NCBI RefSeq assembly: GCF_014332515.1
Contig: NZ_VFSD01000001.1
Location: forward strand, 372,001-436,000
DNA length: 64,000 nucleotides
Origin: Pontibacter beigongshangensis
GTDB lineage: Bacteria > Bacteroidota > Bacteroidia > Cytophagales > Hymenobacteraceae
Direction of reading: 5' to 3'
Positions within the stretch are counted from its first letter, which is position 1. Each line of letters opens with the position of its first letter. Under the pieces are notes generated by a model that made no database searches, was not told where the DNA came from, and worked only from the letters and a program-made list of their open reading frames with translations. Made by a program: the position numbers and the translations under genes. Shown piece by piece: positions 1 through 64,000 of this stretch.

Positions 1-20
1 AAATGTGTCTTGTGCCATAT

Positions 21-662
21 TTAAAAAAGAAGTTTAATCGTGTTTGGTAAATCTGATTGAGGCTCTGATGCCTTAGACATTTGCTTAAAGTATCCGCTCA
101 GGTGATAAGATTCTTGAATGAAATCTCTAAAGTCAGATACTAAGGAGTTACAGGATGTGTCTTTTTTTGACAATCTCCATTCTTGAGTTGATTTTTTGAA
201 AAACAAACCATCAAAATCATATTTGAAGGTGTAAATTGAACAGTGGGGATCATTATTATACATAAACACAAAGTCACCATTTGTATTTATGCTGCTCCCG
301 ATAAGAATTGTCTTAATCTCAATTTGTGAGTAGGAAAGGTCATGATCTTCTAAAATACTCTTTATCCCTGTTACATATCGCTGCGCCTGCATATAGGCAT
401 TAGCATCAATATCATTGAGTTTGCATTCAATAACTGTAATAACAATTTTCCTTCGGGCTGGGTATTCAATTGTAGGATCATATGGTATTTGCTTGTATTC
501 AACATTTATCAAGTCAGCAATCCCGTAATTACCTAGATTTACCTGTTGCAACAATTGAATATTATCAGGTCTAAAAATCGAGTTAATCACCAAACCCCTG
601 CTCCCAATCTTTTCAGGATTATTGTAAATCATGTTTTCTATATCCTTCTCTAAAAATTTCAT
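21..662 (-). CDS. PD-(D/E)XK-type nuclease-like protein
   Basis: 213 residues. A PD-(D/E)XK arrangement is visible: Asp50 in GIADLI, then Glu79-Cys80-Lys81 (ExK) after a hydrophobic strand, and Gln94 in a following helix (AQRYV). This is the core of RecB/NucS-like endonucleases, so metal-dependent DNA cleavage is the likely activity; the substrate is unknown. The gene is AT-rich compared with the chromosomal genes to the right, which fits acquired DNA. It is transcribed leftward, divergent from the small gene at 804-962, and probably shares its intergenic control region. It could instead be a DNA-binding protein with an inactive nuclease fold. The fold call is fairly safe; the role is not known. 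Confidence 0.6.
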   Translation of the reverse strand: MKFLEKDIENMIYNNPEKIGSRGLVINSIFRPDNIQLLQQVNLGNYGIADLINVEYKQIPYDPTIEYPARRKIVITVIECKLNDIDANAYMQAQRYVTGIKSILEDHDLSYSQIEIKTILIGSSINTNGDFVFMYNNDPHCSIYTFKYDFDGLFFKKSTQEWRLSKKDTSCNSLVSDFRDFIQESYHLSGYFKQMSKASEPQSDLPNTIKLLF

Positions 663-683
663 GGGTTATTTGGTTTTAGGTGT

Positions 684-723
684 CATACATATTCTATGCA
701 ATTCTATGAACTTCTATCCACTT
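684..723. promoter_or_regulatory. 10-bp-phased CTATG iterons (putative operator)
   Basis: Three consecutive 10-bp units start with CTATG or CTATC (694, 704, 714), preceded by a related CATAC unit at 684. An inverted CATAG lies near 754. Units one helical turn apart in a divergent promoter region, next to a ribbon-helix-helix-like gene, are typical of RHH operators. The function is inferred. Confidence 0.35.
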
Positions 724-803
724 ATCAAAATAAAAACTCACTTTATTTGCATAGAAAAATATAAATACCTATAATTGTCCTATTAAATCCTATTCACTTA
801 ATT

Positions 804-962
804 ATGGCAGCCAAAGAGTACGTTAACTATCCGGTAAGACTAGAGAAAACCCTTTATGAAGTGGCTCAGGAGTATTGTGCAAAGGAGGAAATTTCTTTAG
901 CTGCTCTCCTGCGTAAGTTCCTGAAAGCACATCTGGCTGAAAAGGGCATTACAGTAGACTAA
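804..962 (+). CDS. Small ribbon-helix-helix-like protein (52 aa)
   Basis: A 52-codon ORF from ATG to TAA. The product starts MAAKEYVNYPVRLEKTLYE and continues with a helical segment ending in LLRKFLKAHLAEKG. A short beta-like N-terminus (YVNYPVRL) followed by two helices is the layout of Arc/CopG/MetJ-type ribbon-helix-helix DNA-binding proteins. It is the only rightward gene at this end of the element, divergent from the nuclease gene and convergent with the methyltransferase operon. Phased CTATG repeats upstream could be its operator. The RHH assignment rests on length and pattern only. Confidence 0.45.
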   Translation: MAAKEYVNYPVRLEKTLYEVAQEYCAKEEISLAALLRKFLKAHLAEKGITVD

Positions 963-973
963 CCCCTCCTTTC

Positions 974-1603
974 TCATGCTGCGAACAGATTTAGCTGGCG
1001 TTTGTGCTGGTTAAACCTGGCAAGCCCTTTTTCAAAGTATTCCTGATCTATCTCACAGCCTACAAATTCTTTCACCTGGTAGTCATAAGCGGCTATTACT
1101 GAACTCATGCTGCCTAAGTGGGTGTCTAGTATCTTCATATCAGGAGTGGCGTAGTTCTTTAAGAGCCATTTGTAGAGCTTTACAGGCTTCTGTGTGGGGT
1201 GATTTTTCCCGTTTGAATAGGCTTCCACCCTGCTCATTCTGAAAGCTTTAGAGGCTTTATCAAAAGAAGTCCAAGCTAACTCAAAATCTGACCCTGTAAA
1301 TACTTGCATCTTATCCCAAATAAGATTGCACCGTGTAGCTGGCAAATCGAAATAATTGCCGCCCCATATAATTTGATGATTTGAAACCCTGAAAAGCTCT
1401 GTAAAATATTCAATAGTGGGCACACTATCCCATTTTATGGAGTTCCTGTTATTATCAAACTTTGCTTTTCTTGTGCCTCCTCCATCAACTAACTTGTTCC
1501 CTATCCCATAGGGCGGATCAACGATGGCAAGTGAGAAATACTTATCAGGGTAACGAGCCATTACCTGTAGGCAGTCCTCGTTGAATAGTTGTATGTTGCT
1601 CAT
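974..1603 (-). CDS. DNA N6-adenine methyltransferase, phage type
   Basis: 209 residues. The catalytic motif IV DPPYGIG is at residues 29-35. The order motif IV first, then the SAM-binding motif I region (ILDTHLGSMSS, about residues 157-167), is that of beta-class amino-methyltransferases. HPTQKPV at about 135 is also characteristic of this family. It should methylate adenine N6 (N4-cytosine is possible) in double-stranded DNA. No restriction endonuclease partner adjoins it, so it looks like an orphan phage methylase that may protect phage DNA. It is the last gene of the leftward operon and starts immediately after the stop codon of the 73-aa gene. Confidence 0.85.
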   Translation of the reverse strand: MSNIQLFNEDCLQVMARYPDKYFSLAIVDPPYGIGNKLVDGGGTRKAKFDNNRNSIKWDSVPTIEYFTELFRVSNHQIIWGGNYFDLPATRCNLIWDKMQVFTGSDFELAWTSFDKASKAFRMSRVEAYSNGKNHPTQKPVKLYKWLLKNYATPDMKILDTHLGSMSSVIAAYDYQVKEFVGCEIDQEYFEKGLARFNQHKRQLNLFAA

Positions 1604-1825
1604 TTATGCTGCTCTTTTAAGGGGTTCTTTTCTCTTTCTTCCTCTAGTCCTGCACCTTTTCGCCTTCTTATTAAGCTCTGTAGGCACTTTGTAGGTGTAC
1701 CGGGTTGGTTCCCACTTCTCAATACTTCGAGGCTCTGGTGGCCTGAATACGGGGCTTGCATTGGCTTCTTCTAGTGCCATGCGCTCTGCCTGTTCGGGGG
1801 TAAGGTTCCAGAAATCAAAACTCAT
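1604..1825 (-). CDS. Hypothetical protein (73 aa), basic C-terminus
   Basis: 73 residues, not recognised. The N-terminal part contains a short acidic helix (TPEQAERMALEEA) and the last 20 residues are very rich in Lys and Arg. The start overlaps the end of the HExxH gene by 11 bp and the stop abuts the methyltransferase start codon, so it is embedded in the operon and probably translationally coupled. The basic tail suggests nucleic-acid contact, which is inference only. Confidence 0.55.
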   Translation of the reverse strand: MSFDFWNLTPEQAERMALEEANASPVFRPPEPRSIEKWEPTRYTYKVPTELNKKAKRCRTRGRKRKEPLKRAA

Positions 1826-2273
1826 AGCTGTTAAACTCTTTCTCCGGTGTCATCTGCACCTGCTCAAACACTCTCATTACCTTTGCTCTGAACTCTAAGG
1901 GGTATTCCAGCTTGCAGGGGTATCGTAAAACGCTCTCATCCCCTGTTTTTAGCCACTTCTGCACCATTAGCACCTCTGCCTCTTCGTTGTAATGATCCAA
2001 GTGGAGCTCCATATCTTTTGAGGCTGCATAAAGTGATTTTGAGTATTCAAAGCCGAGCTCCTGCATGTAAAGGTGATGAAGGAGCTCGTGATGCATGCGC
2101 ATTTCCCAAGTGTCAGAATAGCCGAGCTCCTTCGCTTTGTACCGGTACTCGTCAGTATCTTCTGGGCTGGCTCCTAACATCTGCCCATCAGGAAAGGTTG
2201 AACGCACATGGCGGGTCGTATGCCAGATTTCTACCAGGACGGGGCCTAGCTGTAGTTTGATAGGTTCTTTCAT
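1815..2273 (-). CDS. Hypothetical phage protein with HExxH motif
   Basis: 152 residues. An HELLH sequence (residues 62-66, within HHELLHH) lies in a predicted helix and matches the HExxH zinc-metallopeptidase signature; acidic residues in NEEAEV about 35 residues later could provide a third ligand. There is no signal peptide, so it would act in the cytoplasm. The start overlaps the end of the cytosine methyltransferase by 4 bp (ATGA type), and the end overlaps the next gene. It might be a metallopeptidase-like phage protein, but the motif alone does not prove activity. Confidence 0.55.
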   Translation of the reverse strand: MKEPIKLQLGPVLVEIWHTTRHVRSTFPDGQMLGASPEDTDEYRYKAKELGYSDTWEMRMHHELLHHLYMQELGFEYSKSLYAASKDMELHLDHYNEEAEVLMVQKWLKTGDESVLRYPCKLEYPLEFRAKVMRVFEQVQMTPEKEFNSYEF

Positions 2274-3175
2274 AAGGTATCGTAATTTTCAATTGCTTTA
2301 AATATCTCGTAAGCCACTTGGGGCACAATCGCGTTTCCTGCTGCCTTTATGGATTCGTTTCTCCATTTTGGAAAGGTAATTCCGTCCAGTTCGGTGGGAA
2401 GCCCATCATCTCCAGCGCAAACCGGGGGTTGAGTTGGAAATTTCTCCCAATCCGTCGTTGCAAATGCTCGTGCAAGTTTACCCCTCTCGAATGTTCCTGC
2501 CGTTTCAGAAAAGCCTCTGATTCCTGGTTGAATCCGCTTCTGTAATCCCGGGCTGTTGGGGTGGGGAGCATCCCCGAACGGGCCATTGTACCCAGGTTGC
2601 AAGTGGTTTTCCCCATATTCTTGGGATTGCCACTGGCAACCATCCGGGCTCTCCATTCGTGGTAGTCCTCCTCTATCTCCGTAGCCTTTGGTGTGGGCAA
2701 CAAACCATACCCTGTCCCTCCTGTGAGGGGCTCCGACACCGCAAGCCGGAAGTACATACGGTTGTACCTCGTACCCTTCAGTTTCCAGGTCAGCCTGCAC
2801 TTCGTTGAATACCATTCCCCCGTTCCAATTAACAAGGCCGAGAACGTTTTCGCCCACGACCCAGCGCGGGGCAATCTCCCGAATTGCTCTAAGCATCTCC
2901 GGCCATAGGTGGCGGTCATCTTCCTTTCCAAGTCGTTTGCCGGCCATTGAGTAGGGCTGACAGGGGAAGCCGCCCGTGAGAACGTCAATCCTGTTTCTCC
3001 AAATAGTGAAGTCTGCTTTTGTAATATCATGGTATGAGGTGGCGTTAGGCCAGTAATAGTTCAAAACTCTTTGTCCGAAGGGGTTCCACTCACAATGGAA
3101 TTTGTTTTCCCAGCCCATCCACTCTGCCGCAAGATCAAACCCTCCAATGCCACTGAATAATGAGCCGTGTGTCAT
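2270..3175 (-). CDS. dcm: DNA (cytosine-5-)-methyltransferase
   Basis: 301 residues with the ordered C5-methyltransferase motifs: SAM-binding LFSGIGGFD (6-14), the catalytic Pro-Cys loop GGFPCQPYS with nucleophile Cys72, GENV (108-111), the HRRDRVWFVA block from 151, and the C-terminal AAGNAIVPQV (about 278-287). The region between 160 and 278, holding the target-recognition part, is short. It transfers methyl groups from SAM to cytosine C5. No cognate endonuclease is adjacent, so it is an orphan phage methylase. A second long ORF in another frame lies inside it on the same strand. It follows the 64-aa gene by one base. The symbol is used in the generic family sense. Confidence 0.93.
   Translation of the reverse strand: MTHGSLFSGIGGFDLAAEWMGWENKFHCEWNPFGQRVLNYYWPNATSYHDITKADFTIWRNRIDVLTGGFPCQPYSMAGKRLGKEDDRHLWPEMLRAIREIAPRWVVGENVLGLVNWNGGMVFNEVQADLETEGYEVQPYVLPACGVGAPHRRDRVWFVAHTKGYGDRGGLPRMESPDGCQWQSQEYGENHLQPGYNGPFGDAPHPNSPGLQKRIQPGIRGFSETAGTFERGKLARAFATTDWEKFPTQPPVCAGDDGLPTELDGITFPKWRNESIKAAGNAIVPQVAYEIFKAIENYDTL
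2347..3030 (-). CDS. Candidate overprinted gene nested in the cytosine methyltransferase
   Basis: A 227-codon ORF lies wholly inside the methyltransferase gene on the same strand in another frame, starting at an ATG whose bases also encode the ADFTI region upstream of the methylase Pro-Cys loop. Its product looks protein-like, with WYSTKCRLTWKLKGTRYNR, two LLPTP/MLPTPTARDY blocks and a C-terminal LNPRFALEMMGFPPNWTEL block. From memory, phage proteins carrying LPTPTARD and LNPxFVExMMGFPxxWT blocks exist as separate entries, often beside or overlapping C5 methylases. No independent start signal is evident. It could be a shadow ORF that only looks conserved because the methylase frame is; the distinction needs codon-level comparison. 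Confidence 0.5.
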   Translation of the reverse strand: MILQKQTSLFGETGLTFSRAASPVSPTQWPANDLERKMTATYGRRCLEQFGRLPRAGSWAKTFSALLIGTGEWYSTKCRLTWKLKGTRYNRMYFRLAVSEPLTGGTGYGLLPTPKATEIEEDYHEWRARMVASGNPKNMGKTTCNLGTMARSGMLPTPTARDYRSGFNQESEAFLKRQEHSRGVNLHEHLQRRIGRNFQLNPRFALEMMGFPPNWTELPFQNGETNP

Positions 3176-3176
3176 A

Positions 3177-3371
3177 TCAGTTCTTTCTTAGTGCTACATC
3201 TTCTTTACTTACTGTATAGGCCTCTCCGTCTATTTCCACGAGGTAGAAGCCGTTTTCGTAGTCCAGTACTGGTAAGTCCTTGCCTTTAACATGTTGTTCA
3301 AATATGGGCTGGTTAACGCCTACTTCTGGGTAGGTCAGTTTTGGATTAATCCTGATTGTCTTTGGTAGCAT
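3177..3371 (-). CDS. Hypothetical protein (64 aa)
   Basis: 64 residues, not recognised. The sequence suggests a small beta-rich domain (ENGFYLVEIDGEAYTVSKEDV). It ends one base before the cytosine methyltransferase start codon and its first codons overlap the end of the 52-aa ORF upstream, so it belongs to the same leftward transcript. Confidence 0.5.
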   Translation of the reverse strand: MLPKTIRINPKLTYPEVGVNQPIFEQHVKGKDLPVLDYENGFYLVEIDGEAYTVSKEDVALRKN

Positions 3372-3504
3372 CGTAGTAGTTGTTAAGGTTATGTTGATAT
3401 GCTTTTTTAGCCTTGCCTTCTGGCATGTTCTCTATGTAAGAGGTGTGGCGTTTAAGGAACTTACTTTCGTCTGTTATCCTTTCGCCTGGGTTAAGGTAGA
3501 TCAT
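3346..3504 (-). CDS. Hypothetical small protein (52 aa)
   Basis: A 52-codon ORF beginning MIYLNPGERITDESKFLKR and ending in an aromatic, polar stretch (NLNNYYDATKDNQD). It fills most of the gap between the PAPS-reductase-like gene and the 64-aa gene and overlaps the latter's start by 26 bp. It is charged and hydrophilic with no signal peptide. It is supported by position and coding-like composition only. Confidence 0.4.
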   Translation of the reverse strand: MIYLNPGERITDESKFLKRHTSYIENMPEGKAKKAYQHNLNNYYDATKDNQD

Positions 3505-3598
3505 AAAATAAGGGGTGGGCGGCTGTATCTTGCTATCCGCTTGTACTCCTCGCTCCTATCGTCGCTGTGGGGTACCGCTACTATCAAGGCCGCAGGGG

Positions 3599-4480
3599 TT
3601 ATTCACAAATATTGTAGTAGGACATGCAGGAAGGGCGGCTAAACAACTCTTGCTGATCGGGGTTATCTGCCACATACTTTACCACATCGGACACCAAAGG
3701 CACATTCCCCTGTGGCGTTTCTTTGCTGCAAAACCTGCGCGGGATATAATCAGGCGGGAAGAACGTGCTATTCTCTAGTGCTTCCAGTGCTTCCAGTGTT
3801 TCCAGTGTTTCCAGTGTTTCAGGGAACTTCTCAGCTATGGTTTTAATCTCGTTATGGCTGCACATAATGCAAGGAAAACACCCTACCCGCTTCATGCCCA
3901 TGTAATACAGGGGGTTAGGTTTAAAGCCTTTGGAAAGGATAAAATCTATCACCTCCTGGCCGCTCCACTTGTGAATAGGTCTTTCCACATCGGCTGAATG
4001 CTTATCGCACCAAGCGACAATATCTTTCTTCCGGTAGCTGTGGTACTTTGGTTTGCCTTTTTTGTCGGTGCCGTATGGCTCAAAGTAGAACTTAAAATAA
4101 TCATCTGAGGGACTCATGGCGCGTCTTGCTGCGCTTTCCTCTGCCCTGATGCCCTGGTAAATTCTTACATCTTCTGTGAGGCTTAAAACATAGTCTATAG
4201 AGGGCTTTACTTTGAGTTCCTCCGTGCAGAACCTGGCTTTAGTTGAGGGGAATCGACCTTTTTTAGTTACCATATCAGCAAAGCCATCGTATTTCTTGCT
4301 CTTGATAATCTTTATCTGCTGCCCGATCTGGCTTTCCACCTCTTTGATGTGCTGGTAGGTAAGCTCGTGTTCCCATCCGGTATCACAGAACACTATCTCG
4401 AAGGCTGGCAGGTTGTCTTTTGCCCAGAGCAGGGTCGCTAGACTATCCTTGCCACCTGAAAACATGATTATATTTCTCAT
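3599..4480 (-). CDS. PP-loop PAPS-reductase-like enzyme, phage type
   Basis: 293 residues. The ATP-pyrophosphatase PP-loop SGGKDS is at 8-13, followed by FCDTGWEHE, and the IRAEES segment at 111-116 is typical of the phosphoadenosine-phosphosulfate reductase family. Cysteines cluster as GCFPCIMC (201, 204, 207), with Cys85 and Cys251, possibly binding Fe-S or zinc. Phage and mobile-element members are usually not sulfate-assimilation enzymes but relate to DndC-like or other PP-loop proteins; their chemistry here is unknown. A 9-bp tandem repeat encodes ETLETLETLEALEALE at 221-236. It sits in the same operon as two DNA methylases, so a nucleic-acid modification role is possible but inferred. 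Confidence 0.75.
   Translation of the reverse strand: MRNIIMFSGGKDSLATLLWAKDNLPAFEIVFCDTGWEHELTYQHIKEVESQIGQQIKIIKSKKYDGFADMVTKKGRFPSTKARFCTEELKVKPSIDYVLSLTEDVRIYQGIRAEESAARRAMSPSDDYFKFYFEPYGTDKKGKPKYHSYRKKDIVAWCDKHSADVERPIHKWSGQEVIDFILSKGFKPNPLYYMGMKRVGCFPCIMCSHNEIKTIAEKFPETLETLETLEALEALENSTFFPPDYIPRRFCSKETPQGNVPLVSDVVKYVADNPDQQELFSRPSCMSYYNICE
3776..3825. repeat. 9-bp tandem repeat inside the PP-loop gene
   Basis: About five head-to-tail copies of a 9-bp unit (GCTTCCAGT, drifting to GTTTCCAGT). The unit is a multiple of three, so changes in copy number would lengthen or shorten the encoded Leu-Glu-Thr/Ala repeat without a frameshift. Confidence 0.8.
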
Positions 4481-4483
4481 CCT

Positions 4484-4645
4484 TTATTTTGCGTTAACGA
4501 TTGAAGCGCCCTTATTCTGTGATTTTGAGTACACAATACTCCCATCCTCCTTTTCTATCACTTCCCCATACTTATATTTATCATACAGGAATACAAGGAA
4601 CAGGATAAACGAGCAGGCGATACTTATAAGCAGGTAGGTTATCAT
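4484..4645 (-). CDS. Small single-pass membrane protein (53 aa)
   Basis: A 53-codon ORF with one N-terminal transmembrane helix (YLLISIACSFILFLVFLY) and a hydrophilic tail of about 30 residues. The stop lies 3 bp before the start of the PAPS-reductase-like gene, so the two are probably co-translated. Short membrane proteins are common in phage early operons; its function is unknown. Confidence 0.5.
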   Translation of the reverse strand: MITYLLISIACSFILFLVFLYDKYKYGEVIEKEDGSIVYSKSQNKGASIVNAK

Positions 4646-4657
4646 GGCTTTATTTGG

Positions 4658-4969
4658 TTATAGTTCAACTAATTCAGACAGGAGCAAGGCAGATATGGCC
4701 TCTTTTTCTTCGTGTTTCGGCTCATAGGATTGCATAAAGGACTTCAGGTAGCGCATGGCCGAACGCTTGAAATCTTCTGGCAGGTCAGGTTTAAAATTCA
4801 GGGTGCCGCCTGTGAAGAATAGCGTATTGAAAAGTCTATTATAAGGCGTGCTGCCATTATAATAACCTCTGGCCTTTGCTTCTATCAGGAGCTTTTTATC
4901 TGTTTTCACTGTTGAAAAGGCCATATCAACATCAGAGATTGGAGGGAATTTATACTTAAGTAGATCCAT
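4658..4969 (-). CDS. Hypothetical protein (103 aa)
   Basis: 103 residues, not recognised. It is mixed alpha/beta in appearance, ends in an acidic helix (EEKEAISALLLSELVEL) and has no signal peptide or membrane segment. Its start codon overlaps the stop of the 30-aa ORF upstream (TAATG), the compact arrangement seen throughout this operon. Confidence 0.5.
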   Translation of the reverse strand: MDLLKYKFPPISDVDMAFSTVKTDKKLLIEAKARGYYNGSTPYNRLFNTLFFTGGTLNFKPDLPEDFKRSAMRYLKSFMQSYEPKHEEKEAISALLLSELVEL

Positions 4970-5061
4970 TATTTCTTTTGGTTAAGTGTTAACTGAAGTC
5001 TTTCAATATGCTTAGGCAGGTCTGCCAGTTTGCAGTAGGTGGTAATGCGTCTTACTTTCAT
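4969..5061 (-). CDS. Possible 30-aa micro-ORF
   Basis: A 30-codon ORF from ATG to TAA whose stop overlaps the next start codon (TAATG). The peptide is basic (MKVRRITTYCKLADLPKHIE at its start). Translational coupling and the otherwise empty gap are the only support; it may just be a leader peptide. Confidence 0.3.
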   Translation of the reverse strand: MKVRRITTYCKLADLPKHIERLQLTLNQKK

Positions 5062-5063
5062 AA

Positions 5064-5270
5064 CTAGGCTGGGTTAGCGTATTTGGTTAGCTCCCTTTCT
5101 CTCCTGAACTCCTGCAGCCAGAGATAACCACCAGTACCGATCAGTACCGAACCGGCTACCAGGAGTATGACAGTTTCCAGCGGCCCTTGTACTATGCCGG
5201 ACAGGATAAGGAACAGCAGGCCGATGTAGCCCACTGCTTTTTGATTGGTTTTGTTATTTCGGTTCTCCAT
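5064..5270 (-). CDS. Small two-helix membrane protein (68 aa)
   Basis: The ATG at 5270 (MENRNNKTNQKAV) was chosen; longer in-frame versions run into the upstream gene and give an implausible N-terminus. The product has two adjacent hydrophobic helices (GYIGLLFLILSGIV and VILLVAGSVLIGTGGYLWL), a charged N-terminus and a charged C-tail. The layout resembles small holin-like or accessory phage membrane proteins, but its position in the early operon does not suggest lysis. Function unknown. Confidence 0.5.
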   Translation of the reverse strand: MENRNNKTNQKAVGYIGLLFLILSGIVQGPLETVILLVAGSVLIGTGGYLWLQEFRRERELTKYANPA

Positions 5271-5305
5271 TTTTTCTAAGTGTATGCTGTGTTGTACAAA
5301 CTTTT

Positions 5306-5551
5306 TCAATCCTGAAAAAACTGCTTTTTGGTAAGCACTAACCACTCCGGCACCGTGATCTCTACATACCCTGGCTGCTCCGGCTCTACTGTGCATCTGC
5401 TTACTGGGAGGTGGGCCATAAACCCTACCCGCCCTTTCTGCAGCACGAAGCTTTTAGCGGTTTCTCCTGCATGAACTGTAGGAGGTATGTAGACATAGAG
5501 GGTTCTTTCTGTAGGCTCTGTGAGAGAGGCAAGGATGGTTTTAGGCTGCAT
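5306..5551 (-). CDS. Hypothetical phage protein (81 aa)
   Basis: 81 residues, predominantly beta-strand-like (RTLYVYIPPTVHAG, GYVEITVPEWLVL). Its start overlaps the end of the ERF gene by 11 bp. Position next to the annealing protein suggests a recombination accessory, but no motif is recognised. Confidence 0.5.
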   Translation of the reverse strand: MQPKTILASLTEPTERTLYVYIPPTVHAGETAKSFVLQKGRVGFMAHLPVSRCTVEPEQPGYVEITVPEWLVLTKKQFFQD

Positions 5552-6254
5552 TGGCTTTGGTCTTTGCGGCTGTTACTGCTTTCTCGGCTACCTGCTTCTT
5601 TAGGAATTGTATAGCTTTTTGGGCTTCTTCTTTTGTGAACTTGTCCATTTTGCCAGTTACACGCTTAATGGTTTCTTCTGTCTGAGCCGGGTCTTTTAAC
5701 CATTCCAGTATTTCAGCCCTTTGCGGGTCTGACATGGGCTTTTTAGCTTCCTCTGCGGCTTTGGCTGCTGCCTTGTTCTGCTGTTCCTCCAGCTCCTTAT
5801 TATGGGTCTTGTCGGTGTCGTCACCTGTAGGAATGGCAAAGGTCTTTAAAAGGAGATTCTTGTAAGCGTAGGTCATAGCCTTGCCTACTCCCTTATCTTG
5901 CGGGTCTGTACCTGTGCCGGAGCTTACCACGATCTCAAACTCTTCCGGCTTGTCTACATTCACCATCTTATAGCGAACATCTACTGTAGTGATGGGCACT
6001 AGTACCTGCTGCCCCTGGTTATTAAGCCTGGCTTTATCTTCCATCATATGCACCTGCTCAATAGGGAAGATTACCAGCCCGTGCCGTATCATGGCCTGCC
6101 GAACGGATTCGGTTACTTTCTCAATGCTGATGGCCTTATAACCGTAGTTGCCGGAGCCTACCTGATCGTCTTTCTGCAGGTACTGTATATCTGCCATTAC
6201 CGCGCTGATGCGTTGGTATAGGTTCTTTACTGGTTGTGTTTCTTGATTATCCAT
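5541..6254 (-). CDS. erf: ERF-family single-strand annealing protein
   Basis: 237 residues. The ERF signature is clear: residues 30-45 (GSGNYGYKAISIEKV), then SSGTGTDPQDKGVGKAMTYA from 111 and IPTGDDTD at 141-148. ERF proteins (P22 Erf type) form rings that anneal complementary DNA strands during phage recombination and genome circularisation. The C-terminal third is lysine- and alanine-rich with low complexity, as is common for the tail. This gene identifies the operon as a phage early/recombination module. No single-strand binding protein or exonuclease is seen beside it. Confidence 0.88.
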   Translation of the reverse strand: MDNQETQPVKNLYQRISAVMADIQYLQKDDQVGSGNYGYKAISIEKVTESVRQAMIRHGLVIFPIEQVHMMEDKARLNNQGQQVLVPITTVDVRYKMVNVDKPEEFEIVVSSGTGTDPQDKGVGKAMTYAYKNLLLKTFAIPTGDDTDKTHNKELEEQQNKAAAKAAEEAKKPMSDPQRAEILEWLKDPAQTEETIKRVTGKMDKFTKEEAQKAIQFLKKQVAEKAVTAAKTKANAA

Positions 6255-6271
6255 TATCTAGGGGTTATAGG

Positions 6272-6517
6272 TTACTTTAATTCAGGAAAGGGAAAATCTT
6301 TGATTCGGGCAATGGCTACCTGGCCTATTGCCCCAAGTCCGGCTAAGTGCCTTTCTACATTCTCGCGGTCGGCTCTGGTGGCTTCATAGGCAAAGTTGCT
6401 GATGGCGGTGTCTGTCCAGGCATCTAAGGCGGCGGGCTGGCTTTTAATCGCCTGCTCCCATGTTTCATGCCCGTACTCCTGTGCCAGAGCGTCTTTAATT
6501 TGCTGTATCGTTCTCAT
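6272..6517 (-). CDS. Hypothetical protein (81 aa)
   Basis: 81 residues, mostly helical (IQQIKDALAQEYG, DTAISNFAYEATRAD), not recognised. The start codon overlaps the stop of the upstream lipoprotein ORF (ATGA), indicating coupling. It directly precedes the ERF gene in the transcript. Confidence 0.5.
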   Translation of the reverse strand: MRTIQQIKDALAQEYGHETWEQAIKSQPAALDAWTDTAISNFAYEATRADRENVERHLAGLGAIGQVAIARIKDFPFPELK

Positions 6518-6675
6518 TTCCCGAACTGGCTGTTGAATACTCTTGCACTATGCTTCACATGCTCCGGTTTCGGCTTCGTGTGGCAGGACTTGGAAAAGGA
6601 TTTGTAACTGGTGGTTTTCGGGCTACAGCCTGCAAAGGCTAAGGCGGTGATAAGGAGGGCTATAAAGTTTCTCAT
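6514..6675 (-). CDS. Small lipoprotein (53 aa)
   Basis: A 53-codon ORF with a short signal sequence (MRNFIALLITALAFAGC) ending in a lipobox with Cys17 as the likely lipidation site. The mature part is basic and polar, about 36 residues. The stop overlaps the next start as ATGA. Size and lipobox resemble Rz1-like outer spanins, but no inner spanin partner is nearby and the gene lies in an early operon, so that role is doubtful. Confidence 0.55.
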   Translation of the reverse strand: MRNFIALLITALAFAGCSPKTTSYKSFSKSCHTKPKPEHVKHSARVFNSQFGK

Positions 6676-6679
6676 ACAA

Positions 6680-6919
6680 TTAGGCGGCTATTAGGTTTCT
6701 ATGTTCTTGAAGGATGGATTTCAGCAGGGCAAGCGTTTCATGGTAGTATTCCTCGTTGTTGTGCAGGCTTCTGGCAAGAATGTACTCCTTGCCTTCCGTC
6801 ACATTCACATTCAGCGGGTATTTGTCTTTCCCCAGGTAGGATACCAGCACATTCAGATGGGTTTCCTCGTCTATCTGCATACAGACAGACAATATTTCAA
6901 GTGTTAATTGCTTTTCCAT
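6680..6919 (-). CDS. Hypothetical protein (79 aa)
   Basis: 79 residues, acidic and soluble, with alternating strand and helix character (HLNVLVSYLGKDKYPLNVNV, then a C-terminal helix). Its start codon overlaps the stop of the 36-aa membrane ORF (TAATG). Not recognised. Confidence 0.5.
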   Translation of the reverse strand: MEKQLTLEILSVCMQIDEETHLNVLVSYLGKDKYPLNVNVTEGKEYILARSLHNNEEYYHETLALLKSILQEHRNLIAA

Positions 6920-7029
6920 TATGGCAGGATGTTATTGGTGATTACTACATAGATCAGGTAGGACACAAAGGCGGCGGCGGCGGTGGCTGTAATCCAAAAG
7001 GCGGCTCTTTCTTGTTTCTGGTCGGTCAT
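6919..7029 (-). CDS. 36-aa single-helix membrane micro-protein
   Basis: A 36-codon ORF consisting of a charged N-terminus (MTDQKQERAAF) and one transmembrane helix with a polyalanine run (WITATAAAAFVSYLIYVVI). The stop TAA overlaps the following ATG (TAATG). Such micro-proteins are easily missed by annotation; the function is unknown. Confidence 0.45.
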   Translation of the reverse strand: MTDQKQERAAFWITATAAAAFVSYLIYVVITNNILP

Positions 7030-7045
7030 GGTTGGAATAATTTTA

Positions 7046-7234
7046 TTAGGCTGCTTGATTGTTTTGTTGACTGATTAATTTCTCTACTGCGTATTGGTGG
7101 GCCTCTCTGACTACCTGGCAATCATCTAAGATGGTTTCTCTGGTTATCCCCAGGTATTCCAGCACGTAGGCATCGTAGGCTTCCCGGTTGCCCTCTATGG
7201 CTTGCAATCGTTCTAGGACTGTGGCTTTCTTCAT
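7046..7234 (-). CDS. Hypothetical helical protein (62 aa)
   Basis: 62 residues, almost wholly helical, acidic in the first half (LERLQAIEGNREAYDAYVLE), ending in glutamine/asparagine-rich residues. Not recognised. It lies between the helix-turn-helix gene and the membrane micro-protein in the early operon. Confidence 0.45.
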   Translation of the reverse strand: MKKATVLERLQAIEGNREAYDAYVLEYLGITRETILDDCQVVREAHQYAVEKLISQQNNQAA

Positions 7235-7247
7235 AGTGTATTCTGTA

Positions 7248-7547
7248 CTAGGCGGCTTTATTCAGGGTGTAATTGCTTCTCTTTTCAATCCGGCGCTGGC
7301 GCTTGTGGTTTACCAAGTCTTCCCGTGAGAAAGAAATGGTCTTGCCGTGCTTCGTGTAGGGGATCTGGTTGCCCCTTACCAGCCGCTCCAGCTTTGAGAC
7401 CGAGCATCCGAGGAACCTGCTGGCGGCGGAATACCCCTTGATCTCGTCGTCTACCTGCGAGAGGTAGTCAGAAACAAACTCTTTGAACTCCCGAAGCTCA
7501 TTCCGAAGCTCCCTGTTCTCCTGTTGGATTTGCTCTAAGATTCCCAT
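7248..7547 (-). CDS. Helix-turn-helix DNA-binding protein (HTH_17/excisionase-like)
   Basis: 99 residues from the ATG at 7547 (MGILEQIQQENRELRNELRE), preferred because upstream in-frame codons extend toward the preceding gene with no protein-like signal. An N-terminal coiled coil is followed by a compact MerR/excisionase-like fold: GYSAASRFLGCSVSKLERLVRGNQIPYTKHGKTISFSREDL, where the turn, the wing and the closing helix are recognisable. Such proteins act as excisionases or early regulators, and a partner role with the integrase at 10248 is possible but not shown. The basic C-terminus may add DNA contacts. Confidence 0.7.
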   Translation of the reverse strand: MGILEQIQQENRELRNELREFKEFVSDYLSQVDDEIKGYSAASRFLGCSVSKLERLVRGNQIPYTKHGKTISFSREDLVNHKRQRRIEKRSNYTLNKAA

Positions 7548-7587
7548 TGTTATTCTCTTTCTATTTTTAAGTGAGGGATTTGCTCTG

Positions 7588-8334
7588 TTATTGGCGGCTT
7601 TTGTTTCTAACAAGGGCTTGTGCTACAATTTGACTAGAGGCGTAACACTCATATTCGCATGGCTTATTACCTCTAATATTCTTTGCCTTGATGTTTTCGG
7701 CTGCCATTAACTCAGCGAAGCGCATTCCGGCAAGTTCTAACTCGCTCATGTGTTCGCGGGTGTTCGTTTTTACTGGAAGGTTTTTCTTTTGCCTTACCAC
7801 TTCAGCACCGCCTCCATACATAGGCATGTAAATAGCATTTGTGCAAAGCTTAAACCCGCTCCCTTTAACATCATGCGCGGCAAGGGTTGCAGTGAAATGG
7901 TTTCTGGCAGCAATAGTAAGTAACCGTTGATTTACCCATGCATCGCTTTTGCCTTTTTTGTTCCATGTTTTTCTTGCACGATCAACAGCCAGTTCAGGGT
8001 TCTTTTCCTCTTCAATTCGCTCGAAGAATACTTGATTGACAGCAACACCCAATTCAGGAGATAAGTACTGAGCATATTCTAGGGCTACTTGCTTATGTGC
8101 ATATGTGCCACCTCCTTTACCTCTTTTTGATTTTATAATAACGCTCCTGGCGTTATTTAAGAATTTACAAGCTGCATTGATAAAAGCCTTTGTACTATCA
8201 ATTTCTTGCCACCTGTATGGTGTTTTGCTTGATTCAGATCCAGCGGCTTTGTGTAAGTCATTTAGACAGATATTACCGTCTTTGTCAGTGCGTACCTGTA
8301 CGCCGTTAGTGAACATTATTAATTCCTTGTTCAT
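7588..8334 (-). CDS. KilA-N domain protein
   Basis: 248 residues from ATG 8334, just after the stop of the preceding gene; an ATG at 8346 would add four residues. The N-terminal half is a KilA-N domain: ICLNDLHKAAG, a central helical part, then GKGGGTYAHKQVALEYAQYL and a helix ending NQVFFERI. KilA-N domains bind DNA and occur in phage antirepressors and host-takeover proteins. The C-terminal half (from about 125) resembles the conserved extra domain seen in some phage KilA-N proteins but is not named here. As second gene of the early operon it is probably an early regulator. Confidence 0.75.
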   Translation of the reverse strand: MNKELIMFTNGVQVRTDKDGNICLNDLHKAAGSESSKTPYRWQEIDSTKAFINAACKFLNNARSVIIKSKRGKGGGTYAHKQVALEYAQYLSPELGVAVNQVFFERIEEEKNPELAVDRARKTWNKKGKSDAWVNQRLLTIAARNHFTATLAAHDVKGSGFKLCTNAIYMPMYGGGAEVVRQKKNLPVKTNTREHMSELELAGMRFAELMAAENIKAKNIRGNKPCEYECYASSQIVAQALVRNKSRQ

Positions 8335-8335
8335 G

Positions 8336-8605
8336 TTAAGCAGCATTAGGGGTTAAAACTTTCATGGCTTCATCAAGAAGGGATTTTACAGGAGCAGCGG
8401 CTTTCCCTTTTCTGATAACTAGTTTCAGGAAAGCTTGCATGATCACATCGTTTTCTGACCTGCCGTGGGCTACATCATATATTTCCCGGTCGTTTTTCAC
8501 TACATAGCCATGCTCTGACGAAAGGATTTCCCTTATAGCAGGTGCATAGCCATGTCCAACTGTTTTCCGGAATTTTAATAATGTTTCTTTGTCTGGCTTG
8601 TACAT
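8336..8605 (-). CDS. Hypothetical protein, first gene of leftward early operon
   Basis: 89 residues from the ATG at 8605 (MYKPDKETLLKFRKTVGHG); an upstream TTG would lie too close to the promoter. It is small, basic and helical, and not recognised. The first gene after a repressor-controlled promoter is often a regulator (Cro-like), but no helix-turn-helix is convincing here. Confidence 0.55.
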   Translation of the reverse strand: MYKPDKETLLKFRKTVGHGYAPAIREILSSEHGYVVKNDREIYDVAHGRSENDVIMQAFLKLVIRKGKAAAPVKSLLDEAMKVLTPNAA

Positions 8606-8638
8606 ATTGAATTTTTGTTTATGTTTGTAATACTTTGT

Positions 8639-8669
8639 CAAAGGTAGTTCAATTTACGTGAACTTGCAA
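8639..8669 (-). promoter_or_regulatory. Leftward early promoter
   Basis: On the minus strand a perfect Bacteroidota -7 box TACCTTTG (plus-strand 8639-8646) lies 20 nt downstream of a TTG (-33 element, 8667-8669). Start of transcription would be about 8632, giving a leader of roughly 27 nt before the ATG at 8605. A GTTTAAAC palindrome at 8676-8683 next to the -33 box is a candidate operator for the divergent XRE repressor. Confidence 0.6.
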
Positions 8670-8710
8670 GCCAAAGTTTAAACAAAGTAAACAATTTTTC
8701 TAAAAAGTTC

Positions 8711-9130
8711 ATGGAAAACATACAAGCTTCTATAGGTCAGAGACTTAAAAAAGCTAGAGAATCGAGGGGGATGAGCCAAGACGAACTTGGTGTATTGATT
8801 GACAAGGGCAAGTCTGCCATATCTCAATATGAGAGCGGCAGGACTGCGATGACCACCACACTGCTTTATATGATCTGCGAACACCTGAAGTGTTCTGCTA
8901 GTTGGGTATTTACTGGTGAAGGGTCCATGACTGGCAACATAGATAACAGCAACAGCTTCACCATGCGCAACATGAAGGGGAATGGCAACACGGCAGGGAT
9001 TAACAACACCACAACACCTTCGATCGTGGATGAAAAGTGTCAGCAGGAACTAGAGAAAACAAGGGAGCGGTATTATAACCTGGAAACAAAATACCAGGAA
9101 CTTGTGGACAGGCTCCTGTCAAAAAGCTAA
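8711..9130 (+). CDS. XRE-family phage repressor
   Basis: 139 residues. Residues 8-62 form a Cro/C1-type helix-turn-helix domain (IGQRLKKARESRGMSQDELG, then KSAISQYESGR). An Asn/Gly/Thr-rich linker (about 78-105) leads to a C-terminal coiled coil (EKTRERYYNLETKYQELVDRLL) that probably mediates oligomerisation. There is no peptidase domain, so induction is not by LexA-type self-cleavage. It is divergent from the early operon and most likely keeps the leftward promoter silent in the lysogen. Confidence 0.85.
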   Translation: MENIQASIGQRLKKARESRGMSQDELGVLIDKGKSAISQYESGRTAMTTTLLYMICEHLKCSASWVFTGEGSMTGNIDNSNSFTMRNMKGNGNTAGINNTTTPSIVDEKCQQELEKTRERYYNLETKYQELVDRLLSKS

Positions 9131-9308
9131 ATCCCTTAGCAATCAGTTGTTTACACATTAAATAAATTTAATTATACTGGATAGCCTTTATTAAAGAGTG
9201 GAATATCTTTAATATAAATATTATTATAAACTGATATAAATATTGTGTTTCCATTTTGGGAATCGTAAGTTTAGCTGACAATATTATTAGCAAAGTTTAC
9301 CGCGCCGG

Positions 9309-9761
9309 ATGGATATTCCCACAACGAACTTAATTTTACAGACTGCTATTTTTTCTTTTTTGGTGGTGCCCCACATGTTTATCCTGTTGTATGGGGTTTA
9401 CCGGATATGGCGCAAGCAGGAGAAGAGGCGGGAGAAGCAGCGGCAGAGAGAGACAGAAAGCAAGTCCAATGATTTCCGATTCAATGATTTCGAAGGGGAT
9501 AATGCCAGCCTTGCCCTGAACAACAACCATGTCAGGGAGCAGCACAACCACAACCACAATTACAAGCCAAAGAGCAGCGAAGTGGCCGCGATTGAGGCCC
9601 TGCAGCAGGTAATTACCATATTGCAGAAGGAGAAGGAAGCACAGGCAGAGGTTATCGCTGCGCAGTCAGACGTAATCGACGGTCTGCGAAATGAGCTGTA
9701 CGAATACAAATTTTACAACCTCCCGCTTTGGGAATTAAACGAAAACAAACAAAAGACATGA
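9309..9761 (+). CDS. Membrane-anchored coiled-coil protein
   Basis: 150 residues. One N-terminal transmembrane helix (ILQTAIFSFLVVPHMFILLY), then a strongly basic stretch (RIWRKQEKRREKQRQRE), an Asn/His-rich linker containing NHNHNHNY and a C-terminal coiled coil (about 90-135). Not recognised as a family. Its end overlaps the start of the lipoprotein gene as ATGA, so the two are coupled. Expressed next to the repressor and away from the lytic operon, it may be a lysogen-expressed accessory protein; this is inference. Confidence 0.6.
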   Translation: MDIPTTNLILQTAIFSFLVVPHMFILLYGVYRIWRKQEKRREKQRQRETESKSNDFRFNDFEGDNASLALNNNHVREQHNHNHNYKPKSSEVAAIEALQQVITILQKEKEAQAEVIAAQSDVIDGLRNELYEYKFYNLPLWELNENKQKT

Positions 9762-10201
9762 GAAACCCTTTACTATTATTACCCCTACTTTTTATATTAT
9801 TAAGCTGCTCACAGGATGAAGATGTAACCCCGGCTATCAACAACCAACTGCAGGGCACATGGATAAAAGACATTATCCGTATCCAGTACTATGATGCGGC
9901 CGGAACGCTGGACTATGAGGACATTGTGACGGAAAACAAGGGCTATGTTTATGTGATTGGTGTAGATTCAATATCAGTTACAAGCCCGTACTATCAGGAG
10001 ACATTACCCTATGGAATTAGGAGAGTTGATGGGAAAGAGTATGTCTTTAGCCCTGATGACAATTCCGGGCAATGGGAAATAGTAACGCTTACAAACAACA
10101 AGCTTATCTGGCAACAACCTTACCACAGGCTCAATTATTCAAAAGGGGGTGCAAAGAAAACAGCCTCAAAGTCTTTATTAATAGAAGAGTTTGACAGGTA
10201 A
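9758..10201 (+). CDS. Lipoprotein of unknown function
   Basis: 147 residues from ATG 9758 (MRNPLLLLPLLFILLSCSQDED), chosen for its lipobox (LLSC) and the ATGA overlap with the preceding gene; a start 30 bases earlier would bury the signal peptide. The mature domain resembles the small beta-rich lipocalin-like lipoproteins common in Bacteroidota (LQGTWIKD, then alternating strands). It probably lies in the outer or inner membrane facing the periplasm. Together with the upstream membrane protein it forms a two-gene cargo unit between repressor and integrase, a usual place for lysogenic conversion genes. Confidence 0.65.
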   Translation: MRNPLLLLPLLFILLSCSQDEDVTPAINNQLQGTWIKDIIRIQYYDAAGTLDYEDIVTENKGYVYVIGVDSISVTSPYYQETLPYGIRRVDGKEYVFSPDDNSGQWEIVTLTNNKLIWQQPYHRLNYSKGGAKKTASKSLLIEEFDR

Positions 10202-10247
10202 TCAACGGCCTTTCTTTCATGTTCTTCGTGAACCTCATTAGCTTAAG

Positions 10248-11576
10248 ATGTCATCTGCCACCTACAAAGTTACCATACGCACCGACCAGGTAAACGAAGA
10301 GGGTAAGAGCGCCGTGCGAATCAGGATCACCAAAGACCGCAAGACCGCCTACTACCATTCCGGCATCTTCCTGAAGGCAAGCAAGGATGCCCGTAAGAGC
10401 GAATGGAACCCCAAAGCCACCACCGAGAAAAAGAACTGGGTATCCTCCAGGCACTACGACAGCGGCCCCCTCAACCATCGCATCAAGACCATCCTGGAGG
10501 GCCTGCAGGAGATCGAGACAAAGAACCCCGTCTTCAGCAGCCAGGAGATCCGCGACACCTACGGCCGGCCGGAAGAAAGGCACAGGTACGGCTTCATCGC
10601 CTTTGCAGAGGAGTGGATCAAGCGCAAGCGGAACCTGGGGCAGTACGGCAGCGCCAACACCTACCACGTGCAGCTCGGCTACTTCAAGCGCTTCTGGGGC
10701 GACCGGCCCGATGACCCCTCCAAGCTCACCCCCTACACCGTGTCGGAGTTCGTCTACTTCCTGCGCACCTGCGACACCCGGCGCGGGAAGGGCTGCGGCT
10801 ATGACCCCAAGACGATCAACGACGCTTTCGCCGTTTACCGCAGCTTCTTCAAGAATGCCATACTGGAAGGGTGGGCCTTGCCGGTGCCGAACCCTTTCGA
10901 CGTGCCCCCTGTCGAGGAGAAGCTCAAGCAACTGGAGCGGCCCGACGTTAACCAGACCTTAGGGCTGATGCACCTGGAGGGGCTTTCGCCTTTGCAGGTG
11001 CATGTGCGCAACCTGTTCCTGATGCAGTATTTCCTGCACGGGGCGCGTGTCTCGGAGGCTTACACGCTCAAATGGGAGAACGTGAACAGCACCCACATCA
11101 TTTTCAAGCCCAGGAAACGGGCAAAGGAGGTGAAGGTCATCCCCAGGCACGACGGCATCGAATGGATTTTGGCGCAATATTCCCGGCAGGGCAATTATAT
11201 TTTCCCGTTCTTTGCAGAAAAGCACGAAAAGGCGAAGGGCGAGGAACTGCGCCAGCTCATGCGCAACCTGAACACGCTTATTGCCAACACGCTGAAGGCA
11301 ATTGCTAAAAAGGCAGGGTTGCCGCACCTCACCTCCCACATGCAGCGGCACACGTTCGCCGACCACGCCTGGGAGCTGACCAAGAACATCCGGCAGGTGC
11401 AGGAGATGCTGGGGCACAGCGAGAGCAGGACGACGGAGGTGTACATGACCAAGCTCGGGCAGTTGAGCCAGGATGACCTGAGCAAGACCCTGTACGGCGG
11501 CGTTCAGGTAAACATCAGGAAAACAAATGTAAAGGATGACGCTGGAAACGAGGCGTCAAATGATGAAAAGGAATGA
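10248..11576 (+). CDS. Tyrosine recombinase/phage integrase
   Basis: 442 residues. An N-terminal arm-type domain (1-100) with the Bacteroidota pattern of an AYYHSGIFLK segment, a SAM-like core-binding domain (about 113-215), then the catalytic domain with Arg267 (HGARVSEA), His364 and Arg367 (HMQRH), His390 (LGHSESRTTEVYM) and nucleophile Tyr399. All expected catalytic residues are present. Base composition is visibly more GC-rich than the neighbouring prophage genes. The stop codon overlaps the start codon of mtaB, placing the integrase at the element-chromosome boundary. It should catalyse integration and, with an excisionase, excision. Confidence 0.9.
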   Translation: MSSATYKVTIRTDQVNEEGKSAVRIRITKDRKTAYYHSGIFLKASKDARKSEWNPKATTEKKNWVSSRHYDSGPLNHRIKTILEGLQEIETKNPVFSSQEIRDTYGRPEERHRYGFIAFAEEWIKRKRNLGQYGSANTYHVQLGYFKRFWGDRPDDPSKLTPYTVSEFVYFLRTCDTRRGKGCGYDPKTINDAFAVYRSFFKNAILEGWALPVPNPFDVPPVEEKLKQLERPDVNQTLGLMHLEGLSPLQVHVRNLFLMQYFLHGARVSEAYTLKWENVNSTHIIFKPRKRAKEVKVIPRHDGIEWILAQYSRQGNYIFPFFAEKHEKAKGEELRQLMRNLNTLIANTLKAIAKKAGLPHLTSHMQRHTFADHAWELTKNIRQVQEMLGHSESRTTEVYMTKLGQLSQDDLSKTLYGGVQVNIRKTNVKDDAGNEASNDEKE

Positions 11577-12940
11577 GTACAGATAGAAATGAAGGCATAA
11601 TTCCCCATAGTGCCGGACGGAGTAGAAAAGTCGCATTTTATACCTTAGGTTGTAAACTCAACTATTCCGAAACCAGCACCATTGGGCGCATTTTCCAGGA
11701 GCGGGGGTTTGAGAAGGTGGAGTTTACTGATACGCCTGACATTTACGTCATCAATACCTGCTCTGTAACAGACAATGCCGACAAGAAATGCAGGAAAATA
11801 GTGAAGGAGGCGCTCAAGCACTCTCCTGATGCCTTTATTACCATCGTGGGCTGCTATGCCCAGCTCAAACCCCAGGAAATTAGTGAGATTCCGGGCGTAG
11901 ACGCCGTACTGGGTGCCGCAGAGAAATTCCAGCTGGTCGATATTCTGGAGGGGTTCGAGAAAAAGGACAGGCCGCAGGTGCACGCCAGCGCCATCAGCGA
12001 GGCCAACACCTTCCATAACTCCTACTCTTTCGGCGACCGCACCCGCACCTTTCTGAAAGTGCAGGACGGCTGCGATTACTCCTGCACCTTCTGCACCATT
12101 CCGCTGGCCCGTGGCAACAGCCGCTCCGACACCATCGCTAACGTAGTGCGATCGGCACAGGAAATCGCTGAGTCCGGCGTGAAGGAAATTGTGCTGACTG
12201 GCGTGAACACCGGCGATTTCGGGCTGCAGGATGGCCAGCGCGTAGAAACCTTCTTTGAGCTGGTGCAGGAACTGGATAAGGTGGAGAACATAGACCGCTT
12301 CCGGATCTCCTCTATAGAGCCTAATCTGCTGAGCAACGATATTATCTCTTTTGTGGCGCAGAGCCAGCGTTTCATGCCGCACTTCCATGTGCCCTTGCAG
12401 TCGGGCTCCAACAAGATCCTGAAGCTGATGCGCCGCCGCTACCTGCGCGAGTTGTATGCCGACCGGGTGGCTGCCATCAAATCGCTGATGCCGCACTGCT
12501 GCATCGGCGTGGATGTGATCGTGGGCTTCCCGGGCGAAACCGAAGCGGACTTTCTGGAAACCTATAATTTCCTGAACGGGCTGGATGTAAGCTACCTGCA
12601 CGTGTTCCCCTACTCTGAGCGCGAAAACACCATGGCGCCCGGCATGGCCGGCAAAGTGAGCATCAAAGACCGGAACCGGCGGGCCGACATGCTGCGCATT
12701 TTATCTGAAAAGAAGAAACGCCATTTTTATGAGCAGAACATTGGCCGCGAGTTTACAGTTTTGTTCGAGGATGATGTGAAAGTGGGGCAAATGGAAGGTT
12801 GGACAGAGAATTACGTGCGTGTGGTGGCCAAGTACGATCCGGTTTTAATTAACGAGACCAAGCATGTGCGCCTTACCGCTATTAATGCCAGCGGCCTTAT
12901 GGAAGCTGAAGAAACTTACACCGAGATTTTAAAACATTAG
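11573..12940 (+). CDS. mtaB: tRNA t6A37 methylthiotransferase MtaB
   Basis: 455 residues. The N-terminal MTTase domain carries Cys27, Cys63 and Cys94 (TLGCKLNYSE, NTCSVTD, VGCYAQ), which hold one [4Fe-4S] cluster. The radical-SAM domain has Cys167, Cys171 and Cys174 (DGCDYSCTFC). A TRAM-like RNA-binding tail follows. The enzyme adds a methylthio group to t6A at position 37 of ANN-decoding tRNAs. Relatives typically begin within a few residues of KVAFYTLGCK; here about 18 extra residues precede it, and the ATG overlaps the integrase stop. The N-terminus may therefore be a product of phage integration. Confidence 0.92.
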   Translation: MSTDRNEGIIPHSAGRSRKVAFYTLGCKLNYSETSTIGRIFQERGFEKVEFTDTPDIYVINTCSVTDNADKKCRKIVKEALKHSPDAFITIVGCYAQLKPQEISEIPGVDAVLGAAEKFQLVDILEGFEKKDRPQVHASAISEANTFHNSYSFGDRTRTFLKVQDGCDYSCTFCTIPLARGNSRSDTIANVVRSAQEIAESGVKEIVLTGVNTGDFGLQDGQRVETFFELVQELDKVENIDRFRISSIEPNLLSNDIISFVAQSQRFMPHFHVPLQSGSNKILKLMRRRYLRELYADRVAAIKSLMPHCCIGVDVIVGFPGETEADFLETYNFLNGLDVSYLHVFPYSERENTMAPGMAGKVSIKDRNRRADMLRILSEKKKRHFYEQNIGREFTVLFEDDVKVGQMEGWTENYVRVVAKYDPVLINETKHVRLTAINASGLMEAEETYTEILKH

Positions 12941-12972
12941 GAAACCAATTAAATAAAATAAAAAACCAACCT

Positions 12973-13620
12973 GTGAAAGTAAGAAACTACGCTTTGGGCT
13001 TCACCATGACCGCCTTGCTGATGAGCGCCTGCCAAAATGACCAGAACAAGCAGGCAGACAAGACAGCCGCTGCTACCGTTGCACAACAAGCAGCTACAGA
13101 CACAACTGCTGCCGGAGATGTAACCGGCCTGGCTGCCTCTGAGAAAATCGTGTACATCAACACCGACACGCTGCTCACCAACTACCAGTATTTTAAGGAT
13201 GTAAGCTCCCGCCTTAAAAACAAAGCTCAAAAGACGGAGCAAAACCTGCGTTCTCAGGCAGAGGCCTTCCAGAAAGAAGTGGCCAAATACCAGCAGACAG
13301 GCGCCGGCATGACAGCCGAGCAACAAGCCTCCACAGAGCAAAAGCTTGCCCAGAAGCAACAGCAGATTCAGGAAAGAAGCCAGAAAGCAGGCAACGATAT
13401 CGCCACCGAAGAATCGGAGGAGATGAAAAAGCTCTATGACCGCGTGGAAGATTACCTTAAGATCTTTTGCGAGCAAAACGGCTACAAAATGGTGCTTAGC
13501 TACGCGCGTGGCAACAGTGCCATCTTGTATGGCGTTACCGACCTGGATGTAACCCCGGAAGTTCTGAAAGGCCTGAACGAAGAATACGAGCAGGAGAAGG
13601 CGGCAGCTAAAAAGAAATAA
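12973..13620 (+). CDS. OmpH/Skp-like lipoprotein
   Basis: 215 residues starting at a GTG (MKVRNYALGFTMTALLMSAC), supported by a lipobox with Cys20. After an Ala/Thr-rich linker the OmpH/Skp pattern appears: IVYINTDTLLTNYQYFKD, a long Gln/Lys-rich coiled coil (about 80-160) and a C-terminal strand segment (KMVLSYARGNSAILYGVTDLDVT). Skp-like proteins are periplasmic chaperones for outer-membrane proteins; being lipidated, this one would be membrane-anchored. It is the last gene before a strong terminator. Confidence 0.82.
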   Translation: MKVRNYALGFTMTALLMSACQNDQNKQADKTAAATVAQQAATDTTAAGDVTGLAASEKIVYINTDTLLTNYQYFKDVSSRLKNKAQKTEQNLRSQAEAFQKEVAKYQQTGAGMTAEQQASTEQKLAQKQQQIQERSQKAGNDIATEESEEMKKLYDRVEDYLKIFCEQNGYKMVLSYARGNSAILYGVTDLDVTPEVLKGLNEEYEQEKAAAKKK

Positions 13621-13640
13621 CCAAGCCAGTTTACTTACTG

Positions 13641-13682
13641 AAAGGCTGCAGCAGGGAACTCGATTCCTCTGCTGCAGCCTTT
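13641..13682 (+). terminator. Intrinsic terminator after the OmpH-like gene
   Basis: Perfect 14-bp arms AAAGGCTGCAGCAG and CTGCTGCAGCCTTT with a 14-nt loop, 20 bp after the stop codon. The following T run is short. Confidence 0.75.
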
Positions 13683-13901
13683 GATATTATTGGCAAAAAT
13701 GAGCTTTCAGAATTGCCGGAGGCTTATTGAAAGAGCAAATAAACTGCAGCCACCTGTTTTTGTTAGTTAAATTTTCTGTGCGGAATCACCTGAGTGCGCA
13801 CTTCACATTTTACACTATCGGCATATTTTGCGGAAAACAAGTTAGGATACCAGTGATTAGCCCTGGAATACGATACGGATAAAACTTTTCCAGAGCAGGA
13901 T

Positions 13902-13947
13902 AAATTATTCTAATAGAAAGAGCCCCCAGAGATGGAATAGCTGCTGA
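13902..13947 (-). repeat. CCGGAG dispersed repeat, copy 1
   Basis: Minus-oriented copy of an intergenic repeat family. The plus-oriented family pattern is GCAGCAG, a short A-rich spacer, ACCTCCGGAGGGGC, a T tract, then ATTnnAATAATTT. This copy has a degraded core (CTCTGGGGGC) but intact ends. It lies just 3' of the minus-strand permease gene. Confidence 0.65.
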
Positions 13948-14011
13948 TGCTCTCGCTGCCCCTCTTGTACTCTAAGGCTAACAAACAATTTCTAATTCTT
14001 AACTAATTAAC

Positions 14012-15244
14012 CTACTCATACCTGAGCGACTCAATCGGGTCTAACTTAGATGCCCGGTAAGCCGGGTAAGATCCGGAGATCACACCAACGGTCACACAGA
14101 TAGTCAGACCGACCAGCACCCAGATCCAGGGAACTATAAAACCGCCCTCTCCTATAAGCGAGGCTATGCCATTGCCTGCCAGAATCCCCAGTACTATGCC
14201 AACTAAACCACCCAGCAGGCAGATTACAATGGCCTCGATCAGGAACTGCTGTCTGATCTGAAGCGCCGTTGCTCCTAGTGCCTTTCGCACGCCAATCTCA
14301 CGGGTACGTTCGTTTACCGATACCATCATAATGTTCATCAACCCAATGGAGGCACCCAGCAGAGTTATAAAGCCGATCACAAAGCCACCTGCCTTCAGGT
14401 AGCCTGAAATCTCGTTGAGTTTCTGCATGGCCGTGTCGCTGCGGTTTATCTCGAAAGAGTCTTCCTGCCCCAAAGGGTCCTGCCGCACCGCCCGCATCAC
14501 GCCGGTAGCCTCTCCCATTACATAATCCAGGTCTTCAGGGTTAGGCAAAATTGTTTTGATCTCGTAGCTCAGCGTCTTGCCATCGAGCGCTATCTGCCGC
14601 CCTGTTTCCAAAGGAATAATTATGGTTCTGTCGGAGCCGGTACCGCCCATGGTGCTGCCTGTTTTCTCGGTAACCCCGATTATTTTGAACCTGCGCCCTA
14701 AAAATGTGATATACTCACCCAGGGCCTCGGTTTTTGGAAACAGCTTATCGGTTACCTCTACTCCTACCACCGCCACGCTCGTGCCGTTCTCCAGCTCAAA
14801 CATAGAGAAGCTCCGGCCACTGGCTACATTTATATTGCGGCTCGGCATATAATTCTCGTCGCCCGCCACAATATTAATATTCGGATTCGTTTTATCGGTA
14901 TGGCTCTTTACCACCGTGGAGCCGGATATATAAGCCGACAGGCTCACCTGGGCTTTGGCCTCCATCAGGTCTTTGTATTTGGTGGCCTGGTTGTAGTTGA
15001 TGGTAGCATAAACTTTACCGGCCTTGCCTCCACTATAATTGCTCGATTTGCGTTGAATATCGAAAGAGTTGGCACCAAGATTAGAAAAGGTCTGTTGAAG
15101 GGAATACTTCATGCTGTCTACCGCCGTAAGAATACCAACCAGCGACATGATGCCGATGGAGATGATCAGGCCGGTCAATATGGTGCGGAGCAGGTTGCTC
15201 ACGATGGCCCGAAGCCCTTCCCGTATGTTCTCTATCAGGTTCAT
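14012..15244 (-). CDS. MacB/FtsX-type ABC transporter permease
   Basis: 410 residues. One N-terminal transmembrane helix (about 20-45), a periplasmic MacB core domain of about 230 residues, then three C-terminal helices starting near residue 285. NERTREIGVRKALGAT is the signature coupling segment of this family. MacB-like permeases are mechanotransmission proteins exporting lipoproteins, peptides or drugs. No ATP-binding subunit is adjacent, so it depends on one elsewhere. The C-terminal SYPAYRASKLDPIESLRYE is diagnostic of the family. Confidence 0.88.
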   Translation of the reverse strand: MNLIENIREGLRAIVSNLLRTILTGLIISIGIMSLVGILTAVDSMKYSLQQTFSNLGANSFDIQRKSSNYSGGKAGKVYATINYNQATKYKDLMEAKAQVSLSAYISGSTVVKSHTDKTNPNINIVAGDENYMPSRNINVASGRSFSMFELENGTSVAVVGVEVTDKLFPKTEALGEYITFLGRRFKIIGVTEKTGSTMGGTGSDRTIIIPLETGRQIALDGKTLSYEIKTILPNPEDLDYVMGEATGVMRAVRQDPLGQEDSFEINRSDTAMQKLNEISGYLKAGGFVIGFITLLGASIGLMNIMMVSVNERTREIGVRKALGATALQIRQQFLIEAIVICLLGGLVGIVLGILAGNGIASLIGEGGFIVPWIWVLVGLTICVTVGVISGSYPAYRASKLDPIESLRYE

Positions 15245-15348
15245 TCGTAGAAACGGATATGGTCTTTTATCTTAAGTCCCTTTTAAAGGTTATCTGAAAG
15301 GGCGGCATCTAAGATAATTGCATTTTCTGAAAGAACATCCATTTTTAG

Positions 15349-15356
15349 TATATTTG
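15349..15356 (+). promoter_or_regulatory. -7 box upstream of the secreted protein gene
   Basis: TATATTTG matches TAnnTTTG exactly and lies 23 bp before the start codon at 15379. No convincing -33 element is at standard spacing. Confidence 0.4.
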
Positions 15357-15378
15357 TTGAGACTTCAAAATTTGATTC

Positions 15379-16644
15379 ATGCTATTCCGCTTTCTAACAT
15401 TCCTATTAGCCTTTGTTGCCGTCAGTTTCAGCAGCCTGGCCTCCACGGTGCTGATACCGATGGATGAGACGCAGAAAGACCACTTAAAGTCTTATGGTGT
15501 GGCCTATTGGGTGCTCTCCAAAAACATACAGGTCGATTGGCTCCTGAACTACCGGGGCGGCAGCTTTGCGTTTCAGTATGCGCCGCAGCTGGAGAGCGAG
15601 TTGATCGTGCGGGGCGTGAGCTACCAAGTAATCTCTGATGCGCAATACACCACCGTGCTCTCGCAGATAAGCGATGCCGATGCCAACATGGATGTGATGA
15701 AGCTGGAGAAGGTGCCGAAAGTGGCCGTGTATACCCCAAAATCCAAAATGCCCTGGGATGATGCCGTAACGCTGGTGCTGACCTATGCCGAAATACCTTA
15801 CGACAAGATTTATGACGAAGAAATAATAAAGGGCGACCTGCCCAAGTACGACTGGCTGCACCTGCACCACGAAGACTTTACTGGCCAGTACGGAAAGTTC
15901 TATGCCAGCTACAAGCATTTTCCGTGGTACCAGGAGCAGCAGCAGACGGCAGAAGAGTCGGCTAGAAAACTGGGGTTCCATAAAGTGTCGCAGCTGAAGC
16001 TGGGCGTCGTTACCCGCATTAAGGAGTTTTGCGCCGGGGGCGGCTTTTTGTTCGCCATGTGCTCGGCCACCGACACCTACGACATTGCCCTGGCGGCCGA
16101 AGGCGTGGATATAGTGGATGTGATGTACGACGGTGATGGCGTGGACCCTAAAGCGCAGGATAAACTCGATTATAGCAAGACCTTTGCCTTTCAGGACTTT
16201 AAGCTGGTGCGCAACCCGCTGGAGTATGAGTACTCTAACATCGACATGCAGCCCCAGGAGCGCAACGTGACCGAGCAGAACGACTTCTTTCAGCTCTTCA
16301 CTTTCTCCGCTAAATGGGACCCGATCCCGACGATGCTTTCGCAGAACCACACCCGCACCATCAAAGGCTTTATGGGCCAAACCACTGCCTTCCGCAAAAG
16401 GCTGGTGAAACCCGATGTGATTGTGATGGGTGAAAACAAAGAATTAGGTGAGATCCGGTACATGCACGGCACCTACGCCCAGGGCACCTGGACCTTCTAC
16501 GGCGGCCACGACCCTGAGGACTACCAGCACCTGGTTGGCGAAGACCCTACGGACCTGGCCCTGCACCCCAATTCCCCCGGCTACCGCCTCATCCTGAACA
16601 ACATCCTCTTCCCGGCCGCCAAAAAGAAAAAGCAGAAAACTTGA
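15379..16644 (+). CDS. Secreted conserved protein (labelled asparagine synthetase B in relatives)
   Basis: 421 residues with a signal peptide (about 1-22, MLFRFLTFLLAFVAVSFSSL). Conserved blocks include HLHHEDFTGQYGKF (about 154-167), CSATDT (about 230), YMHGTYAQGTWTFYGGHDPED (about 353-373) and HPNSPGYRLILNNILFP near the C-terminus. Bacteroidota homologs are often annotated as asparagine synthetase B, but I see neither an N-terminal Cys nucleophile nor an ATP-pyrophosphatase motif, so that name is probably wrong. The layout of His, Asp and Gly blocks suggests a ThuA/amidotransferase-like fold. Function unknown. Confidence 0.7.
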   Translation: MLFRFLTFLLAFVAVSFSSLASTVLIPMDETQKDHLKSYGVAYWVLSKNIQVDWLLNYRGGSFAFQYAPQLESELIVRGVSYQVISDAQYTTVLSQISDADANMDVMKLEKVPKVAVYTPKSKMPWDDAVTLVLTYAEIPYDKIYDEEIIKGDLPKYDWLHLHHEDFTGQYGKFYASYKHFPWYQEQQQTAEESARKLGFHKVSQLKLGVVTRIKEFCAGGGFLFAMCSATDTYDIALAAEGVDIVDVMYDGDGVDPKAQDKLDYSKTFAFQDFKLVRNPLEYEYSNIDMQPQERNVTEQNDFFQLFTFSAKWDPIPTMLSQNHTRTIKGFMGQTTAFRKRLVKPDVIVMGENKELGEIRYMHGTYAQGTWTFYGGHDPEDYQHLVGEDPTDLALHPNSPGYRLILNNILFPAAKKKKQKT

Positions 16645-16661
16645 TTATTGTGCTAATTTTT

Positions 16662-16698
16662 TTAATGTGCTAATGAATTAATGTGCTAATATGCTAAT
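16662..16698 (+). repeat. Left arm of 37-bp inverted repeat (GTGCTAAT family)
   Basis: TTAATGTGCTAATGAATTAA followed by ATGTGCTAATATGCTAAT, built from the TGCTAAT motif. It matches the reverse complement of 16815-16851 with about two mismatches. The arms flank about 116 bp between convergent genes. Confidence 0.75.
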
Positions 16699-16814
16699 AT
16701 GCTGATTATATCTTTTATGGAAGAGTAATTATTCAATTGATATTTCACCCTAGGCTTATGCAAAGGACATCCAATAGCCTTATTGATACCGCTGATTGGT
16801 CGGTAAAAAGCCTA

Positions 16815-16851
16815 ATTAGCACATCAGCACATTAATTCATTAGCACATTAA
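16815..16851 (-). repeat. Right arm of 37-bp inverted repeat
   Basis: Reverse complement of 16662-16698, ending right beside the stop codon of the MiaE-like gene. Together the arms could fold into a long cruciform or RNA hairpin. Confidence 0.75.
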
Positions 16852-16853
16852 AA

Positions 16854-17504
16854 CTAGTGCATCCTGTCCGGCCTGGGTTCCAGGTTTTGGATGATGTTGG
16901 CTTCTATCTCGAGGAGTTCTTTGAGGCGGGCATCTACTACATCGGCTGGCATGTATTCTTTGGCCAGTTTAACGAAGCTTACGTAGTGGCCGGCTTCCGA
17001 TACCATCAGTTCATAGTAAAATTTCTGTAGCTCTTCGTCGGCGATGTTTTTCCAGAGCAGCTTAAACCGCTCGCAGCTGCGGGCCTCTATGAGGGCGTTT
17101 ATCAGGAGGTGGTCCATGAGTTGGCGCTCGCGTTGCCCGCCTTTGCGGATATGCCTGGCCAGTTCCACCACGTATTCATCGGGTCGGTTACGCCCCAGGC
17201 CGTAGCCCCGCTTTTTCAGCTCTGCCAGCACGCGCTCAAAATGGCTCCACTCCTCCGCCACCAGATCCGTCATCTCCTCCACCAGCCTCGTCTTGTCTGG
17301 GTACTTCACTATCAGCGATATGGCAGAGGTAGCGGCCTTCTGCTCGCAGTAGGCATGGTCCACCAGAATTTCCTCGATGTTCTTTTCCGCTATGTTCACC
17401 CACCGCGGGTCGGTCGGCAGTTGCAGCTTCAGGATGGTTTTGGTGGGTTGCAAGGGTATATTATCTTCTGATTCCATGGCTCTTAAGGACTTCGTCAAAT
17501 TCAA
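16854..17504 (-). CDS. miaE: tRNA-(ms2io6A)-hydroxylase (MiaE-like)
   Basis: 216 residues; translation may begin at the Met nine residues in (MESEDNIPLQ). The helical bundle carries the metal-ligand pattern of MiaE: DHAYCEQKAA, EEWSHFERV, EARSCERF and SEAGHY, i.e. pairs of Glu with E-x-x-H, as in ferritin-like diiron monooxygenases. MiaE hydroxylates the isopentenyl side chain of ms2i6A37 in tRNA using O2. Convergent with the secreted protein gene. Confidence 0.85.
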   Translation of the reverse strand: MNLTKSLRAMESEDNIPLQPTKTILKLQLPTDPRWVNIAEKNIEEILVDHAYCEQKAATSAISLIVKYPDKTRLVEEMTDLVAEEWSHFERVLAELKKRGYGLGRNRPDEYVVELARHIRKGGQRERQLMDHLLINALIEARSCERFKLLWKNIADEELQKFYYELMVSEAGHYVSFVKLAKEYMPADVVDARLKELLEIEANIIQNLEPRPDRMH

Positions 17505-17765
17505 AATTAGAAATTAAAAATTATGGTAAATCTGCTATGGTTACAGCTTTACATGCCTTTTTCAACCTCTGGCATTTCCCGAATCGCTTCATTAATGCTG
17601 ACAATGCTACGCAGGTTCTTTGCTGCATCTCCAAATTTTCAAGAAAACTAATGAATGGCTCTCCAACTCATTCATTGGAAAAACCTTTCTTTATTCGATT
17701 TTTAGAAACAATGTAAGGTTAGCATTCCTGCCTTTTAATTTAGCGCAGCAACAGGTAGTGCTACC

Positions 17766-17794
17766 AAATTATGCTAATGAAAACACCCCTCCCA
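17766..17794 (-). repeat. CCGGAG dispersed repeat, copy 2 (partial)
   Basis: Minus-oriented: AAATTATGCTAATGAAAACA followed by CCCCTCCC. The tail and T tract are intact but the palindromic core is half missing. It lies 3' of the porin gene in the gap 17505-17837, where I see no gene. Confidence 0.6.
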
Positions 17795-17837
17795 CGCCCA
17801 TTTGCCGGCTGCCGATGATGATGCACAGGCTAACGCT

Positions 17838-19760
17838 TTAATCAAAGAACATCCATTTTATACCGAAAATAAAACTGCGGCGCATGCTCGGGTACCGTGG
17901 TGTTGCCCAATAGGCCGGGGTTATCAGCCCGTCGTTTACGTGGGCCATTTTCAGGAACAAATTCAATGTTTTGATATCGGCGTTCAGGAATACGTCCACT
18001 ACCGGGTAAGTTGGCTGCATAAAGCCGTTCTGCAGGTGGAACTGCTGCGTAACCGGCATATAAGCATCTGCCCTGTAGGCAGTGGGCATGGTCAGTTCAA
18101 GACCTAGCTGCCCGAAAAGAGCTTCTTTAAAAAGAGAGCCCTGAAAGTACAGCTTTGAATTCACGAGCCATTCCGGAATCCGCATGTATTCCGCCTCGTC
18201 GGTGTTGGTGTAGGCAATGGTGTTGTCGAAATGGATGGCGCCAAAGCGGATGCGGTGTTCCAACTGTGCCCCCAACAGCCGCTGGTTGCCGGTTAGCTGC
18301 TGTGGCAGTGCCTGCTCGTTAAAGAAGATGTACCGTTTGATGTTGGTGTAGTAGCCTTTGAGCTTCAGGTACTGCCGCCCTCCGAGCTTGCCAACATAAC
18401 TGGCCTGGATGTAGTCGGTCACGCTGCTTTGGAAATTGCTGTTGTCCCAGTTGAAGTGGTTGCTCATCATGCGCTGCTCCGTAAACGAGGGCGACCGCAG
18501 CACCCGGCTCAGCATGAACTGCAGCCCCTCGAAATAGATCAGGCCCGACACTTTGTAATCGTTTGTCATCTGGAACTCGCCATCTACCTGCAGCATGGCT
18601 TTGTTCTCGTAGTGCATGCGCAGCTGCCCCCCCACAAACAGCTGGTTAATAGAGAACTGCTCCTGTTTTCTTAAAGTGGTAGAATCATTTTCATTTTTCA
18701 CAAATTCCAGAACATCGTACTCCTGCAGCGCGTTGCGGTACTTCAAATAGCCCCTAAAGAAGGAATATTTGCTGTTGCCGGTAACGCCAAATTCGTTCTG
18801 AACTTCCCGGTAAAAACTGCGGTCGTCGGTAATGTTAGGGTGAAACAGGGTCCGGTCATAGAAAAATGGAGTAGTTGTGTTGTCCTCCGAATCAGGTATT
18901 CTCTGTATCCCCGTGTCCTGGTACCGGACACGCTGGCGGCGGGTATCAAAGGCGTGGTACAGCTTCAGGTCCTCATCTACCAGTTTAAAAATTTGCAGCG
19001 CATGGATGTTGTTTCGGAATTCCTGGCTCGATGCCTGGTTCAGGAAGATAGATACCGTCTCGAAGTCGCTTTTAAATATACTGTCTTGTGCCCCTTCCAG
19101 CGGATTGAAGCCGCCAAACTCCACCTGCTCGTGGTTCAGGTGCGTGAAATTGGCGAACAGATCGTATCTGTCGTTTTTGGAGCGGTAGTGGGTGTAGAAC
19201 TTTACCGCCTGGCCATCAATCAGCCGGTCGCCGCGCAGGGTCCTGGAGGCTCCTATCTGTCTGTTGGCCGCCAAAAGTTTGTAAGCGATGCCCACATTCC
19301 ATCTTTCGGTAATGTTACGGGCGTGCTGTGCCTCAAAAACCTGCTCCCCCCGCTGCCCCTGCACGTAATGCAGGTGCGTGTAAGGCGACCGGGTATCAAA
19401 GTAATTTATCCGGTGCGGATCGTAGGCATAGCGGTTAAAGGCATACCTGCCGGAGCGTGCGCCTATCTGGACGGGCAGGTGGAACAGCAAAGGTTTTGCA
19501 GCCGAGCCATTGTTGCCTAAGGTCTGGTAAAAAGAAGTGTCCTGAAACCAGTAGCGCTCGTTGTGCAGGTTATGGATGGCCGTATCTACGCGCTGCTCGC
19601 GGTAGCTCCCTTCCAGCACATCCCGCTCATAGAGTTGCAACGTGGTTCTGGGGCCATAAAGTACTTTTGTCGAGTCATCAATAATCTGGGCGTAGGCAGC
19701 CTGTGTGCCAGCCATCAGAACGAGCGTCAATATAAATCCTGCAAGTAGCTTTCGTATCAC
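17838..19760 (-). CDS. Putative porin (Porin_10-like)
   Basis: 640 residues with a cleavable signal peptide (about 1-24, ending AAYAQ). The remainder is dominated by alternating aromatic and polar strands and ends in FIFGIKWMFFD with a C-terminal Phe-rich strand, as expected for a beta-barrel outer-membrane protein. The blocks HRINYFDTRSPYTHLHYVQG and QHARNITERWNVGIAYK resemble the Bacteroidota putative porin family. Substrate unknown. It is monocistronic and followed by a repeat copy. Confidence 0.8.
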   Translation of the reverse strand: MIRKLLAGFILTLVLMAGTQAAYAQIIDDSTKVLYGPRTTLQLYERDVLEGSYREQRVDTAIHNLHNERYWFQDTSFYQTLGNNGSAAKPLLFHLPVQIGARSGRYAFNRYAYDPHRINYFDTRSPYTHLHYVQGQRGEQVFEAQHARNITERWNVGIAYKLLAANRQIGASRTLRGDRLIDGQAVKFYTHYRSKNDRYDLFANFTHLNHEQVEFGGFNPLEGAQDSIFKSDFETVSIFLNQASSQEFRNNIHALQIFKLVDEDLKLYHAFDTRRQRVRYQDTGIQRIPDSEDNTTTPFFYDRTLFHPNITDDRSFYREVQNEFGVTGNSKYSFFRGYLKYRNALQEYDVLEFVKNENDSTTLRKQEQFSINQLFVGGQLRMHYENKAMLQVDGEFQMTNDYKVSGLIYFEGLQFMLSRVLRSPSFTEQRMMSNHFNWDNSNFQSSVTDYIQASYVGKLGGRQYLKLKGYYTNIKRYIFFNEQALPQQLTGNQRLLGAQLEHRIRFGAIHFDNTIAYTNTDEAEYMRIPEWLVNSKLYFQGSLFKEALFGQLGLELTMPTAYRADAYMPVTQQFHLQNGFMQPTYPVVDVFLNADIKTLNLFLKMAHVNDGLITPAYWATPRYPSMRRSFIFGIKWMFFD

Positions 19761-19904
19761 AGTTCAAAATTAGTGTTTTTCGCACAACTAGCGTGCACCA
19801 AGCCTAAGTAAAGCGCAACTTTAGCCTCCTGCCGCAGGGCCAGCTATCGGGCTTAAAAGGCAGATCGGTTACCGGTGAGCACTGGCCAGGCAACCATCCG
19901 GCGC

Positions 19905-19955
19905 AAATATTTAAATGAAAATGGCCCTCCGGAGCCCCTCTGGCTCTGCTGTTCC
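19905..19955 (-). repeat. CCGGAG dispersed repeat, copy 3
   Basis: Minus-oriented copy: AAATATTTAAATGAAAAT, GGCCCTCCGGAGCCCC, then CTGCTG. It lies 3' of lpxK in the 19761-20104 gap. A more degenerate possible copy, with AAAAAGCCTCC and GCTGCTC, is at 20042-20085. Confidence 0.7.
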
Positions 19956-20104
19956 TGATACTTTCACTTTAATTTAGTATGCTCAAGTTGGATCTAATGA
20001 GTGCGTTATCATGAAGAAGGAAGTGCAAACTCATCGGCCCAAAAATTATCAGTCAGCTGAAAAAAAGCCTCCTATGCTGCTCAGGGAGCAAATATGTAAT
20101 ATTT

Positions 20105-21172
20105 CTACTTATTAATCTGGCCATGCTCCAACGCTTTTACATGCTGCAGAATAAGCTGGTCAAACTGCTGCCGGTTATTCAGGAAATCTACCTGAACAGG
20201 AATGTAAAATAGCGGAAGCGAAGCCGTTACGGTTGCCAGAGTGGGAGCCGTCAGCTTCACGGCGTCTTTCCGGGTAGTGATGATGCTGGCCCCTGTGTGT
20301 TTTTCTTTCCGGAGCAGTTCCTGCAGCCGCTGCAGATCCTGCAAGGTGTAATGGTGATGGTCCGGAAACGCCAGGTGCTGCAGAATTATAAAGCCCTTTT
20401 TCAGAAGATGCTCCACCAGCGGCCCGGCATTGGCAATTCCTGTCAGTAAAATGACTTCTTTGCCAGGCCTGGTACCCATGCCCATCCCCACAGCCTCTCC
20501 ATAACGATAGCTGGTGAAGTATATTGGCGCCCCGGGGCTGCTGTACCTCCTGATGCTGCGCATGATGTTCTCTTTCTCATCAGGCTGCAGGTTTTCCGGG
20601 CATTTGCTCACCAGCACGGCATCGGCGCGTCGGGCCCCGCCACGTGGTTCGCGCAGCAGCCCGGCGGGCAGCACAAAATCTTTGTAAAAGGGCCTGCGAT
20701 AGTCGGTGATCAGCAGGTTGAGCGAAGGCTGTACGGCCCGGTGCTGCATGGCATCGTCGAGCACGATTACTTCCAGCTCCGGCTTCAGGTGCTGCAGCTG
20801 CTTTATACCCTGCACCCGGTCTTCGCACACAGCCACGGTCACGCTGCCAAAGTCCTTGTAATACTGAAAAGGCTCATCCCCTACAGTCGTGGCCGAAGCC
20901 TGCTCGCTGGCGAGCACAAAGCCTTTGGTGCTGCGCTTGTAGCCCCGGCTGAGGGTGGCCACCTGGTAAGGCGCCAGCAAACGAAGCAGGTACTCCACAT
21001 GCGGCGTCTTGCCGGTGCCTCCTACCGTCAGGTTGCCCACCGCAATCACGGGCAGGGCAAACCGGTGCGCGTGCAGCACGTCCTTATCGTATAAGGCATT
21101 CCGCAGGGCCATGATGCGCCCGTACAGGAGCGAGAAAGGCAACAGGAGCAGTTTCAGTTTTTTTACCATCAT
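20105..21172 (-). CDS. lpxK: Tetraacyldisaccharide 4'-kinase
   Basis: 355 residues. The P-loop GNLTVGGTGKTP is at 46-57 after a short membrane-associated N-terminal helix, with the family blocks TLSRGYKRSTKG, GDEPFQYYKDFG, VCEDRVQG and LDDAMQHRAV following in order. LpxK phosphorylates the 4' position of lipid A disaccharide at the inner membrane. No other lpx gene is adjacent. The divergent partner is the Nif3-like gene 69 bp away. Confidence 0.95.
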   Translation of the reverse strand: MMVKKLKLLLLPFSLLYGRIMALRNALYDKDVLHAHRFALPVIAVGNLTVGGTGKTPHVEYLLRLLAPYQVATLSRGYKRSTKGFVLASEQASATTVGDEPFQYYKDFGSVTVAVCEDRVQGIKQLQHLKPELEVIVLDDAMQHRAVQPSLNLLITDYRRPFYKDFVLPAGLLREPRGGARRADAVLVSKCPENLQPDEKENIMRSIRRYSSPGAPIYFTSYRYGEAVGMGMGTRPGKEVILLTGIANAGPLVEHLLKKGFIILQHLAFPDHHHYTLQDLQRLQELLRKEKHTGASIITTRKDAVKLTAPTLATVTASLPLFYIPVQVDFLNNRQQFDQLILQHVKALEHGQINK

Positions 21173-21241
21173 ATTGAAGCGGAAGCAAAATTAAAACTAA
21201 TTTTAACGTACCTATGCTAAAGATTCAGAAAGACAATAATT

Positions 21242-22342
21242 ATGGTAACGATCGCTGACGTAATAAAGGTACTGGAGCGCCTGGCCCCGCCCAGTTACCA
21301 GGAAAGCTACGACAACTCCGGCCTGCAGACCGGCGACCGGCAGCAGCAGGTGACGGGGGTGCTGGTCACCCTCGATTGCACGGAAGCTGTGCTGGACGAG
21401 GCCATGGAGAAAGGCTGCAACCTGGTGGTGGCGCACCATCCGGTCATATTCAGGGGGCTGAAACAGCTCACGGGGCGCAATTATGTGGAGCGCACCATCA
21501 TCAAGGCTATCCGCCACAACATTGCCATCTATGCCTGCCATACCAACCTCGACAATGTGCACACGGGCGTGAACCAAAAGATTGCACAAAAGCTAGAGCT
21601 GCAGGATTGTAAGATATTGGTAAACAAGCCCCAAACACTCATGCAGCTGGTCACTTTCTCGCCGCCCGAAAACACGGAGGAGGTGCTGGAGGCGCTGCAC
21701 CAGGCAGGCGCCGGACAAATTGGCGACTACCGCAACTGCAGCTTCCGGGTGCAGGGCACAGGGCAGTTTCTGCCCACCGGAAACGCCGCGCCCGCCATTG
21801 GCGAAGTTGGCACGCTGGAGAAGGTGCCGGAAGATCGGCTGGAGGTTATTTTCCCGGCCCACCTGCAACATGCCGTGATGGCGGCCCTGCGGCAGGCCCA
21901 CCCCTACGAAGAAGTAGCCCATTACCTCAACTCCCTCGAAAACGCAAACCAGGAAGTAGGCATCGGCATGATCGGTAACCTGCCCGCCCCACTTACGGAA
22001 GAAGCGTTTCTGGCCTGGCTGAAAGAGAAAATGGCCTTGCAGGGGTTGCGCTACACCACCGCAGGCAACAAAACAATTAAGAGAGTGGCCGTGTGTGGCG
22101 GAGCAGGCAGCTTCCTGATAAAAGATGCGATCCGACAGGGGGCCGATGCGCTGGTGACGGGGGATGTGAAATACCACGAGTTTTTTGATGCCGAAGGCCA
22201 GCTGATGATTGCCGATATTGGCCATTACGAAAGTGAAGTATATACAAAGGAGATATTTTATGCTACACTTTCGAAAAACTTTACTACTTTTGCAGTCTAT
22301 TTATCAATTGTCAACACTAACCCTGTCAGATACACTTTTTAA
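21242..22342 (+). CDS. Nif3-like dinuclear metal-centre protein
   Basis: 366 residues. Metal ligands are visible in AHHPVIF (His65, His66), HTNLDN (His100, Asp104) and the C-terminal GDVKYHEF and IADIGHYESE. The family forms hexameric toroids; related enzymes include GTP cyclohydrolase I type 2-like proteins, but the activity is unsettled. An insert domain of roughly 120 residues lies between the two halves, as in the longer family members. The stop codon is 3 bp before the next start, so it is co-transcribed with the zinc-ribbon gene. Confidence 0.88.
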   Translation: MVTIADVIKVLERLAPPSYQESYDNSGLQTGDRQQQVTGVLVTLDCTEAVLDEAMEKGCNLVVAHHPVIFRGLKQLTGRNYVERTIIKAIRHNIAIYACHTNLDNVHTGVNQKIAQKLELQDCKILVNKPQTLMQLVTFSPPENTEEVLEALHQAGAGQIGDYRNCSFRVQGTGQFLPTGNAAPAIGEVGTLEKVPEDRLEVIFPAHLQHAVMAALRQAHPYEEVAHYLNSLENANQEVGIGMIGNLPAPLTEEAFLAWLKEKMALQGLRYTTAGNKTIKRVAVCGGAGSFLIKDAIRQGADALVTGDVKYHEFFDAEGQLMIADIGHYESEVYTKEIFYATLSKNFTTFAVYLSIVNTNPVRYTF

Positions 22343-22345
22343 TAC

Positions 22346-23077
22346 ATGGAAAGTACGGTAGCCAGCAAATTAGAGGCGCTTTTAAAGCTTCAAAGCATTG
22401 ATTCACAGCTCGACGAGATCAGACGCGTAAGAGGTGATTTACCAGAAGAGGTTCAGGACCTGGAAGACGAGATCGAAGGCTATGAGGTAAGGGTTCGGAA
22501 GTTTGATGACGAAGTTGCTGGTCTGAATGAGTCCATAAGTGCGCGTAAGCAGGCCATCAAAGATGCTGAGAGCCTTATCAGAAAGTACGAGGACCAGCAG
22601 ACCAATGTGCGCAATAACCGCGAGTACGATGCCATCACCAAAGAAATTGAGCTGCAGAAACTGGAGATCCAGATCGCAGAGAAAAAGATCAAGGAGGCTT
22701 ATTACCAGATAGAGCAGAAAAACAGTGAGATAACAGGTACGAAAGATCGCCTGGAGGAGCGCCGCAAAGACCTTATCAACAAGAAAGAGGAACTGGACCA
22801 GATCGTATCTGAAAGCGAAGAAGAAGAAACGAATCTGGAAAAAGACCGGGACGTGGCAGCAACTAAAATTGAAGACCGCCTCTTGAGCGCCTACACCCGG
22901 ATCCGCCGCAACGTGCGCAACGGGCTGGCTGTCGTAACTGTTAAAAGAGATGCCTGTGGCGGCTGCTTCAACACCGTTCCTCCACAGCGCCAGGCCGACA
23001 TCTCTGCTCAGAAAAAAGTGATCGTGTGTGAGCACTGCGGCCGTATTCTGGCGGGTGTGGAGCAGCGTATTTACTAG
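22346..23077 (+). CDS. CdsZ-like coiled-coil zinc-ribbon protein
   Basis: 243 residues. A long coiled coil (about 5-185) leads to a C4 zinc ribbon: CGGC (about 206-209) and CEHC (about 230-233). This is the Bacteroidota/Chlamydia-type CdsZ/CT398 family, earlier described as putative nucleic-acid-binding zinc ribbons. It follows the Nif3-like gene by 3 bp, an association seen in many Bacteroidota (from memory). A strong terminator follows. Confidence 0.85.
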   Translation: MESTVASKLEALLKLQSIDSQLDEIRRVRGDLPEEVQDLEDEIEGYEVRVRKFDDEVAGLNESISARKQAIKDAESLIRKYEDQQTNVRNNREYDAITKEIELQKLEIQIAEKKIKEAYYQIEQKNSEITGTKDRLEERRKDLINKKEELDQIVSESEEEETNLEKDRDVAATKIEDRLLSAYTRIRRNVRNGLAVVTVKRDACGGCFNTVPPQRQADISAQKKVIVCEHCGRILAGVEQRIY

Positions 23078-23113
23078 ACCAGAGACTCAGGCGTGTTTTG
23101 CGCCCTAATGTAT

Positions 23114-23142
23114 AAAAGGATGGCTAACTCCATCCTTTTTTT
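23114..23142 (+). terminator. Intrinsic terminator after the zinc-ribbon gene
   Basis: 10-bp arms AAAAGGATGG and CCATCCTTTT with a 6-nt loop, followed by more T residues. Confidence 0.85.
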
Positions 23143-23205
23143 GTGCCGCAAATATTCTGCCGGCCTGCCCAAACCCTATACGTTTCCTAAAACGGGCGCG
23201 GCATC

Positions 23206-23250
23206 GGCAGTCAAATCTGCCTCCGGAGGGTTAAATTGATTAGAATAATT
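23206..23250 (+). repeat. CCGGAG dispersed repeat, copy 4
   Basis: Plus-oriented: CTGCCTCCGGAGGG, TTAAATTGATT, AGAATAATT. It overlaps a TTG codon that would otherwise open the pabB frame, which argues for a downstream pabB start. Confidence 0.7.
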
Positions 23251-23271
23251 CCAGCGTATAACGACAGTCAG

Positions 23272-24564
23272 ATGCTTGTACACACCACCCAAATACCATT
23301 TGCTGATCTGCCTGTTCCGCCAGATGACTTCAGGCTGAAGGCGCTTGCCTGGGCCGGTCAGTTTCCGTTGGTGGCCTACTACAACGCAAATCAGATTCCG
23401 TATCCTTACCATGGGTTTGATCATTTTCTGGCGATTTCGGCTGGGGCTCCCATTGCCCTCGATCAGGAACAGGTGTTTGAGAGCATCCGGCACTTGCTGC
23501 AGCAGCAGGAGAACATATGGTGCGGTTACCTGGCCTATGACCTGAAGAACCAGGTGGAGAAACTTCAGAGCCACAACCGCGACCAAGTTGGCTTTCCGCT
23601 GGTCATGTTTTTTGAGCCGGAGGCTATTATTTGCTTTAACAGCAGCAGCATAAGTATCTGCTGCAAAGACGGGAAAGAGACAGAGCTGATCGCTACTATC
23701 GCTGCCACTCCTACTCCTGCCCCTGCGCCACCGCATCGGATAACTATGCAGCAGAAGGTAACGCCGGAGGCGTATAAAGCCAACGTGGAGCAGATCAGGC
23801 AGCATATCCTGGAAGGCGATGTGTACGAGCTGAATTACTGCATCGAGTTTTTTGCTGAGCAGGTGCAACTGGAGCCGCTGGGGCTGTTCCTGTCGCTGAG
23901 CCAGGCTTCTCCCACGCCGTTTGCGGGTTACCTGAAGTATGAGGACAAATATCTGCTGTGCGCCTCACCGGAGCGGTTTCTCAAAAAAACCGGTAGCAAA
24001 TTAATTTCGCAGCCTATCAAGGGAACCATCCGAAGAGGTGCCACTCCTAAAGAAGATGCGCAACTGCAGCACCAGCTCCGCAACGACGAAAAAGAACTGG
24101 CCGAAAACATGATGATCATGGACCTGGTCCGCAACGATCTGCGGAAGTCCTGCGCGACCGGCACTGTAAAAGTAGAGGAGATGTTCGGCATTTACGGCTT
24201 CCGGCAGGTGTCTCAGATGATCACCACCGTGACCGGCGAGCTGCGGCCGGCCTGCGATCTGGCAGATGCCCTGAAAGGAGCCTTCCCGATGGGCAGCATG
24301 ACCGGAGCGCCTAAAATAAAAGCCATGGAAATAATTGAGGAACTGGAGACGAGCCGGCGCGGCCTCTTCTCTGGGGCCTTCGGTTACATAAAGCCCGGCC
24401 AGGACTGCGATTTCAATGTGGTTATTCGAAGCCTGCAATACAATGCCGGCAGCGGCTACCTGTCCTTTATGGTTGGCAGTGCCATTACCTACGACTCAGA
24501 CCCGCAACGGGAATACGACGAATGCCTGCTAAAAGCCAAAGCCATGATGCAGGTGCTTTCCTGA
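23272..24564 (+). CDS. pabB: Aminodeoxychorismate synthase component I (PabB-like)
   Basis: 430 residues from ATG 23272; a TTG 36 bases upstream lies inside a dispersed repeat and is rejected. The chorismate-binding domain is clear: PIKGTIRRGATP, DEKELAENMMIMDLVRNDL, FPMGSMTGAPKIKAMEIIEE, GLFSGAFGYI and a C-terminal YDECLLKAKAM. The PIKGT segment (with Lys) is typical of PabB rather than of anthranilate synthase. With a glutamine amidotransferase partner it makes 4-amino-4-deoxychorismate for folate. No pabA or pabC is adjacent. Confidence 0.88.
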   Translation: MLVHTTQIPFADLPVPPDDFRLKALAWAGQFPLVAYYNANQIPYPYHGFDHFLAISAGAPIALDQEQVFESIRHLLQQQENIWCGYLAYDLKNQVEKLQSHNRDQVGFPLVMFFEPEAIICFNSSSISICCKDGKETELIATIAATPTPAPAPPHRITMQQKVTPEAYKANVEQIRQHILEGDVYELNYCIEFFAEQVQLEPLGLFLSLSQASPTPFAGYLKYEDKYLLCASPERFLKKTGSKLISQPIKGTIRRGATPKEDAQLQHQLRNDEKELAENMMIMDLVRNDLRKSCATGTVKVEEMFGIYGFRQVSQMITTVTGELRPACDLADALKGAFPMGSMTGAPKIKAMEIIEELETSRRGLFSGAFGYIKPGQDCDFNVVIRSLQYNAGSGYLSFMVGSAITYDSDPQREYDECLLKAKAMMQVLS

Positions 24565-24579
24565 GGAGGCACGCTGCGG

Positions 24580-24620
24580 AGATTGGGAAATGTGAAGATT
24601 GGGAAATGTGAAGATGAGGG
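24580..24620. repeat. 16-bp tandem repeat
   Basis: Two perfect copies of AGATTGGGAAATGTGA plus a partial third, starting 16 bp after the pabB stop codon. Confidence 0.8.
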
Positions 24621-24792
24621 TATTTGAGAGTGGATCTCAGAGAACTTTTTATTCTTAACTCTTCACTCCATAGTATCTTATAACTGCCAAAAAGGTCTTG
24701 TATTGTATTCCGAGGCTCTTTGTATTTTAGCCGGGGAGAGGCAGGACGCTGCTTATGGTCCGGGAGGATCTGGGAAAAAACTGGCGGCTCCA

Positions 24793-24835
24793 CAAAAAAA
24801 CCCTTGTTACTCTGGTTGCGCCAGAGTAACAAGGG
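24793..24835 (-). terminator. Intrinsic terminator of gdhA
   Basis: Perfect 15-bp arms CCCTTGTTACTCTGG and CCAGAGTAACAAGGG with a 5-nt loop. On the minus strand it is followed by a run of seven T, so it terminates gdhA; it may also stop pabB transcription. Confidence 0.9.
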
Positions 24836-24862
24836 GTAAAACTCCAAAAGAGTAGGGCTTTA

Positions 24863-26606
<1,744 letters not shown>

Positions 26607-27095
26607 CTATGGCATGGGGCGCCCGACCGGGAGTGTTCTCTTTAACACCGGGTGCAGCAAATAATAGAGCATGGCCCCGGTAGGAAGCGCCAGCAGCAGC
26701 CAGGCCACCACCGCCACCAGGTTCGCCAACCAAAGTTTTTGCAGCGCCTCCAGCCAGTCGGCCTTAAACATGAAGGTTATCTCATCCAGAGAAAAACGCA
26801 ACTCTTCCAGGTTAAAAAGTAAAATGCCCGCCCTGGCATAGGGTATAAGCAGCAGCAACTGCAGTGGCTGCATCAGGTAGCTGATCAGGATGGAAGCTCC
26901 AATGTTCAGGCGAAGTCTGGCAGCCACTAGCGTAACAAGTATCGTGGTGGTGCCAAGAGCTGGAATTATCCCAATCACAGCCCCCACCGCACAGGTCAGG
27001 GCAAGTTTATGGGGCGTCATCCCTTGCCGGAGCAACTGTAGGAGCGGTTGCGTTATGCGTCGTTTAAAGAAACCTGTAGTTGTAGGGCCTGTCAA
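26607..27095 (-). CDS. DUF2062 membrane protein
   Basis: 162 residues with three or four hydrophobic helices. The signature TPHKLALTCAVGAVIGIIPALG and the ISYLMQPLQLLLLIPYARAG segment match DUF2062 proteins. The function is unknown; in several Bacteroidota such a domain is fused to or next to lipid or glycan transferases. No such partner is adjacent here. The C-terminus ends in a basic tail. Confidence 0.8.
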   Translation of the reverse strand: MTGPTTTGFFKRRITQPLLQLLRQGMTPHKLALTCAVGAVIGIIPALGTTTILVTLVAARLRLNIGASILISYLMQPLQLLLLIPYARAGILLFNLEELRFSLDEITFMFKADWLEALQKLWLANLVAVVAWLLLALPTGAMLYYLLHPVLKRTLPVGRPMP

Positions 27096-27284
27096 ATCTG
27101 AGTGTGCTTATTAGTTGCAAGACTCTGCTCCTGCAGCAATAGTTGCAGGCAGCAGGAACGAATTTGCTGGTTTTTATACCGTTTGGAGTTAAAAGTAACC
27201 TTTTTCAGCTTAAAAAAACTGTTCCTTTACCAAATAAAGCATAGCAAATATGGTGGCAGAAAGTAAAGAAAGTCTGCTCCCTCT

Positions 27285-27327
27285 GGATTATTTGAATGAA
27301 AAAGCCCCTCCGGAGGTTTTGCTGCTA
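27285..27327 (-). repeat. CCGGAG dispersed repeat, copy 5
   Basis: Minus-oriented, near-consensus copy: GGATTATTTGAATGAAAAAG, CCCCTCCGGAGG, TTTTGCTGCTAC. It lies in the divergent gap 27096-27526 between the DUF2062 gene and the first outer-membrane protein gene. I see no gene in the gap. Confidence 0.85.
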
Positions 27328-27526
27328 CTGGCCAGTAAAACTTCCTTTTCAGCAAATCACTCAACGTATTTTCTGCCCCAGGTGTGCGGGTCAGGTACTG
27401 GGGCAGGCCCATATAGCGCGCATGCTTTATCCCATGCGCTGATAATATTTTTTTGCTGACCGGTTAAACTTAGCGGGCAGCGGCAGGTCTAACATCGAAA
27501 ATCGACCATATCTTATATTCCCTGCA

Positions 27527-30409
27527 ATGAAAAGACTGCTACCTCTCCTCTTCCTATTTGTGTTTGTGCAGGCAAAGGCGCAGCAGGTAGCAGTACAAGG
27601 CACCGTACAAAGCAAGCTAACTGAAGAAACCCTGCCGGGTGCCAGCATCATGCTGCTGCGGCAAGCCGACTCTGTGCGCACGGTTACCATTACCGACAAG
27701 GATGGTCAGTTCCGGTTCGAGAAAGTGGCGGCGGGCAGCTACCACCTGCTCATCAACTATATCGGCTACAAACCTTTTTCCCGAGCCATCCAGGTGCAGC
27801 AGCGCGACCTGAACCTGGGGCAGCTGGTGCTCGAAGATGAGGCCACCACCATGAAGGAGGTGGAAGTAGTGGGGCAGATCCCGATGGGAGAACAGAAAGG
27901 AGACACCACGCAGTTTAATGCGGCCGCCTTTAAGGTGGCGCCCGATGCCAGCGCCGAAGACCTGGTGACCAAATTGCCTGGTGTGGTGATCGTGGACGGC
28001 AAAATTCAGGCGCAGGGTGAGGAGGTAAGGCAGGTCCTTGTAGATGGCAAGCGCTTTTTTGGCGAAGATGCGGACGCAGCCCTCCGGAACCTGCCGGCCG
28101 AGGTGATCGAGAACATCCAGATTTTTGACAAGAAAAGCGACCAGGCCGAGTTCAGCGGTTTTGACGATGGCAACCGGGCCAAAACCATTAACATTGTCAC
28201 AAAGCCAAACCGCCGGCAGGGGCAGTTCGGGAAAGTGGCGGCGGGTTATGGCACCGACGAGCGCTACATGGCCGGCGCGAGCGTGAATGTGTTTAAAGGC
28301 GACCGCCGCTTTACCTTCACGGGTATTACCAACAACATCAACATGCAGGATTTCTCGGCTGGCGAGGCTCCCGGCGGTGGCATGCGCGGGCGAAGAGGGC
28401 AGCGAGGCGGCGGCGGCGGCGGGGCCACAAACGGGATTTCCACTATCAACAACTTCCGTCTGAACTACAACGATACCTGGGGCAAGAAAATAGAGACCAG
28501 CGGCACCTACTCTTTCAGCAATAACCGCAATACCAATAACACGGCCCGTTACAGAGATTATATCAATACGTCCTTTCTGAACCAGGAAACCTTCGACAAC
28601 AGTTACAACACAAACACTAACGTCAGCCACCATTTTCAACTGCGCCTGGAGTACAAGATAAACGAACGGAACAGGTTGCTGGTCACCCCTAGCCTTTCTG
28701 CCAACAGTACCGACGCATTTTCCAGGTCTTCGGCCGTTTCGTTGTACGATACCCTTTTTGCGGAGGCTACGGAGTTTGAAGAGGCAATTTACAGCCAGAC
28801 CGAGCTTACCCGCTCCCAAACCTTAAACAACTCCGAAAACGGAAGCTATAGCTTTAACAACAACATCAACTACAGCCATCGGTTCACAAAGCCCGGTCGA
28901 ACTGTATCCACCAGCCTCAGCACCAGCTATAGCCTGAACGATGGCACCGTTTTCCGGCTGAATGATGTGGTGGATGTGGAGCGGCCTGACCGGAACAAAA
29001 ACCTGGACCAGCGCATACTCACCGAAAGAGCGAACCTTTCGTGGCGCGGCAATGTGGCTTTTGCGGAGCCAGTGGGGGAACAAGGGCGGCTGCAGCTGGA
29101 GTACCAACTGAGCAACCGCAACGACGACTCCGACAGGCTTACCTATGATCTGGTGGAGCAAACCGGTTTATACAGCTTCTTTAACCCCTACTACAGCAAT
29201 TCCTCTGTAAGCGATTACCTGACACACGAAGCCAAAAGCAGCTACCAGTACAACTCCGAAAAAGTGCGGCTGCAGCTGGAAACACAGTACCAGATAGCGA
29301 ACCTGCAGAACGAGCGGGTGTACCCCACCGAGTACGAGATGAACACTACCTTCCACCGCGTACTGCCCACAGCGCAACTGGAGTACAAGTTCTCCAAAAC
29401 CAAAAATCTGCAACTCGACTACCGCACCGCCACCAATGCGCCCACCATTACACAACTCCAGGACGTGCTCGACAATACCAACCCGTTGCGCTTCCGGATT
29501 GGAAATCCTGATCTGGTGCAGTCTTACCAGAACAACATGAACCTGCGCTATCGGTCGTTTAATGCAGAGACAAACCGGGTCTTCTCGGCCTTTGTTACAG
29601 GCTCCCTCACCAACAACTACATCACCAACAGCACCTCCGATGCCAGGCCAGAGGATGTGCCGGCAGGTGTCGACATTTTGCGGGGTGCGCAGATTATCCG
29701 CCCCGTCAACCTGAACGGCAGCTGGAACACGAGAGCCTTTGTGAGCTATGGGCAGCCCATAAAAGCCATTAAAACCAATGTGAACCTGACCGGCGGCCTG
29801 GGCTATTCCCGCACGCCCGGCCTGATCAATAACGAGCTTAACTTTTCGAACACCACCAACTACCGCCTCGGCACCAGCCTTAGCAGCAACATCAGCGAGA
29901 AGATCGATTTCAACTTATCGACCAGCGCCAATTACAACGTGGTTACCAATACGGTTCCTTCCAGAGCCGGCGCGAACAACAACTTCTTTAACCAGTCTAC
30001 GCAGCTGCGGGCCAACATTATTTTCTGGAAAGGCATTGTGTACCGTACCGAGCTGGCCCACCAGTTCAATTCAGGTTTATCGTCGGGCTACAACAACAGT
30101 TTTATGCTCTGGAACATGAGCATGAGCAAAAAAATGCTGAAAAATCAGCGCGGTGAACTCAGCCTGAGCGTGAACGATGTGCTTGGCCAGAATGTCAGCA
30201 TTGCCCGGAACATCAATACCAACTATATAGAAGATGTGCAGTCTACGGTGCTGCAGCGGTTTTTCATGATGACGTTTTCTTATAACATCCGCAAGTTTGG
30301 CGGTGCCGGTATGCCTGGCCAGGAGCGCGGCCGGGAAGGCAGGGAGCGCAGCAACTTCCGAGAAGGAGGCGGTGGTGGTGGTTATGGTGGCGGAAGAAGC
30401 CGGGAGTAA
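27527..30409 (+). CDS. Outer-membrane beta-barrel protein with carboxypeptidase-like domain (paralog 1)
   Basis: 960 residues. Signal peptide (about 1-19), carboxypeptidase-like regulatory beta-sandwich (about 22-105), TonB-plug-like region (about 110-220: TQFNAAAFKVAPDASAEDLV, VRQVLVDGKRFFGEDADAAL) and a large C-terminal beta-barrel of the OMP family 3 type. A Gly/Arg-rich loop (GGGMRGRRGQRGGGGGG, about residues 284-300) and a Gly/Arg tail ending GGGRSRE are unusual. No TonB box is evident. It is probably an outer-membrane receptor-like barrel with an unknown ligand. It is a tandem paralog of the next gene. Confidence 0.85.
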   Translation: MKRLLPLLFLFVFVQAKAQQVAVQGTVQSKLTEETLPGASIMLLRQADSVRTVTITDKDGQFRFEKVAAGSYHLLINYIGYKPFSRAIQVQQRDLNLGQLVLEDEATTMKEVEVVGQIPMGEQKGDTTQFNAAAFKVAPDASAEDLVTKLPGVVIVDGKIQAQGEEVRQVLVDGKRFFGEDADAALRNLPAEVIENIQIFDKKSDQAEFSGFDDGNRAKTINIVTKPNRRQGQFGKVAAGYGTDERYMAGASVNVFKGDRRFTFTGITNNINMQDFSAGEAPGGGMRGRRGQRGGGGGGATNGISTINNFRLNYNDTWGKKIETSGTYSFSNNRNTNNTARYRDYINTSFLNQETFDNSYNTNTNVSHHFQLRLEYKINERNRLLVTPSLSANSTDAFSRSSAVSLYDTLFAEATEFEEAIYSQTELTRSQTLNNSENGSYSFNNNINYSHRFTKPGRTVSTSLSTSYSLNDGTVFRLNDVVDVERPDRNKNLDQRILTERANLSWRGNVAFAEPVGEQGRLQLEYQLSNRNDDSDRLTYDLVEQTGLYSFFNPYYSNSSVSDYLTHEAKSSYQYNSEKVRLQLETQYQIANLQNERVYPTEYEMNTTFHRVLPTAQLEYKFSKTKNLQLDYRTATNAPTITQLQDVLDNTNPLRFRIGNPDLVQSYQNNMNLRYRSFNAETNRVFSAFVTGSLTNNYITNSTSDARPEDVPAGVDILRGAQIIRPVNLNGSWNTRAFVSYGQPIKAIKTNVNLTGGLGYSRTPGLINNELNFSNTTNYRLGTSLSSNISEKIDFNLSTSANYNVVTNTVPSRAGANNNFFNQSTQLRANIIFWKGIVYRTELAHQFNSGLSSGYNNSFMLWNMSMSKKMLKNQRGELSLSVNDVLGQNVSIARNINTNYIEDVQSTVLQRFFMMTFSYNIRKFGGAGMPGQERGREGRERSNFREGGGGGGYGGGRSRE

Positions 30410-30502
30410 AGCCAGTTAGGGCACCTGCCAATATTAGCCCTCGCTAAGCTTGCTCAGGAGAAATCCCAGACAGCCTAAAAATGTGCCGTAGTCTGCAACT
30501 TC

Positions 30503-30550
30503 TGGATTATTTGAATGAATATCGCCCTCCAGAGCTTTCTGTTGCTGCTG
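30503..30550 (-). repeat. CCGGAG dispersed repeat, copy 6
   Basis: Minus-oriented copy with the core changed to CCCTCCAGAGC, and GCTGCTG at the far end. It is immediately followed by the plus-oriented copy 7, forming an inverted pair. Confidence 0.75.
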
Positions 30551-30555
30551 ACCTG

Positions 30556-30600
30556 CAGGAGCAGAATGCTCCGGAGGGGCTTTTTGATTCAAATAATTGC
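30556..30600 (+). repeat. CCGGAG dispersed repeat, copy 7
   Basis: Plus-oriented: AGCAGAATGCTCCGGAGG, GGCTTTTTGATTCAAATAAT. Paired head-to-head with copy 6 between the two outer-membrane protein genes; the pair can fold into a hairpin of about 98 nt. Confidence 0.85.
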
Positions 30601-30876
30601 CCCACAACCACCCAACTCACCTAACATCCGGCTCCTGGGCGGCTAAGCCCGGAAACCTCCCTCATCCTCTTACCCGACCTCTCTCCATCAGCGCCCAGGC
30701 AGCCAGCAGCTCGTCTTCTTCGATAACTCCCACCAGTATTAAAACAATAAAATGACTTGGCAATCAACTGGTTAGGTGAGTATGGATGCATAAATAAAAT
30801 TATTTTACGATCCGCTAAACTTTTTACGTTTCTGCTTGTCCAATATGGCAACTAGGATACGCATTTATTATAAAGA

Positions 30877-33666
30877 ATGAAAAAATTGATACTACTCCTG
30901 ATCGCGCTGATCAGTATTATGCAGGCTTCTGCACAGACGAGAACCTACTCGGTTTCGGGCACCGTCAAGAGCCAGCAGGAAAACATAACGTTGCCAGGTG
31001 CCAGTGTGGTGCTTACCAGCAATTCGGATGCCTACCAGACAGGGGCCGCTACCAACCCTGACGGCGAATTCAGCATCGATAATGTGGCTCCCGGAGAATA
31101 TATCCTCTCCATTAATTATGTCGGGTTTAAAGCCTTTAGCCGTACGGTGCGGGTACAGAACACTGACGTAAGACTGGGCCAACTGGCATTGGAAGGTGAA
31201 GCCATGAGTATAAGAGAAGTGGAGGTGTTTGGCCGCGTGCCCCTGGGGGAGCAAAGAGGCGACACCACTTCGTTTAATGCCAAGGCCTTTAAAACGGCCC
31301 CCGATGCCAGCGTGGAGGACCTCGTAACAAAAATGCCTGGCATCACGATTCAGGATGGAGTGGTGCAGGCGCAGGGCGAGGACGTGAAGCAGATAATGAT
31401 CGACGGCAAGCGCTATGGCGGCTCTGACGTGAGCTCAGCCTTACGGAACCTGCCTTCTGACATGATAGAAAGTGTGGAGGTGCTCGACAGGCAAAGCGAC
31501 CAGGCCGCCTTTAGCGGCTTCGACGATGGCAACCGCGAAAAGACCCTTAATTTTGTTACCCGCAAAGACCGCCGCAAAGGCCAGTCCGGGAAAATATCGG
31601 CGGGCTATGGCACCGACGACCGCTACATGGTAGGGGCTGCCCTCAATTTCTTCGACAACGACCGTAAGATTACCCTCATGGGCCTTACCAATAACATCAA
31701 CATGTTCGATTTCTCTATTGGCGAGACACCCGGAGGAGGCATGCGCGGCCGCAGAGGCGGCTGGGGCGGTGGTTCTCCCAACGGCATCATCTCCACCAAC
31801 ACCCTTGGAGCCAACTATAACGACATGTGGGGAAAGAAAATAGAGGTAACCAGCAGCTATAATTTTACTTCCAGAGATGTGTTTAACCGCGAAGACCGGC
31901 TCCGGGATTTTACGGCAGGCGAACAGGTAGGCAACCAGCTGGTGGAGCGGAATCTTAACAACAACCAGGAGAACAGCCACCGTCTTAACCTGCGCTTGCA
32001 ATACAACATCAACGAGAACAACAGGCTTCTGGTAACCCCTAACATCTCGGTGCAACAGAACAAATCGCAGGTCAACGGGCTTTCTCAACTGTATAATCCC
32101 GAAAGATCGCTTCTTACGAATTCAGAGACCATTAACAACTCCGAAAACGCGAACCTGAATTTCAACAACAACCTCCTGTATTCGCACCGGTTTGGTAAGC
32201 CCGGCCGTGTTTTCACCACCAATATCAACACCTCTTATGGCAACACCAGCCAGGACAACTACTTTATTGAGAACTCAGTCAACAACATAGACCCTGAAAG
32301 GAATGCCAACCGGAACCAGTACAACGATATTGACCGGAACAACTTCTCGTGGTCGGGCAATGCGTCTATTTCGGAGCGGGTTGGCGAGAAGGCGTTGGTG
32401 CAGATGGAGTACAGCATCGGAAACCAGCGAAACGACTCCGACAGAAGAACCTACGACCAGGACCCGAACCCGGAATCTGAGCTGCACAACCAGCTGAATG
32501 TGCCCCTGAGCAGTACCTTCAAAAGCGATTACCTGTCGCAGAGCGTTGGCCCGAGCTACCAGTACCGCTCCGACAATACCAGGCTGCAGCTAAACGCCAA
32601 ATACCAGTACGCCACGCTGCAGAGCAACACCGTGTACCCGGAGCCCTTTAACATCAAGCGCCATTTCTCCAACGTTCTTCCGTCGGCAGAGCTGGAACAT
32701 AAATTCTCGCCCACGCGCAGCCTGAACATTAATTTCCGGACCGGCACCAACGTGCCATCGGCAGAGCAGCTGCAGGAAGTGCTGGATATAACCAGGCCGC
32801 TGCAGGTAACCATCGGCAATGCCAACCTGGACCAGGATTACCAGAACAGGCTGTTTATGCGCTACCGCAGCTTTAACCCGGAAACGAACAAGATGTTCTT
32901 TTTAGGCATGTTCGGCACCGTGACCCAGAATTATATCGGCAACAGCGTGTACGACAACCCGCCGGCCGAGCTGGTAGAGGGGTATTCGCTGCAGCCAGGA
33001 GCCCGGCTGGTTCGCCGCGAGAACATGGACGGTTTCTGGAATGTCCGTTCCTTCTTTAACTACGGCCAGCCTGTTAATTTTATCAGCTCTAACATAAACG
33101 TGCGCGGGTCTGTGGGCTACAACAGAACGCCAGGCCTGATAAATAATGAGTCGAACTTTGCCAACCGCACCGATTTTGGGATTGGCCTGAACCTGAGCAG
33201 CAACATCAGCGAGAACATTGATTTTAACATTGGCACCAACTCCAACTATAATATTGTTAAAAATACGCACGCAGCCTCTGCCCGTAACAACAACAATTAT
33301 TTCGCACAGTATTCAAACATGCGTCTGAGCTGGATTTTCTGGAAAGGCTTTGTGTACCGCACCGAGGTGGCCCACCAGTACAACTCGGGCGTAACCGCTG
33401 GCGCAGACAACAACTTCACGCTCTGGAACATGAGCGTAGGCAAGAAGTTCCTGAAAGACAACAAAGGAGAGATCAGCCTGAGCGTGAATGACCTGCTGAA
33501 CGAGAACACCAGCTTCTATCAGAATGTGACGGAATCTTATGTGGAAGACGTGCGGTCTACGGTGCTGCAGCGCTTCTTTATGCTGACATTTACCTACAAC
33601 CTGCGCAGCTACTCCGCCGCAGACGCTCCTGACACGCGCAACGAACGGGGCGGCCGCCGGTTCTAA
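30877..33666 (+). CDS. Outer-membrane beta-barrel protein with carboxypeptidase-like domain (paralog 2)
   Basis: 929 residues, colinear with paralog 1: signal peptide (1-19), carboxypeptidase-like domain, the plug-like segment TSFNAKAFKTAPDASVEDLV and QIMIDGKRYGGSDVSSAL, and the same C-terminal barrel (SVNDLLNENTSFYQNV, VLQRFFMLTFTYNLR). It keeps a shorter Gly/Arg-rich loop (GGGMRGRRGGWGGG) at the same place but lacks the Gly-rich C-terminal tail. The tandem arrangement indicates duplication; divergence is spread along the protein, so it is not recent. Its terminator is at 33685. Confidence 0.85.
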   Translation: MKKLILLLIALISIMQASAQTRTYSVSGTVKSQQENITLPGASVVLTSNSDAYQTGAATNPDGEFSIDNVAPGEYILSINYVGFKAFSRTVRVQNTDVRLGQLALEGEAMSIREVEVFGRVPLGEQRGDTTSFNAKAFKTAPDASVEDLVTKMPGITIQDGVVQAQGEDVKQIMIDGKRYGGSDVSSALRNLPSDMIESVEVLDRQSDQAAFSGFDDGNREKTLNFVTRKDRRKGQSGKISAGYGTDDRYMVGAALNFFDNDRKITLMGLTNNINMFDFSIGETPGGGMRGRRGGWGGGSPNGIISTNTLGANYNDMWGKKIEVTSSYNFTSRDVFNREDRLRDFTAGEQVGNQLVERNLNNNQENSHRLNLRLQYNINENNRLLVTPNISVQQNKSQVNGLSQLYNPERSLLTNSETINNSENANLNFNNNLLYSHRFGKPGRVFTTNINTSYGNTSQDNYFIENSVNNIDPERNANRNQYNDIDRNNFSWSGNASISERVGEKALVQMEYSIGNQRNDSDRRTYDQDPNPESELHNQLNVPLSSTFKSDYLSQSVGPSYQYRSDNTRLQLNAKYQYATLQSNTVYPEPFNIKRHFSNVLPSAELEHKFSPTRSLNINFRTGTNVPSAEQLQEVLDITRPLQVTIGNANLDQDYQNRLFMRYRSFNPETNKMFFLGMFGTVTQNYIGNSVYDNPPAELVEGYSLQPGARLVRRENMDGFWNVRSFFNYGQPVNFISSNINVRGSVGYNRTPGLINNESNFANRTDFGIGLNLSSNISENIDFNIGTNSNYNIVKNTHAASARNNNNYFAQYSNMRLSWIFWKGFVYRTEVAHQYNSGVTAGADNNFTLWNMSVGKKFLKDNKGEISLSVNDLLNENTSFYQNVTESYVEDVRSTVLQRFFMLTFTYNLRSYSAADAPDTRNERGGRRF

Positions 33667-33684
33667 ACATGTATATCTCATTTT

Positions 33685-33726
33685 AACTAAAAGAGGCAAG
33701 GCTGATTAGCTTTGCCTCTTTTAGTT
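33685..33726 (+). terminator. Intrinsic terminator after paralog 2
   Basis: Perfect 15-bp arms AACTAAAAGAGGCAA and TTGCCTCTTTTAGTT, loop 12 nt, 18 bp after the stop. Confidence 0.85.
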
Positions 33727-33731
33727 TCTGG

Positions 33732-33776
33732 TGCAGCAGCAAAACCTCCGGAGGGGCGTTTTGATTAGAATAATTA
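33732..33776 (+). repeat. CCGGAG dispersed repeat, copy 8
   Basis: Plus-oriented, near-perfect copy: GCAGCAGCAAAACCTCCGG, AGGGGCGTTTTGATTAGAA, TAATTA. It follows directly after the terminator of the outer-membrane protein gene. Confidence 0.9.
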
Positions 33777-33833
33777 ATATGTTTATCTGACAGCATCTTG
33801 TTAACCTCTGATAGGGGTAAGCACGCCTTCAGG

Positions 33834-34949
33834 CTACTCTTTCTTTTTCTGTCCGATGCCGAAAAACCGTTTTAGCTTAATCAGGTCAAAAGCATGCTCT
33901 TCTGTACCTTCAGTGCCGAGCAGATAGGCGTAAGGGGAAAGCTTGTCGTTGTTGTCGCAGAAAATTTTGAACATGCCAAGCATAGGCACAGACACAAACA
34001 TGCCGGGCAGCCCCCAGATCATACCTCCTACCACAATGCTCAGAATCGTGAAGAGGGGGTTTATCTTCACGCGGCTCCCTGTGATGTTCGGGGTCAGGAT
34101 ATTGTTTTCGGTAAACTGCACCAGCAGGAAAAAAATAGTTACGCCCAGAACCTTTTGCAAATCGCCCTGCACTACCAGCGTGTAAAGCAGCGGGATGGCC
34201 CCGCCAATAAGAGTTCCGAAATACGGAATGAAGTTCAGGAGCGCAGAAATAATGCCGAGCAGAATGGCATATTCCACACCGATAATAAGCAGGCCGGCCG
34301 AATTGATGAAACATAGAATAAGGATGACGGTAACCACGCCCCCCATGTAGCGCTTAGTTACCTGGGCAATTTCATCGATAATGCGCTGGGCTTTGCTATG
34401 CGCGTAAGATGGGATAAGCCTGAAAATAAAATTTTCGAACTTATTGCGGTAATACAGCATCAGGAAGGTGTACACGGGCATAAGGCCGAACTTGGTGACG
34501 GTGCCTGTGATGGCCAGAAGCACACCTGCCAGTACACTGCCGCTAAACTCCAGCGCATTCGAAACCTGCTTCCGTAGCCAATATTCATTGCCAGGATCGG
34601 TATCGTTGAATTTCCGGTCCAGCACGTGCTGCAGTTTATCGAGGTTTTGGAGGGCCTTCTCCTGCAGTGCCGGAAAGTCGTCCAGAAACATGGCCAGCTG
34701 CTTATAGAGCATTACCGTAAGCACCGAAAGCAAGGCCATACTTACCAGAATGGTGGCCAGATTGGCCAAAATGCGGGGCACCCCCCACCGTTCGAGTATT
34801 TTTACAACCGGGTACAGAAGATAGGCAAAGAGCATGGCCATGATAATGGGGTACAAAAACGCCCTTGCCTCTACCAGTACATACACGAGCATGATCAGGA
34901 ACAGCAACCCGTATGTCATTCTTCTCAACCGATCATAACTTTTTCCCAT
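33834..34949 (-). CDS. AI-2E family transporter
   Basis: 371 residues with about eight transmembrane segments: two at the N-terminus, one near 60-85 and four or five after 140, separated by a soluble region (about 88-135). The motif PYFGTLIGGAIP (about 242-253) and the GLPGMFVSVPMLG segment near the C-terminus are typical of the PF01594 family. Members include AI-2 exporters and Na+/H+ antiporters; the substrate here is unknown. The tail is basic and cytoplasmic. Confidence 0.88.
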   Translation of the reverse strand: MGKSYDRLRRMTYGLLFLIMLVYVLVEARAFLYPIIMAMLFAYLLYPVVKILERWGVPRILANLATILVSMALLSVLTVMLYKQLAMFLDDFPALQEKALQNLDKLQHVLDRKFNDTDPGNEYWLRKQVSNALEFSGSVLAGVLLAITGTVTKFGLMPVYTFLMLYYRNKFENFIFRLIPSYAHSKAQRIIDEIAQVTKRYMGGVVTVILILCFINSAGLLIIGVEYAILLGIISALLNFIPYFGTLIGGAIPLLYTLVVQGDLQKVLGVTIFFLLVQFTENNILTPNITGSRVKINPLFTILSIVVGGMIWGLPGMFVSVPMLGMFKIFCDNNDKLSPYAYLLGTEGTEEHAFDLIKLKRFFGIGQKKKE

Positions 34950-35005
34950 ATTCCCAATACTGAAAAATAAGTAAAAAGATATATTTGTTCCTCCACCTTC
35001 TTATA

Positions 35006-35036
35006 AGGCTTCAGCGCACTGCGTGTGCTGAAGCCT
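35006..35036. terminator. Hairpin between AI-2E gene and dbpA
   Basis: Perfect 10-bp arms AGGCTTCAGC and GCTGAAGCCT, loop 11 nt. It lies upstream of both divergent genes and has no T tract, so it may be a regulatory hairpin rather than a terminator. Confidence 0.5.
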
Positions 35037-35049
35037 GCTGATAAAGTTG

Positions 35050-35057
35050 TACCTTTG
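35050..35057 (+). promoter_or_regulatory. dbpA promoter -7 box
   Basis: TACCTTTG is an exact TAnnTTTG match, 20 bp before the ATG, so the leader would be very short. No TTTG -33 element stands out. Confidence 0.5.
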
Positions 35058-35077
35058 CACTCTACGAAGCTATTATC

Positions 35078-36454
35078 ATGTCATCTTTTGAAGATTTAAA
35101 ACTCAACACGCCGTTGCTGCAACGCCTGCAGGAACTCCAATACCAGACCCCTACTCCTATCCAGAAAGCCGCCATCCCAGTGTTGCTGCAAGGCCAGGAT
35201 GTGGCAGGGCAGGCAGAAACCGGAAGCGGAAAAACGGCGGCTTACGGCCTGCCCATTCTGCAAAATATAAATACCGACCTGCAGCAGGTGCAGGCGCTGG
35301 TGGTGGTGCCCACGCGCGAACTGGCGGTACAGGTGCGGCAGGAGCTTAAAAACCTGGCCCAGCAGGTAACCAACCTGAAGGTGAGCGCCTTCTACGGAGG
35401 CCATGCCTTTTCGCAGGAAAGGGCCTCGCTGGCGTTTCCGCCGCAGGTGCTGGTGGGAACACCTGGCCGGCTTACCGACCACCTCAGCCGCCGCACCCTG
35501 GACCTGAGTAACCTGAAACAGATCGTGCTCGACGAAGCAGACAAGCTCCTGGAGATGGGATTTGAGGAAGAGCTGGACCAGATACTGGCGGTGCTGCCAA
35601 CCAAACGGCAAACAGTGCTTTTCTCGGCTACCATGCCCGACAAAGTAAAGGAGCTGATCGCCAACTCGCTCAAAAACCCGCAGTTCATTAAAGCCACCAC
35701 CACGGCCATACCCGACCAACTGCACCTGATCGGTATGAAAGTGGATCAGTCTGACAAAAAAGAAACATTGGCCGCCCTGCTCCTGAGCAAAGACCCGACC
35801 GGTACCGTAATCTTTGCCAACACCCGCGCCACTACCGACGATCTTACCAGCTTCCTGCAGGACCAGGGTTTGTCGGCCAAAGCGCTGCACGGTGGCATGG
35901 AGCAGATTGACCGCGACCGAACCATGACCCTCTTCCGCAACGGCAGCACCACCATACTGGTAGCCACCGACCTGGCAGCCCGGGGCCTGGACATAGACGC
36001 GCTTACCACCATTATCCATTATGAACTTCCCGACGACGAAGCTGCTTACCTGCATCGTAGCGGCCGCACCGGCAGGGCCGGCAAAAGCGGCACGGTGTAT
36101 ACCCTCGCCTCCAAAAGAGACGAGCAGAAGCTACGGGAATGGGGACAGGTGCGCATGGACGAATGGCTGAAAACATCGGATCTCAAAAGCACCCCAAACA
36201 AAGCCACACCGGAGGCTGCCGCTTTTGCTACGCTCCACATAAACGCAGGCCGCAAAGACAAGCTGAGCCCCCGCGATATTGTGGGCGCTCTGATTGCCGA
36301 AGCCGGATTAAAGGCCGGAGACATCGGAAAAATAGAAGTGCAGGATCGCCAGAGCTTTGTAGCCGTGCCTTCCTTGCAAAGTACAACCATTGCCAAAAAG
36401 CTGGGCGAAGGTAAAATAAAAGGCCGCAAGTTCCGGGTAACGCTGGTGCAGTAG
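35078..36454 (+). CDS. dbpA: DEAD-box RNA helicase DbpA
   Basis: 458 residues. Q motif (about 13-30), Walker A AETGSGKT (46-53), DEAD (152-155), SAT (183-185) and HRSGRTGRAG identify a DEAD-box RNA helicase. The C-terminal domain (about 380-458: DKLSPRDIVGALIAEAGL, KIKGRKFRVTLVQ) matches the DbpA RNA-binding domain, which targets hairpin 92 of 23S rRNA and so points to 50S subunit assembly. Exact TAnnTTTG promoter upstream; a low-complexity TTGTTGATTG tract follows the stop. Confidence 0.9.
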   Translation: MSSFEDLKLNTPLLQRLQELQYQTPTPIQKAAIPVLLQGQDVAGQAETGSGKTAAYGLPILQNINTDLQQVQALVVVPTRELAVQVRQELKNLAQQVTNLKVSAFYGGHAFSQERASLAFPPQVLVGTPGRLTDHLSRRTLDLSNLKQIVLDEADKLLEMGFEEELDQILAVLPTKRQTVLFSATMPDKVKELIANSLKNPQFIKATTTAIPDQLHLIGMKVDQSDKKETLAALLLSKDPTGTVIFANTRATTDDLTSFLQDQGLSAKALHGGMEQIDRDRTMTLFRNGSTTILVATDLAARGLDIDALTTIIHYELPDDEAAYLHRSGRTGRAGKSGTVYTLASKRDEQKLREWGQVRMDEWLKTSDLKSTPNKATPEAAAFATLHINAGRKDKLSPRDIVGALIAEAGLKAGDIGKIEVQDRQSFVAVPSLQSTTIAKKLGEGKIKGRKFRVTLVQ

Positions 36455-36557
36455 ATTGAAGGTTGTTGATTGCTGGTTTTTGATTGTTGGTTGTTAATTG
36501 CAATTGGTTGTTGTTGATTGATATTACACAGTGCTTCTTGATCTCCTTCTTTAATAT

Positions 36558-36709
36558 AATTGGCACGAGCTACAACAGCAGCAGCAAAGACCTCGCAGCG
36601 TGCGCAGCTCCTGCAACCGTCTGGGGAAGTAGTAGCTTTCCCTGACATAACACTCGCAGGAGCTGCGCACGTTGCGAGGTTTGCAGCAATTCCGGCACGT
36701 GAGCCAATT
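36558..36709. repeat. Palindromic MITE-like element
   Basis: About 152 bp with imperfect inverted arms of roughly 55 bp. The ends are AATTGGC and GCCAATT, and the best-matching inner arms contain CTCGCAGCGTGCGCAGCTCC (36592-36611) and its near complement. It fills most of the gap between dbpA and rmuC. No transposase is encoded. The arrangement suggests a non-autonomous mobile element or dispersed palindrome. Confidence 0.6.
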
Positions 36710-36772
36710 ACAGAACCAGCACAACAGACTAATATAGTTAGCATTTAGCTAAAAAAATGTACCTTTACCGGC

Positions 36773-38116
36773 ATGGAGATCATAATTGGTATTGCGGCTT
36801 TTTTAGCAGGATTGGTGGTGGCTTTTCTGGTGCAGCGTGGTAGGCAGCATGCCCTGCAACAGGCGGTGAACCAGGCGCAGGTGAACCTGGGCGTTCTGGA
36901 GGGGCAGGCAAAGGGGAAAGCTGCCGAGAATGAGGAACTGAAGCAGCAACTCCGGGAGGCGCAGTCCGAGACGATGGAGCTGACCAATGCCCTTACCAAA
37001 ACCGAGACCGATTACGAACACCTGCAGCGCCGCCTCCACGAGCAGGCAAAAGAGCTGGAGCAACTCCGCGAAAATTTTCTGCAGCAGTTCCAGAGCATCT
37101 CCAACCAGGTGCTTATGTCGAACGCCGACCACTTTAACAAAGCTTCTTCAGATAACCTGGAGCGCATTTTATCGCCGCTGAAAGAGCGTATAAAAGAATT
37201 TGAGGCCAAAGTAGACCAGACCTACGAAAAGACTTTCCGGGAAAGCGTGTCGCTGAAGGAGCAGATCACGCAACTGGCCACCCTGAACCAGCAGATGAGC
37301 CAGGATGCCCTGAACCTGACAAAAGCCCTGAAAGGCGAAAGCAAAACGCAGGGCAACTGGGGAGAGTATCTGCTCGAGAGCCTGCTCGAAAAATCAGGTT
37401 TGCGCAAAGGCATACACTACGAGCGGGAGGAGGTGCGCCAGAACGACGAAAGCAAAATATACCGGCCTGATGTTATTATCCGCCTGCCAGAGGGCAAGCA
37501 CTTGGTCATTGACTCCAAAATGTCGCTGGTGGCGTATGAGGCCTACTGCAGTTGCGAAGACGACAGCCAGCTGGAGCTGTACCTGCGCAGCCATATCAGC
37601 TCCATCCGCACCCACTTCAGCGACTTGGGCCGCAAAAACTATCATCGGCTTACGGGCATCAACTCACCCGACTTCGTGATGATGTACATCCCCATTGAGC
37701 CTGCCTTTAACCTGGCCCTGCAGCACGACCACGACCTGTTTACCGATGCCTTCGATAAGAATATTGTGCTCGTAACCACCTCTACCCTGCTGGCTACCCT
37801 GCGCACAGTGGCCGGTGTGTGGCGGCAGGAAGACCAGAAACGCAACGTGATCCGCATTGCCGAAGAAAGCGGCAAGCTTTATGATAAATTCGTGAGTTTT
37901 GTGGAAGACCTGAAAACCATAGGCAAGCACCTCGACAACAGCCAAAGCTCCTACAACGCCGCCATGAACAAGCTCACCGAAGGCAAAGGCAACCTCATCC
38001 GCCGGGTAGAGATCCTGAAAGAACTTGGAGCCAAAACCAGCAAAACTCTCGACGACACGCTCCTGCAGGAAGCCCGTGCCCTGGAAGGCCACGAGGAGCA
38101 GGCAGGCAACCTCTGA
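36773..38116 (+). CDS. rmuC: RmuC family DNA recombination protein
   Basis: 447 residues. N-terminal membrane anchor (about 3-20), a long coiled coil (about 25-200), then the RmuC nuclease-like domain: GNWGEYLLESLLEKSGL, RPDVIIRLPEGKHLVIDSKMS (a PD-(D/E)XK-like DxK), FVMMYIPIEPAF and VTTSTLLATLRTVAGVWRQE. RmuC limits inversion-type rearrangements at inverted repeats, which is notable given the many inverted repeats in this window. A near-consensus TACCTTTA box lies just upstream. Confidence 0.93.
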   Translation: MEIIIGIAAFLAGLVVAFLVQRGRQHALQQAVNQAQVNLGVLEGQAKGKAAENEELKQQLREAQSETMELTNALTKTETDYEHLQRRLHEQAKELEQLRENFLQQFQSISNQVLMSNADHFNKASSDNLERILSPLKERIKEFEAKVDQTYEKTFRESVSLKEQITQLATLNQQMSQDALNLTKALKGESKTQGNWGEYLLESLLEKSGLRKGIHYEREEVRQNDESKIYRPDVIIRLPEGKHLVIDSKMSLVAYEAYCSCEDDSQLELYLRSHISSIRTHFSDLGRKNYHRLTGINSPDFVMMYIPIEPAFNLALQHDHDLFTDAFDKNIVLVTTSTLLATLRTVAGVWRQEDQKRNVIRIAEESGKLYDKFVSFVEDLKTIGKHLDNSQSSYNAAMNKLTEGKGNLIRRVEILKELGAKTSKTLDDTLLQEARALEGHEEQAGNL

Positions 38117-38145
38117 ATTATTCGAATAAAAATGCCCCTCCGGAG
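38115..38145 (-). repeat. CCGGAG dispersed repeat, copy 9
   Basis: Minus-oriented: GAATTATTCGAATAAAAATG, CCCCTCCGGAG. It begins within two bases of the rmuC stop codon and faces copy 10. Confidence 0.8.
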
Positions 38146-38162
38146 CAGCGCCAGAACCACTA

Positions 38163-38189
38163 GAAAGGCCGATTTTATTCGGATAATTG
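38163..38189 (+). repeat. CCGGAG dispersed repeat, copy 10 (partial)
   Basis: Plus-oriented partial copy: GAAAGGCCGATTTTATTC, GGATAATTG, lacking the palindromic core. It forms an inverted pair with copy 9. Confidence 0.6.
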
Positions 38190-38302
38190 CGCCCCGCACA
38201 ATTTTATGTCCGGAGGTTCTGGCTGGCAAGTCATAAAAAAATAGTGCCTGATTCAATATGGTTAACCATATTTGTATCTTGTTTGATGCAAAACGGAAAG
38301 GG

Positions 38303-38872
38303 ATGAAGAAGAAACTAATAGCCATGGCAATGGTATGCCTGTGCTTTACGGGAGTAAAGGCACAGCAGGACGAGCGGCTTGCCAGCCTGATGGAAGAGCG
38401 GGAGCAGTTGGTGATGGAGTACCAGTTTTACAACCAGCAGAACAGCAATTTCTGGGGAAAGAAGTCGAAGGCTGACCTGATGGCCATTATTGAGACCCTC
38501 AAAAAGATCATCAACAAAGACTCAGAACTGATAAGTGCCGTAAAGGCAGCCAGCATAAAAAAAGTGGCCGAAAATACGGTGGAGATACAACGTAGCGGCA
38601 AGCAGGTGCAGGTAGACCAGCGCCAGATAAATGAGCGCATTGCTGGCTTGCAGAGCCAGATAAACACCCTGGAGAGCCAGCTGAAAAAAAGGGAGCGCAC
38701 CATGCAGGACATCAGGGCAGAATTGGCCGCATCCGACGACAGGCGTTACGGCAAAGACAAAGTGATCGCTATTCTGGCGGTGGCGGCTTTTATTATATTT
38801 CTGTATGCAGTGCTGCTCCAGATAAGGCTTGGCAAGGCATTGGCTACGGGTAAAAAGAAGAAAAGCCGGTAA
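38303..38872 (+). CDS. Exported coiled-coil protein with C-terminal membrane helix
   Basis: 189 residues from ATG 38303 (MKKKLIAMAMVCLCFTGVKA), which gives a good signal peptide; an upstream in-frame start would add an unlikely 15-residue extension. The mature part is a coiled coil (about 25-145, QINERIAGLQSQINTLESQL) and a C-terminal transmembrane helix (VIAILAVAAFIIFLYAVLL) with a basic tail. Family not recognised. It is likely anchored in the inner membrane with the coil in the periplasm. Confidence 0.65.
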   Translation: MKKKLIAMAMVCLCFTGVKAQQDERLASLMEEREQLVMEYQFYNQQNSNFWGKKSKADLMAIIETLKKIINKDSELISAVKAASIKKVAENTVEIQRSGKQVQVDQRQINERIAGLQSQINTLESQLKKRERTMQDIRAELAASDDRRYGKDKVIAILAVAAFIIFLYAVLLQIRLGKALATGKKKKSR

Positions 38873-39030
38873 CACGAGGGGGGCCACTTTCAAAATCAGA
38901 GATTGAAAATTATTCAGGCGCATGCCTCCCTGCTCTTTCTTGTTTTTTTTTAGCTCTGGCCGCCAACAGCCATATGGAAGCAGGCCTGACATACAGATTT
39001 TCCTTTTTGCTTCGTTTAAGGAGCAGCAAG

Positions 39031-39073
39031 TGCAGCAGAAACCTCCGGAAGGCTATTTTTATTAGAATAATTT
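39031..39073 (+). repeat. CCGGAG dispersed repeat, copy 11
   Basis: Plus-oriented: TGCAGCAGAAACCTCCGG, AAGGCTATTTTTATTAGAA, TAATTT. It lies 3' of the coiled-coil gene in the 38873-39235 gap. Confidence 0.85.
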
Positions 39074-39198
39074 AGCAGGAAAAAGTACTTTGCTGGAGCT
39101 GCAGGAGTTTTACTAATATTTTTAGCGGATGAGGAATCAAATTCAGCCTTTTGTGTGTTATAAGACGTGATATTTAGTGCAATTTTTTAAGCTAAAAC

Positions 39199-39229
39199 AA
39201 GGGCTGGTGCGTATGTCCAGCCTTTTTTG
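39199..39229 (+). terminator. Hairpin plus T tract just before the helicase start
   Basis: GGCTGG and CCAGCC arms with a 9-nt loop, followed by six T, ending about 7 bp before the helicase ATG. It may act as an attenuator or as the last terminator of upstream transcripts. Confidence 0.5.
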
Positions 39230-39235
39230 ATATAC

Positions 39236-41179
39236 ATGACGGACGAAACGTTACAGGAACTAAAGCTGGTGCAGGAACTGCTTAAAATTGAGCAGGAAGA
39301 AGACCGCCAGCAATTCAAGGCTAAAAGCCTCAAAAGCTCCATTGCAGAGCGCAAAGCCATGGGCTTTTGCTGGTACCCGGTGGTGATCGCCAAAGAAGAG
39401 ATCGGCTTCGGAAACAAAGTGGTGCTGGAGCTGGAGCGCACCTCCGGCCGGGACCAGCTGCACCTTTTCCAGACGGGAAAGGCTGCCGCGCTGTTCTCTA
39501 ACCAGGGCGAGCGTACCAACCTGTCGGGGGTAATTGTGGGGTTGCGTCGAAACAAGGTGCTGCTGGCCACCAACAAAGAAGACCTGCCCGACTGGGTGGA
39601 CGACGGCAAACTGGGCATCGAGCTGACCTTTGATGAGATGAGCTACCGTGAGATGGAAATCGCCATGCGCAAAGTAATGGAAGCGACCGGCACCCGATTG
39701 GCCCAACTCCGCGACATCCTGCTGGGCGAAGTAGCTCCCGCTTTCAACGATGTACCTGTAGAAGCCATACCGGCTCTGAACCAATCGCAGAACGAGGCGG
39801 TGCAGAAAATTGCGCAGGCAAAAGATGTGGCGATCATCCACGGCCCTCCGGGAACAGGCAAGACCACCACCCTGGTGCAGGCCATTCTGTACACGCTCCA
39901 GACACAGCGTCGCCTGCTCGTAACGGCTCCCTCCAACACAGCTGTAGACCTGCTGACCGAGAAGCTGGCCAACGAAGGCGTGAATGTGATCCGGATCGGC
40001 AACCCATCTCGGGTGTCGGATGTGCTGCTGGAGCATACGCTTGATGCGCAGGTAATGAGCCACAAGGCTTATAAAGACCTCAAAAGCTTTAGAAAAACGG
40101 CGGCAGAATACAAACGCATGGCGTACCAGTTTAAGCGCAAATTCGGGCACGAGGAGCGGGTGCAGCGCCAGTTCTACAAGAACGAAAGCCAGCGCCTGCT
40201 GGAGCAGGCCGACCAGGTGGAGCACTACATTACCGAAGACCTGCTCGACAACGTGCAGGTAATTACCTGTACCCTGGTGGGTTCTGCCAACAAGGCCATC
40301 CGCCACCTGAGCTACGACACCGTGTTCATAGATGAGGCGGCGCAGGCACTGGAGCCAGCCTGCTGGATACCGATTTCCAGGGCAAACCGGGTGGTGCTGG
40401 CGGGAGACCACTGCCAGCTCCCTCCTACCGTAAAATCGTTTGAGGCGGAAAAAGGCGGACTCAGCCGCACTTTGTTCGAAAAGTGCATAGAGCGGCAACC
40501 CCAGGTATCGGTTATGCTAAAGACCCAGTACCGGATGCACCACCACATCATGGAATTCTCGAACCAGCAGTTTTACCATGGGGAACTGGAGGCGCACGAG
40601 AGCGTGCGTGAGTCTGATCTGCACCAGTACGACCCACACTTTGCGGCAGGGCTGGCAGTGGAGTTCATCGATACCGCCGGCTGTGGCTACAACGAAACCG
40701 ATATGGCCGAGACGCAAAGCTCCGCGAACCCCGAGGAGGCTGATCTGCTGCTCAACCACCTGCAATTTACGCTGAAAGACTACACGCCTGCTGCCGAAGA
40801 TGCACCTTTGCGCATCGGCGTCATTGCGCCCTATCGGGCCCAGATCAATTACCTCGAAGACAAAGTAGAGCATATGCCGCTGCTGCACGAGCTGCGGAGC
40901 AAACGCCAGCTTTCGGTGGGAACCGTAGACAGTTTTCAGGGGCAGGAGCGCGACATTATCTACATGAGCATGGTGCGCAGCAACGAGAAAGGCGAGATCG
41001 GCTTCCTGAGTGACATTCGGCGCATGAACGTGGGCATGACCCGGGCCAAGAAAAAACTGGTGATCGTAGGCGACAGCGCCACCCTTACCCAGCACCCTTT
41101 CTTCGAAGCCTTTATCCGCTATGCCGAGTCTATCAACGCCTATAAAAGCGCCTGGGAGTTAAATGAATGCCTGCCTTAA
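39236..41179 (+). CDS. SF1 DNA/RNA helicase, IGHMBP2/Upf1-like
   Basis: 647 residues from ATG 39236 (MTDETLQELKLVQELL); a TTG nine bases earlier lies in a T tract. Walker A GPPGTGKTT (about 204), IDEAAQALEP (motif II, DEAA), LAGDHCQLPPTV (motif III), TQYRMH (motif IV region), GTVDSFQGQERDIIYMSMVRSN (motif V) and GMTRAKKKLVIVGD (motif VI) identify a superfamily 1B Upf1-like helicase. The N-terminal about 190 residues resemble the IGHMBP2-type beta-barrel. The substrate is not known; an RNA or DNA repair role is plausible. Confidence 0.9.
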   Translation: MTDETLQELKLVQELLKIEQEEDRQQFKAKSLKSSIAERKAMGFCWYPVVIAKEEIGFGNKVVLELERTSGRDQLHLFQTGKAAALFSNQGERTNLSGVIVGLRRNKVLLATNKEDLPDWVDDGKLGIELTFDEMSYREMEIAMRKVMEATGTRLAQLRDILLGEVAPAFNDVPVEAIPALNQSQNEAVQKIAQAKDVAIIHGPPGTGKTTTLVQAILYTLQTQRRLLVTAPSNTAVDLLTEKLANEGVNVIRIGNPSRVSDVLLEHTLDAQVMSHKAYKDLKSFRKTAAEYKRMAYQFKRKFGHEERVQRQFYKNESQRLLEQADQVEHYITEDLLDNVQVITCTLVGSANKAIRHLSYDTVFIDEAAQALEPACWIPISRANRVVLAGDHCQLPPTVKSFEAEKGGLSRTLFEKCIERQPQVSVMLKTQYRMHHHIMEFSNQQFYHGELEAHESVRESDLHQYDPHFAAGLAVEFIDTAGCGYNETDMAETQSSANPEEADLLLNHLQFTLKDYTPAAEDAPLRIGVIAPYRAQINYLEDKVEHMPLLHELRSKRQLSVGTVDSFQGQERDIIYMSMVRSNEKGEIGFLSDIRRMNVGMTRAKKKLVIVGDSATLTQHPFFEAFIRYAESINAYKSAWELNECLP

Positions 41180-41316
41180 ACGGTTCGGTCAGATTCTCGT
41201 ACTCTAACTCAAACAGTCCTGAAAAAGGACCCTGGTACTCAATTAATAGCAATTTTGCTATGCATACTCCGTTATAGTTTCTACCTTTCGGGTGTCTTAC
41301 AAAAAACCAGTAATCT

Positions 41317-41829
41317 ATGAAAATCGAAAAAGACAAAGTGGTTTCGCTCACCTACGAGCTTCGTATTAAAGATGAAAATGGCGAGCAGACCTTAATAGAA
41401 ACAGCAACAAAGGAGCAGCCGATGGTCTTTTTGTTTGGCGCAAGCGGTTTGCCGGAGCAGTTCGAAGATAACCTGGATGGCTTAACCTCCGGAGACGCCT
41501 TCAGCTTCTCGCTGGATGCCGAAGACGGTTACGGCGATTTCGACCCGAATGCGATGGTAGACCTGCCAAAGTCCGTTTTTGAGATTGAAGGCAGCATTCC
41601 GGAGAACATGCTGGAAGAGGGCAACTTTATCCCAATGGCCGATAACGAAGGAAACCAGTTGCAGGGCCGGGTTATAAAAGTGGAGGAAGAAACCGTGACA
41701 ATGGATTTTAATCACCCATTGGCAGGCAAAGAGCTTTTCTTTGAAGGCAAAGTAGAAGAGGTTCGTGAAGCCACCAGCGAAGAGATAGACCACGGCCACG
41801 TGCACGGCGAAGGCGGCCATCATCATTAA
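41317..41829 (+). CDS. slyD: SlyD-like FKBP-type peptidyl-prolyl isomerase
   Basis: 170 residues. An FKBP domain (KDKVVSLTYELR, DGLTSGDAFSFSLDAEDGYGDFDP) with the inserted flap (IF) domain typical of SlyD (PENMLEEGNFIPM), closing with VTMDFNHPLAGKELFFEGKV. The C-terminus ends HGHVHGEGGHHH, a histidine-rich metal-binding tail as in SlyD, which binds nickel. It acts as a prolyl isomerase and chaperone in the cytoplasm. A perfect palindrome downstream probably ends its transcript. Confidence 0.92.
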   Translation: MKIEKDKVVSLTYELRIKDENGEQTLIETATKEQPMVFLFGASGLPEQFEDNLDGLTSGDAFSFSLDAEDGYGDFDPNAMVDLPKSVFEIEGSIPENMLEEGNFIPMADNEGNQLQGRVIKVEEETVTMDFNHPLAGKELFFEGKVEEVREATSEEIDHGHVHGEGGHHH

Positions 41830-41851
41830 GAGGCTTTAACCCAGGCTTTGT

Positions 41852-41896
41852 GGGCAGCAGAAAGCCTCCGGAGGGCCTTTTTGATTGGAATAATTT
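41852..41896 (+). repeat. CCGGAG dispersed repeat, copy 12
   Basis: Plus-oriented, intact copy: GGCAGCAGAAAGCCTCCGG, AGGGCCTTTTTGATTGGAA, TAATTT. It begins 22 bp after the slyD stop codon. Confidence 0.9.
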
Positions 41897-41960
41897 GCGG
41901 AGGGGAACTTCTGGCTTCTTCCCTTACAACTTCGGGTAAGTATATTTTCTCTGTATTCAT

Positions 41961-41994
41961 AAAGAAGGAGCGACTGTACAGTCGCTCCTTCTTT
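41961..41994. terminator. 34-bp perfect palindrome, bidirectional terminator
   Basis: AAAGAAGGAGCGACTGT joined directly to its complement ACAGTCGCTCCTTCTTT, with no loop, between the convergent slyD and universal stress protein genes. A-rich and T-rich ends suit termination both ways. Confidence 0.85.
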
Positions 41995-42112
41995 AGTTTA
42001 AAACAATCTCAACAGCTGGGCAAAAAAGCGTTTAAACTGAATATTCTGTTTAGGTGCCCTATGTATTGTACCTGTTCCGATTGCCTTTTCTTTCAGGTCT
42101 CTCCTCTGCCTT

Positions 42113-43036
42113 TCAGGTATCCAGCAGGGCATCCAGAAATCCTACCTCTTCCTTCTCGTTTCTGAACACCAGCAGCGGAATATCATTGTTGTGGTGCAAT
42201 ACCTGTTCGGCTACGCTGCCGACTATAAACAAGGCAATGGCCGATTTTCCTTTGGCCCCTACTACGAGCAGGTCGGCCTCAGAGCGCTTCGCTTCCAGCA
42301 CGATCACTTCTCCCAGATCATCGTTGTGCTCCTGCTTCACCAGCCGCAGGAAGGCTCTGCCGGCCAACTCAGGGTATCTTGCCAGCACCTGGTCAAATTT
42401 TTGTTTGGCGAAGCCCTGCATCTTCTTGTCAAACGATTCGTAGCTCTCGCCAAGAGTAATATACCCGGTAGGCACCTCATACACATGCAGGCATTCCACT
42501 TCCATGCCGGGCCTGTGCATGGCCGTGATAAGCATCCGGTCCAGCGCCATCAGAGAATACTCCGAAAAATCGATGGCGACTACCGCCTTATTAAGTTTAG
42601 GCTTATTATTTTCCGGCACAAACAAGACACTTACTTTACCTGAGCGGAGCAGTTTCTGAGGCAATACGCCGCTTCCTCTCAAATGCAATTTTCTGCCCGC
42701 AATCAGCAGGTTGACCTGCTCCTGCTTCGAGAGATTCAATATTTCTTTTACGGGAGTCCCCTGCACCACAAACACCACCACCTCCACCTGCGGCAAGTCA
42801 CTAAAATAGGTTTGCACCTTTTTCAGGATACTATCCCTGATCGTTAACTCAGTTGAAGTCTGCTGCCGCGAGAGTCCACTCATAAGCTCATCCGGCATAT
42901 CCAGACTTTTTTCCGTATGAATAAAAAATACTTTTTCTATGGCGGACTGTTGGCTAATATAGGCTGCATAACGGATAAGGGTATCATCCATTTCTGTCAG
43001 ATCGAGCGCCACCATAACTTGTTTCAATACAAACAT
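42113..43036 (-). CDS. Universal stress protein with two Usp domains
   Basis: 307 residues from ATG 43036 (MFVLKQVMVALDLTEMD); an in-frame ATG 42 bases upstream would add an unlikely tail. Domain 1 (about 3-140) opens with a VMVALDLTEMDDTL nucleotide-binding start; domain 2 (about 150-290) has VVAIDFSEYSLMALDRML and ends VVGAKGKSAIALFIVGSVAEQVL, which contains the G-x2-G-x9-GS-type loop. These domains bind ATP or related nucleotides and respond to stress. It is divergent from the Mrp operon with a palindromic site between them. Confidence 0.88.
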   Translation of the reverse strand: MFVLKQVMVALDLTEMDDTLIRYAAYISQQSAIEKVFFIHTEKSLDMPDELMSGLSRQQTSTELTIRDSILKKVQTYFSDLPQVEVVVFVVQGTPVKEILNLSKQEQVNLLIAGRKLHLRGSGVLPQKLLRSGKVSVLFVPENNKPKLNKAVVAIDFSEYSLMALDRMLITAMHRPGMEVECLHVYEVPTGYITLGESYESFDKKMQGFAKQKFDQVLARYPELAGRAFLRLVKQEHNDDLGEVIVLEAKRSEADLLVVGAKGKSAIALFIVGSVAEQVLHHNNDIPLLVFRNEKEEVGFLDALLDT

Positions 43037-43114
43037 AATTTTAAGATTTTGTTGATATTCTGCGAATAACTGTTGCATTTAACGACTAGCTACCCGGTCT
43101 GTTTTATGCCCTAA

Positions 43115-43158
43115 TGTAACCAAATTTGAGCAGATAGGTACTGTAACCTTGGGTTACA
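43115..43158. promoter_or_regulatory. TGTAACC sites between usp and mrpA
   Basis: A dyad TGTAACC-TTG-GGTTACA occupies 43142-43158, and another TGTAACC half-site lies at 43115-43121, 27 bp away. They sit in the divergent control region of the stress protein and Mrp operon, suggesting a shared regulator whose identity is unknown. Confidence 0.45.
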
Positions 43159-43199
43159 TACGAAATTTAACATATAACATTTACATTTTCTGACAGCAC

Positions 43200-45509
43200 A
43201 TGCTTATAGTCATACTTGCCGGCGTATTGCTTGCTTTTCTCGCACCACTCTTGTACAGGTGGCTTGGCAGGTATGTTTCTATTCCAATGGCCCTTTACCC
43301 CTTGTCTGCGTTTGTGTTTTTAGCCAGTTACCTGCCACAGGTCCTTTCCGGCGAAACCATAAATGTGGTGTACCGGTGGGCGCCGGCGCTTAACATTAAC
43401 CTGCATTTTTATATCGACGGGTTGAGCCTCTTCTTTGCCTTACTGGTGACTGGTTTTGGCACCTTAATCATGATCTATGCGGGCGGCTACCTCAAGGGCG
43501 ACCCTTTGCTCGGTCGTTTTTACCTGTACCTCACCCTGTTTATGGTGGCTATGGCAGGTGTGGTGCTGTCGGGGAACATCTTTTGTCTTTTTGTGTTCTG
43601 GGAGCTTACCAGCTTGAGCTCCTATCTGCTAATCGGTTACAAACATAACAAGCAGGAATCGCGCGATGCGGCGCTGCAAGCCCTTATGGTGACAGGCGCC
43701 GGCGGGATGGCCCTGATGGCCGGCCTGCTGCTGCTGGGCATGGCCGGTGAGACCTATACCCTTAGCGATCTGCTCCATAAGAGAGAGCTCGTCACCAGCC
43801 ACGATCTCTACCTGCCGCTGCTGGTGCTGATCCTGATAGGGGCTTTTACCAAATCGGCGCAATTCCCGTTTCACTTCTGGCTGCCCAATGCCATGGCCGC
43901 CCCCACCCCGGTCAGCGCCTACCTGCATTCTGCCACCATGGTTAAGGCGGGTATTTACCTGCTTGCCCGGTTAACGCCAGTGCTGGGTGGCACCGAAGTA
44001 TGGCATTACTCGCTCATGACAGCAGGAGGCATTACAACACTGTTAGGAGCGCTGCTGGCCATACAGCACACCGACCTGAAAGCCATACTGGCCTACACCA
44101 CCATTAGCGCCCTCGGTATACTGGTTACCATGACGGGCATTGGCTCTGCACCTGCGCTACAGGCCATGCTGGTGTTTCTGCTGGCTCATGCGCTCTATAA
44201 AGGCACCCTGTTTCTAGTGGCGGGCAATGTTGACCATGCCACCGGCACCAGGGAGATAGGCCAACTTCAAGGCCTGGGAAAAGGCATGAAAACCACTGCT
44301 GTGGCGGCCATGCTGGCGGCCATGTCTATGGCAGGCGTACTTCCTTTTTTCGGATTTATCGGGAAAGAGCTTTTGTATGAGGCGGCTCTTGGGGCTACTG
44401 CATTTAAAGCTGTTCTTTTTGCCGTCTCGTTCTTCTCCGGGATGGTGTTTGCCGCAGTCGCTCTGGTGCTGGGTTACCAGTTGTTCTGGCGGCGGAAGGC
44501 CAGGCCTACGCCGCTCAGGCACAGCTTATCGCCCGCTCTTTTCTGGCCTCCTTTGATTCTGGCTTCCACGGGTTTGGTGTTTGGGTTGTTTCCGGCGCCC
44601 TTAGTCACGCCTGTTCTACGGAGGGCGGCCGAGGCTATGCTGGGGGTAGAGCAGCTGTTTGAACTGGCGCTATGGCATGGGTTTACACTCGTGCTTGGCC
44701 TGAGCCTGCTTACCCTGCTGATGGGTTATGTGGTATACCGGTATTCGAAACGGTTGCTGTCGTATTCGTCGAGGTTCAACATCCTGTATAAGCTGGGTCC
44801 CGACAGGGTATATGGGCTGGCGATAAAGGGGCTGCTGCTTGGATCAACCAGCCTGACCCGGATAATTCAGAACGGCTACCTCCGGGTCTATATCACTGTA
44901 ATGATCATTACTTTAATAGGGCTGTTGGTGTTGGTGAAGAACCAATCGCAGCTTGAGTTGGACCTGAGCCAAAGTACGGTCACGATCATGGATGTCCGGC
45001 TGTATGAGGTGGTTTTATTTATACTCATTCTACCGGCGCTGCTCTTCCTGATCCGGGTGCGCTCCCGGCTAACGTCCATCGCTATTTTGGGCATGATCGG
45101 TTACTCGGGCGCCCTTTACTTTGTTCTGTTCGGTGCTCCGGATGTAGCCGCCACACAGCTGCTGATCGAAACCATGACGGTGGTGGTCTTTGTACTTGTC
45201 CTGCACAAGCTGCCCCAGTTCCGCTTTGTGGGCTCTCGTTTTCAGAGAATCAGGTACATGATCGTGTCCGTTCTGTTTGGTGCCATGATGACATACGTCA
45301 CGCTTCTTGTAAAACAATATCCGCTGGTATCAGGGCTCAAGACCTTTTATGGCGAGAACAGTTATCTGCTGGGGCATGGCCGTAATATTGTGAATGTAAT
45401 ACTGGTGGATTTCAGGGCACTGGATACCCTCGGAGAGACAACAGTGCTCGGCGTGGCGGCCATTGGCATCTATGCCATGCTGAAGCTCAGAATGGACAAA
45501 GACCATTAA
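43200..45509 (+). CDS. mrpA: Na+/H+ antiporter subunit A
   Basis: 769 residues with many transmembrane segments. The N-terminal two thirds is the NADH-quinone oxidoreductase ND5/ND4-like domain (IFCLFVFWELTSLSSYLLIGY; AQFPFHFWLPNAMAAPTPVSAYLHSATMVKAGIYLLARL, where Glu and Lys residues for proton movement are seen), and the C-terminus contains MrpB-like helices (FGAPDVAATQLLIETMTVVVFVLVL). It is the largest subunit of the multi-subunit cation/proton antiporter. Start codon 43200 opens the operon. Two bases separate it from mrpB. Confidence 0.92.
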   Translation: MLIVILAGVLLAFLAPLLYRWLGRYVSIPMALYPLSAFVFLASYLPQVLSGETINVVYRWAPALNINLHFYIDGLSLFFALLVTGFGTLIMIYAGGYLKGDPLLGRFYLYLTLFMVAMAGVVLSGNIFCLFVFWELTSLSSYLLIGYKHNKQESRDAALQALMVTGAGGMALMAGLLLLGMAGETYTLSDLLHKRELVTSHDLYLPLLVLILIGAFTKSAQFPFHFWLPNAMAAPTPVSAYLHSATMVKAGIYLLARLTPVLGGTEVWHYSLMTAGGITTLLGALLAIQHTDLKAILAYTTISALGILVTMTGIGSAPALQAMLVFLLAHALYKGTLFLVAGNVDHATGTREIGQLQGLGKGMKTTAVAAMLAAMSMAGVLPFFGFIGKELLYEAALGATAFKAVLFAVSFFSGMVFAAVALVLGYQLFWRRKARPTPLRHSLSPALFWPPLILASTGLVFGLFPAPLVTPVLRRAAEAMLGVEQLFELALWHGFTLVLGLSLLTLLMGYVVYRYSKRLLSYSSRFNILYKLGPDRVYGLAIKGLLLGSTSLTRIIQNGYLRVYITVMIITLIGLLVLVKNQSQLELDLSQSTVTIMDVRLYEVVLFILILPALLFLIRVRSRLTSIAILGMIGYSGALYFVLFGAPDVAATQLLIETMTVVVFVLVLHKLPQFRFVGSRFQRIRYMIVSVLFGAMMTYVTLLVKQYPLVSGLKTFYGENSYLLGHGRNIVNVILVDFRALDTLGETTVLGVAAIGIYAMLKLRMDKDH

Positions 45510-45511
45510 AC

Positions 45512-46054
45512 ATGAAGACACTGATACTTGCGGTAGCCATCCGCATCTTTATTCCGATTTTTGTATTTTTTTCCTTGTATATCCTGATCCGGGGGCACAA
45601 CCATCCGGGCGGTGGGTTTATAGGGGGGCTGATCTGCGCCATTGGCTTCATATTTCATACCATGACGCATGGACCAAAGGAAACATCGAACACTTTTTTC
45701 ACTGTCCGGTATTACAGACTAACTCCTGAAAGAGGGCAGGGATTCCTGCTTCATAAACTGATCATTCTGTACAAGAACCTTTTCAGGAAAGAGGAAGTCC
45801 GCACCGGCTCCGAGTGGCACAAACGGCAGTTCCGGATCGACCCCATCTTTATAATTGCCTCCGGACTATTTCTGGCGACTACGAGCGGGGTCTTTAGTTT
45901 GCTGGCCAACCAGCCTTATATGACGGGTGTTTGGGCCGATTATTACCTGCCGATAATTGGCAAACCAGGCACCCCCATATTATTTGATTTGGGCGTATAC
46001 CTGCTGGTTCTGGGCGTGGTGCTCAAAATAACATTTATAATGGCAGAAGAGTAA
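45512..46054 (+). CDS. mrpB: Na+/H+ antiporter subunit B
   Basis: 180 residues. MnhB/MrpB signature: RIFIPIFVFFSLYILIRGHNHPGGGFIGGL and, near the end, LFDLGVYLLVLGVVLKITFI. Between them lies a hydrophilic insert of about 45 residues (PKETSNTFFTV to KRQFRID), which makes the protein longer than the roughly 140 residues of typical MrpB. Part of the Mrp complex in the inner membrane. Confidence 0.9.
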   Translation: MKTLILAVAIRIFIPIFVFFSLYILIRGHNHPGGGFIGGLICAIGFIFHTMTHGPKETSNTFFTVRYYRLTPERGQGFLLHKLIILYKNLFRKEEVRTGSEWHKRQFRIDPIFIIASGLFLATTSGVFSLLANQPYMTGVWADYYLPIIGKPGTPILFDLGVYLLVLGVVLKITFIMAEE

Positions 46055-46060
46055 GCAGCT

Positions 46061-46441
46061 ATGGATATCCTTTTACCAGTACTCGTAGGTTTTTTGTTTG
46101 CGGCAGGGCTCTACCTGATCCTGCACCGGCACTTTTTTAAGCTGATCATTGGCATGATGCTGTTCGGCCTGGCCACTAACATGTTCCTGTTCGTGATTGG
46201 GCGCCTGACCAGGGGGAACACCGCCATCATCGCCGGCACAGACCAGGTGGCCTCCGAGCCGTTTGCCGACCCGGTGCCGCAGGCTCTTCTGCTCACCGCC
46301 ATTGTTATTGGTTTTGGGGTGCAGGCCTTTGCCATTGTGCTTATAAAACGTGTGTACCAGGTTTTTGGCACAAACGACCTCGACGACCTGGACAAAACGG
46401 ACAGGATTCATGAAAAGTACCCGGACAAGGCCAGTGAGTAG
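46061..46441 (+). CDS. mrpC: Na+/H+ antiporter subunit C
   Basis: 126 residues with three transmembrane helices, homologous to NuoK: LILHRHFFKLIIGMMLFGLATNMFLFVIG and DPVPQALLLTAIVIGFGVQAFAIVLIKR. The conserved Gly-rich helix around residue 30 and the QALLLTAIVI segment are diagnostic. It is followed by a 247-bp gap that interrupts the operon before mrpD and contains a dispersed repeat. Confidence 0.9.
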   Translation: MDILLPVLVGFLFAAGLYLILHRHFFKLIIGMMLFGLATNMFLFVIGRLTRGNTAIIAGTDQVASEPFADPVPQALLLTAIVIGFGVQAFAIVLIKRVYQVFGTNDLDDLDKTDRIHEKYPDKASE

Positions 46442-46500
46442 CGGCGGCAACAGGTTCCGATTAATTGCAGAAGACAGGGTTCTGGTAATTTTCTGGACTA

Positions 46501-46535
46501 TACCTTCTGGAGGGCCTTTTTCATTCAAATAATTT
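46501..46535 (+). repeat. CCGGAG dispersed repeat, copy 13
   Basis: Plus-oriented: TACCTTCTGGAGGG, CCTTTTTCATTCAAATAATTT. It lies inside the Mrp operon, between mrpC and mrpD, so it may lower transcription or stabilise the mrpABC part of the message. Confidence 0.75.
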
Positions 46536-46688
46536 ATGCTTTTATCAGATATAACAGACCGCATAACGTTTATAAATGCTCCATAAGCAAAACACCATTC
46601 TCAGCTCCGGAACTGGCAGAGAAATTTGTTTCCCTATAAGTTTTAGTCCGGTCAGTTCTTGAACAGATATCCAGATACTTAACCCTTT

Positions 46689-48209
46689 ATGCAACATCTT
46701 ATACTGGTTCTTCCTCTGCTGATTCCCCTGTACGGTGCTATTCTCTGCCTTTTCTTCTGGCGGAAACTGGGTGTACAGCGTGTAATTGGTGTTGCGACAC
46801 AACTCAGCCTGTGCGCGGCTTCTGCCTACCTGCTTTCTGAAACAGACCAAGCCGGTATTCTGACGACTCACATCGGAAACTGGGAAGCCCCGTTTGGCAT
46901 CACCCTGGTGGCCGACCTGTTCAGCAGCCTGATGGTGGTAGCAAGCGCGGTGGTGGGCATTGCAGTTTTCGTGTTCTCGCTGCGCGGACTGAGCAACGCA
47001 CGGCTGCTTTATGGGTACTATCCGCTCCTGCTGCTGCTGCAAATGGGCGTAAACGGCGTATGCCTTACCGGCGACCTTTTCAACCTGTACGTATGGTTCG
47101 AAGTGCTGCTCATCTGCTGTTTTGTGCTTATTGCCCTGGGCGGCAGCAAACCTCAGCTGGAAGGTTCCATCAAGTATGTCACCATCAATTTCCTGGCTTC
47201 CAGTTTCCTGCTTATCGGCATCGGCATGGTATACGGCATACTGGGCAGCCTCAACATGGCGGAGCTTGCCGTGCTCATTCGGGCGGCCGAAGACAACCAC
47301 GGACTTATAACGCTGGCAAGTGTGTTTTTTCTGATAGGCCTGGGCATTAAATCCGCCATTTTTCCTTTGTTCTTCTGGCTGCCGGCCTCCTATCATACCC
47401 CGCCCATCGCCATCTCAGCTTTTATTGCAGGGCTCATCACCAAGGTGGGCCTCTACACGCTGATTCGCCTGTTCACCCTGTTGTTTGTGCTCAACCAGGA
47501 CATTGTGCTGCCCCTGCTGCTGGTGGCCTCCGGGCTTACCATGGTGGTAGGGGTGCTGGGAGCCGCCGCCCAAGTCGATTTCCGGAAAATCCTCTCCTTT
47601 CATATTGTCAGCCAGATCGGGTACATGCTTATGGGGCTGGCCATCTTCACACCGCTGGCCATAGCCGGCAGTATTTATTTTATTATCCATAATATCCTGG
47701 TCAAAACCTGCTTGTTCCTGATCAGTGGCGTTGTGTACAGAACCAACGGCTCCTTTACCTTAAAGAATTTGGGAGGGGTTTACCTGTTTCAGCCCCTGCT
47801 GGCAGCAATGTTTGTGATAGCTGCCTTTTCGCTCGCAGGCATACCGCCTCTGTCTGGTTTCTGGGGAAAGTTCATGCTGGCAAAAGCAGGTCTGGAGGTG
47901 GGGCAGTTTGGGCTTGTGGCCACCTCCCTCAGTGTTAGCATCCTCACAATTTTTTCAATGACCAAAATATGGAATGAGGTTTTCTGGAAGAAAAGGCCCC
48001 GAACCGATGTAACTGCAGATGCCGCAATGGCAGAAATAAACGTAGCCGACAAGCCGGTGATCAGGCTCCTGCACCTGCCTGTGCTGTTCCTGGTTCTGGC
48101 TATCCTGTTTATAGGGCTATATGCCGAGCCGCTGGTAAGTCTGGCGTTCCGGGCCTCAGAGCAGCTCCTCAACAGCGAAATCTACATAAACGCCGTACTG
48201 CTTAAGTAA
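46689..48209 (+). CDS. mrpD: Na+/H+ antiporter subunit D
   Basis: 506 residues, about 14 transmembrane segments. The ND4/NuoM-like core has LYVWFEVLLICCFVLIALGG, IKSAIFPLFFWLPASYHTPPIAISAFIAGLITKVGLYTLIRLF and VDFRKILSFHIVSQIGYM, carrying the conserved Glu and Lys residues used in proton translocation. One base separates it from mrpE. Central antiporter-like subunit. Confidence 0.92.
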   Translation: MQHLILVLPLLIPLYGAILCLFFWRKLGVQRVIGVATQLSLCAASAYLLSETDQAGILTTHIGNWEAPFGITLVADLFSSLMVVASAVVGIAVFVFSLRGLSNARLLYGYYPLLLLLQMGVNGVCLTGDLFNLYVWFEVLLICCFVLIALGGSKPQLEGSIKYVTINFLASSFLLIGIGMVYGILGSLNMAELAVLIRAAEDNHGLITLASVFFLIGLGIKSAIFPLFFWLPASYHTPPIAISAFIAGLITKVGLYTLIRLFTLLFVLNQDIVLPLLLVASGLTMVVGVLGAAAQVDFRKILSFHIVSQIGYMLMGLAIFTPLAIAGSIYFIIHNILVKTCLFLISGVVYRTNGSFTLKNLGGVYLFQPLLAAMFVIAAFSLAGIPPLSGFWGKFMLAKAGLEVGQFGLVATSLSVSILTIFSMTKIWNEVFWKKRPRTDVTADAAMAEINVADKPVIRLLHLPVLFLVLAILFIGLYAEPLVSLAFRASEQLLNSEIYINAVLLK

Positions 48210-48210
48210 C

Positions 48211-48702
48211 ATGAAGACATTCCTGATACATACCGTCATTTCGTTTGTGGTTGCCTACCAGTTTTTCCAGAGAACAGACTGGCTGTCGTATCATGCCAGG
48301 TCTGCAGGCGGGATTTTCATGCTTGCTTTTGCTGTGCTCTGGATCACGACCCTATTGTATAACAGGGCCTATTTCCGGAAGATGCCGAAGGCCATTTTCT
48401 TTATTCTCTATATCCTGAAAGAGATCTTTGTAGCGAACCTAAGAATTGCCTACGACATCCTGAAGCCACGCTACGCGATAAACCCGGCTGTGCTGGCTGT
48501 GCCGCTGGATGCCAAAGACGACCTGTCGATAACCTTGCTCGCCTGTGTGGTAGCCCTGACGCCAGGCTCCATTGCGCTCGACGTGCGGCAAGACAGGCGG
48601 GTGCTGTATGTGCATATGCTTTACATAGACGACGACCTGGACAAAGCGAAGCACCAGATTAAACATGGCTTTGAACGAAGAATACTGGAACTGACCACAT
48701 GA
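48211..48702 (+). CDS. mrpE: Na+/H+ antiporter subunit E
   Basis: 163 residues. Two or three membrane helices at the N-terminus and the family segments IFVANLRIAYDILKPRYAINPAVLAVPLDAKDDLSITLLACVVALTPGSIALDV, then LYVHMLYIDD. It overlaps mrpF by 4 bp (ATGA). A small accessory subunit required for complex assembly in other bacteria. Confidence 0.88.
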   Translation: MKTFLIHTVISFVVAYQFFQRTDWLSYHARSAGGIFMLAFAVLWITTLLYNRAYFRKMPKAIFFILYILKEIFVANLRIAYDILKPRYAINPAVLAVPLDAKDDLSITLLACVVALTPGSIALDVRQDRRVLYVHMLYIDDDLDKAKHQIKHGFERRILELTT

Positions 48703-48968
48703 ACCTTTTCTCTGTCACCCTTATCATCGCTATCGGGACGCTGAGTATTTGCCTGGTGCTCACAGCTATCCGATTTGCCATTGGGCCCACCCTGCCCGAT
48801 CGGATCTCAGCCTTCGACCTGTTTGTGGCCAATGTGATCGGTATCATTGCCATATACACGGAGCTGACCGGAAATGCCGACTTTATTGACGTAGCCATAA
48901 TTCTTTCGCTCTTCGGTTTTCTGGGCTCTATCTCTTTCGCCTATTTTTTAATGAAAAGAATCCGCTGA
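48699..48968 (+). CDS. mrpF: Na+/H+ antiporter subunit F
   Basis: 89 residues, three helices. RFAIGPTLPDRISAFDLFVANVIGIIAIYTELTG with its conserved Asp and the tail ILSLFGFLGSISFAYFLMKR match MrpF. It starts inside the end of mrpE and is separated from mrpG by 3 bp. Confidence 0.88.
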   Translation: MNLFSVTLIIAIGTLSICLVLTAIRFAIGPTLPDRISAFDLFVANVIGIIAIYTELTGNADFIDVAIILSLFGFLGSISFAYFLMKRIR

Positions 48969-48971
48969 CGT

Positions 48972-49370
48972 ATGCTAAACAACCTAGACTCCTTTTTGCT
49001 GAAAGAAACCATAAGCTCTGTTTTTATTCTGGTAGGTGTGGCCTTTATGCTGATTGCCACCATCGGGCTCCTGCGGTTCCCGGACTTCTACATACGCATG
49101 TCGGCCATTACCAAAGGCTCCACGCTGGGCCTGGGCCTTATTCTGGCCGGCCTTGGCATTTACTTTGATCATCCGGCCATGCTGCTGAAAGTGGTGGCCA
49201 TAATCAGCTTTACGTTTATGACCGCACCCGTGGCAGCACATGTTCTCAGCCGCACGGCGGTCCAGAACAAGATTCCTTTCTGGAACAAAACCAATCTGAC
49301 CGATTTTCAAAGTTACCTGAAAAAGGAGCACAGGTCAGAGAAGAAGGTGGATGAGGAGCGGGCAAAATAA
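48972..49370 (+). CDS. mrpG: Na+/H+ antiporter subunit G
   Basis: 132 residues, three helices. FMLIATIGLLRFPDFYIRMSAITKGSTLG is the MrpG signature, and the last helix (VVAIISFTFMTAPVAAHVLSRTA) is followed by a lysine/glutamate-rich tail. Last gene of the operon; the next gene is convergent 22 bp away, and I see no obvious hairpin between them. Confidence 0.88.
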   Translation: MLNNLDSFLLKETISSVFILVGVAFMLIATIGLLRFPDFYIRMSAITKGSTLGLGLILAGLGIYFDHPAMLLKVVAIISFTFMTAPVAAHVLSRTAVQNKIPFWNKTNLTDFQSYLKKEHRSEKKVDEERAK

Positions 49371-49392
49371 GGCGCCGATGTACGACTCCGTT

Positions 49393-50214
49393 TTAGTGCT
49401 GGCGCAGTTTTAGTGGATGGACCTCCAGAAACGGGCGCATTGTTTGCGCATAGGTCGTGGTAGATGGCACAGAGGTAAGCACCAGGTCCGGATACGAAAT
49501 GGCCGTTAGCATGCCTCCGAAAACACAGCCAGTGTCTATGTTAATGGTATTGTTGATCCAGCGGGGATCTTTAACCGGGGTGTGCCCATACACCACCAGA
49601 GCAGAGCCAGAATAGTCGGCAGCCCAGTCGAGCCGGATTGGAAGCCCCAGGTGGTCTATTTCGCCATTGGTTGGCCCAAACAGGCAGAGCTGCTTCACCG
49701 ATTTACTGTGCTGCCCGTGGTAGATTTCTGCCAGCCCCGCATGCGCCACTACCAGCTTGCCATCATCCAGCACGATGTGGTGCGGGAGGCTTTCCAGAAA
49801 CTGCCGTACCCGGCCAGTAAACTGCTTGCTGTAGCCTGCCAGTTGCGCTACGGTGAGCTCCAGCCCGTGGCGCACATGTACGCTGTGGCCCTGCAACTTG
49901 CGTTTCAGTTTATCGTCGTGGTTGCCGCTCACACATAAAGCCACCCCCTGCTCTACCAGGTCCATCACCAGCCGAAGAACCTCCGGAGAGTTAGGGCCTC
50001 TGTCTACAAGATCTCCCACAAAAACCAGTTTGTAGTTGCCCGGAGCCACGGCCACATAGCGATTGAGCCTCCTGTTTTCTGTAAGGCTGAAGCCTAGTTT
50101 CAGCAGCAGCGCCTGCAGTTCTCCAAAACACCCGTGTACATCGCCAATAATATAAAATGGGCCATGTTCCTGGGGTAGCAGGAGATTACCTTTTTTATCT
50201 TTCTGTAGGATCAT
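49393..50214 (-). CDS. PrpE-like metallophosphoesterase
   Basis: 273 residues. The calcineurin-type metallophosphoesterase motifs are complete: GDVHGC, GDLVDRGP, GNHDDK, HAG and GHTPV. This order and the short length resemble bis(5'-nucleosyl)-tetraphosphatase PrpE and the phosphatase domain of bacterial Pnkp. Substrates may be dinucleoside polyphosphates or phosphoproteins. Stand-alone gene. Confidence 0.85.
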   Translation of the reverse strand: MILQKDKKGNLLLPQEHGPFYIIGDVHGCFGELQALLLKLGFSLTENRRLNRYVAVAPGNYKLVFVGDLVDRGPNSPEVLRLVMDLVEQGVALCVSGNHDDKLKRKLQGHSVHVRHGLELTVAQLAGYSKQFTGRVRQFLESLPHHIVLDDGKLVVAHAGLAEIYHGQHSKSVKQLCLFGPTNGEIDHLGLPIRLDWAADYSGSALVVYGHTPVKDPRWINNTINIDTGCVFGGMLTAISYPDLVLTSVPSTTTYAQTMRPFLEVHPLKLRQH

Positions 50215-50697
50215 ACATATTTCCTTTTCCTGTTTAGTGCAGCTTACCTCTTATGGCCTGCATCTTATCTTAGCGGCATCAGAAAGGGCATCACCCTGGA
50301 AATAACGACTAAATGTAGTATCTCGACAAGCGAAATATAACTATTTATCATTTGCACAAGAGGTGAAACAAATTCCGGCATGTTGTCTCGCTTCTATATA
50401 AACAGCAAATCTTTAGGAAGGGTTAATTTTTATAATACTATTTTTTTGAAAATAAAAAACAAGGAGCAAGCCAGGCAATAGCCGCTAAAAGGGTATTTCT
50501 TTCTCAGCTTCGGTTATCCGTCTATCATAGTTTCGGTACTAAATGAAAATCCTGACCTGATAAAATCATAATCCCGCTTTTACGGATCAGGCGGCAGCTT
50601 CTTTATTCGGGCAATCCTGAAAATTCTCTAATCCTGTAAGTTTTTGAAGTAAGGGCCCTGCAGCAAGATTCTGATATATCCTGCGTCTTGTGTCTTA

Positions 50698-50733
50698 GAA
50701 AGCCTCTGGAGGGCCTGTTTCATTAGCATAATT
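50698..50733 (+). repeat. CCGGAG dispersed repeat, copy 14
   Basis: Plus-oriented: GAAAGCCTCTGGAGGGCC, TGTTTCATTAGCATAATTG. One of a divergent pair with copy 15, 86 bp apart. Confidence 0.8.
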
Positions 50734-50818
50734 GCTCTGGCCCCCTCCAGGTAGGTATCAGAGCGGGCACGAGACGTGATCAAATAAGGGTTTTGCCAAT
50801 CGAGCTGAGAGGCTGGAT

Positions 50819-50851
50819 AAATTATGCTAATCAAATGGCCCCTCCAGAGGC
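50819..50851 (-). repeat. CCGGAG dispersed repeat, copy 15
   Basis: Minus-oriented: AATTATGCTAATCAAATGG, CCCCTCCAGAGGCC. The core variant TCTGGAGG is shared with copy 14, so the two may have arisen together. Confidence 0.8.
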
Positions 50852-51246
50852 CGCACTACCTCCTCCTTCCGCAGGTAATCTTGCCGGGAGACGACAAACC
50901 TCACGTTCATTCGCCTGTGAATCAGCTGATCATTTTTCCGGATAATACGCCAGAGAAATTGCTTTCTGGTTTATCTGCCAGTACCGTCTGCCATTGTTCC
51001 CGGATTTATTCTTGTAATAGCATATCGGCCAGGTTGTTTGCCACTGTTCTATAGGCGCTGTGGAAAAACGAGTAGAAGAAAATACTGAATTGTGTTATTT
51101 CCTAGGCCAATTCCTGTGCATTTAAACCTAATTCACTGATTTGATGATAATTATCAGCATATTTTTTGCATCATTTTTGAACTTACAAATAGTACAATCG
51201 GTTAGAGAAAAAATCTGGTTAAAATCCACCTTTAATTTTTCTGATC

Positions 51247-54200
51247 GTGAGAAGTTCTGTTCGTTCTCTTGCCCGGTGCAGCAGGAAATACCTGTACCTG
51301 ACAGCTTTAGTTTTGCTAATGCCCTCCTTGCTCCTGGCGCAGGTAGGCGTGGTGCCAGGAATCACCATAAGGCAAACCTTTGACCAAATCGGATCTGGCG
51401 CTACGGCACCTTTGCCGGCGGGCTGGAAGGCAGATAATCTGACAGCTATCAGATCAATTAATTCCTACAGCGGTGCCCGCACCACTACCACACAGTCGGC
51501 CAGCACATCCATGACCACACACGGCGCCTACAACTTCGGCTCCTCCTCCGACCCCACCGACCGGGCCATTGGTGGACTTGCCACTGGCTCTGACTCAAAA
51601 AGTGTAAACCTCTATGCAGAGCTGCAAAACAATAGCGCTGGCACTATCAGGGACTTTACGATCAGTTACCAGGTTGAAAAATACCGGAACGGCACTAATA
51701 CGGCAGGTTTTAGTATGCAATTATTCTATTCCAAAACAGGCGAAGCCGGAACATGGTTACCTGCCGGGGATGATTTCAAAACAAGTTTTGCAGGTGCTGA
51801 CCCCAATAACAATGGAAGCGGCCCCACAGGTAGTGCCCCCCTGCTGACGGTTGCAGTAACAGAGAAGCAATTTAACTATACCCTGGCCCCTGTCGAGAAG
51901 CTGTATCTGGCCTGGAACTATTCTGTTACAACGGGCACTACCACCACCAATGCCCAGGCCCTGGGCGTAGATGATATTGTGATCACGGCCAATGATGCAG
52001 CTGTGCCTGTTCCCACCATTTCTGCTCCCACTTTTACTGCGCCTGGGCCATATTGTGCGAGCACTAACATGTCCGTCAGTTTTACAACAACCGGCACCTA
52101 TCAGAAAGACAACCTGTTTAAGGCGGAGCTTTCGGATGAGAACGGTCATTTTGCCCATCCAACAGCCACTTCTACCGGGGTTGTTGCTCCAATAATGTTA
52201 GCGATACCGGCCAATGCCAGGCAGGGCAGCGGGTATAAAGTCCGGGTGGTTTCTTCCGGACCGATCATTCAAAGCCAAGAAACCGAACCCTTTGCAATTA
52301 ATGCCGCTCCCACCGAAAACGTTGTGTCGCTGAGCCCGGGCAGTAGCCAGACCATTTCCACCACCGGTTCAGGCACAGCCATCACGGCTTCAGCCTTAGC
52401 CGCTTCCGCTTATCAGTGGTTTGTGAGTTCCAGTAAAGAAAGCGGCTACACCCCTGTGCCTGGTGCCATCGGGGCAAGCTACACACCTCAGAGCCATCAT
52501 TTTGGTCCGGCAGGCACAACTTATTATGTACTGGCGCAGGCCACCGCGCTTTGCGGCGGCAGCGTGGGCAGGAGCCAGCCGGTTGCCATTTCCGTTGCCT
52601 TGCCCGTCACAGCCACCTCGGCAGAAAGCATAGAGTTTGGTTTTGCGGATATCCAGAACAGCCCCGCCTTCCCTATTCAGAACCTGACCGTACAAGGGAA
52701 TTACCTAGCCGGCCCGGTAACAGTGTCTGTGCCCGCCAACTCCGGGTTCAGGTTGCGCATTGGCAATATGGCCAATTTTGTAAACAGCGTAACCCTGGCA
52801 CCCGCTGCCGACGGCACGCTGGCAGGCACCCAATTACAAATAAGATTTGAGCCGAACGCCATACAGAGCTATCATGCACAAATCCGGATCAGTACAGCAG
52901 GAGTTGCGGATAAACTGGTTCGCCTGACAGGCGCAGGCTCAGAAAGGCCGGTTGTGAGCACAGCTGCCATAACGCCTATAAGCGGCACAAGCGCCATTGC
53001 TGGCGGCCTGGTGAGCACAAACCCGGCAGATGCTCCGGTTACGGTGCGCGGCCTAGTGTATGGCACCAGCAACAACAACCTTACTGCCAACTGGTCTGCC
53101 CATACCACTACCACAGACGGTGCCGGCAGCGGCGCCTTCCAAAGCACACTTGCTAACCTGACGCCCTCCACCACCTACTTTGCAAGGGCTTATGCCACCA
53201 ACGGAGCCGGCACAGCTTATGGAGCAACCGTTTCCTTTACGACACCAGCCGTTGCTCTGGCCACAGAGCCTACCATGCAGTCGGCCTTGGCAGTTTCCAA
53301 GATAGGTTTTGATGCCATCACCCTGACGATGACAGGCGGGAACGGTGCGAAGCGGATAGTACTTGCCCGACAAGGAAGTGAAGTAACCGCAGCTCCCGCA
53401 GATGCCACCACCTACCCTGCCAACAACGCCTTTGGAGCCGGCGCTCAGATCGGATCGGGCAATTTTGTGGCGTATGCAGGTAGTGGAGATGTTGCCGTCA
53501 TCACAGGGCTGGCTCCTAATACAGCTTACCACTTTGCTGTGTATGAGTTCAACGATAACAACACGGCTTTTGCAGAAAACTATTTAGCTAATAACCCGGG
53601 AAGGCTGCATCAAACCACAGCTCCCGCCCCTGGCCAGCTTATTTTTGAGGAGAACTTCGAAGATCAGCCTGAAAGTTTGCTTACCGGCAGCGGTTGGTCC
53701 GTGCATAGCGGGTCAGAAACAAATGCTATAAAGGTGACATCATCAGGATTGTTTTATACTGGATATGGCTCCAGCGGCATTGGCCATGCCACCTACCTTA
53801 ACACCTCGGGGCAGGATATCAATAAATCTTTTGAGACAGTTTATCCTAATACTCCGGTCTATACTGCTTTTCTGGTAAATGTGGCGAGCGCCACCACTAC
53901 CGGCGATTTTTTCCTGCACTACGGTAGCACCGCCACCACCCAGTTCAGGAGCAGAGTGTTTGCCAAAAGTGGCACAGTGCCCGGAACAGTTCAAATCGGT
54001 ATTAGCGGCAGCACTAATACCGGCTATTATGCGCCACAGAATTACCCGCTAAACACCACCCTGCTGGTAGTAGTCCGGTTCGATTTTGATGGCACCGGCA
54101 ACAGCACCACCACCCTCTATGTGAACCCGCAAAGCCTGAAAGAGGAAGATCAGCAAGCAGGCTTCGCTGTAACAGAAACCCCTGCCTCCAATAGCACACC

Positions 54201-55521
54201 AGGCATCTCCAGCATTGCTTTGCGCCAGGGTACCGCCAGCCTGGCACCCAGATTAACCATCGACGGGATCCGGGTGGCCACCTCTTATGAAATGGCGCTG
54301 GGCAACCCAACTATTGCCGGCTCAGCCCAACCACTGGCTGCGGGTAATTACCATTCCATAACAGTAGCTGGGGAGGCCACCGCCCTCGTACTGAAAGGCC
54401 CGGTTACAGTGCATGGCACCCTAACGCTTACATCCGGAAACATCCTCTCGACGGCAGACGAATTGCTCACCATCAGCAGCTCTGGCACCATTTCCGGAGG
54501 CAGTGCGGAGAGTTATATTCAGGGCCCGCTGAAGTTGAACTCCTCCAGGCAGAAAGATGAGCTGTTTTTCCCGATAGGTTCGGCGGCCAGGTTCTCGCCC
54601 GTGAGGCTTAACCTTGACCATACAGGCCAATCTCTCACTGGCTACACGGCAGCCTACCTGCCTGGTGCGCCAGCCTCCCGTACCTTGCCTGCTGCCACTA
54701 GCCTATTATCAGAAGAGGGCCATTATAACATTACGTCTGATAATCCGAATAACCTGGAAGCCGCCTTTGTTACGCTGCCCTACGGTACGCCTGAAGGTGT
54801 TGAAGAGCCATGGAACCTGCGCATTCTTAAGTCTGATGGGAATAAGTGGATAGACCTGGGCGGTGTTCTTGCCAATGAAACCTCTTCTGCCGGCCTGATC
54901 ACGTCTTATCTTCCTTTCAACAGCTTCAGCGATTTTGTGCTGGCCAGCAGCGAACAGATCTCCCTCTTCAGCCTGCCGGTAGAGCTCACCTCCTTTACCG
55001 CCAGAAGAGCCGGCCAGCAGGTGGAACTGAGGTGGGAGACGGCGATGGAAAAAAACAACAGACACTTCGAGGTGCAGCGCAGTAGCAACGGGCAGGATTT
55101 TAACACGATCAGCCTTATACCCGGCAAAGGCAATACGACCATGGCCACCCCCTATGCGGCTACCGACCCGAACCCGCTTCGGCTCACAGCTTACTACCGT
55201 CTGAAACAGGTTGATCTGGACGGTGCCTACAGCTTCTCCTCTGTCCTAGCAGTAGAACCTGCGCCAGGCGAAAGCCCTTTAAGGTTGCATCCGAATCCAA
55301 CCAGGAGTTTTCTGCACATCACTATTGGTGCAGGAGAGCAGTTTGAGCACCTGGAAATCAGTGATATGATGGGACAGGTGGTGCTGAGAAAGACTCTTTC
55401 AACAGTGCCAGGCTCCGCCCTGGAGCCTTTGGATGTGAGCTCCCTGGCCAATGGAGGCTATGTGCTCACCTTACATGCTGCTTCCTATACCTCAAGAGCC
55501 AAATTTATCAAGTTCAGATGA
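51247..55521 (+). CDS. Secreted multidomain protein with T9SS sorting domain
   Basis: 1,424 residues starting at GTG (MRSSVRSLARCSRK), chosen because the signal peptide (about 1-32, LTALVLLMPSLLLAQ) follows directly. The N-terminal about 230 residues form a jelly-roll-like repeat, followed by Ig/FN3-like segments (TPISGTSAIAGG, LTPSTTYFARAYATNGAG, GLAPNTAYHFAVYEFNDN) and a beta-sandwich around 790-1000. The C-terminus (LRLHPNPTRSFLHITIG to SRAKFIKFR, about 80 residues) is a type A T9SS sorting domain that directs export through the Por system and attachment to the cell surface. No catalytic motif is recognised; adhesion or matrix binding is plausible. Confidence 0.85.
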   Translation: MRSSVRSLARCSRKYLYLTALVLLMPSLLLAQVGVVPGITIRQTFDQIGSGATAPLPAGWKADNLTAIRSINSYSGARTTTTQSASTSMTTHGAYNFGSSSDPTDRAIGGLATGSDSKSVNLYAELQNNSAGTIRDFTISYQVEKYRNGTNTAGFSMQLFYSKTGEAGTWLPAGDDFKTSFAGADPNNNGSGPTGSAPLLTVAVTEKQFNYTLAPVEKLYLAWNYSVTTGTTTTNAQALGVDDIVITANDAAVPVPTISAPTFTAPGPYCASTNMSVSFTTTGTYQKDNLFKAELSDENGHFAHPTATSTGVVAPIMLAIPANARQGSGYKVRVVSSGPIIQSQETEPFAINAAPTENVVSLSPGSSQTISTTGSGTAITASALAASAYQWFVSSSKESGYTPVPGAIGASYTPQSHHFGPAGTTYYVLAQATALCGGSVGRSQPVAISVALPVTATSAESIEFGFADIQNSPAFPIQNLTVQGNYLAGPVTVSVPANSGFRLRIGNMANFVNSVTLAPAADGTLAGTQLQIRFEPNAIQSYHAQIRISTAGVADKLVRLTGAGSERPVVSTAAITPISGTSAIAGGLVSTNPADAPVTVRGLVYGTSNNNLTANWSAHTTTTDGAGSGAFQSTLANLTPSTTYFARAYATNGAGTAYGATVSFTTPAVALATEPTMQSALAVSKIGFDAITLTMTGGNGAKRIVLARQGSEVTAAPADATTYPANNAFGAGAQIGSGNFVAYAGSGDVAVITGLAPNTAYHFAVYEFNDNNTAFAENYLANNPGRLHQTTAPAPGQLIFEENFEDQPESLLTGSGWSVHSGSETNAIKVTSSGLFYTGYGSSGIGHATYLNTSGQDINKSFETVYPNTPVYTAFLVNVASATTTGDFFLHYGSTATTQFRSRVFAKSGTVPGTVQIGISGSTNTGYYAPQNYPLNTTLLVVVRFDFDGTGNSTTTLYVNPQSLKEEDQQAGFAVTETPASNSTPGISSIALRQGTASLAPRLTIDGIRVATSYEMALGNPTIAGSAQPLAAGNYHSITVAGEATALVLKGPVTVHGTLTLTSGNILSTADELLTISSSGTISGGSAESYIQGPLKLNSSRQKDELFFPIGSAARFSPVRLNLDHTGQSLTGYTAAYLPGAPASRTLPAATSLLSEEGHYNITSDNPNNLEAAFVTLPYGTPEGVEEPWNLRILKSDGNKWIDLGGVLANETSSAGLITSYLPFNSFSDFVLASSEQISLFSLPVELTSFTARRAGQQVELRWETAMEKNNRHFEVQRSSNGQDFNTISLIPGKGNTTMATPYAATDPNPLRLTAYYRLKQVDLDGAYSFSSVLAVEPAPGESPLRLHPNPTRSFLHITIGAGEQFEHLEISDMMGQVVLRKTLSTVPGSALEPLDVSSLANGGYVLTLHAASYTSRAKFIKFR

Positions 55522-55652
55522 TCAGGGAAATGAACAATACCACTTAGTGCTTGGCAAAATAATAAATGATGGCAGCCAGGCTTTATGGCAACTATAAATA
55601 CCTTTAATCTTTATAAAATTTATTGGTGAAGTACTTGCCTGCTTACCTGGCA

Positions 55653-55713
55653 CAGCAGCAGCAGCAGCAGATAAAAAAGGCTCTCGGAGGGCCTTTTTTA
55701 TTTAAATAATTTA
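55653..55713 (+). repeat. CCGGAG dispersed repeat, copy 16
   Basis: Plus-oriented: CAGCAGCAGCAGCAGATAA, AGGCTCTCGGAGGGCC, TTTTTTATTTAAATAATTT. An expanded CAG tract precedes it. It lies 3' of the T9SS gene. Confidence 0.8.
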
Positions 55714-55730
55714 TCCTGCCCTCTGCCCTG

Positions 55731-56447
55731 CTACGGATTTGTCGACCAGAGGCTGGCGTCTTTGATCAGGATGCGCCTGTTGAGTTTTAGCTGGGCGACC
55801 AGGAGCTCTGCCAGGTCCTCGGGTTGCATCACTTTATCAGGGTTGCCGTCAGTCAGTTTGTTTTCGTAGGCGAGTTCTGTGGCTACGGTGCTCGGCGTCC
55901 AGGCGCTTACGCGGATATTGTGTTTGCGGACTTCCTGCATCAGCGATTCCGTCAGGCCCATCACCCCGAATTTAGAGGCACTGTAGGCACTTGTAAGCGC
56001 TGTGCCCCTAAGGCCGGCAGTAGACGAAATGTTGATGATGTCGCCCGTTTTCCGTTCGATCATGCTGGGCAGCACGGCCCTTGTCACGTAGTACACGCCC
56101 ATCAGGTTTACCCGTATTATCTTTTCCCATTCATGCGGCCCCAGCTCCAGAAACTTTCCGAAGGAGGCCATGCCGGCATTGTTGATCAATATGTCGATAG
56201 GCCCGAGCTCCAGTTGCACCTGCTCCACGGCGGCATCTACGGCAGCCAGGTCGGCCACATCGGCTTTCACCACGCTGGTTTCCACGCCCATTTCCTCGAG
56301 TTGGGCCGCCACCTCCTTTATCTGACTTTCGGTGCGGGCGAGCAGGCCAATGTTTACTCCCTCTCTTGCCAGGGCAAAAGCCATCGCCTTACCTATCCCC
56401 TTTCCGGCACCTGTAATAAGTGCATTTTTACCGGCTATCGTTTCCAT
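55731..56447 (-). CDS. Short-chain dehydrogenase/reductase (FabG-like)
   Basis: 238 residues. Cofactor motif [12 protein letters not shown] (in [10 protein letters not shown]) and the catalytic Ser-Tyr-Lys set ([16 protein letters not shown]) are all visible. The DNA-binding-like helices are standard SDR. The annotation in relatives is 3-ketoacyl-ACP reductase, but the substrate cannot be decided from sequence. Stand-alone gene. Confidence 0.88.
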
Positions 56448-56739
56448 ATATAATTGAGTTAAAAATTAGTGAAAGTAAGGTTTGCAGGCAGCCAAACACA
56501 ATCGCCTGCCCTGCTCAGGCTTTAGGCACGAACTCTTCCCTGAGCAGCTACATTACCTTAGGCTGTTTGAAAATAAAACTTCCCTAACATTATTACGGGG
56601 CTTCTTCTTTGCTGTTATTTTTCTGTTCCGCAAACGCAGCATCTGCTCCGCATAAAATACTTCAACCCTACCATTAAAACGTCTCTACCGATCACCTAAA
56701 TAGGTGAGTTTTCTCACTTTTATGGTCAAAACTCTTTCT

Positions 56740-56812
56740 TACCTTTGTGCGGAGCAAGCCGGGGAACAGCTCCCGGCTAGGCTGCTTTTAAGAGTACTTT
56801 TTTTGAACTTGA
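56740..56812 (+). ncRNA. Candidate small RNA unit (promoter, hairpin, T tract)
   Basis: An exact -7 box TACCTTTG is followed about 7 nt later by a hairpin AGCCGGG-loop-CCCGGCT (56757-56778) and, 30 bp on, by a run of seven T (about 56805). If transcribed it would give an RNA of about 55-60 nt. No family is recognised; it may also be an untranslated leader. The -33 element is weak. Confidence 0.3.
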
Positions 56813-56975
56813 TGCGCTGCTGATTTCAAACCGGAAGGCCATGAGGTGAGAAAATTCGGACAGGCTTAACCAGCACACGCGAAACCTACAGTCAACTCAC
56901 CGGTTTCTGCCTCTCAACGGCCAGGTTCATGGATACAGGAAAACGTAAACGCCAGCCTCCTGTGTCTTTTGGAAG

Positions 56976-57019
56976 AGCAGCCGAAAACCTGTGGAGGGCC
57001 AAATTCATTAGCATAATTT
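56976..57019 (+). repeat. CCGGAG dispersed repeat, copy 17
   Basis: Plus-oriented: AGCAGCCGAAAACCTGTGG, AGGGCCAAATTCATTAGCA, TAATTT. Core variant CTGTGGAGG. Confidence 0.75.
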
Positions 57020-57160
57020 GGTTCTGGAGCCGGTAGATTAAGGTGCTGGTGTGCTGCTGATTATTTTTGAAGTTGAGGAAATTTGAAGAGGGATTTCAGG
57101 AAAAAACCACAGACAAGCGCCTCCTCGCTTTTAAAGAAAGGTCTATGGCTCAGGGCACAT

Positions 57161-57200
57161 GCGGTCAAACCTGTGGAGGGGCTGTTTTATTAGAATAATT
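57161..57200 (+). repeat. CCGGAG dispersed repeat, copy 18
   Basis: Plus-oriented: TCAAACCTGTGGAGGGGC, TGTTTTATTAGAATAATTC. It shares the CTGTGGAGG core with copy 17, 185 bp away. Confidence 0.75.
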
Positions 57201-57237
57201 CGGAGTGGCCGTACCGGCACCTTATCTCTGCCACTAA

Positions 57238-58332
57238 ATGAAGCCATCTCACTCTTTGCCTCATAAACCAGTAAGCAAAAGCATGATTAAAGGAGCTGAC
57301 ATAGTCAAAAAGGTAGGATTAACCTCACAAATTTTGAAAACTGCCTTGGCGGCAGCCATTTCCTGGTTCCTGGCCACCACCCTTCTACAGGATGAGTACC
57401 CGTTTTTCGCCCCGCTGGCAGCTGTGCTAACAGTACAGGTGACGGTGGTAGACTCGCTGGAGAAAGCTTCGCACCGTTTGGTAGGCATTATAATGGGCGT
57501 GATGCTGAGTATGCTCATCGGGCACTGGTTCAACATAAATACCTACTCCATCTTTTTTGTGATTCTTGTTGGCATGACGCTGGCAAACGCCCTGCGGATG
57601 AACCCCCAGATTGTTTCGCAGGTGGGCGTGAGTTCGCTGCTGGTGCTTGCCTTTGGCCACAGCCATGGCTACGCCACCGGCCGGATTACGGAAACGGTGG
57701 TGGGGTCGGTAGTCGCCATTGCCATTAATGCCCTGATTGTACCGCGCAATGCCATACCCGATGTGGAGCAGGCCATCCTGAGGCTAAGCGAAAAATCGGC
57801 GGCCACCCTGACTTGGCTGGCCCGGATTCTGAAAGAGGAGGTTAAAAGCTCGCACTACGGCAAACGGGCGGTGGACGACCTGGTAGTGCAGACAGAAAAA
57901 TGCATACAGACACTGCGGCTGGCTGAGCAAAGCCTGAAATACAACCCATTCCTGGTGCATAAGCGAACGAGTCTGGGCCGCCTGGCCATTGGTATCCGGC
58001 ACCTGGAGCATATTACCGTCCAACTCAGAGGCATCCGCAGAGGCCTGGCCGACATAAAGTCTGTAGGACCGATCAGGGAAGAATTTCCGCAGGTGGAGGG
58101 AGTAGCTGCGGCCATGGAGGCGACTGCAGCCTGTATTCCTATCTTCGGGAAAATAGTGGCAGCGCCATCTGTGGAGTTGGCTGAACATCTGGGCAGTAGC
58201 ATCAAGTCGGCCATGGCCCTTCAAACCAGCTGCCTTGCCGATCTGAGGGAAGTAAGGTCGCTGATGGTGCTACGCGATATGGGCAGTATTCTCACCGACC
58301 TGAGCCGTATCCTGAAGGAGGTAGAAAGGTAA
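57238..58332 (+). CDS. FUSC/aromatic-acid-exporter-family membrane protein
   Basis: 364 residues. Four to six N-terminal transmembrane helices (about 30-165) including YPFFAPLAAVLTVQVTVVDSLEKASHRLVG, then a helical cytoplasmic domain of about 190 residues. The N-terminal block is typical of FUSC/ArAE-type proteins, which export aromatic acids or form channels. The substrate is unknown. The TetR regulator is convergent 70 bp downstream; a regulatory link is not shown. Confidence 0.8.
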   Translation: MKPSHSLPHKPVSKSMIKGADIVKKVGLTSQILKTALAAAISWFLATTLLQDEYPFFAPLAAVLTVQVTVVDSLEKASHRLVGIIMGVMLSMLIGHWFNINTYSIFFVILVGMTLANALRMNPQIVSQVGVSSLLVLAFGHSHGYATGRITETVVGSVVAIAINALIVPRNAIPDVEQAILRLSEKSAATLTWLARILKEEVKSSHYGKRAVDDLVVQTEKCIQTLRLAEQSLKYNPFLVHKRTSLGRLAIGIRHLEHITVQLRGIRRGLADIKSVGPIREEFPQVEGVAAAMEATAACIPIFGKIVAAPSVELAEHLGSSIKSAMALQTSCLADLREVRSLMVLRDMGSILTDLSRILKEVER

Positions 58333-58402
58333 ACAGCCCTTCCCAGAGCCGCTACCCGCCAGATGCACCGTAGCCAGAGCTACAAAAAAAGATTTCCGCT
58401 TT

Positions 58403-59005
58403 TTAAGCAGCCGGAGTTTCATCCTGTTTGGACAACCCGTTCAGGAGGATGGTGATAATGGTTTCTTCCAGCGCCTTGGCCGATACGCCACGGTTAGGAC
58501 GGTACCACAGCTCCACCCATCGCACAGCCGACAAAATGGTGAACAGCGATACGGAGATATTTACGTTATGAAACTCGCCTGCCGCTACACCCTGCTCCAG
58601 AATGGCCGCAAAACGCTTTTCATATCCTCTTCTGATCTCTTTGAACTCCTTCAGTTTATCATCTGGCAGGAACTTCCAGTCGTTGTTCGCTACAGACACG
58701 GCAGCACCGTCTTCAATCATCATTTTGATGTGAAGTTTGATCAGCGCCTTCAGCTTATCGGTGAAGGAATCGTCGCTGGACTCAATGCGCGTTAGTTGCG
58801 ACACATACGAGTTGGCGATATGAAAGCAGATAATTTCCAGGATCTCATCCTTAGAGCGGATGTGGTTGTACATGCTGGGTGCTTCCATGCCCACCTTTTC
58901 GGCTAAATCTCGCATGGATGTGCCTCCGTAACCTCTTTCCTTGAACAACTTGGCAGCTTCTTCCAGAATTACGTCCCGCTTACTTTTCTTAAATTTCTTA
59001 GACAT
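58403..59005 (-). CDS. TetR family transcriptional regulator
   Basis: 200 residues. The N-terminal helix-turn-helix (KRDVILEEAAKLFKERGYGGTSMRDLAEKVGMEAPSMYNHIRSKDEIL, about 8-55) is a classical TetR domain. The ligand domain (60-200) is helical with an aromatic pocket (VRWVELWYRPNRG). Sequence and size resemble regulators of fatty-acid or ring-degradation pathways, but the ligand is unknown. Its own start region carries two GAGATCGTT repeats. Confidence 0.88.
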   Translation of the reverse strand: MSKKFKKSKRDVILEEAAKLFKERGYGGTSMRDLAEKVGMEAPSMYNHIRSKDEILEIICFHIANSYVSQLTRIESSDDSFTDKLKALIKLHIKMMIEDGAAVSVANNDWKFLPDDKLKEFKEIRRGYEKRFAAILEQGVAAGEFHNVNISVSLFTILSAVRWVELWYRPNRGVSAKALEETIITILLNGLSKQDETPAA

Positions 59006-59893
59006 TTGAGATCGTTGTTATATATGAGATCGTTAATATGTACTTTTTCCGGTTGCACTTATTTTTCCAAAAACCATTAACAAGCGTCTGTTCTTTTATG
59101 CAGAGCCCTATATAGTGATTCAAAATTAAAAAAACTTTGCAATGTTATAACGTAAATAATAGTAAAAACACCATATATTTATCAGATTTGATAAAAAACA
59201 AGCTGTTTTTACGACAATTCTGCTAAGTTGACCTGACCAGTACAATTAAATAGCGAACATTCGCTCAGCCTTTAAAGCTTCTGGCATTCCTCCAACCCGG
59301 TTCATCTGCTCCCCCGGAAAATCAACTCTAGGCTCTACGCGGTTGCACTAATTTTCCTAAAACCTATCTTTTTAAAACTAGCCCCCTCATAATTTGGCCA
59401 GCCTGTGCAAAAATAAGCTTTTTTCGAAATAAATCCCTTTCTAAAACAGGGGTTATAAAGATAAATAAAAGATTTAAGGCAGTGCCCCTGATTATCAGGA
59501 GACTAATAATTTATTTTAAGCGTTAGTTTTAATTTTTGTCGTAATGTGTCGGTTTTCCGGCGCCTGTCGGGTCTCTTCTTTACAGGCAGTTGCTAACTAT
59601 CTACGTTTTGTATCCGGCTGTTATTTTCTGGATTTTGGCTGGATGCCCGGTGGCGTTTTAAGATTTTGGAGTCTGGTGCAGGTCCTATTACTCCTCCAAT
59701 TTGATTTTTGGAAATGATTAGTGCTTATAAAGCAGCCAGAAAGCATAGCGGCCATCATCTATAATCTTTAATTTGGCGAAGCACTACCTGTAACGCCGGT
59801 TTCCTGCAAAAGGACCTTTTTATTATTTTTAGCGGTCAAAATTTTTTTTTAAATCCGAACTCCCCCATCTTTAGCCTAGAAAAACAAACGCTA
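59006..59893. other. 888-bp AT-rich intergenic region
   Basis: Between tetR and the GHMP kinase. It contains a dyad AGCGAACATTCGCT (59252-59265), TetR-operator-like with 6-bp arms, and a GTTATAAC palindrome near 59144. The rest shows no ORF, repeat copy or hairpin with a T tract that I trust; a long leader for the kinase gene is possible. Confidence 0.4.
59007..59034. promoter_or_regulatory. Two GAGATCGTT direct repeats before tetR
   Basis: TGAGATCGTT at 59007-59016 and 59025-59034, 18 bp apart, immediately upstream of the regulator start codon; a possible autoregulatory site. Confidence 0.35.
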
Positions 59894-60889
59894 ATGATTA
59901 TAGAATCCCGTGCCTATGCCCGAGCTGCTATCCTTGGAAATCCCTCGGATGGTTATTTCGGGAAAACTATTTCGCTTATCGTTAAAAACTTTGGCGCCCA
60001 CATTCTGCTCTACGAATCGCCGGAACTTGTAATTGAGCCACAAACGCAGGATATAAACCAGTTTAAGAACATCTATGAGCTCCACGACCAGATCGTACTG
60101 ACAGGTTACCACGGAGGAGTTCCTCTGGTAAAAGCCGCCATCAAAAAATTCTGCGAATTCTGCACGAAACAAGGCATAACGCTGCCAAACCGAAACTTTA
60201 CGACCCGCTACAGCGCCTCCATACCACGGCAGGTTGGCTTGTCAGGATCCAGCGCCATTATTATAGCTACGCTCAAGGCCTTGTCAGAATTTTATAAAGT
60301 GGATATCCCCAAGGTCATTTTCCCTAGTCTGGCGCTCTCAGTGGAGGCCGAGGAGTTAGGCATTACGGCAGGATTGCAGGATCGCGTGATTCAGGTGTAT
60401 GAAGGCGTTGTGTACATGGACTTTGAAAAGGAGCACATGCAGCAAAGTGGCCACGGAATTTATGAAGAGATAGACCCTGCCCTGCTGCCGAACCTCTTTA
60501 TCGCCTACAAAACTGAACTGGGCAAGGTCTCGGGCACGGTGCTCAACAACGTGCGCAGCCGCTACGACAAGGGTGAGGAGTTTGTGATCAATACCCTGGC
60601 CTCTATCGCCGACCTGGCAGAGCAAGGTAAAACCGCCTTGCAAAATGGCGACCGAAAGCTGCTGCACGAGCTCATGGACGAAAATTTTGACCTGCGCTGC
60701 AAAATCATGAACATCAGCGACAGCAACAAGGAGCTCGTAAAAACGGCCCGGGCGCTGGGTGCCTCCGCTAAATTTACCGGCTCAGGGGGCTCCATTATTG
60801 GAATTTACTATGGCAACGAAATGCTCAACAACCTGGTCACGGCCTTTAAAAAAATAAACGCGCGGGTTATAAGGCCTACCATTGTTTAG
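59894..60889 (+). CDS. GHMP kinase, glucuronokinase-like
   Basis: 331 residues. N-terminal NPSDGYFGKT (16-25) is the variant first motif seen in glucuronokinases and related sugar kinases; PRQVGLSGSSA (111-121) is the ATP-binding GHMP motif 2, and the C-terminal SAKFTGSGGSIIGIYYG is motif 3. It should phosphorylate the anomeric hydroxyl of a sugar acid or sugar. Followed 267 bp later by galU, which would turn the 1-phosphate into a UDP-sugar, so a UDP-glucuronate or related salvage route is plausible. Mevalonate-type kinases are less likely. Confidence 0.8.
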   Translation: MIIESRAYARAAILGNPSDGYFGKTISLIVKNFGAHILLYESPELVIEPQTQDINQFKNIYELHDQIVLTGYHGGVPLVKAAIKKFCEFCTKQGITLPNRNFTTRYSASIPRQVGLSGSSAIIIATLKALSEFYKVDIPKVIFPSLALSVEAEELGITAGLQDRVIQVYEGVVYMDFEKEHMQQSGHGIYEEIDPALLPNLFIAYKTELGKVSGTVLNNVRSRYDKGEEFVINTLASIADLAEQGKTALQNGDRKLLHELMDENFDLRCKIMNISDSNKELVKTARALGASAKFTGSGGSIIGIYYGNEMLNNLVTAFKKINARVIRPTIV

Positions 60890-60911
60890 TTGTCAGAGCT
60901 GCCATTTCCGG

Positions 60912-60965
60912 GACAGCAGCAGCACCTTGTTTTGCTGCGGAGGGCCTGAATCATTCCAATAATTT
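60912..60965 (+). repeat. CCGGAG dispersed repeat, copy 19
   Basis: Plus-oriented: CAGCAGCAGCACC, GCTGCGGAGGGCC, TGAATCATTCCAATAATTT. It starts about 23 bp after the kinase stop codon. Confidence 0.7.
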
Positions 60966-61155
60966 AAGGATGCGAAAGCTTTGCTCCTCAGTGTTTCGAG
61001 CCTTGTTGCTCCTGACAGTAAATCGCTTAAACCTAAATTATCCTTTGCGGTATATTCTAAGAGCCACGTGCCTGTTTTTGATTTCCTGACTTATAGAGAG
61101 CCTGCTTTGTCGGGCCGTATTTAATACAATATTAATTTAGTTATCCCAGATCGAA

Positions 61156-62040
61156 ATGATAAAAAAAGCCGTAATACCTGCCGCTGGTCTTGGTACCCGC
61201 TTTCTGCCTGCCACCAAGGCACAACCCAAAGAGATGTTGCCCATTATCGATGCCCCCACCATACAGTATGTGGTGCAAGAGGCCGTAAATTCCGGTATCG
61301 AAGACATCCTGATTATTTCGGGGAAAGGTAAAAGAGCCATTGAAGACCATTTCGACCGCAATTTTGAGCTGGAGGAGCGCCTGCAACAAAAAGATGAGGA
61401 ACTCTATAAGGAAATGCGCAAGCTATCGGATATGGCCAACATCTATTTCATCCGCCAGAAAGAGATTATTGGCCTGGGTGATGCCATATCTTACGCGCGC
61501 CAGCATACCGGCGATGAGCCTTTTGCCGTGCTTCTCGGCGATACGATCGTAGACTCGGTGATACCGGTAACGCAGCAGCTCATGGATATGTATGCCCAGT
61601 ATCATGCCTCTATTATTGCCGTAGAAACCGTGCCTGCCGACAAAGTAGACCGCTATGGCATTGTAGGAGGCAAACGCATAAGCGACTCCATTCTGCAGCT
61701 TAACCAGTTCGTGGAAAAACCGGCCGTTGACAAGGCTCCCTCTAACCTGGCCATTGCCGGGCGGTATATCCTGACGCCTGAAATTTTCAGGGCCATAGAG
61801 GAAACGCCCAAAGGCAAGAATAACGAGATCCAGCTGACCGATGCGCTCGAGAACCTGCTTAAGCGCGAAAAGATCTACTCCCACACCTTTGAGGGCACGC
61901 GCTACGATATCGGCAACAAGCTCGACTTCCTGAAAACAACCGTGGAGTTTGCCCTGAAGCGCCAGGAGTTCGCCGATCCTTTCTTCAACTTCCTGAAAGA
62001 GATTGTGGCCTCTCACCAGGCGAGTCTGGATAAAAAGTAA
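61156..62040 (+). CDS. galU: UTP-glucose-1-phosphate uridylyltransferase
   Basis: 294 residues. The nucleotidyltransferase signature GLGTRFLPATKAQPKEMLPI (11-30) and the family blocks QKEIIGLGDAI, LLGDTIVD, RYGIVGG, FVEKPAVDKAPSNLAIAGRYIL and NNEIQLTDAL identify GalU. It converts UTP and glucose-1-phosphate to UDP-glucose, and may take glucuronate-1-phosphate made by the kinase upstream (inference). A strong terminator follows. Confidence 0.93.
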   Translation: MIKKAVIPAAGLGTRFLPATKAQPKEMLPIIDAPTIQYVVQEAVNSGIEDILIISGKGKRAIEDHFDRNFELEERLQQKDEELYKEMRKLSDMANIYFIRQKEIIGLGDAISYARQHTGDEPFAVLLGDTIVDSVIPVTQQLMDMYAQYHASIIAVETVPADKVDRYGIVGGKRISDSILQLNQFVEKPAVDKAPSNLAIAGRYILTPEIFRAIEETPKGKNNEIQLTDALENLLKREKIYSHTFEGTRYDIGNKLDFLKTTVEFALKRQEFADPFFNFLKEIVASHQASLDKK

Positions 62041-62055
62041 ATAGAGCTTACATAC

Positions 62056-62087
62056 AGGCGCCTGCAAAACGGGCGCCTTTTTTTTTT
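62056..62087 (+). terminator. Intrinsic terminator after galU
   Basis: AGGCGCC and GGCGCCT arms with a 9-nt loop, followed by a run of about ten T. Confidence 0.9.
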
Positions 62088-62255
62088 GACTCTCCAGCCC
62101 CCTTTAACTGCAGGAGCAGGGGCTGGATATTTTTCTTCGCTACTCGCTTAACCTGTGCGCCGGGTGTGGAACAGGAGCAGCCCGAAAACCTTTTGCCTGA
62201 AAAACCCTATAACCAGAAGACCTCAACAAGTTTTTACCAATAAAGCTATATCAGC

Positions 62256-63317
62256 ATGGCTGCCTTTACTGACAACACTGAATCCGGATACATGCCGCTT
62301 CGGATTGCTGCCATTACAGAAGAAATAAAAGATTTTAAGACTTTCGAATTCGATCAGGAGAGTAAGCTTCGGTACAAGGCAGGGCAGTATCTTACCTTTG
62401 TGCACCGCTTTCAGGGAGAGGAAGTAAGAAGGTCTTATTCCATCATCTCGAGCCCGGCGCTGCAGGAGCCACTGGCCATAGGTGTAAAAAGGATAGAAAA
62501 TGGCTATTTCTCCCGTCAGCTGGTAGATCATGCCAGGCCCGGAGATGTGGTCCTGACCACGGGGGCTGCCGGCTTCTTTACCCTGCCCGACGATATGACC
62601 CCTTTTAAGCAAGTGTTCCTTCTGGCGGCAGGAAGTGGCATCACACCTGTTCTGTCTATCCTGAAAACGGTTCTGGCCGCGCACCCTGCGGTGCAGGTGG
62701 TGCTGATCTACAGCAACAGCAGTGCTCAGAAAACGGCTTTCCGCGATTACCTGCTGCAGCTAAAAGAGCAGTACCGGGAGCGTCTGCAACTGGAGCTGCT
62801 CTACAGCAATTCAGAGAACCTCCTTAGGGCCAGGCTCCACCGGGAGTTGCTGCACCTGTTCCTGCAGCAGTACGCCGCTGCCCCGCTCACGCAAACTCTG
62901 TTCTACGTGTGCGGTCCGCTCAACTATATGCGCATGTGCCAGTACACATTGCGGCAGGCAAAGGTCCCGCTCAGCAACATCCGGAAAGAAAGCTTTAACA
63001 TCGATAAATCGCCTCCCCCACCCGTTCGTCCACCCGATATGGCAGCGCATACGGTAAAGCTATGGTATAGAAATGAACCTTATCTCCTGCGGGTGCAGTA
63101 CCCCGACAGCATTTTGAAAGTAGCCAGAAAAGCGGGGCTAAAAGTCCCCTACAGCTGCGAAACCGGCCGCTGCGGCAACTGCGTGGCCAGGTGCAGGAGC
63201 GGCAAGGTCTGGATGTCTTATAACGAGGTGCTGACGGAGAAAGAGCTGGATGCGGGCCTTATCCTGACCTGCACAGGCTACCCTATTGGTGGTGATGCGG
63301 AACTTGAAATTACCTGA
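62256..63317 (+). CDS. Ferredoxin-NADP reductase-like flavoprotein with C-terminal 2Fe-2S domain
   Basis: 353 residues. FAD-binding RRSYSIISS (about 59-67), NAD(P)-binding AAGSGITPVLSIL (about 129-141) and VCGPLNYM (about 227-234), then a plant-type ferredoxin domain with CETGRCGNC and a later CTGYP, giving the Cys4 for a 2Fe-2S cluster. This layout is that of PaaE/HCR-type reductases that feed oxygenases or hybrid-cluster proteins. The partner oxygenase is not in the window, so the pathway cannot be named. Confidence 0.88.
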   Translation: MAAFTDNTESGYMPLRIAAITEEIKDFKTFEFDQESKLRYKAGQYLTFVHRFQGEEVRRSYSIISSPALQEPLAIGVKRIENGYFSRQLVDHARPGDVVLTTGAAGFFTLPDDMTPFKQVFLLAAGSGITPVLSILKTVLAAHPAVQVVLIYSNSSAQKTAFRDYLLQLKEQYRERLQLELLYSNSENLLRARLHRELLHLFLQQYAAAPLTQTLFYVCGPLNYMRMCQYTLRQAKVPLSNIRKESFNIDKSPPPPVRPPDMAAHTVKLWYRNEPYLLRVQYPDSILKVARKAGLKVPYSCETGRCGNCVARCRSGKVWMSYNEVLTEKELDAGLILTCTGYPIGGDAELEIT

Positions 63318-63372
63318 GCCTGCCGCAGCTCCACCTTACCATGAAATTTGACGATGCCCGGCAATAAAAATC

Positions 63373-63420
63373 AAATTATTCTAATGAAAAAGCCCCTCCG
63401 GCCGGTTAGATTGCTGCTGC
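63373..63420 (-). repeat. CCGGAG dispersed repeat, copy 20
   Basis: Minus-oriented: AAATTATTCTAATGAAAAAG, CCCCTCCGGCCGG, TTGCTGCTGC. It lies between the convergent reductase and YceI genes. Confidence 0.85.
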
Positions 63421-63446
63421 ACCCTGTACGGAGCAGACAGGCAAAT

Positions 63447-63484
63447 AAAAGCCCCGGCTGTTTTTGCAGTCCGGGGCCTTTTGA
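63447..63484. terminator. Bidirectional terminator between convergent genes
   Basis: AAAAGCCCCGG and CCGGGGCCTTTT arms around a short T-rich loop, so it can stop transcription from both sides. The following bases resemble the tail of the dispersed repeat. Confidence 0.75.
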
Positions 63485-63492
63485 ATAATTTG

Positions 63493-64000
63493 TTAGGATT
63501 GTTTTACCAGCTGAACTTCGCAGAGCAGGCGGATATCGTCACTCACTACGACACTTCCGGCCTCGGTTACGGCATTCCAGGTAAGGCCAAATTCCTTACG
63601 GCTGATTTTGCCTGTCACCGTAAAGCCAGCCTTTGTCTGGCCATAGGGATCTACCACGATGCCGGCATACTCTACGTCTACCGTTAGGGGTTTGGTGTTG
63701 CCTCTTATAGTAAGGTCTCCGTGTAGCTTAGCCTTGCCATCTCCGGTGGTCTCATAATTCTTACCTTCAAACCTGACCTGGCTATGCTCCTCGGCAGCAA
63801 AAAAATCAGCTGATTTCAGGTGCGTGTCGCGCTGCTCGTTATTGGTGCTGATGGAATCTACATCAGCCGTGAAAACAATGTGCGAAGCTCTCTCAAAATC
63901 TTCATCTTCTGTTTCCACTTCAATGTCGAACTGGCCGAAGTAACCGGTTACAGTCGTTATCATCAGGTGTTTTACTTTGAACTGGATCTCTGAGTGGCCC
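63493..64000 (-). CDS. YceI family protein (5' part beyond the window)
   Basis: The reading frame stays open through the right edge of the window: upstream of the Met at 63963 it continues as GHSEIQFKVKHLM, which is the conserved YceI start region (normally preceded by WxxDPAHS). So the true start lies outside and only about 169 residues are seen. The YceI beta-barrel pattern is clear: VTGYFGQFDIEVE, SADFFAAEEHSQVRFEGKN, LHGDLTIRGNTKPLTVDVEY and GLTWNAV. Family members bind polyisoprenoids in a lipocalin-like barrel and are often periplasmic; whether this one has a signal peptide cannot be judged here. Confidence 0.88.
   Translation of the reverse strand, partial: GHSEIQFKVKHLMITTVTGYFGQFDIEVETEDEDFERASHIVFTADVDSISTNNEQRDTHLKSADFFAAEEHSQVRFEGKNYETTGDGKAKLHGDLTIRGNTKPLTVDVEYAGIVVDPYGQTKAGFTVTGKISRKEFGLTWNAVTEAGSVVVSDDIRLLCEVQLVKQS

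Follow-up and report, generated by a model that had tools for sequence, protein, structure and literature searches.

A prophage C5-cytosine methyltransferase gene encloses a second conserved frame that very probably encodes the missing DNA-recognition part

The window analyzed here is a stretch of 64,000 nucleotides from Pontibacter beigongshangensis (contig NZ_VFSD01000001.1, positions 372,001 to 436,000). On its minus strand, at 3175-2270, lies a C5-cytosine methylase ORF of 301 amino acids, termed alpha, which entirely encloses a second ORF of 227 amino acids, termed beta (3030-2347, minus strand, from an ATG at 3030 to a stop ending at 2347). A preliminary description of this DNA had reported a 227-codon ORF nested in the methylase in another frame, and it was found exactly as claimed. 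Beta is read in the +1 frame relative to alpha, so that the second codon positions of beta are the wobble positions of alpha. The features of the locus are listed below.

2270..3175, minus strand: alpha, putative C5-cytosine methyltransferase catalytic subunit; motifs I-VIII and X, no recognizable motif IX
2347..3030, minus strand: beta, nested ORF, proposed recognition and motif IX subunit; +1 frame, phrog_1008 match at 6.8e-20
3028..3030, minus strand: proposed beta start ATG, at about alpha codon 49; ATG enrichment, without Shine-Dalgarno sequence
3140..3160, minus strand: alpha motif I, LFSGIGG, by motif location
2948..2974, minus strand: alpha motif IV, GGFPCQPYS, by motif location
2843..2857, minus strand: alpha motif VI, VGENV, by motif location
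2693..2725, minus strand: alpha motif VIII, HRRDRVWFVAH, by motif location
2318..2338, minus strand: alpha motif X, GNAIVPQ, by motif location
2683..2703, minus strand: beta first LPTP block, LLPTPKA, by motif location
2542..2571, minus strand: beta second LPTP block, MLPTPTARDY, by motif location; alpha wobble identity peaks here (0.907)
2371..2433, minus strand: beta motif IX-like block, LNPRFALEMMGFPPNWTELPF, by profile comparison, motif search and single-chain relatives

The alpha/beta locus is within a prophage, as placed by an integrase gene at 10248-11576 and by terminase, portal and primase-helicase genes leftward on the same contig. Pfam assigned the neighbors of the pair to an N6/N4 methylase, a PAPS-reductase-family protein and an ERF recombinase, the first two of which flank it (974-1603 and 3599-4480, minus strand); phages C72C1, BS-TP4, BKO1-TP3 and ShiLan likewise have a gene of the PAPS-reductase family close to the methylase. 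No restriction endonuclease was recognized by Pfam among eight neighboring ORFs, five of which had no match of any kind. The source genome contains one beta match.

Relatives were collected with each frame separately. When fetched by beta, 525 of 527 candidate stretches were confirmed and the best 80 were used; when fetched by alpha alone, with beta ignored, the best 80 of at least 600 candidates were taken. The pooled set held 176 sequences, 170 of them with an alpha match, 154 complete and 122 distinct, and the alpha-only test set comprised 53 complete alpha genes from 80 loci after exact copies of earlier-fetched genes had been dropped. In 53 of 53 alpha-fetched genes, an open +1 frame covered 0.70 or more of alpha (mean, 0.81), compared to an open fraction of 0.32 in synonymous shuffles that preserve alpha's protein and codon use, and every gene beat its own shuffles at P<0.05; the +2 frame of the same genes averaged 0.11. 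When 112 thinned sequences were compared at 168 gap-free codon pairs, identity in the beta frame was 0.520 versus 0.299 in shuffles, with 82 stops against a shuffle mean of 612. The +2 frame likewise exceeded its shuffles in identity (0.443 versus 0.285), yet it contained 1199 stops in the 112 sequences.

Fourfold wobble positions of alpha were 34% identical before the overlap, 64% within it and 40% after it. Identity peaked at 91% in residues 201-220 and at 86% in residues 241-260, coinciding with the LPTPTARD and NPRFxxEMMGFP blocks of beta; the blocks that the preliminary description had singled out (LPTP and NPRFxxEMMGFPxxW) are conserved in the nested frame. At alpha residues 201-220, third positions were more conserved than first positions (0.58 versus 0.37), indicating that the codon rhythm there belongs to beta. 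Among 40 close pairs (80 sequences), there was 1 stop in the 18,028 beta-frame codons that correspond to alpha residues 61-275 in window numbering, and among 84 loci beta was interrupted in two, L046 and L047. Substitutions creating beta stops, counted by taking each changed base singly, were mildly depleted, with 35 alpha-silent events against 44 expected and 56 alpha-changing events against 96; in the linker, alpha-silent changes that make a stop were no rarer than beta-changing ones (rates of 0.107 and 0.092). When the real codons were checked, 307 of 308 stop-making events gave no stop in the partner sequence. By these comparisons beta is a real coding frame, far beyond chance, and is under protein-level selection. 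The preliminary description had suggested a dual-coded pair, to be dismissed if alpha's synonymous sites varied freely and stops broke the nested frame in relatives; the sites do not vary freely, the frame is open in all 53 alpha-fetched genes, and both frames are conserved.

Nearly all beta matches overlap a methylase (among 120 loci listed, 101 are nested and 7 single-chain), as they would if beta were a shadow ORF, open only through alpha's protein sequence and codon use. Against this, synonymous shuffles that keep both properties abolish the open frame and the beta similarity, codon-position conservation in the variable region follows beta, and the substitution ratios given below mark beta as the better protected frame there. 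The shadow ORF was rejected on these three counts, and we give it virtually no credence. Hits that merely shadow C5 methylases had been named earlier as a sign of an artifact; the near-universal overlap was borne out, but it reflects shared DNA and not shadow status.

Database searches separated the two frames. Alpha matched Pfam DNA_methylase (PF00145) at 8.8e-44, over profile positions 2-166 of 324 only; the catalytic motifs I, IV, VI and VIII of PF00145 were all located in alpha, its recognition region and motif IX were not found within the alpha chain, and the alignment of alpha to M.HhaI was limited to residues 16-170. Beta matched phrog_1008 at 6.8e-20, a family labeled "DNA methyltransferase," although this label does not tell that members can be frames nested within a different gene. 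NCBIfam gave no match for beta, PADLOC none for five beta-type proteins, and Pfam nothing significant for the window's beta. Two Pfam hits of the window's beta (E of 0.15 to 0.27), the hits of the beta family in a Pfam scan (3 of 56 family hits, single-member ones, best E of 0.0055) and the one hit of a PDB profile search with beta (E of 0.32) were read as chance.

In C5 methylases, motifs VIII and X are separated by the target-recognition region and motif IX. Among 112 genes, a motif search detected motif IX in none of the alpha chains and motif X in 109 of them; beta had a motif IX of the MG[FYW]PxxW type in 111 and an LPTP-like block in 107. Compared by profile with seven canonical methylases, beta gave its best local match between LNPRFALEMMGF and their motif IX, LTPRECARLMGF, a match that is weak by itself (hhalign p of 0.017, probability of 2.7%). 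With the canonical motif IX profile, beta frames did little better than shuffles: 4 of 112 reached at least 5 bits, compared to 0 of 1120 shuffles; the beta median was 0.9 bits, and that of the shuffles, among those reported, was -1.3. A stronger profile, whose core is circular since it was built from chains chosen for WMMGFP, scored at least 8 bits in 112 of 112 beta frames, 28 of 1120 shuffles and 0 of 112 alpha chains.

Searching viral contigs for a WMMGFP DNA pattern (the shorter form, as the stricter one matched nothing) gave at least 120 loci. Among the 120 listed, the motif was nested in the +1 frame of a methylase in 101, in the methylase's own chain in 7 and in the other frame in 0; the remaining 12 had no methylase over the motif, 8 of these lacking the following tryptophan and 3 lying at contig edges. 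Mycobacteriophage proteins ShiLan gp70, Tweety gp72 and Babsiella gp54 share with the window pair the catalytic core and, in the interval from motif VIII to motif X, the LPTP block(s) and EWMMGWPAGW, and differ in having all of this in one frame; in ShiLan gp70, with three LPTP blocks, and Tweety gp72, with one, the order is I-VIII, LPTP block(s), EWMMGWPAGW and X. Babsiella gp54 (L412, 1492-3339) has six LPTP-type repeats in its variable region, and the repeat number differs greatly among relatives. Motif X is present in five of the seven single chains among the 120 loci; the L342 frame has only part of the catalytic region. The spacing from IX to X is 19 to 23 residues in seven single chains with the beta-type motif (the five plus ShiLan and Tweety) and 19 or 23 residues in the six measurable of seven canonical enzymes. 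Position in single-chain relatives, which is stronger evidence than similarity, thus argues that the beta motif is motif IX. In two actinophages, DarthPhader (gp21/gp22; L415, 1501-2512) and Camerico (gp38/gp39; L416, 1543-2389), the methylase is an adjacent split pair with slight overlap, whose second gene carries PTP, IX and X. A tree of 64 of 66 rows set the seven canonical enzymes apart from the rest (99/91) and placed four single-chain forms among the nested ones; many of its forks are open, so no order of events is drawn. The single-chain relatives with the same modules, like the two ORFs, the conservation of both frames and the motif split, are read directly from the sequence.

These relatives bear on the view that beta is a separate accessory, regulatory or anti-restriction protein sharing DNA with a methylase complete by itself. 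Such a protein would fit the N-terminal half of beta, which is its own, is conserved over alpha motifs IV-VIII and has no counterpart recognized in canonical methylases. It fits poorly with the absence of motif IX from alpha in 112 of 112 genes, with beta C-terminal blocks whose counterparts in single-chain relatives occupy the place of the recognition region and motif IX, and with a second gene that also bears motif X in the two actinophages; we regard it as unlikely. The accessory or anti-restriction factor proposed in the preliminary description is therefore probably not what beta is; beta corresponds instead to the part that alpha lacks, which comprises recognition region and motif IX. The most likely identity of beta is that of second subunit in a split C5-methyltransferase of the M.EcoHK31I kind, the hidden frame being very probably the missing DNA-recognition part and the ordinary frame the catalytic part.

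Enzymes of this kind are known. The small gene of M.EcoHK31I is nested in the large one in another frame, as is the small gene in the window, and M.EaeI is a second two-polypeptide C5 methyltransferase. In one paper, the larger subunit of M.EcoHK31I has motifs I-VIII, X and a predicted recognition domain and the smaller only IX (PMC3404938), and in another the enzyme is termed naturally split (PMC3439449). The window pair is alike in motif layout, with I-VIII and X in the large polypeptide and IX in the second. It differs in lying in a prophage with no restriction gene recognized beside it, and the window's substitution pattern points to beta for recognition, whereas the predicted recognition domain of M.EcoHK31I is in its large subunit (PMC3404938). 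In M.AquI, according to the same paper, the larger chain has I-VIII and the smaller part of the variable region, IX and X (PMC3404938); the window pair shares the two chains and the larger one with I-VIII, but its motif X is in alpha. DarthPhader gp21/gp22 and Camerico gp38/gp39 resemble M.AquI. In Paenibacillus phage Shelly, gp55 and gp56 form a nested pair in the same relative frame; the depositors annotated gp56 as "g55 internal gene," and its record names a DNA methyltransferase that is not described as a subunit. Together with phrog_1008, this entry confirms the earlier statement that proteins like the nested one have database entries of their own. In a survey of 48 P. larvae phages, DNA-cytosine methyltransferase appears twice in a table and the words "nested" and "internal gene" are absent from the text (PMC6070908). 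The literature searched, which took in few subscription journals and some sources in part, held no description of nested beta subunits as a phage family; within that literature, the kind of enzyme is already known, and its breadth in phages and the reading of recognition from beta are undescribed.

We compared selection on the two frames by counting substitutions by their effect in each, using 40 disjoint gene pairs that were 72 to 90% identical. Over motifs IV-VIII, the rate of alpha-changing/beta-silent substitutions was 0.41 (95% bootstrap interval, 0.35 to 0.46) of the alpha-silent/beta-changing rate, so that in this part alpha is more strongly protected than beta; between motifs VIII and IX the same ratio was 1.64 (1.44 to 1.89), and the stronger protection lies with beta. 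Beta is constrained over IV-VIII too, as doubly silent changes there reached 0.296 versus 0.096 for alpha-silent/beta-changing ones, a three-fold excess. This pattern can be read as alpha serving catalysis and beta serving recognition together with motif IX.

A beta-frame ATG was present at alpha codons 44-64 in 108 of 112 genes, compared to 75 in shuffles, and the first one fell at codons 48-50 in 56 genes and at 55-64 in 50. Beta starts showed no Shine-Dalgarno signal: an SD-like 4-mer accompanied 4 of 112 of them and 11 of 112 alpha starts, and other ATGs gave a background of 12.6%, which the beta starts do not reach. Starts of this sort would suit a beta frame that ribosomes enter from alpha by frameshifting, with an alpha-beta fusion as the product, as would the frame of L328 and L367 (identical by eye), which holds motifs I-VIII and IX, ends right after IX without X and is possibly another frame arrangement. 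A shift after motif VIII would however lose motif X, and the ATG enrichment and the constraint on beta over IV-VIII, upstream of any useful shift, speak against it as well, leaving frameshifting very improbable. Near the proposed start, beta residues 6-10 (window 3001-3015, minus strand) read QTSLF, with QxSLF there in many relatives by consensus; we take this to resemble the sliding-clamp binding motif QL[SD]LF, and it might tether the enzyme to replicating DNA.

Our preferred reading, to which we assign a probability of roughly 0.86, is that the prophage locus encodes a two-subunit alpha/beta C5 methyltransferase on one DNA stretch in two frames, with specificity mainly via beta. Translation of beta, assembly, methylation, specificity and a protective role are what we infer. 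A single message would give both chains, with translation of beta beginning at an internal ATG that lies about 48 codons into alpha. Alpha would provide the catalytic domain with motifs I-VIII and X, and beta the target-recognition region with the LPTP blocks and the motif IX absent from alpha. The two chains would then assemble into one enzyme methylating phage DNA at a site picked mainly by beta, most likely to the benefit of shielding phage DNA from host restriction.

The arrangement extends beyond this prophage to many phages, where it is usually recorded as one gene. In a survey of genomes, 115 stretches were confirmed and 80 of them used, most being Bacteroidota according to their record titles; the beta match overlapped the alpha match in +1 in 80 of 80; alpha was interrupted in the record in two of them (L184, by a run of N, and L248, by a frame change). 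Host genomes seldom carry the window's own type of beta (3 of 296 within the phylum), as expected of a phage gene. Paenibacillus and Lacticaseibacillus beta queries each returned 68 phage records, 54 of them Paenibacillus phages, and nested pairs also occur in mycobacteriophage SG4, an environmental podovirus, lactobacillus phages Lc-Nu and R9.1 and a Salmonella plasmid. On a Bacteroides finegoldii plasmid (L086, 1657-2776), a stop interrupts alpha and beta is open for 348 codons; the annotation gives two fragments, both in alpha's frame. A Paenibacillus bovis plasmid (L085, 3501-3902) has, after its nested pair, a 133-amino-acid ORF that lies clear of the methylase and contains the PTP and motif IX blocks. 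This ORF matched phrog_1008 at 1.7e-9, its other two frames are full of stops, and searches with it confirmed no relative in viral contigs and gave no match among phages; it is perhaps a second specificity subunit.

We lean toward the broader view that alpha/beta enzymes with a long nested specificity subunit make up a large share of the phage C5 methylases that are recorded as single genes, the catalytic stretch being held mainly by alpha and recognition and motif IX by beta, and the DDG[LF]P block of alpha being partly a by-product of beta motif IX. Annotation usually keeps one of two overlapping frames, so that such enzymes are recorded as lone methylases, and an enzyme cloned as alpha alone could seem inactive or of unknown specificity. 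Recognizing beta would make target sites testable and give phrog_1008 a likely meaning, and the pairs offer a large natural family of two proteins on shared DNA with a measurable split of selection. If the broader view is true, they would rank, in both length and spread, among the foremost nested gene pairs of double-stranded DNA phages, and target specificity would be read from the frame that annotation discards.
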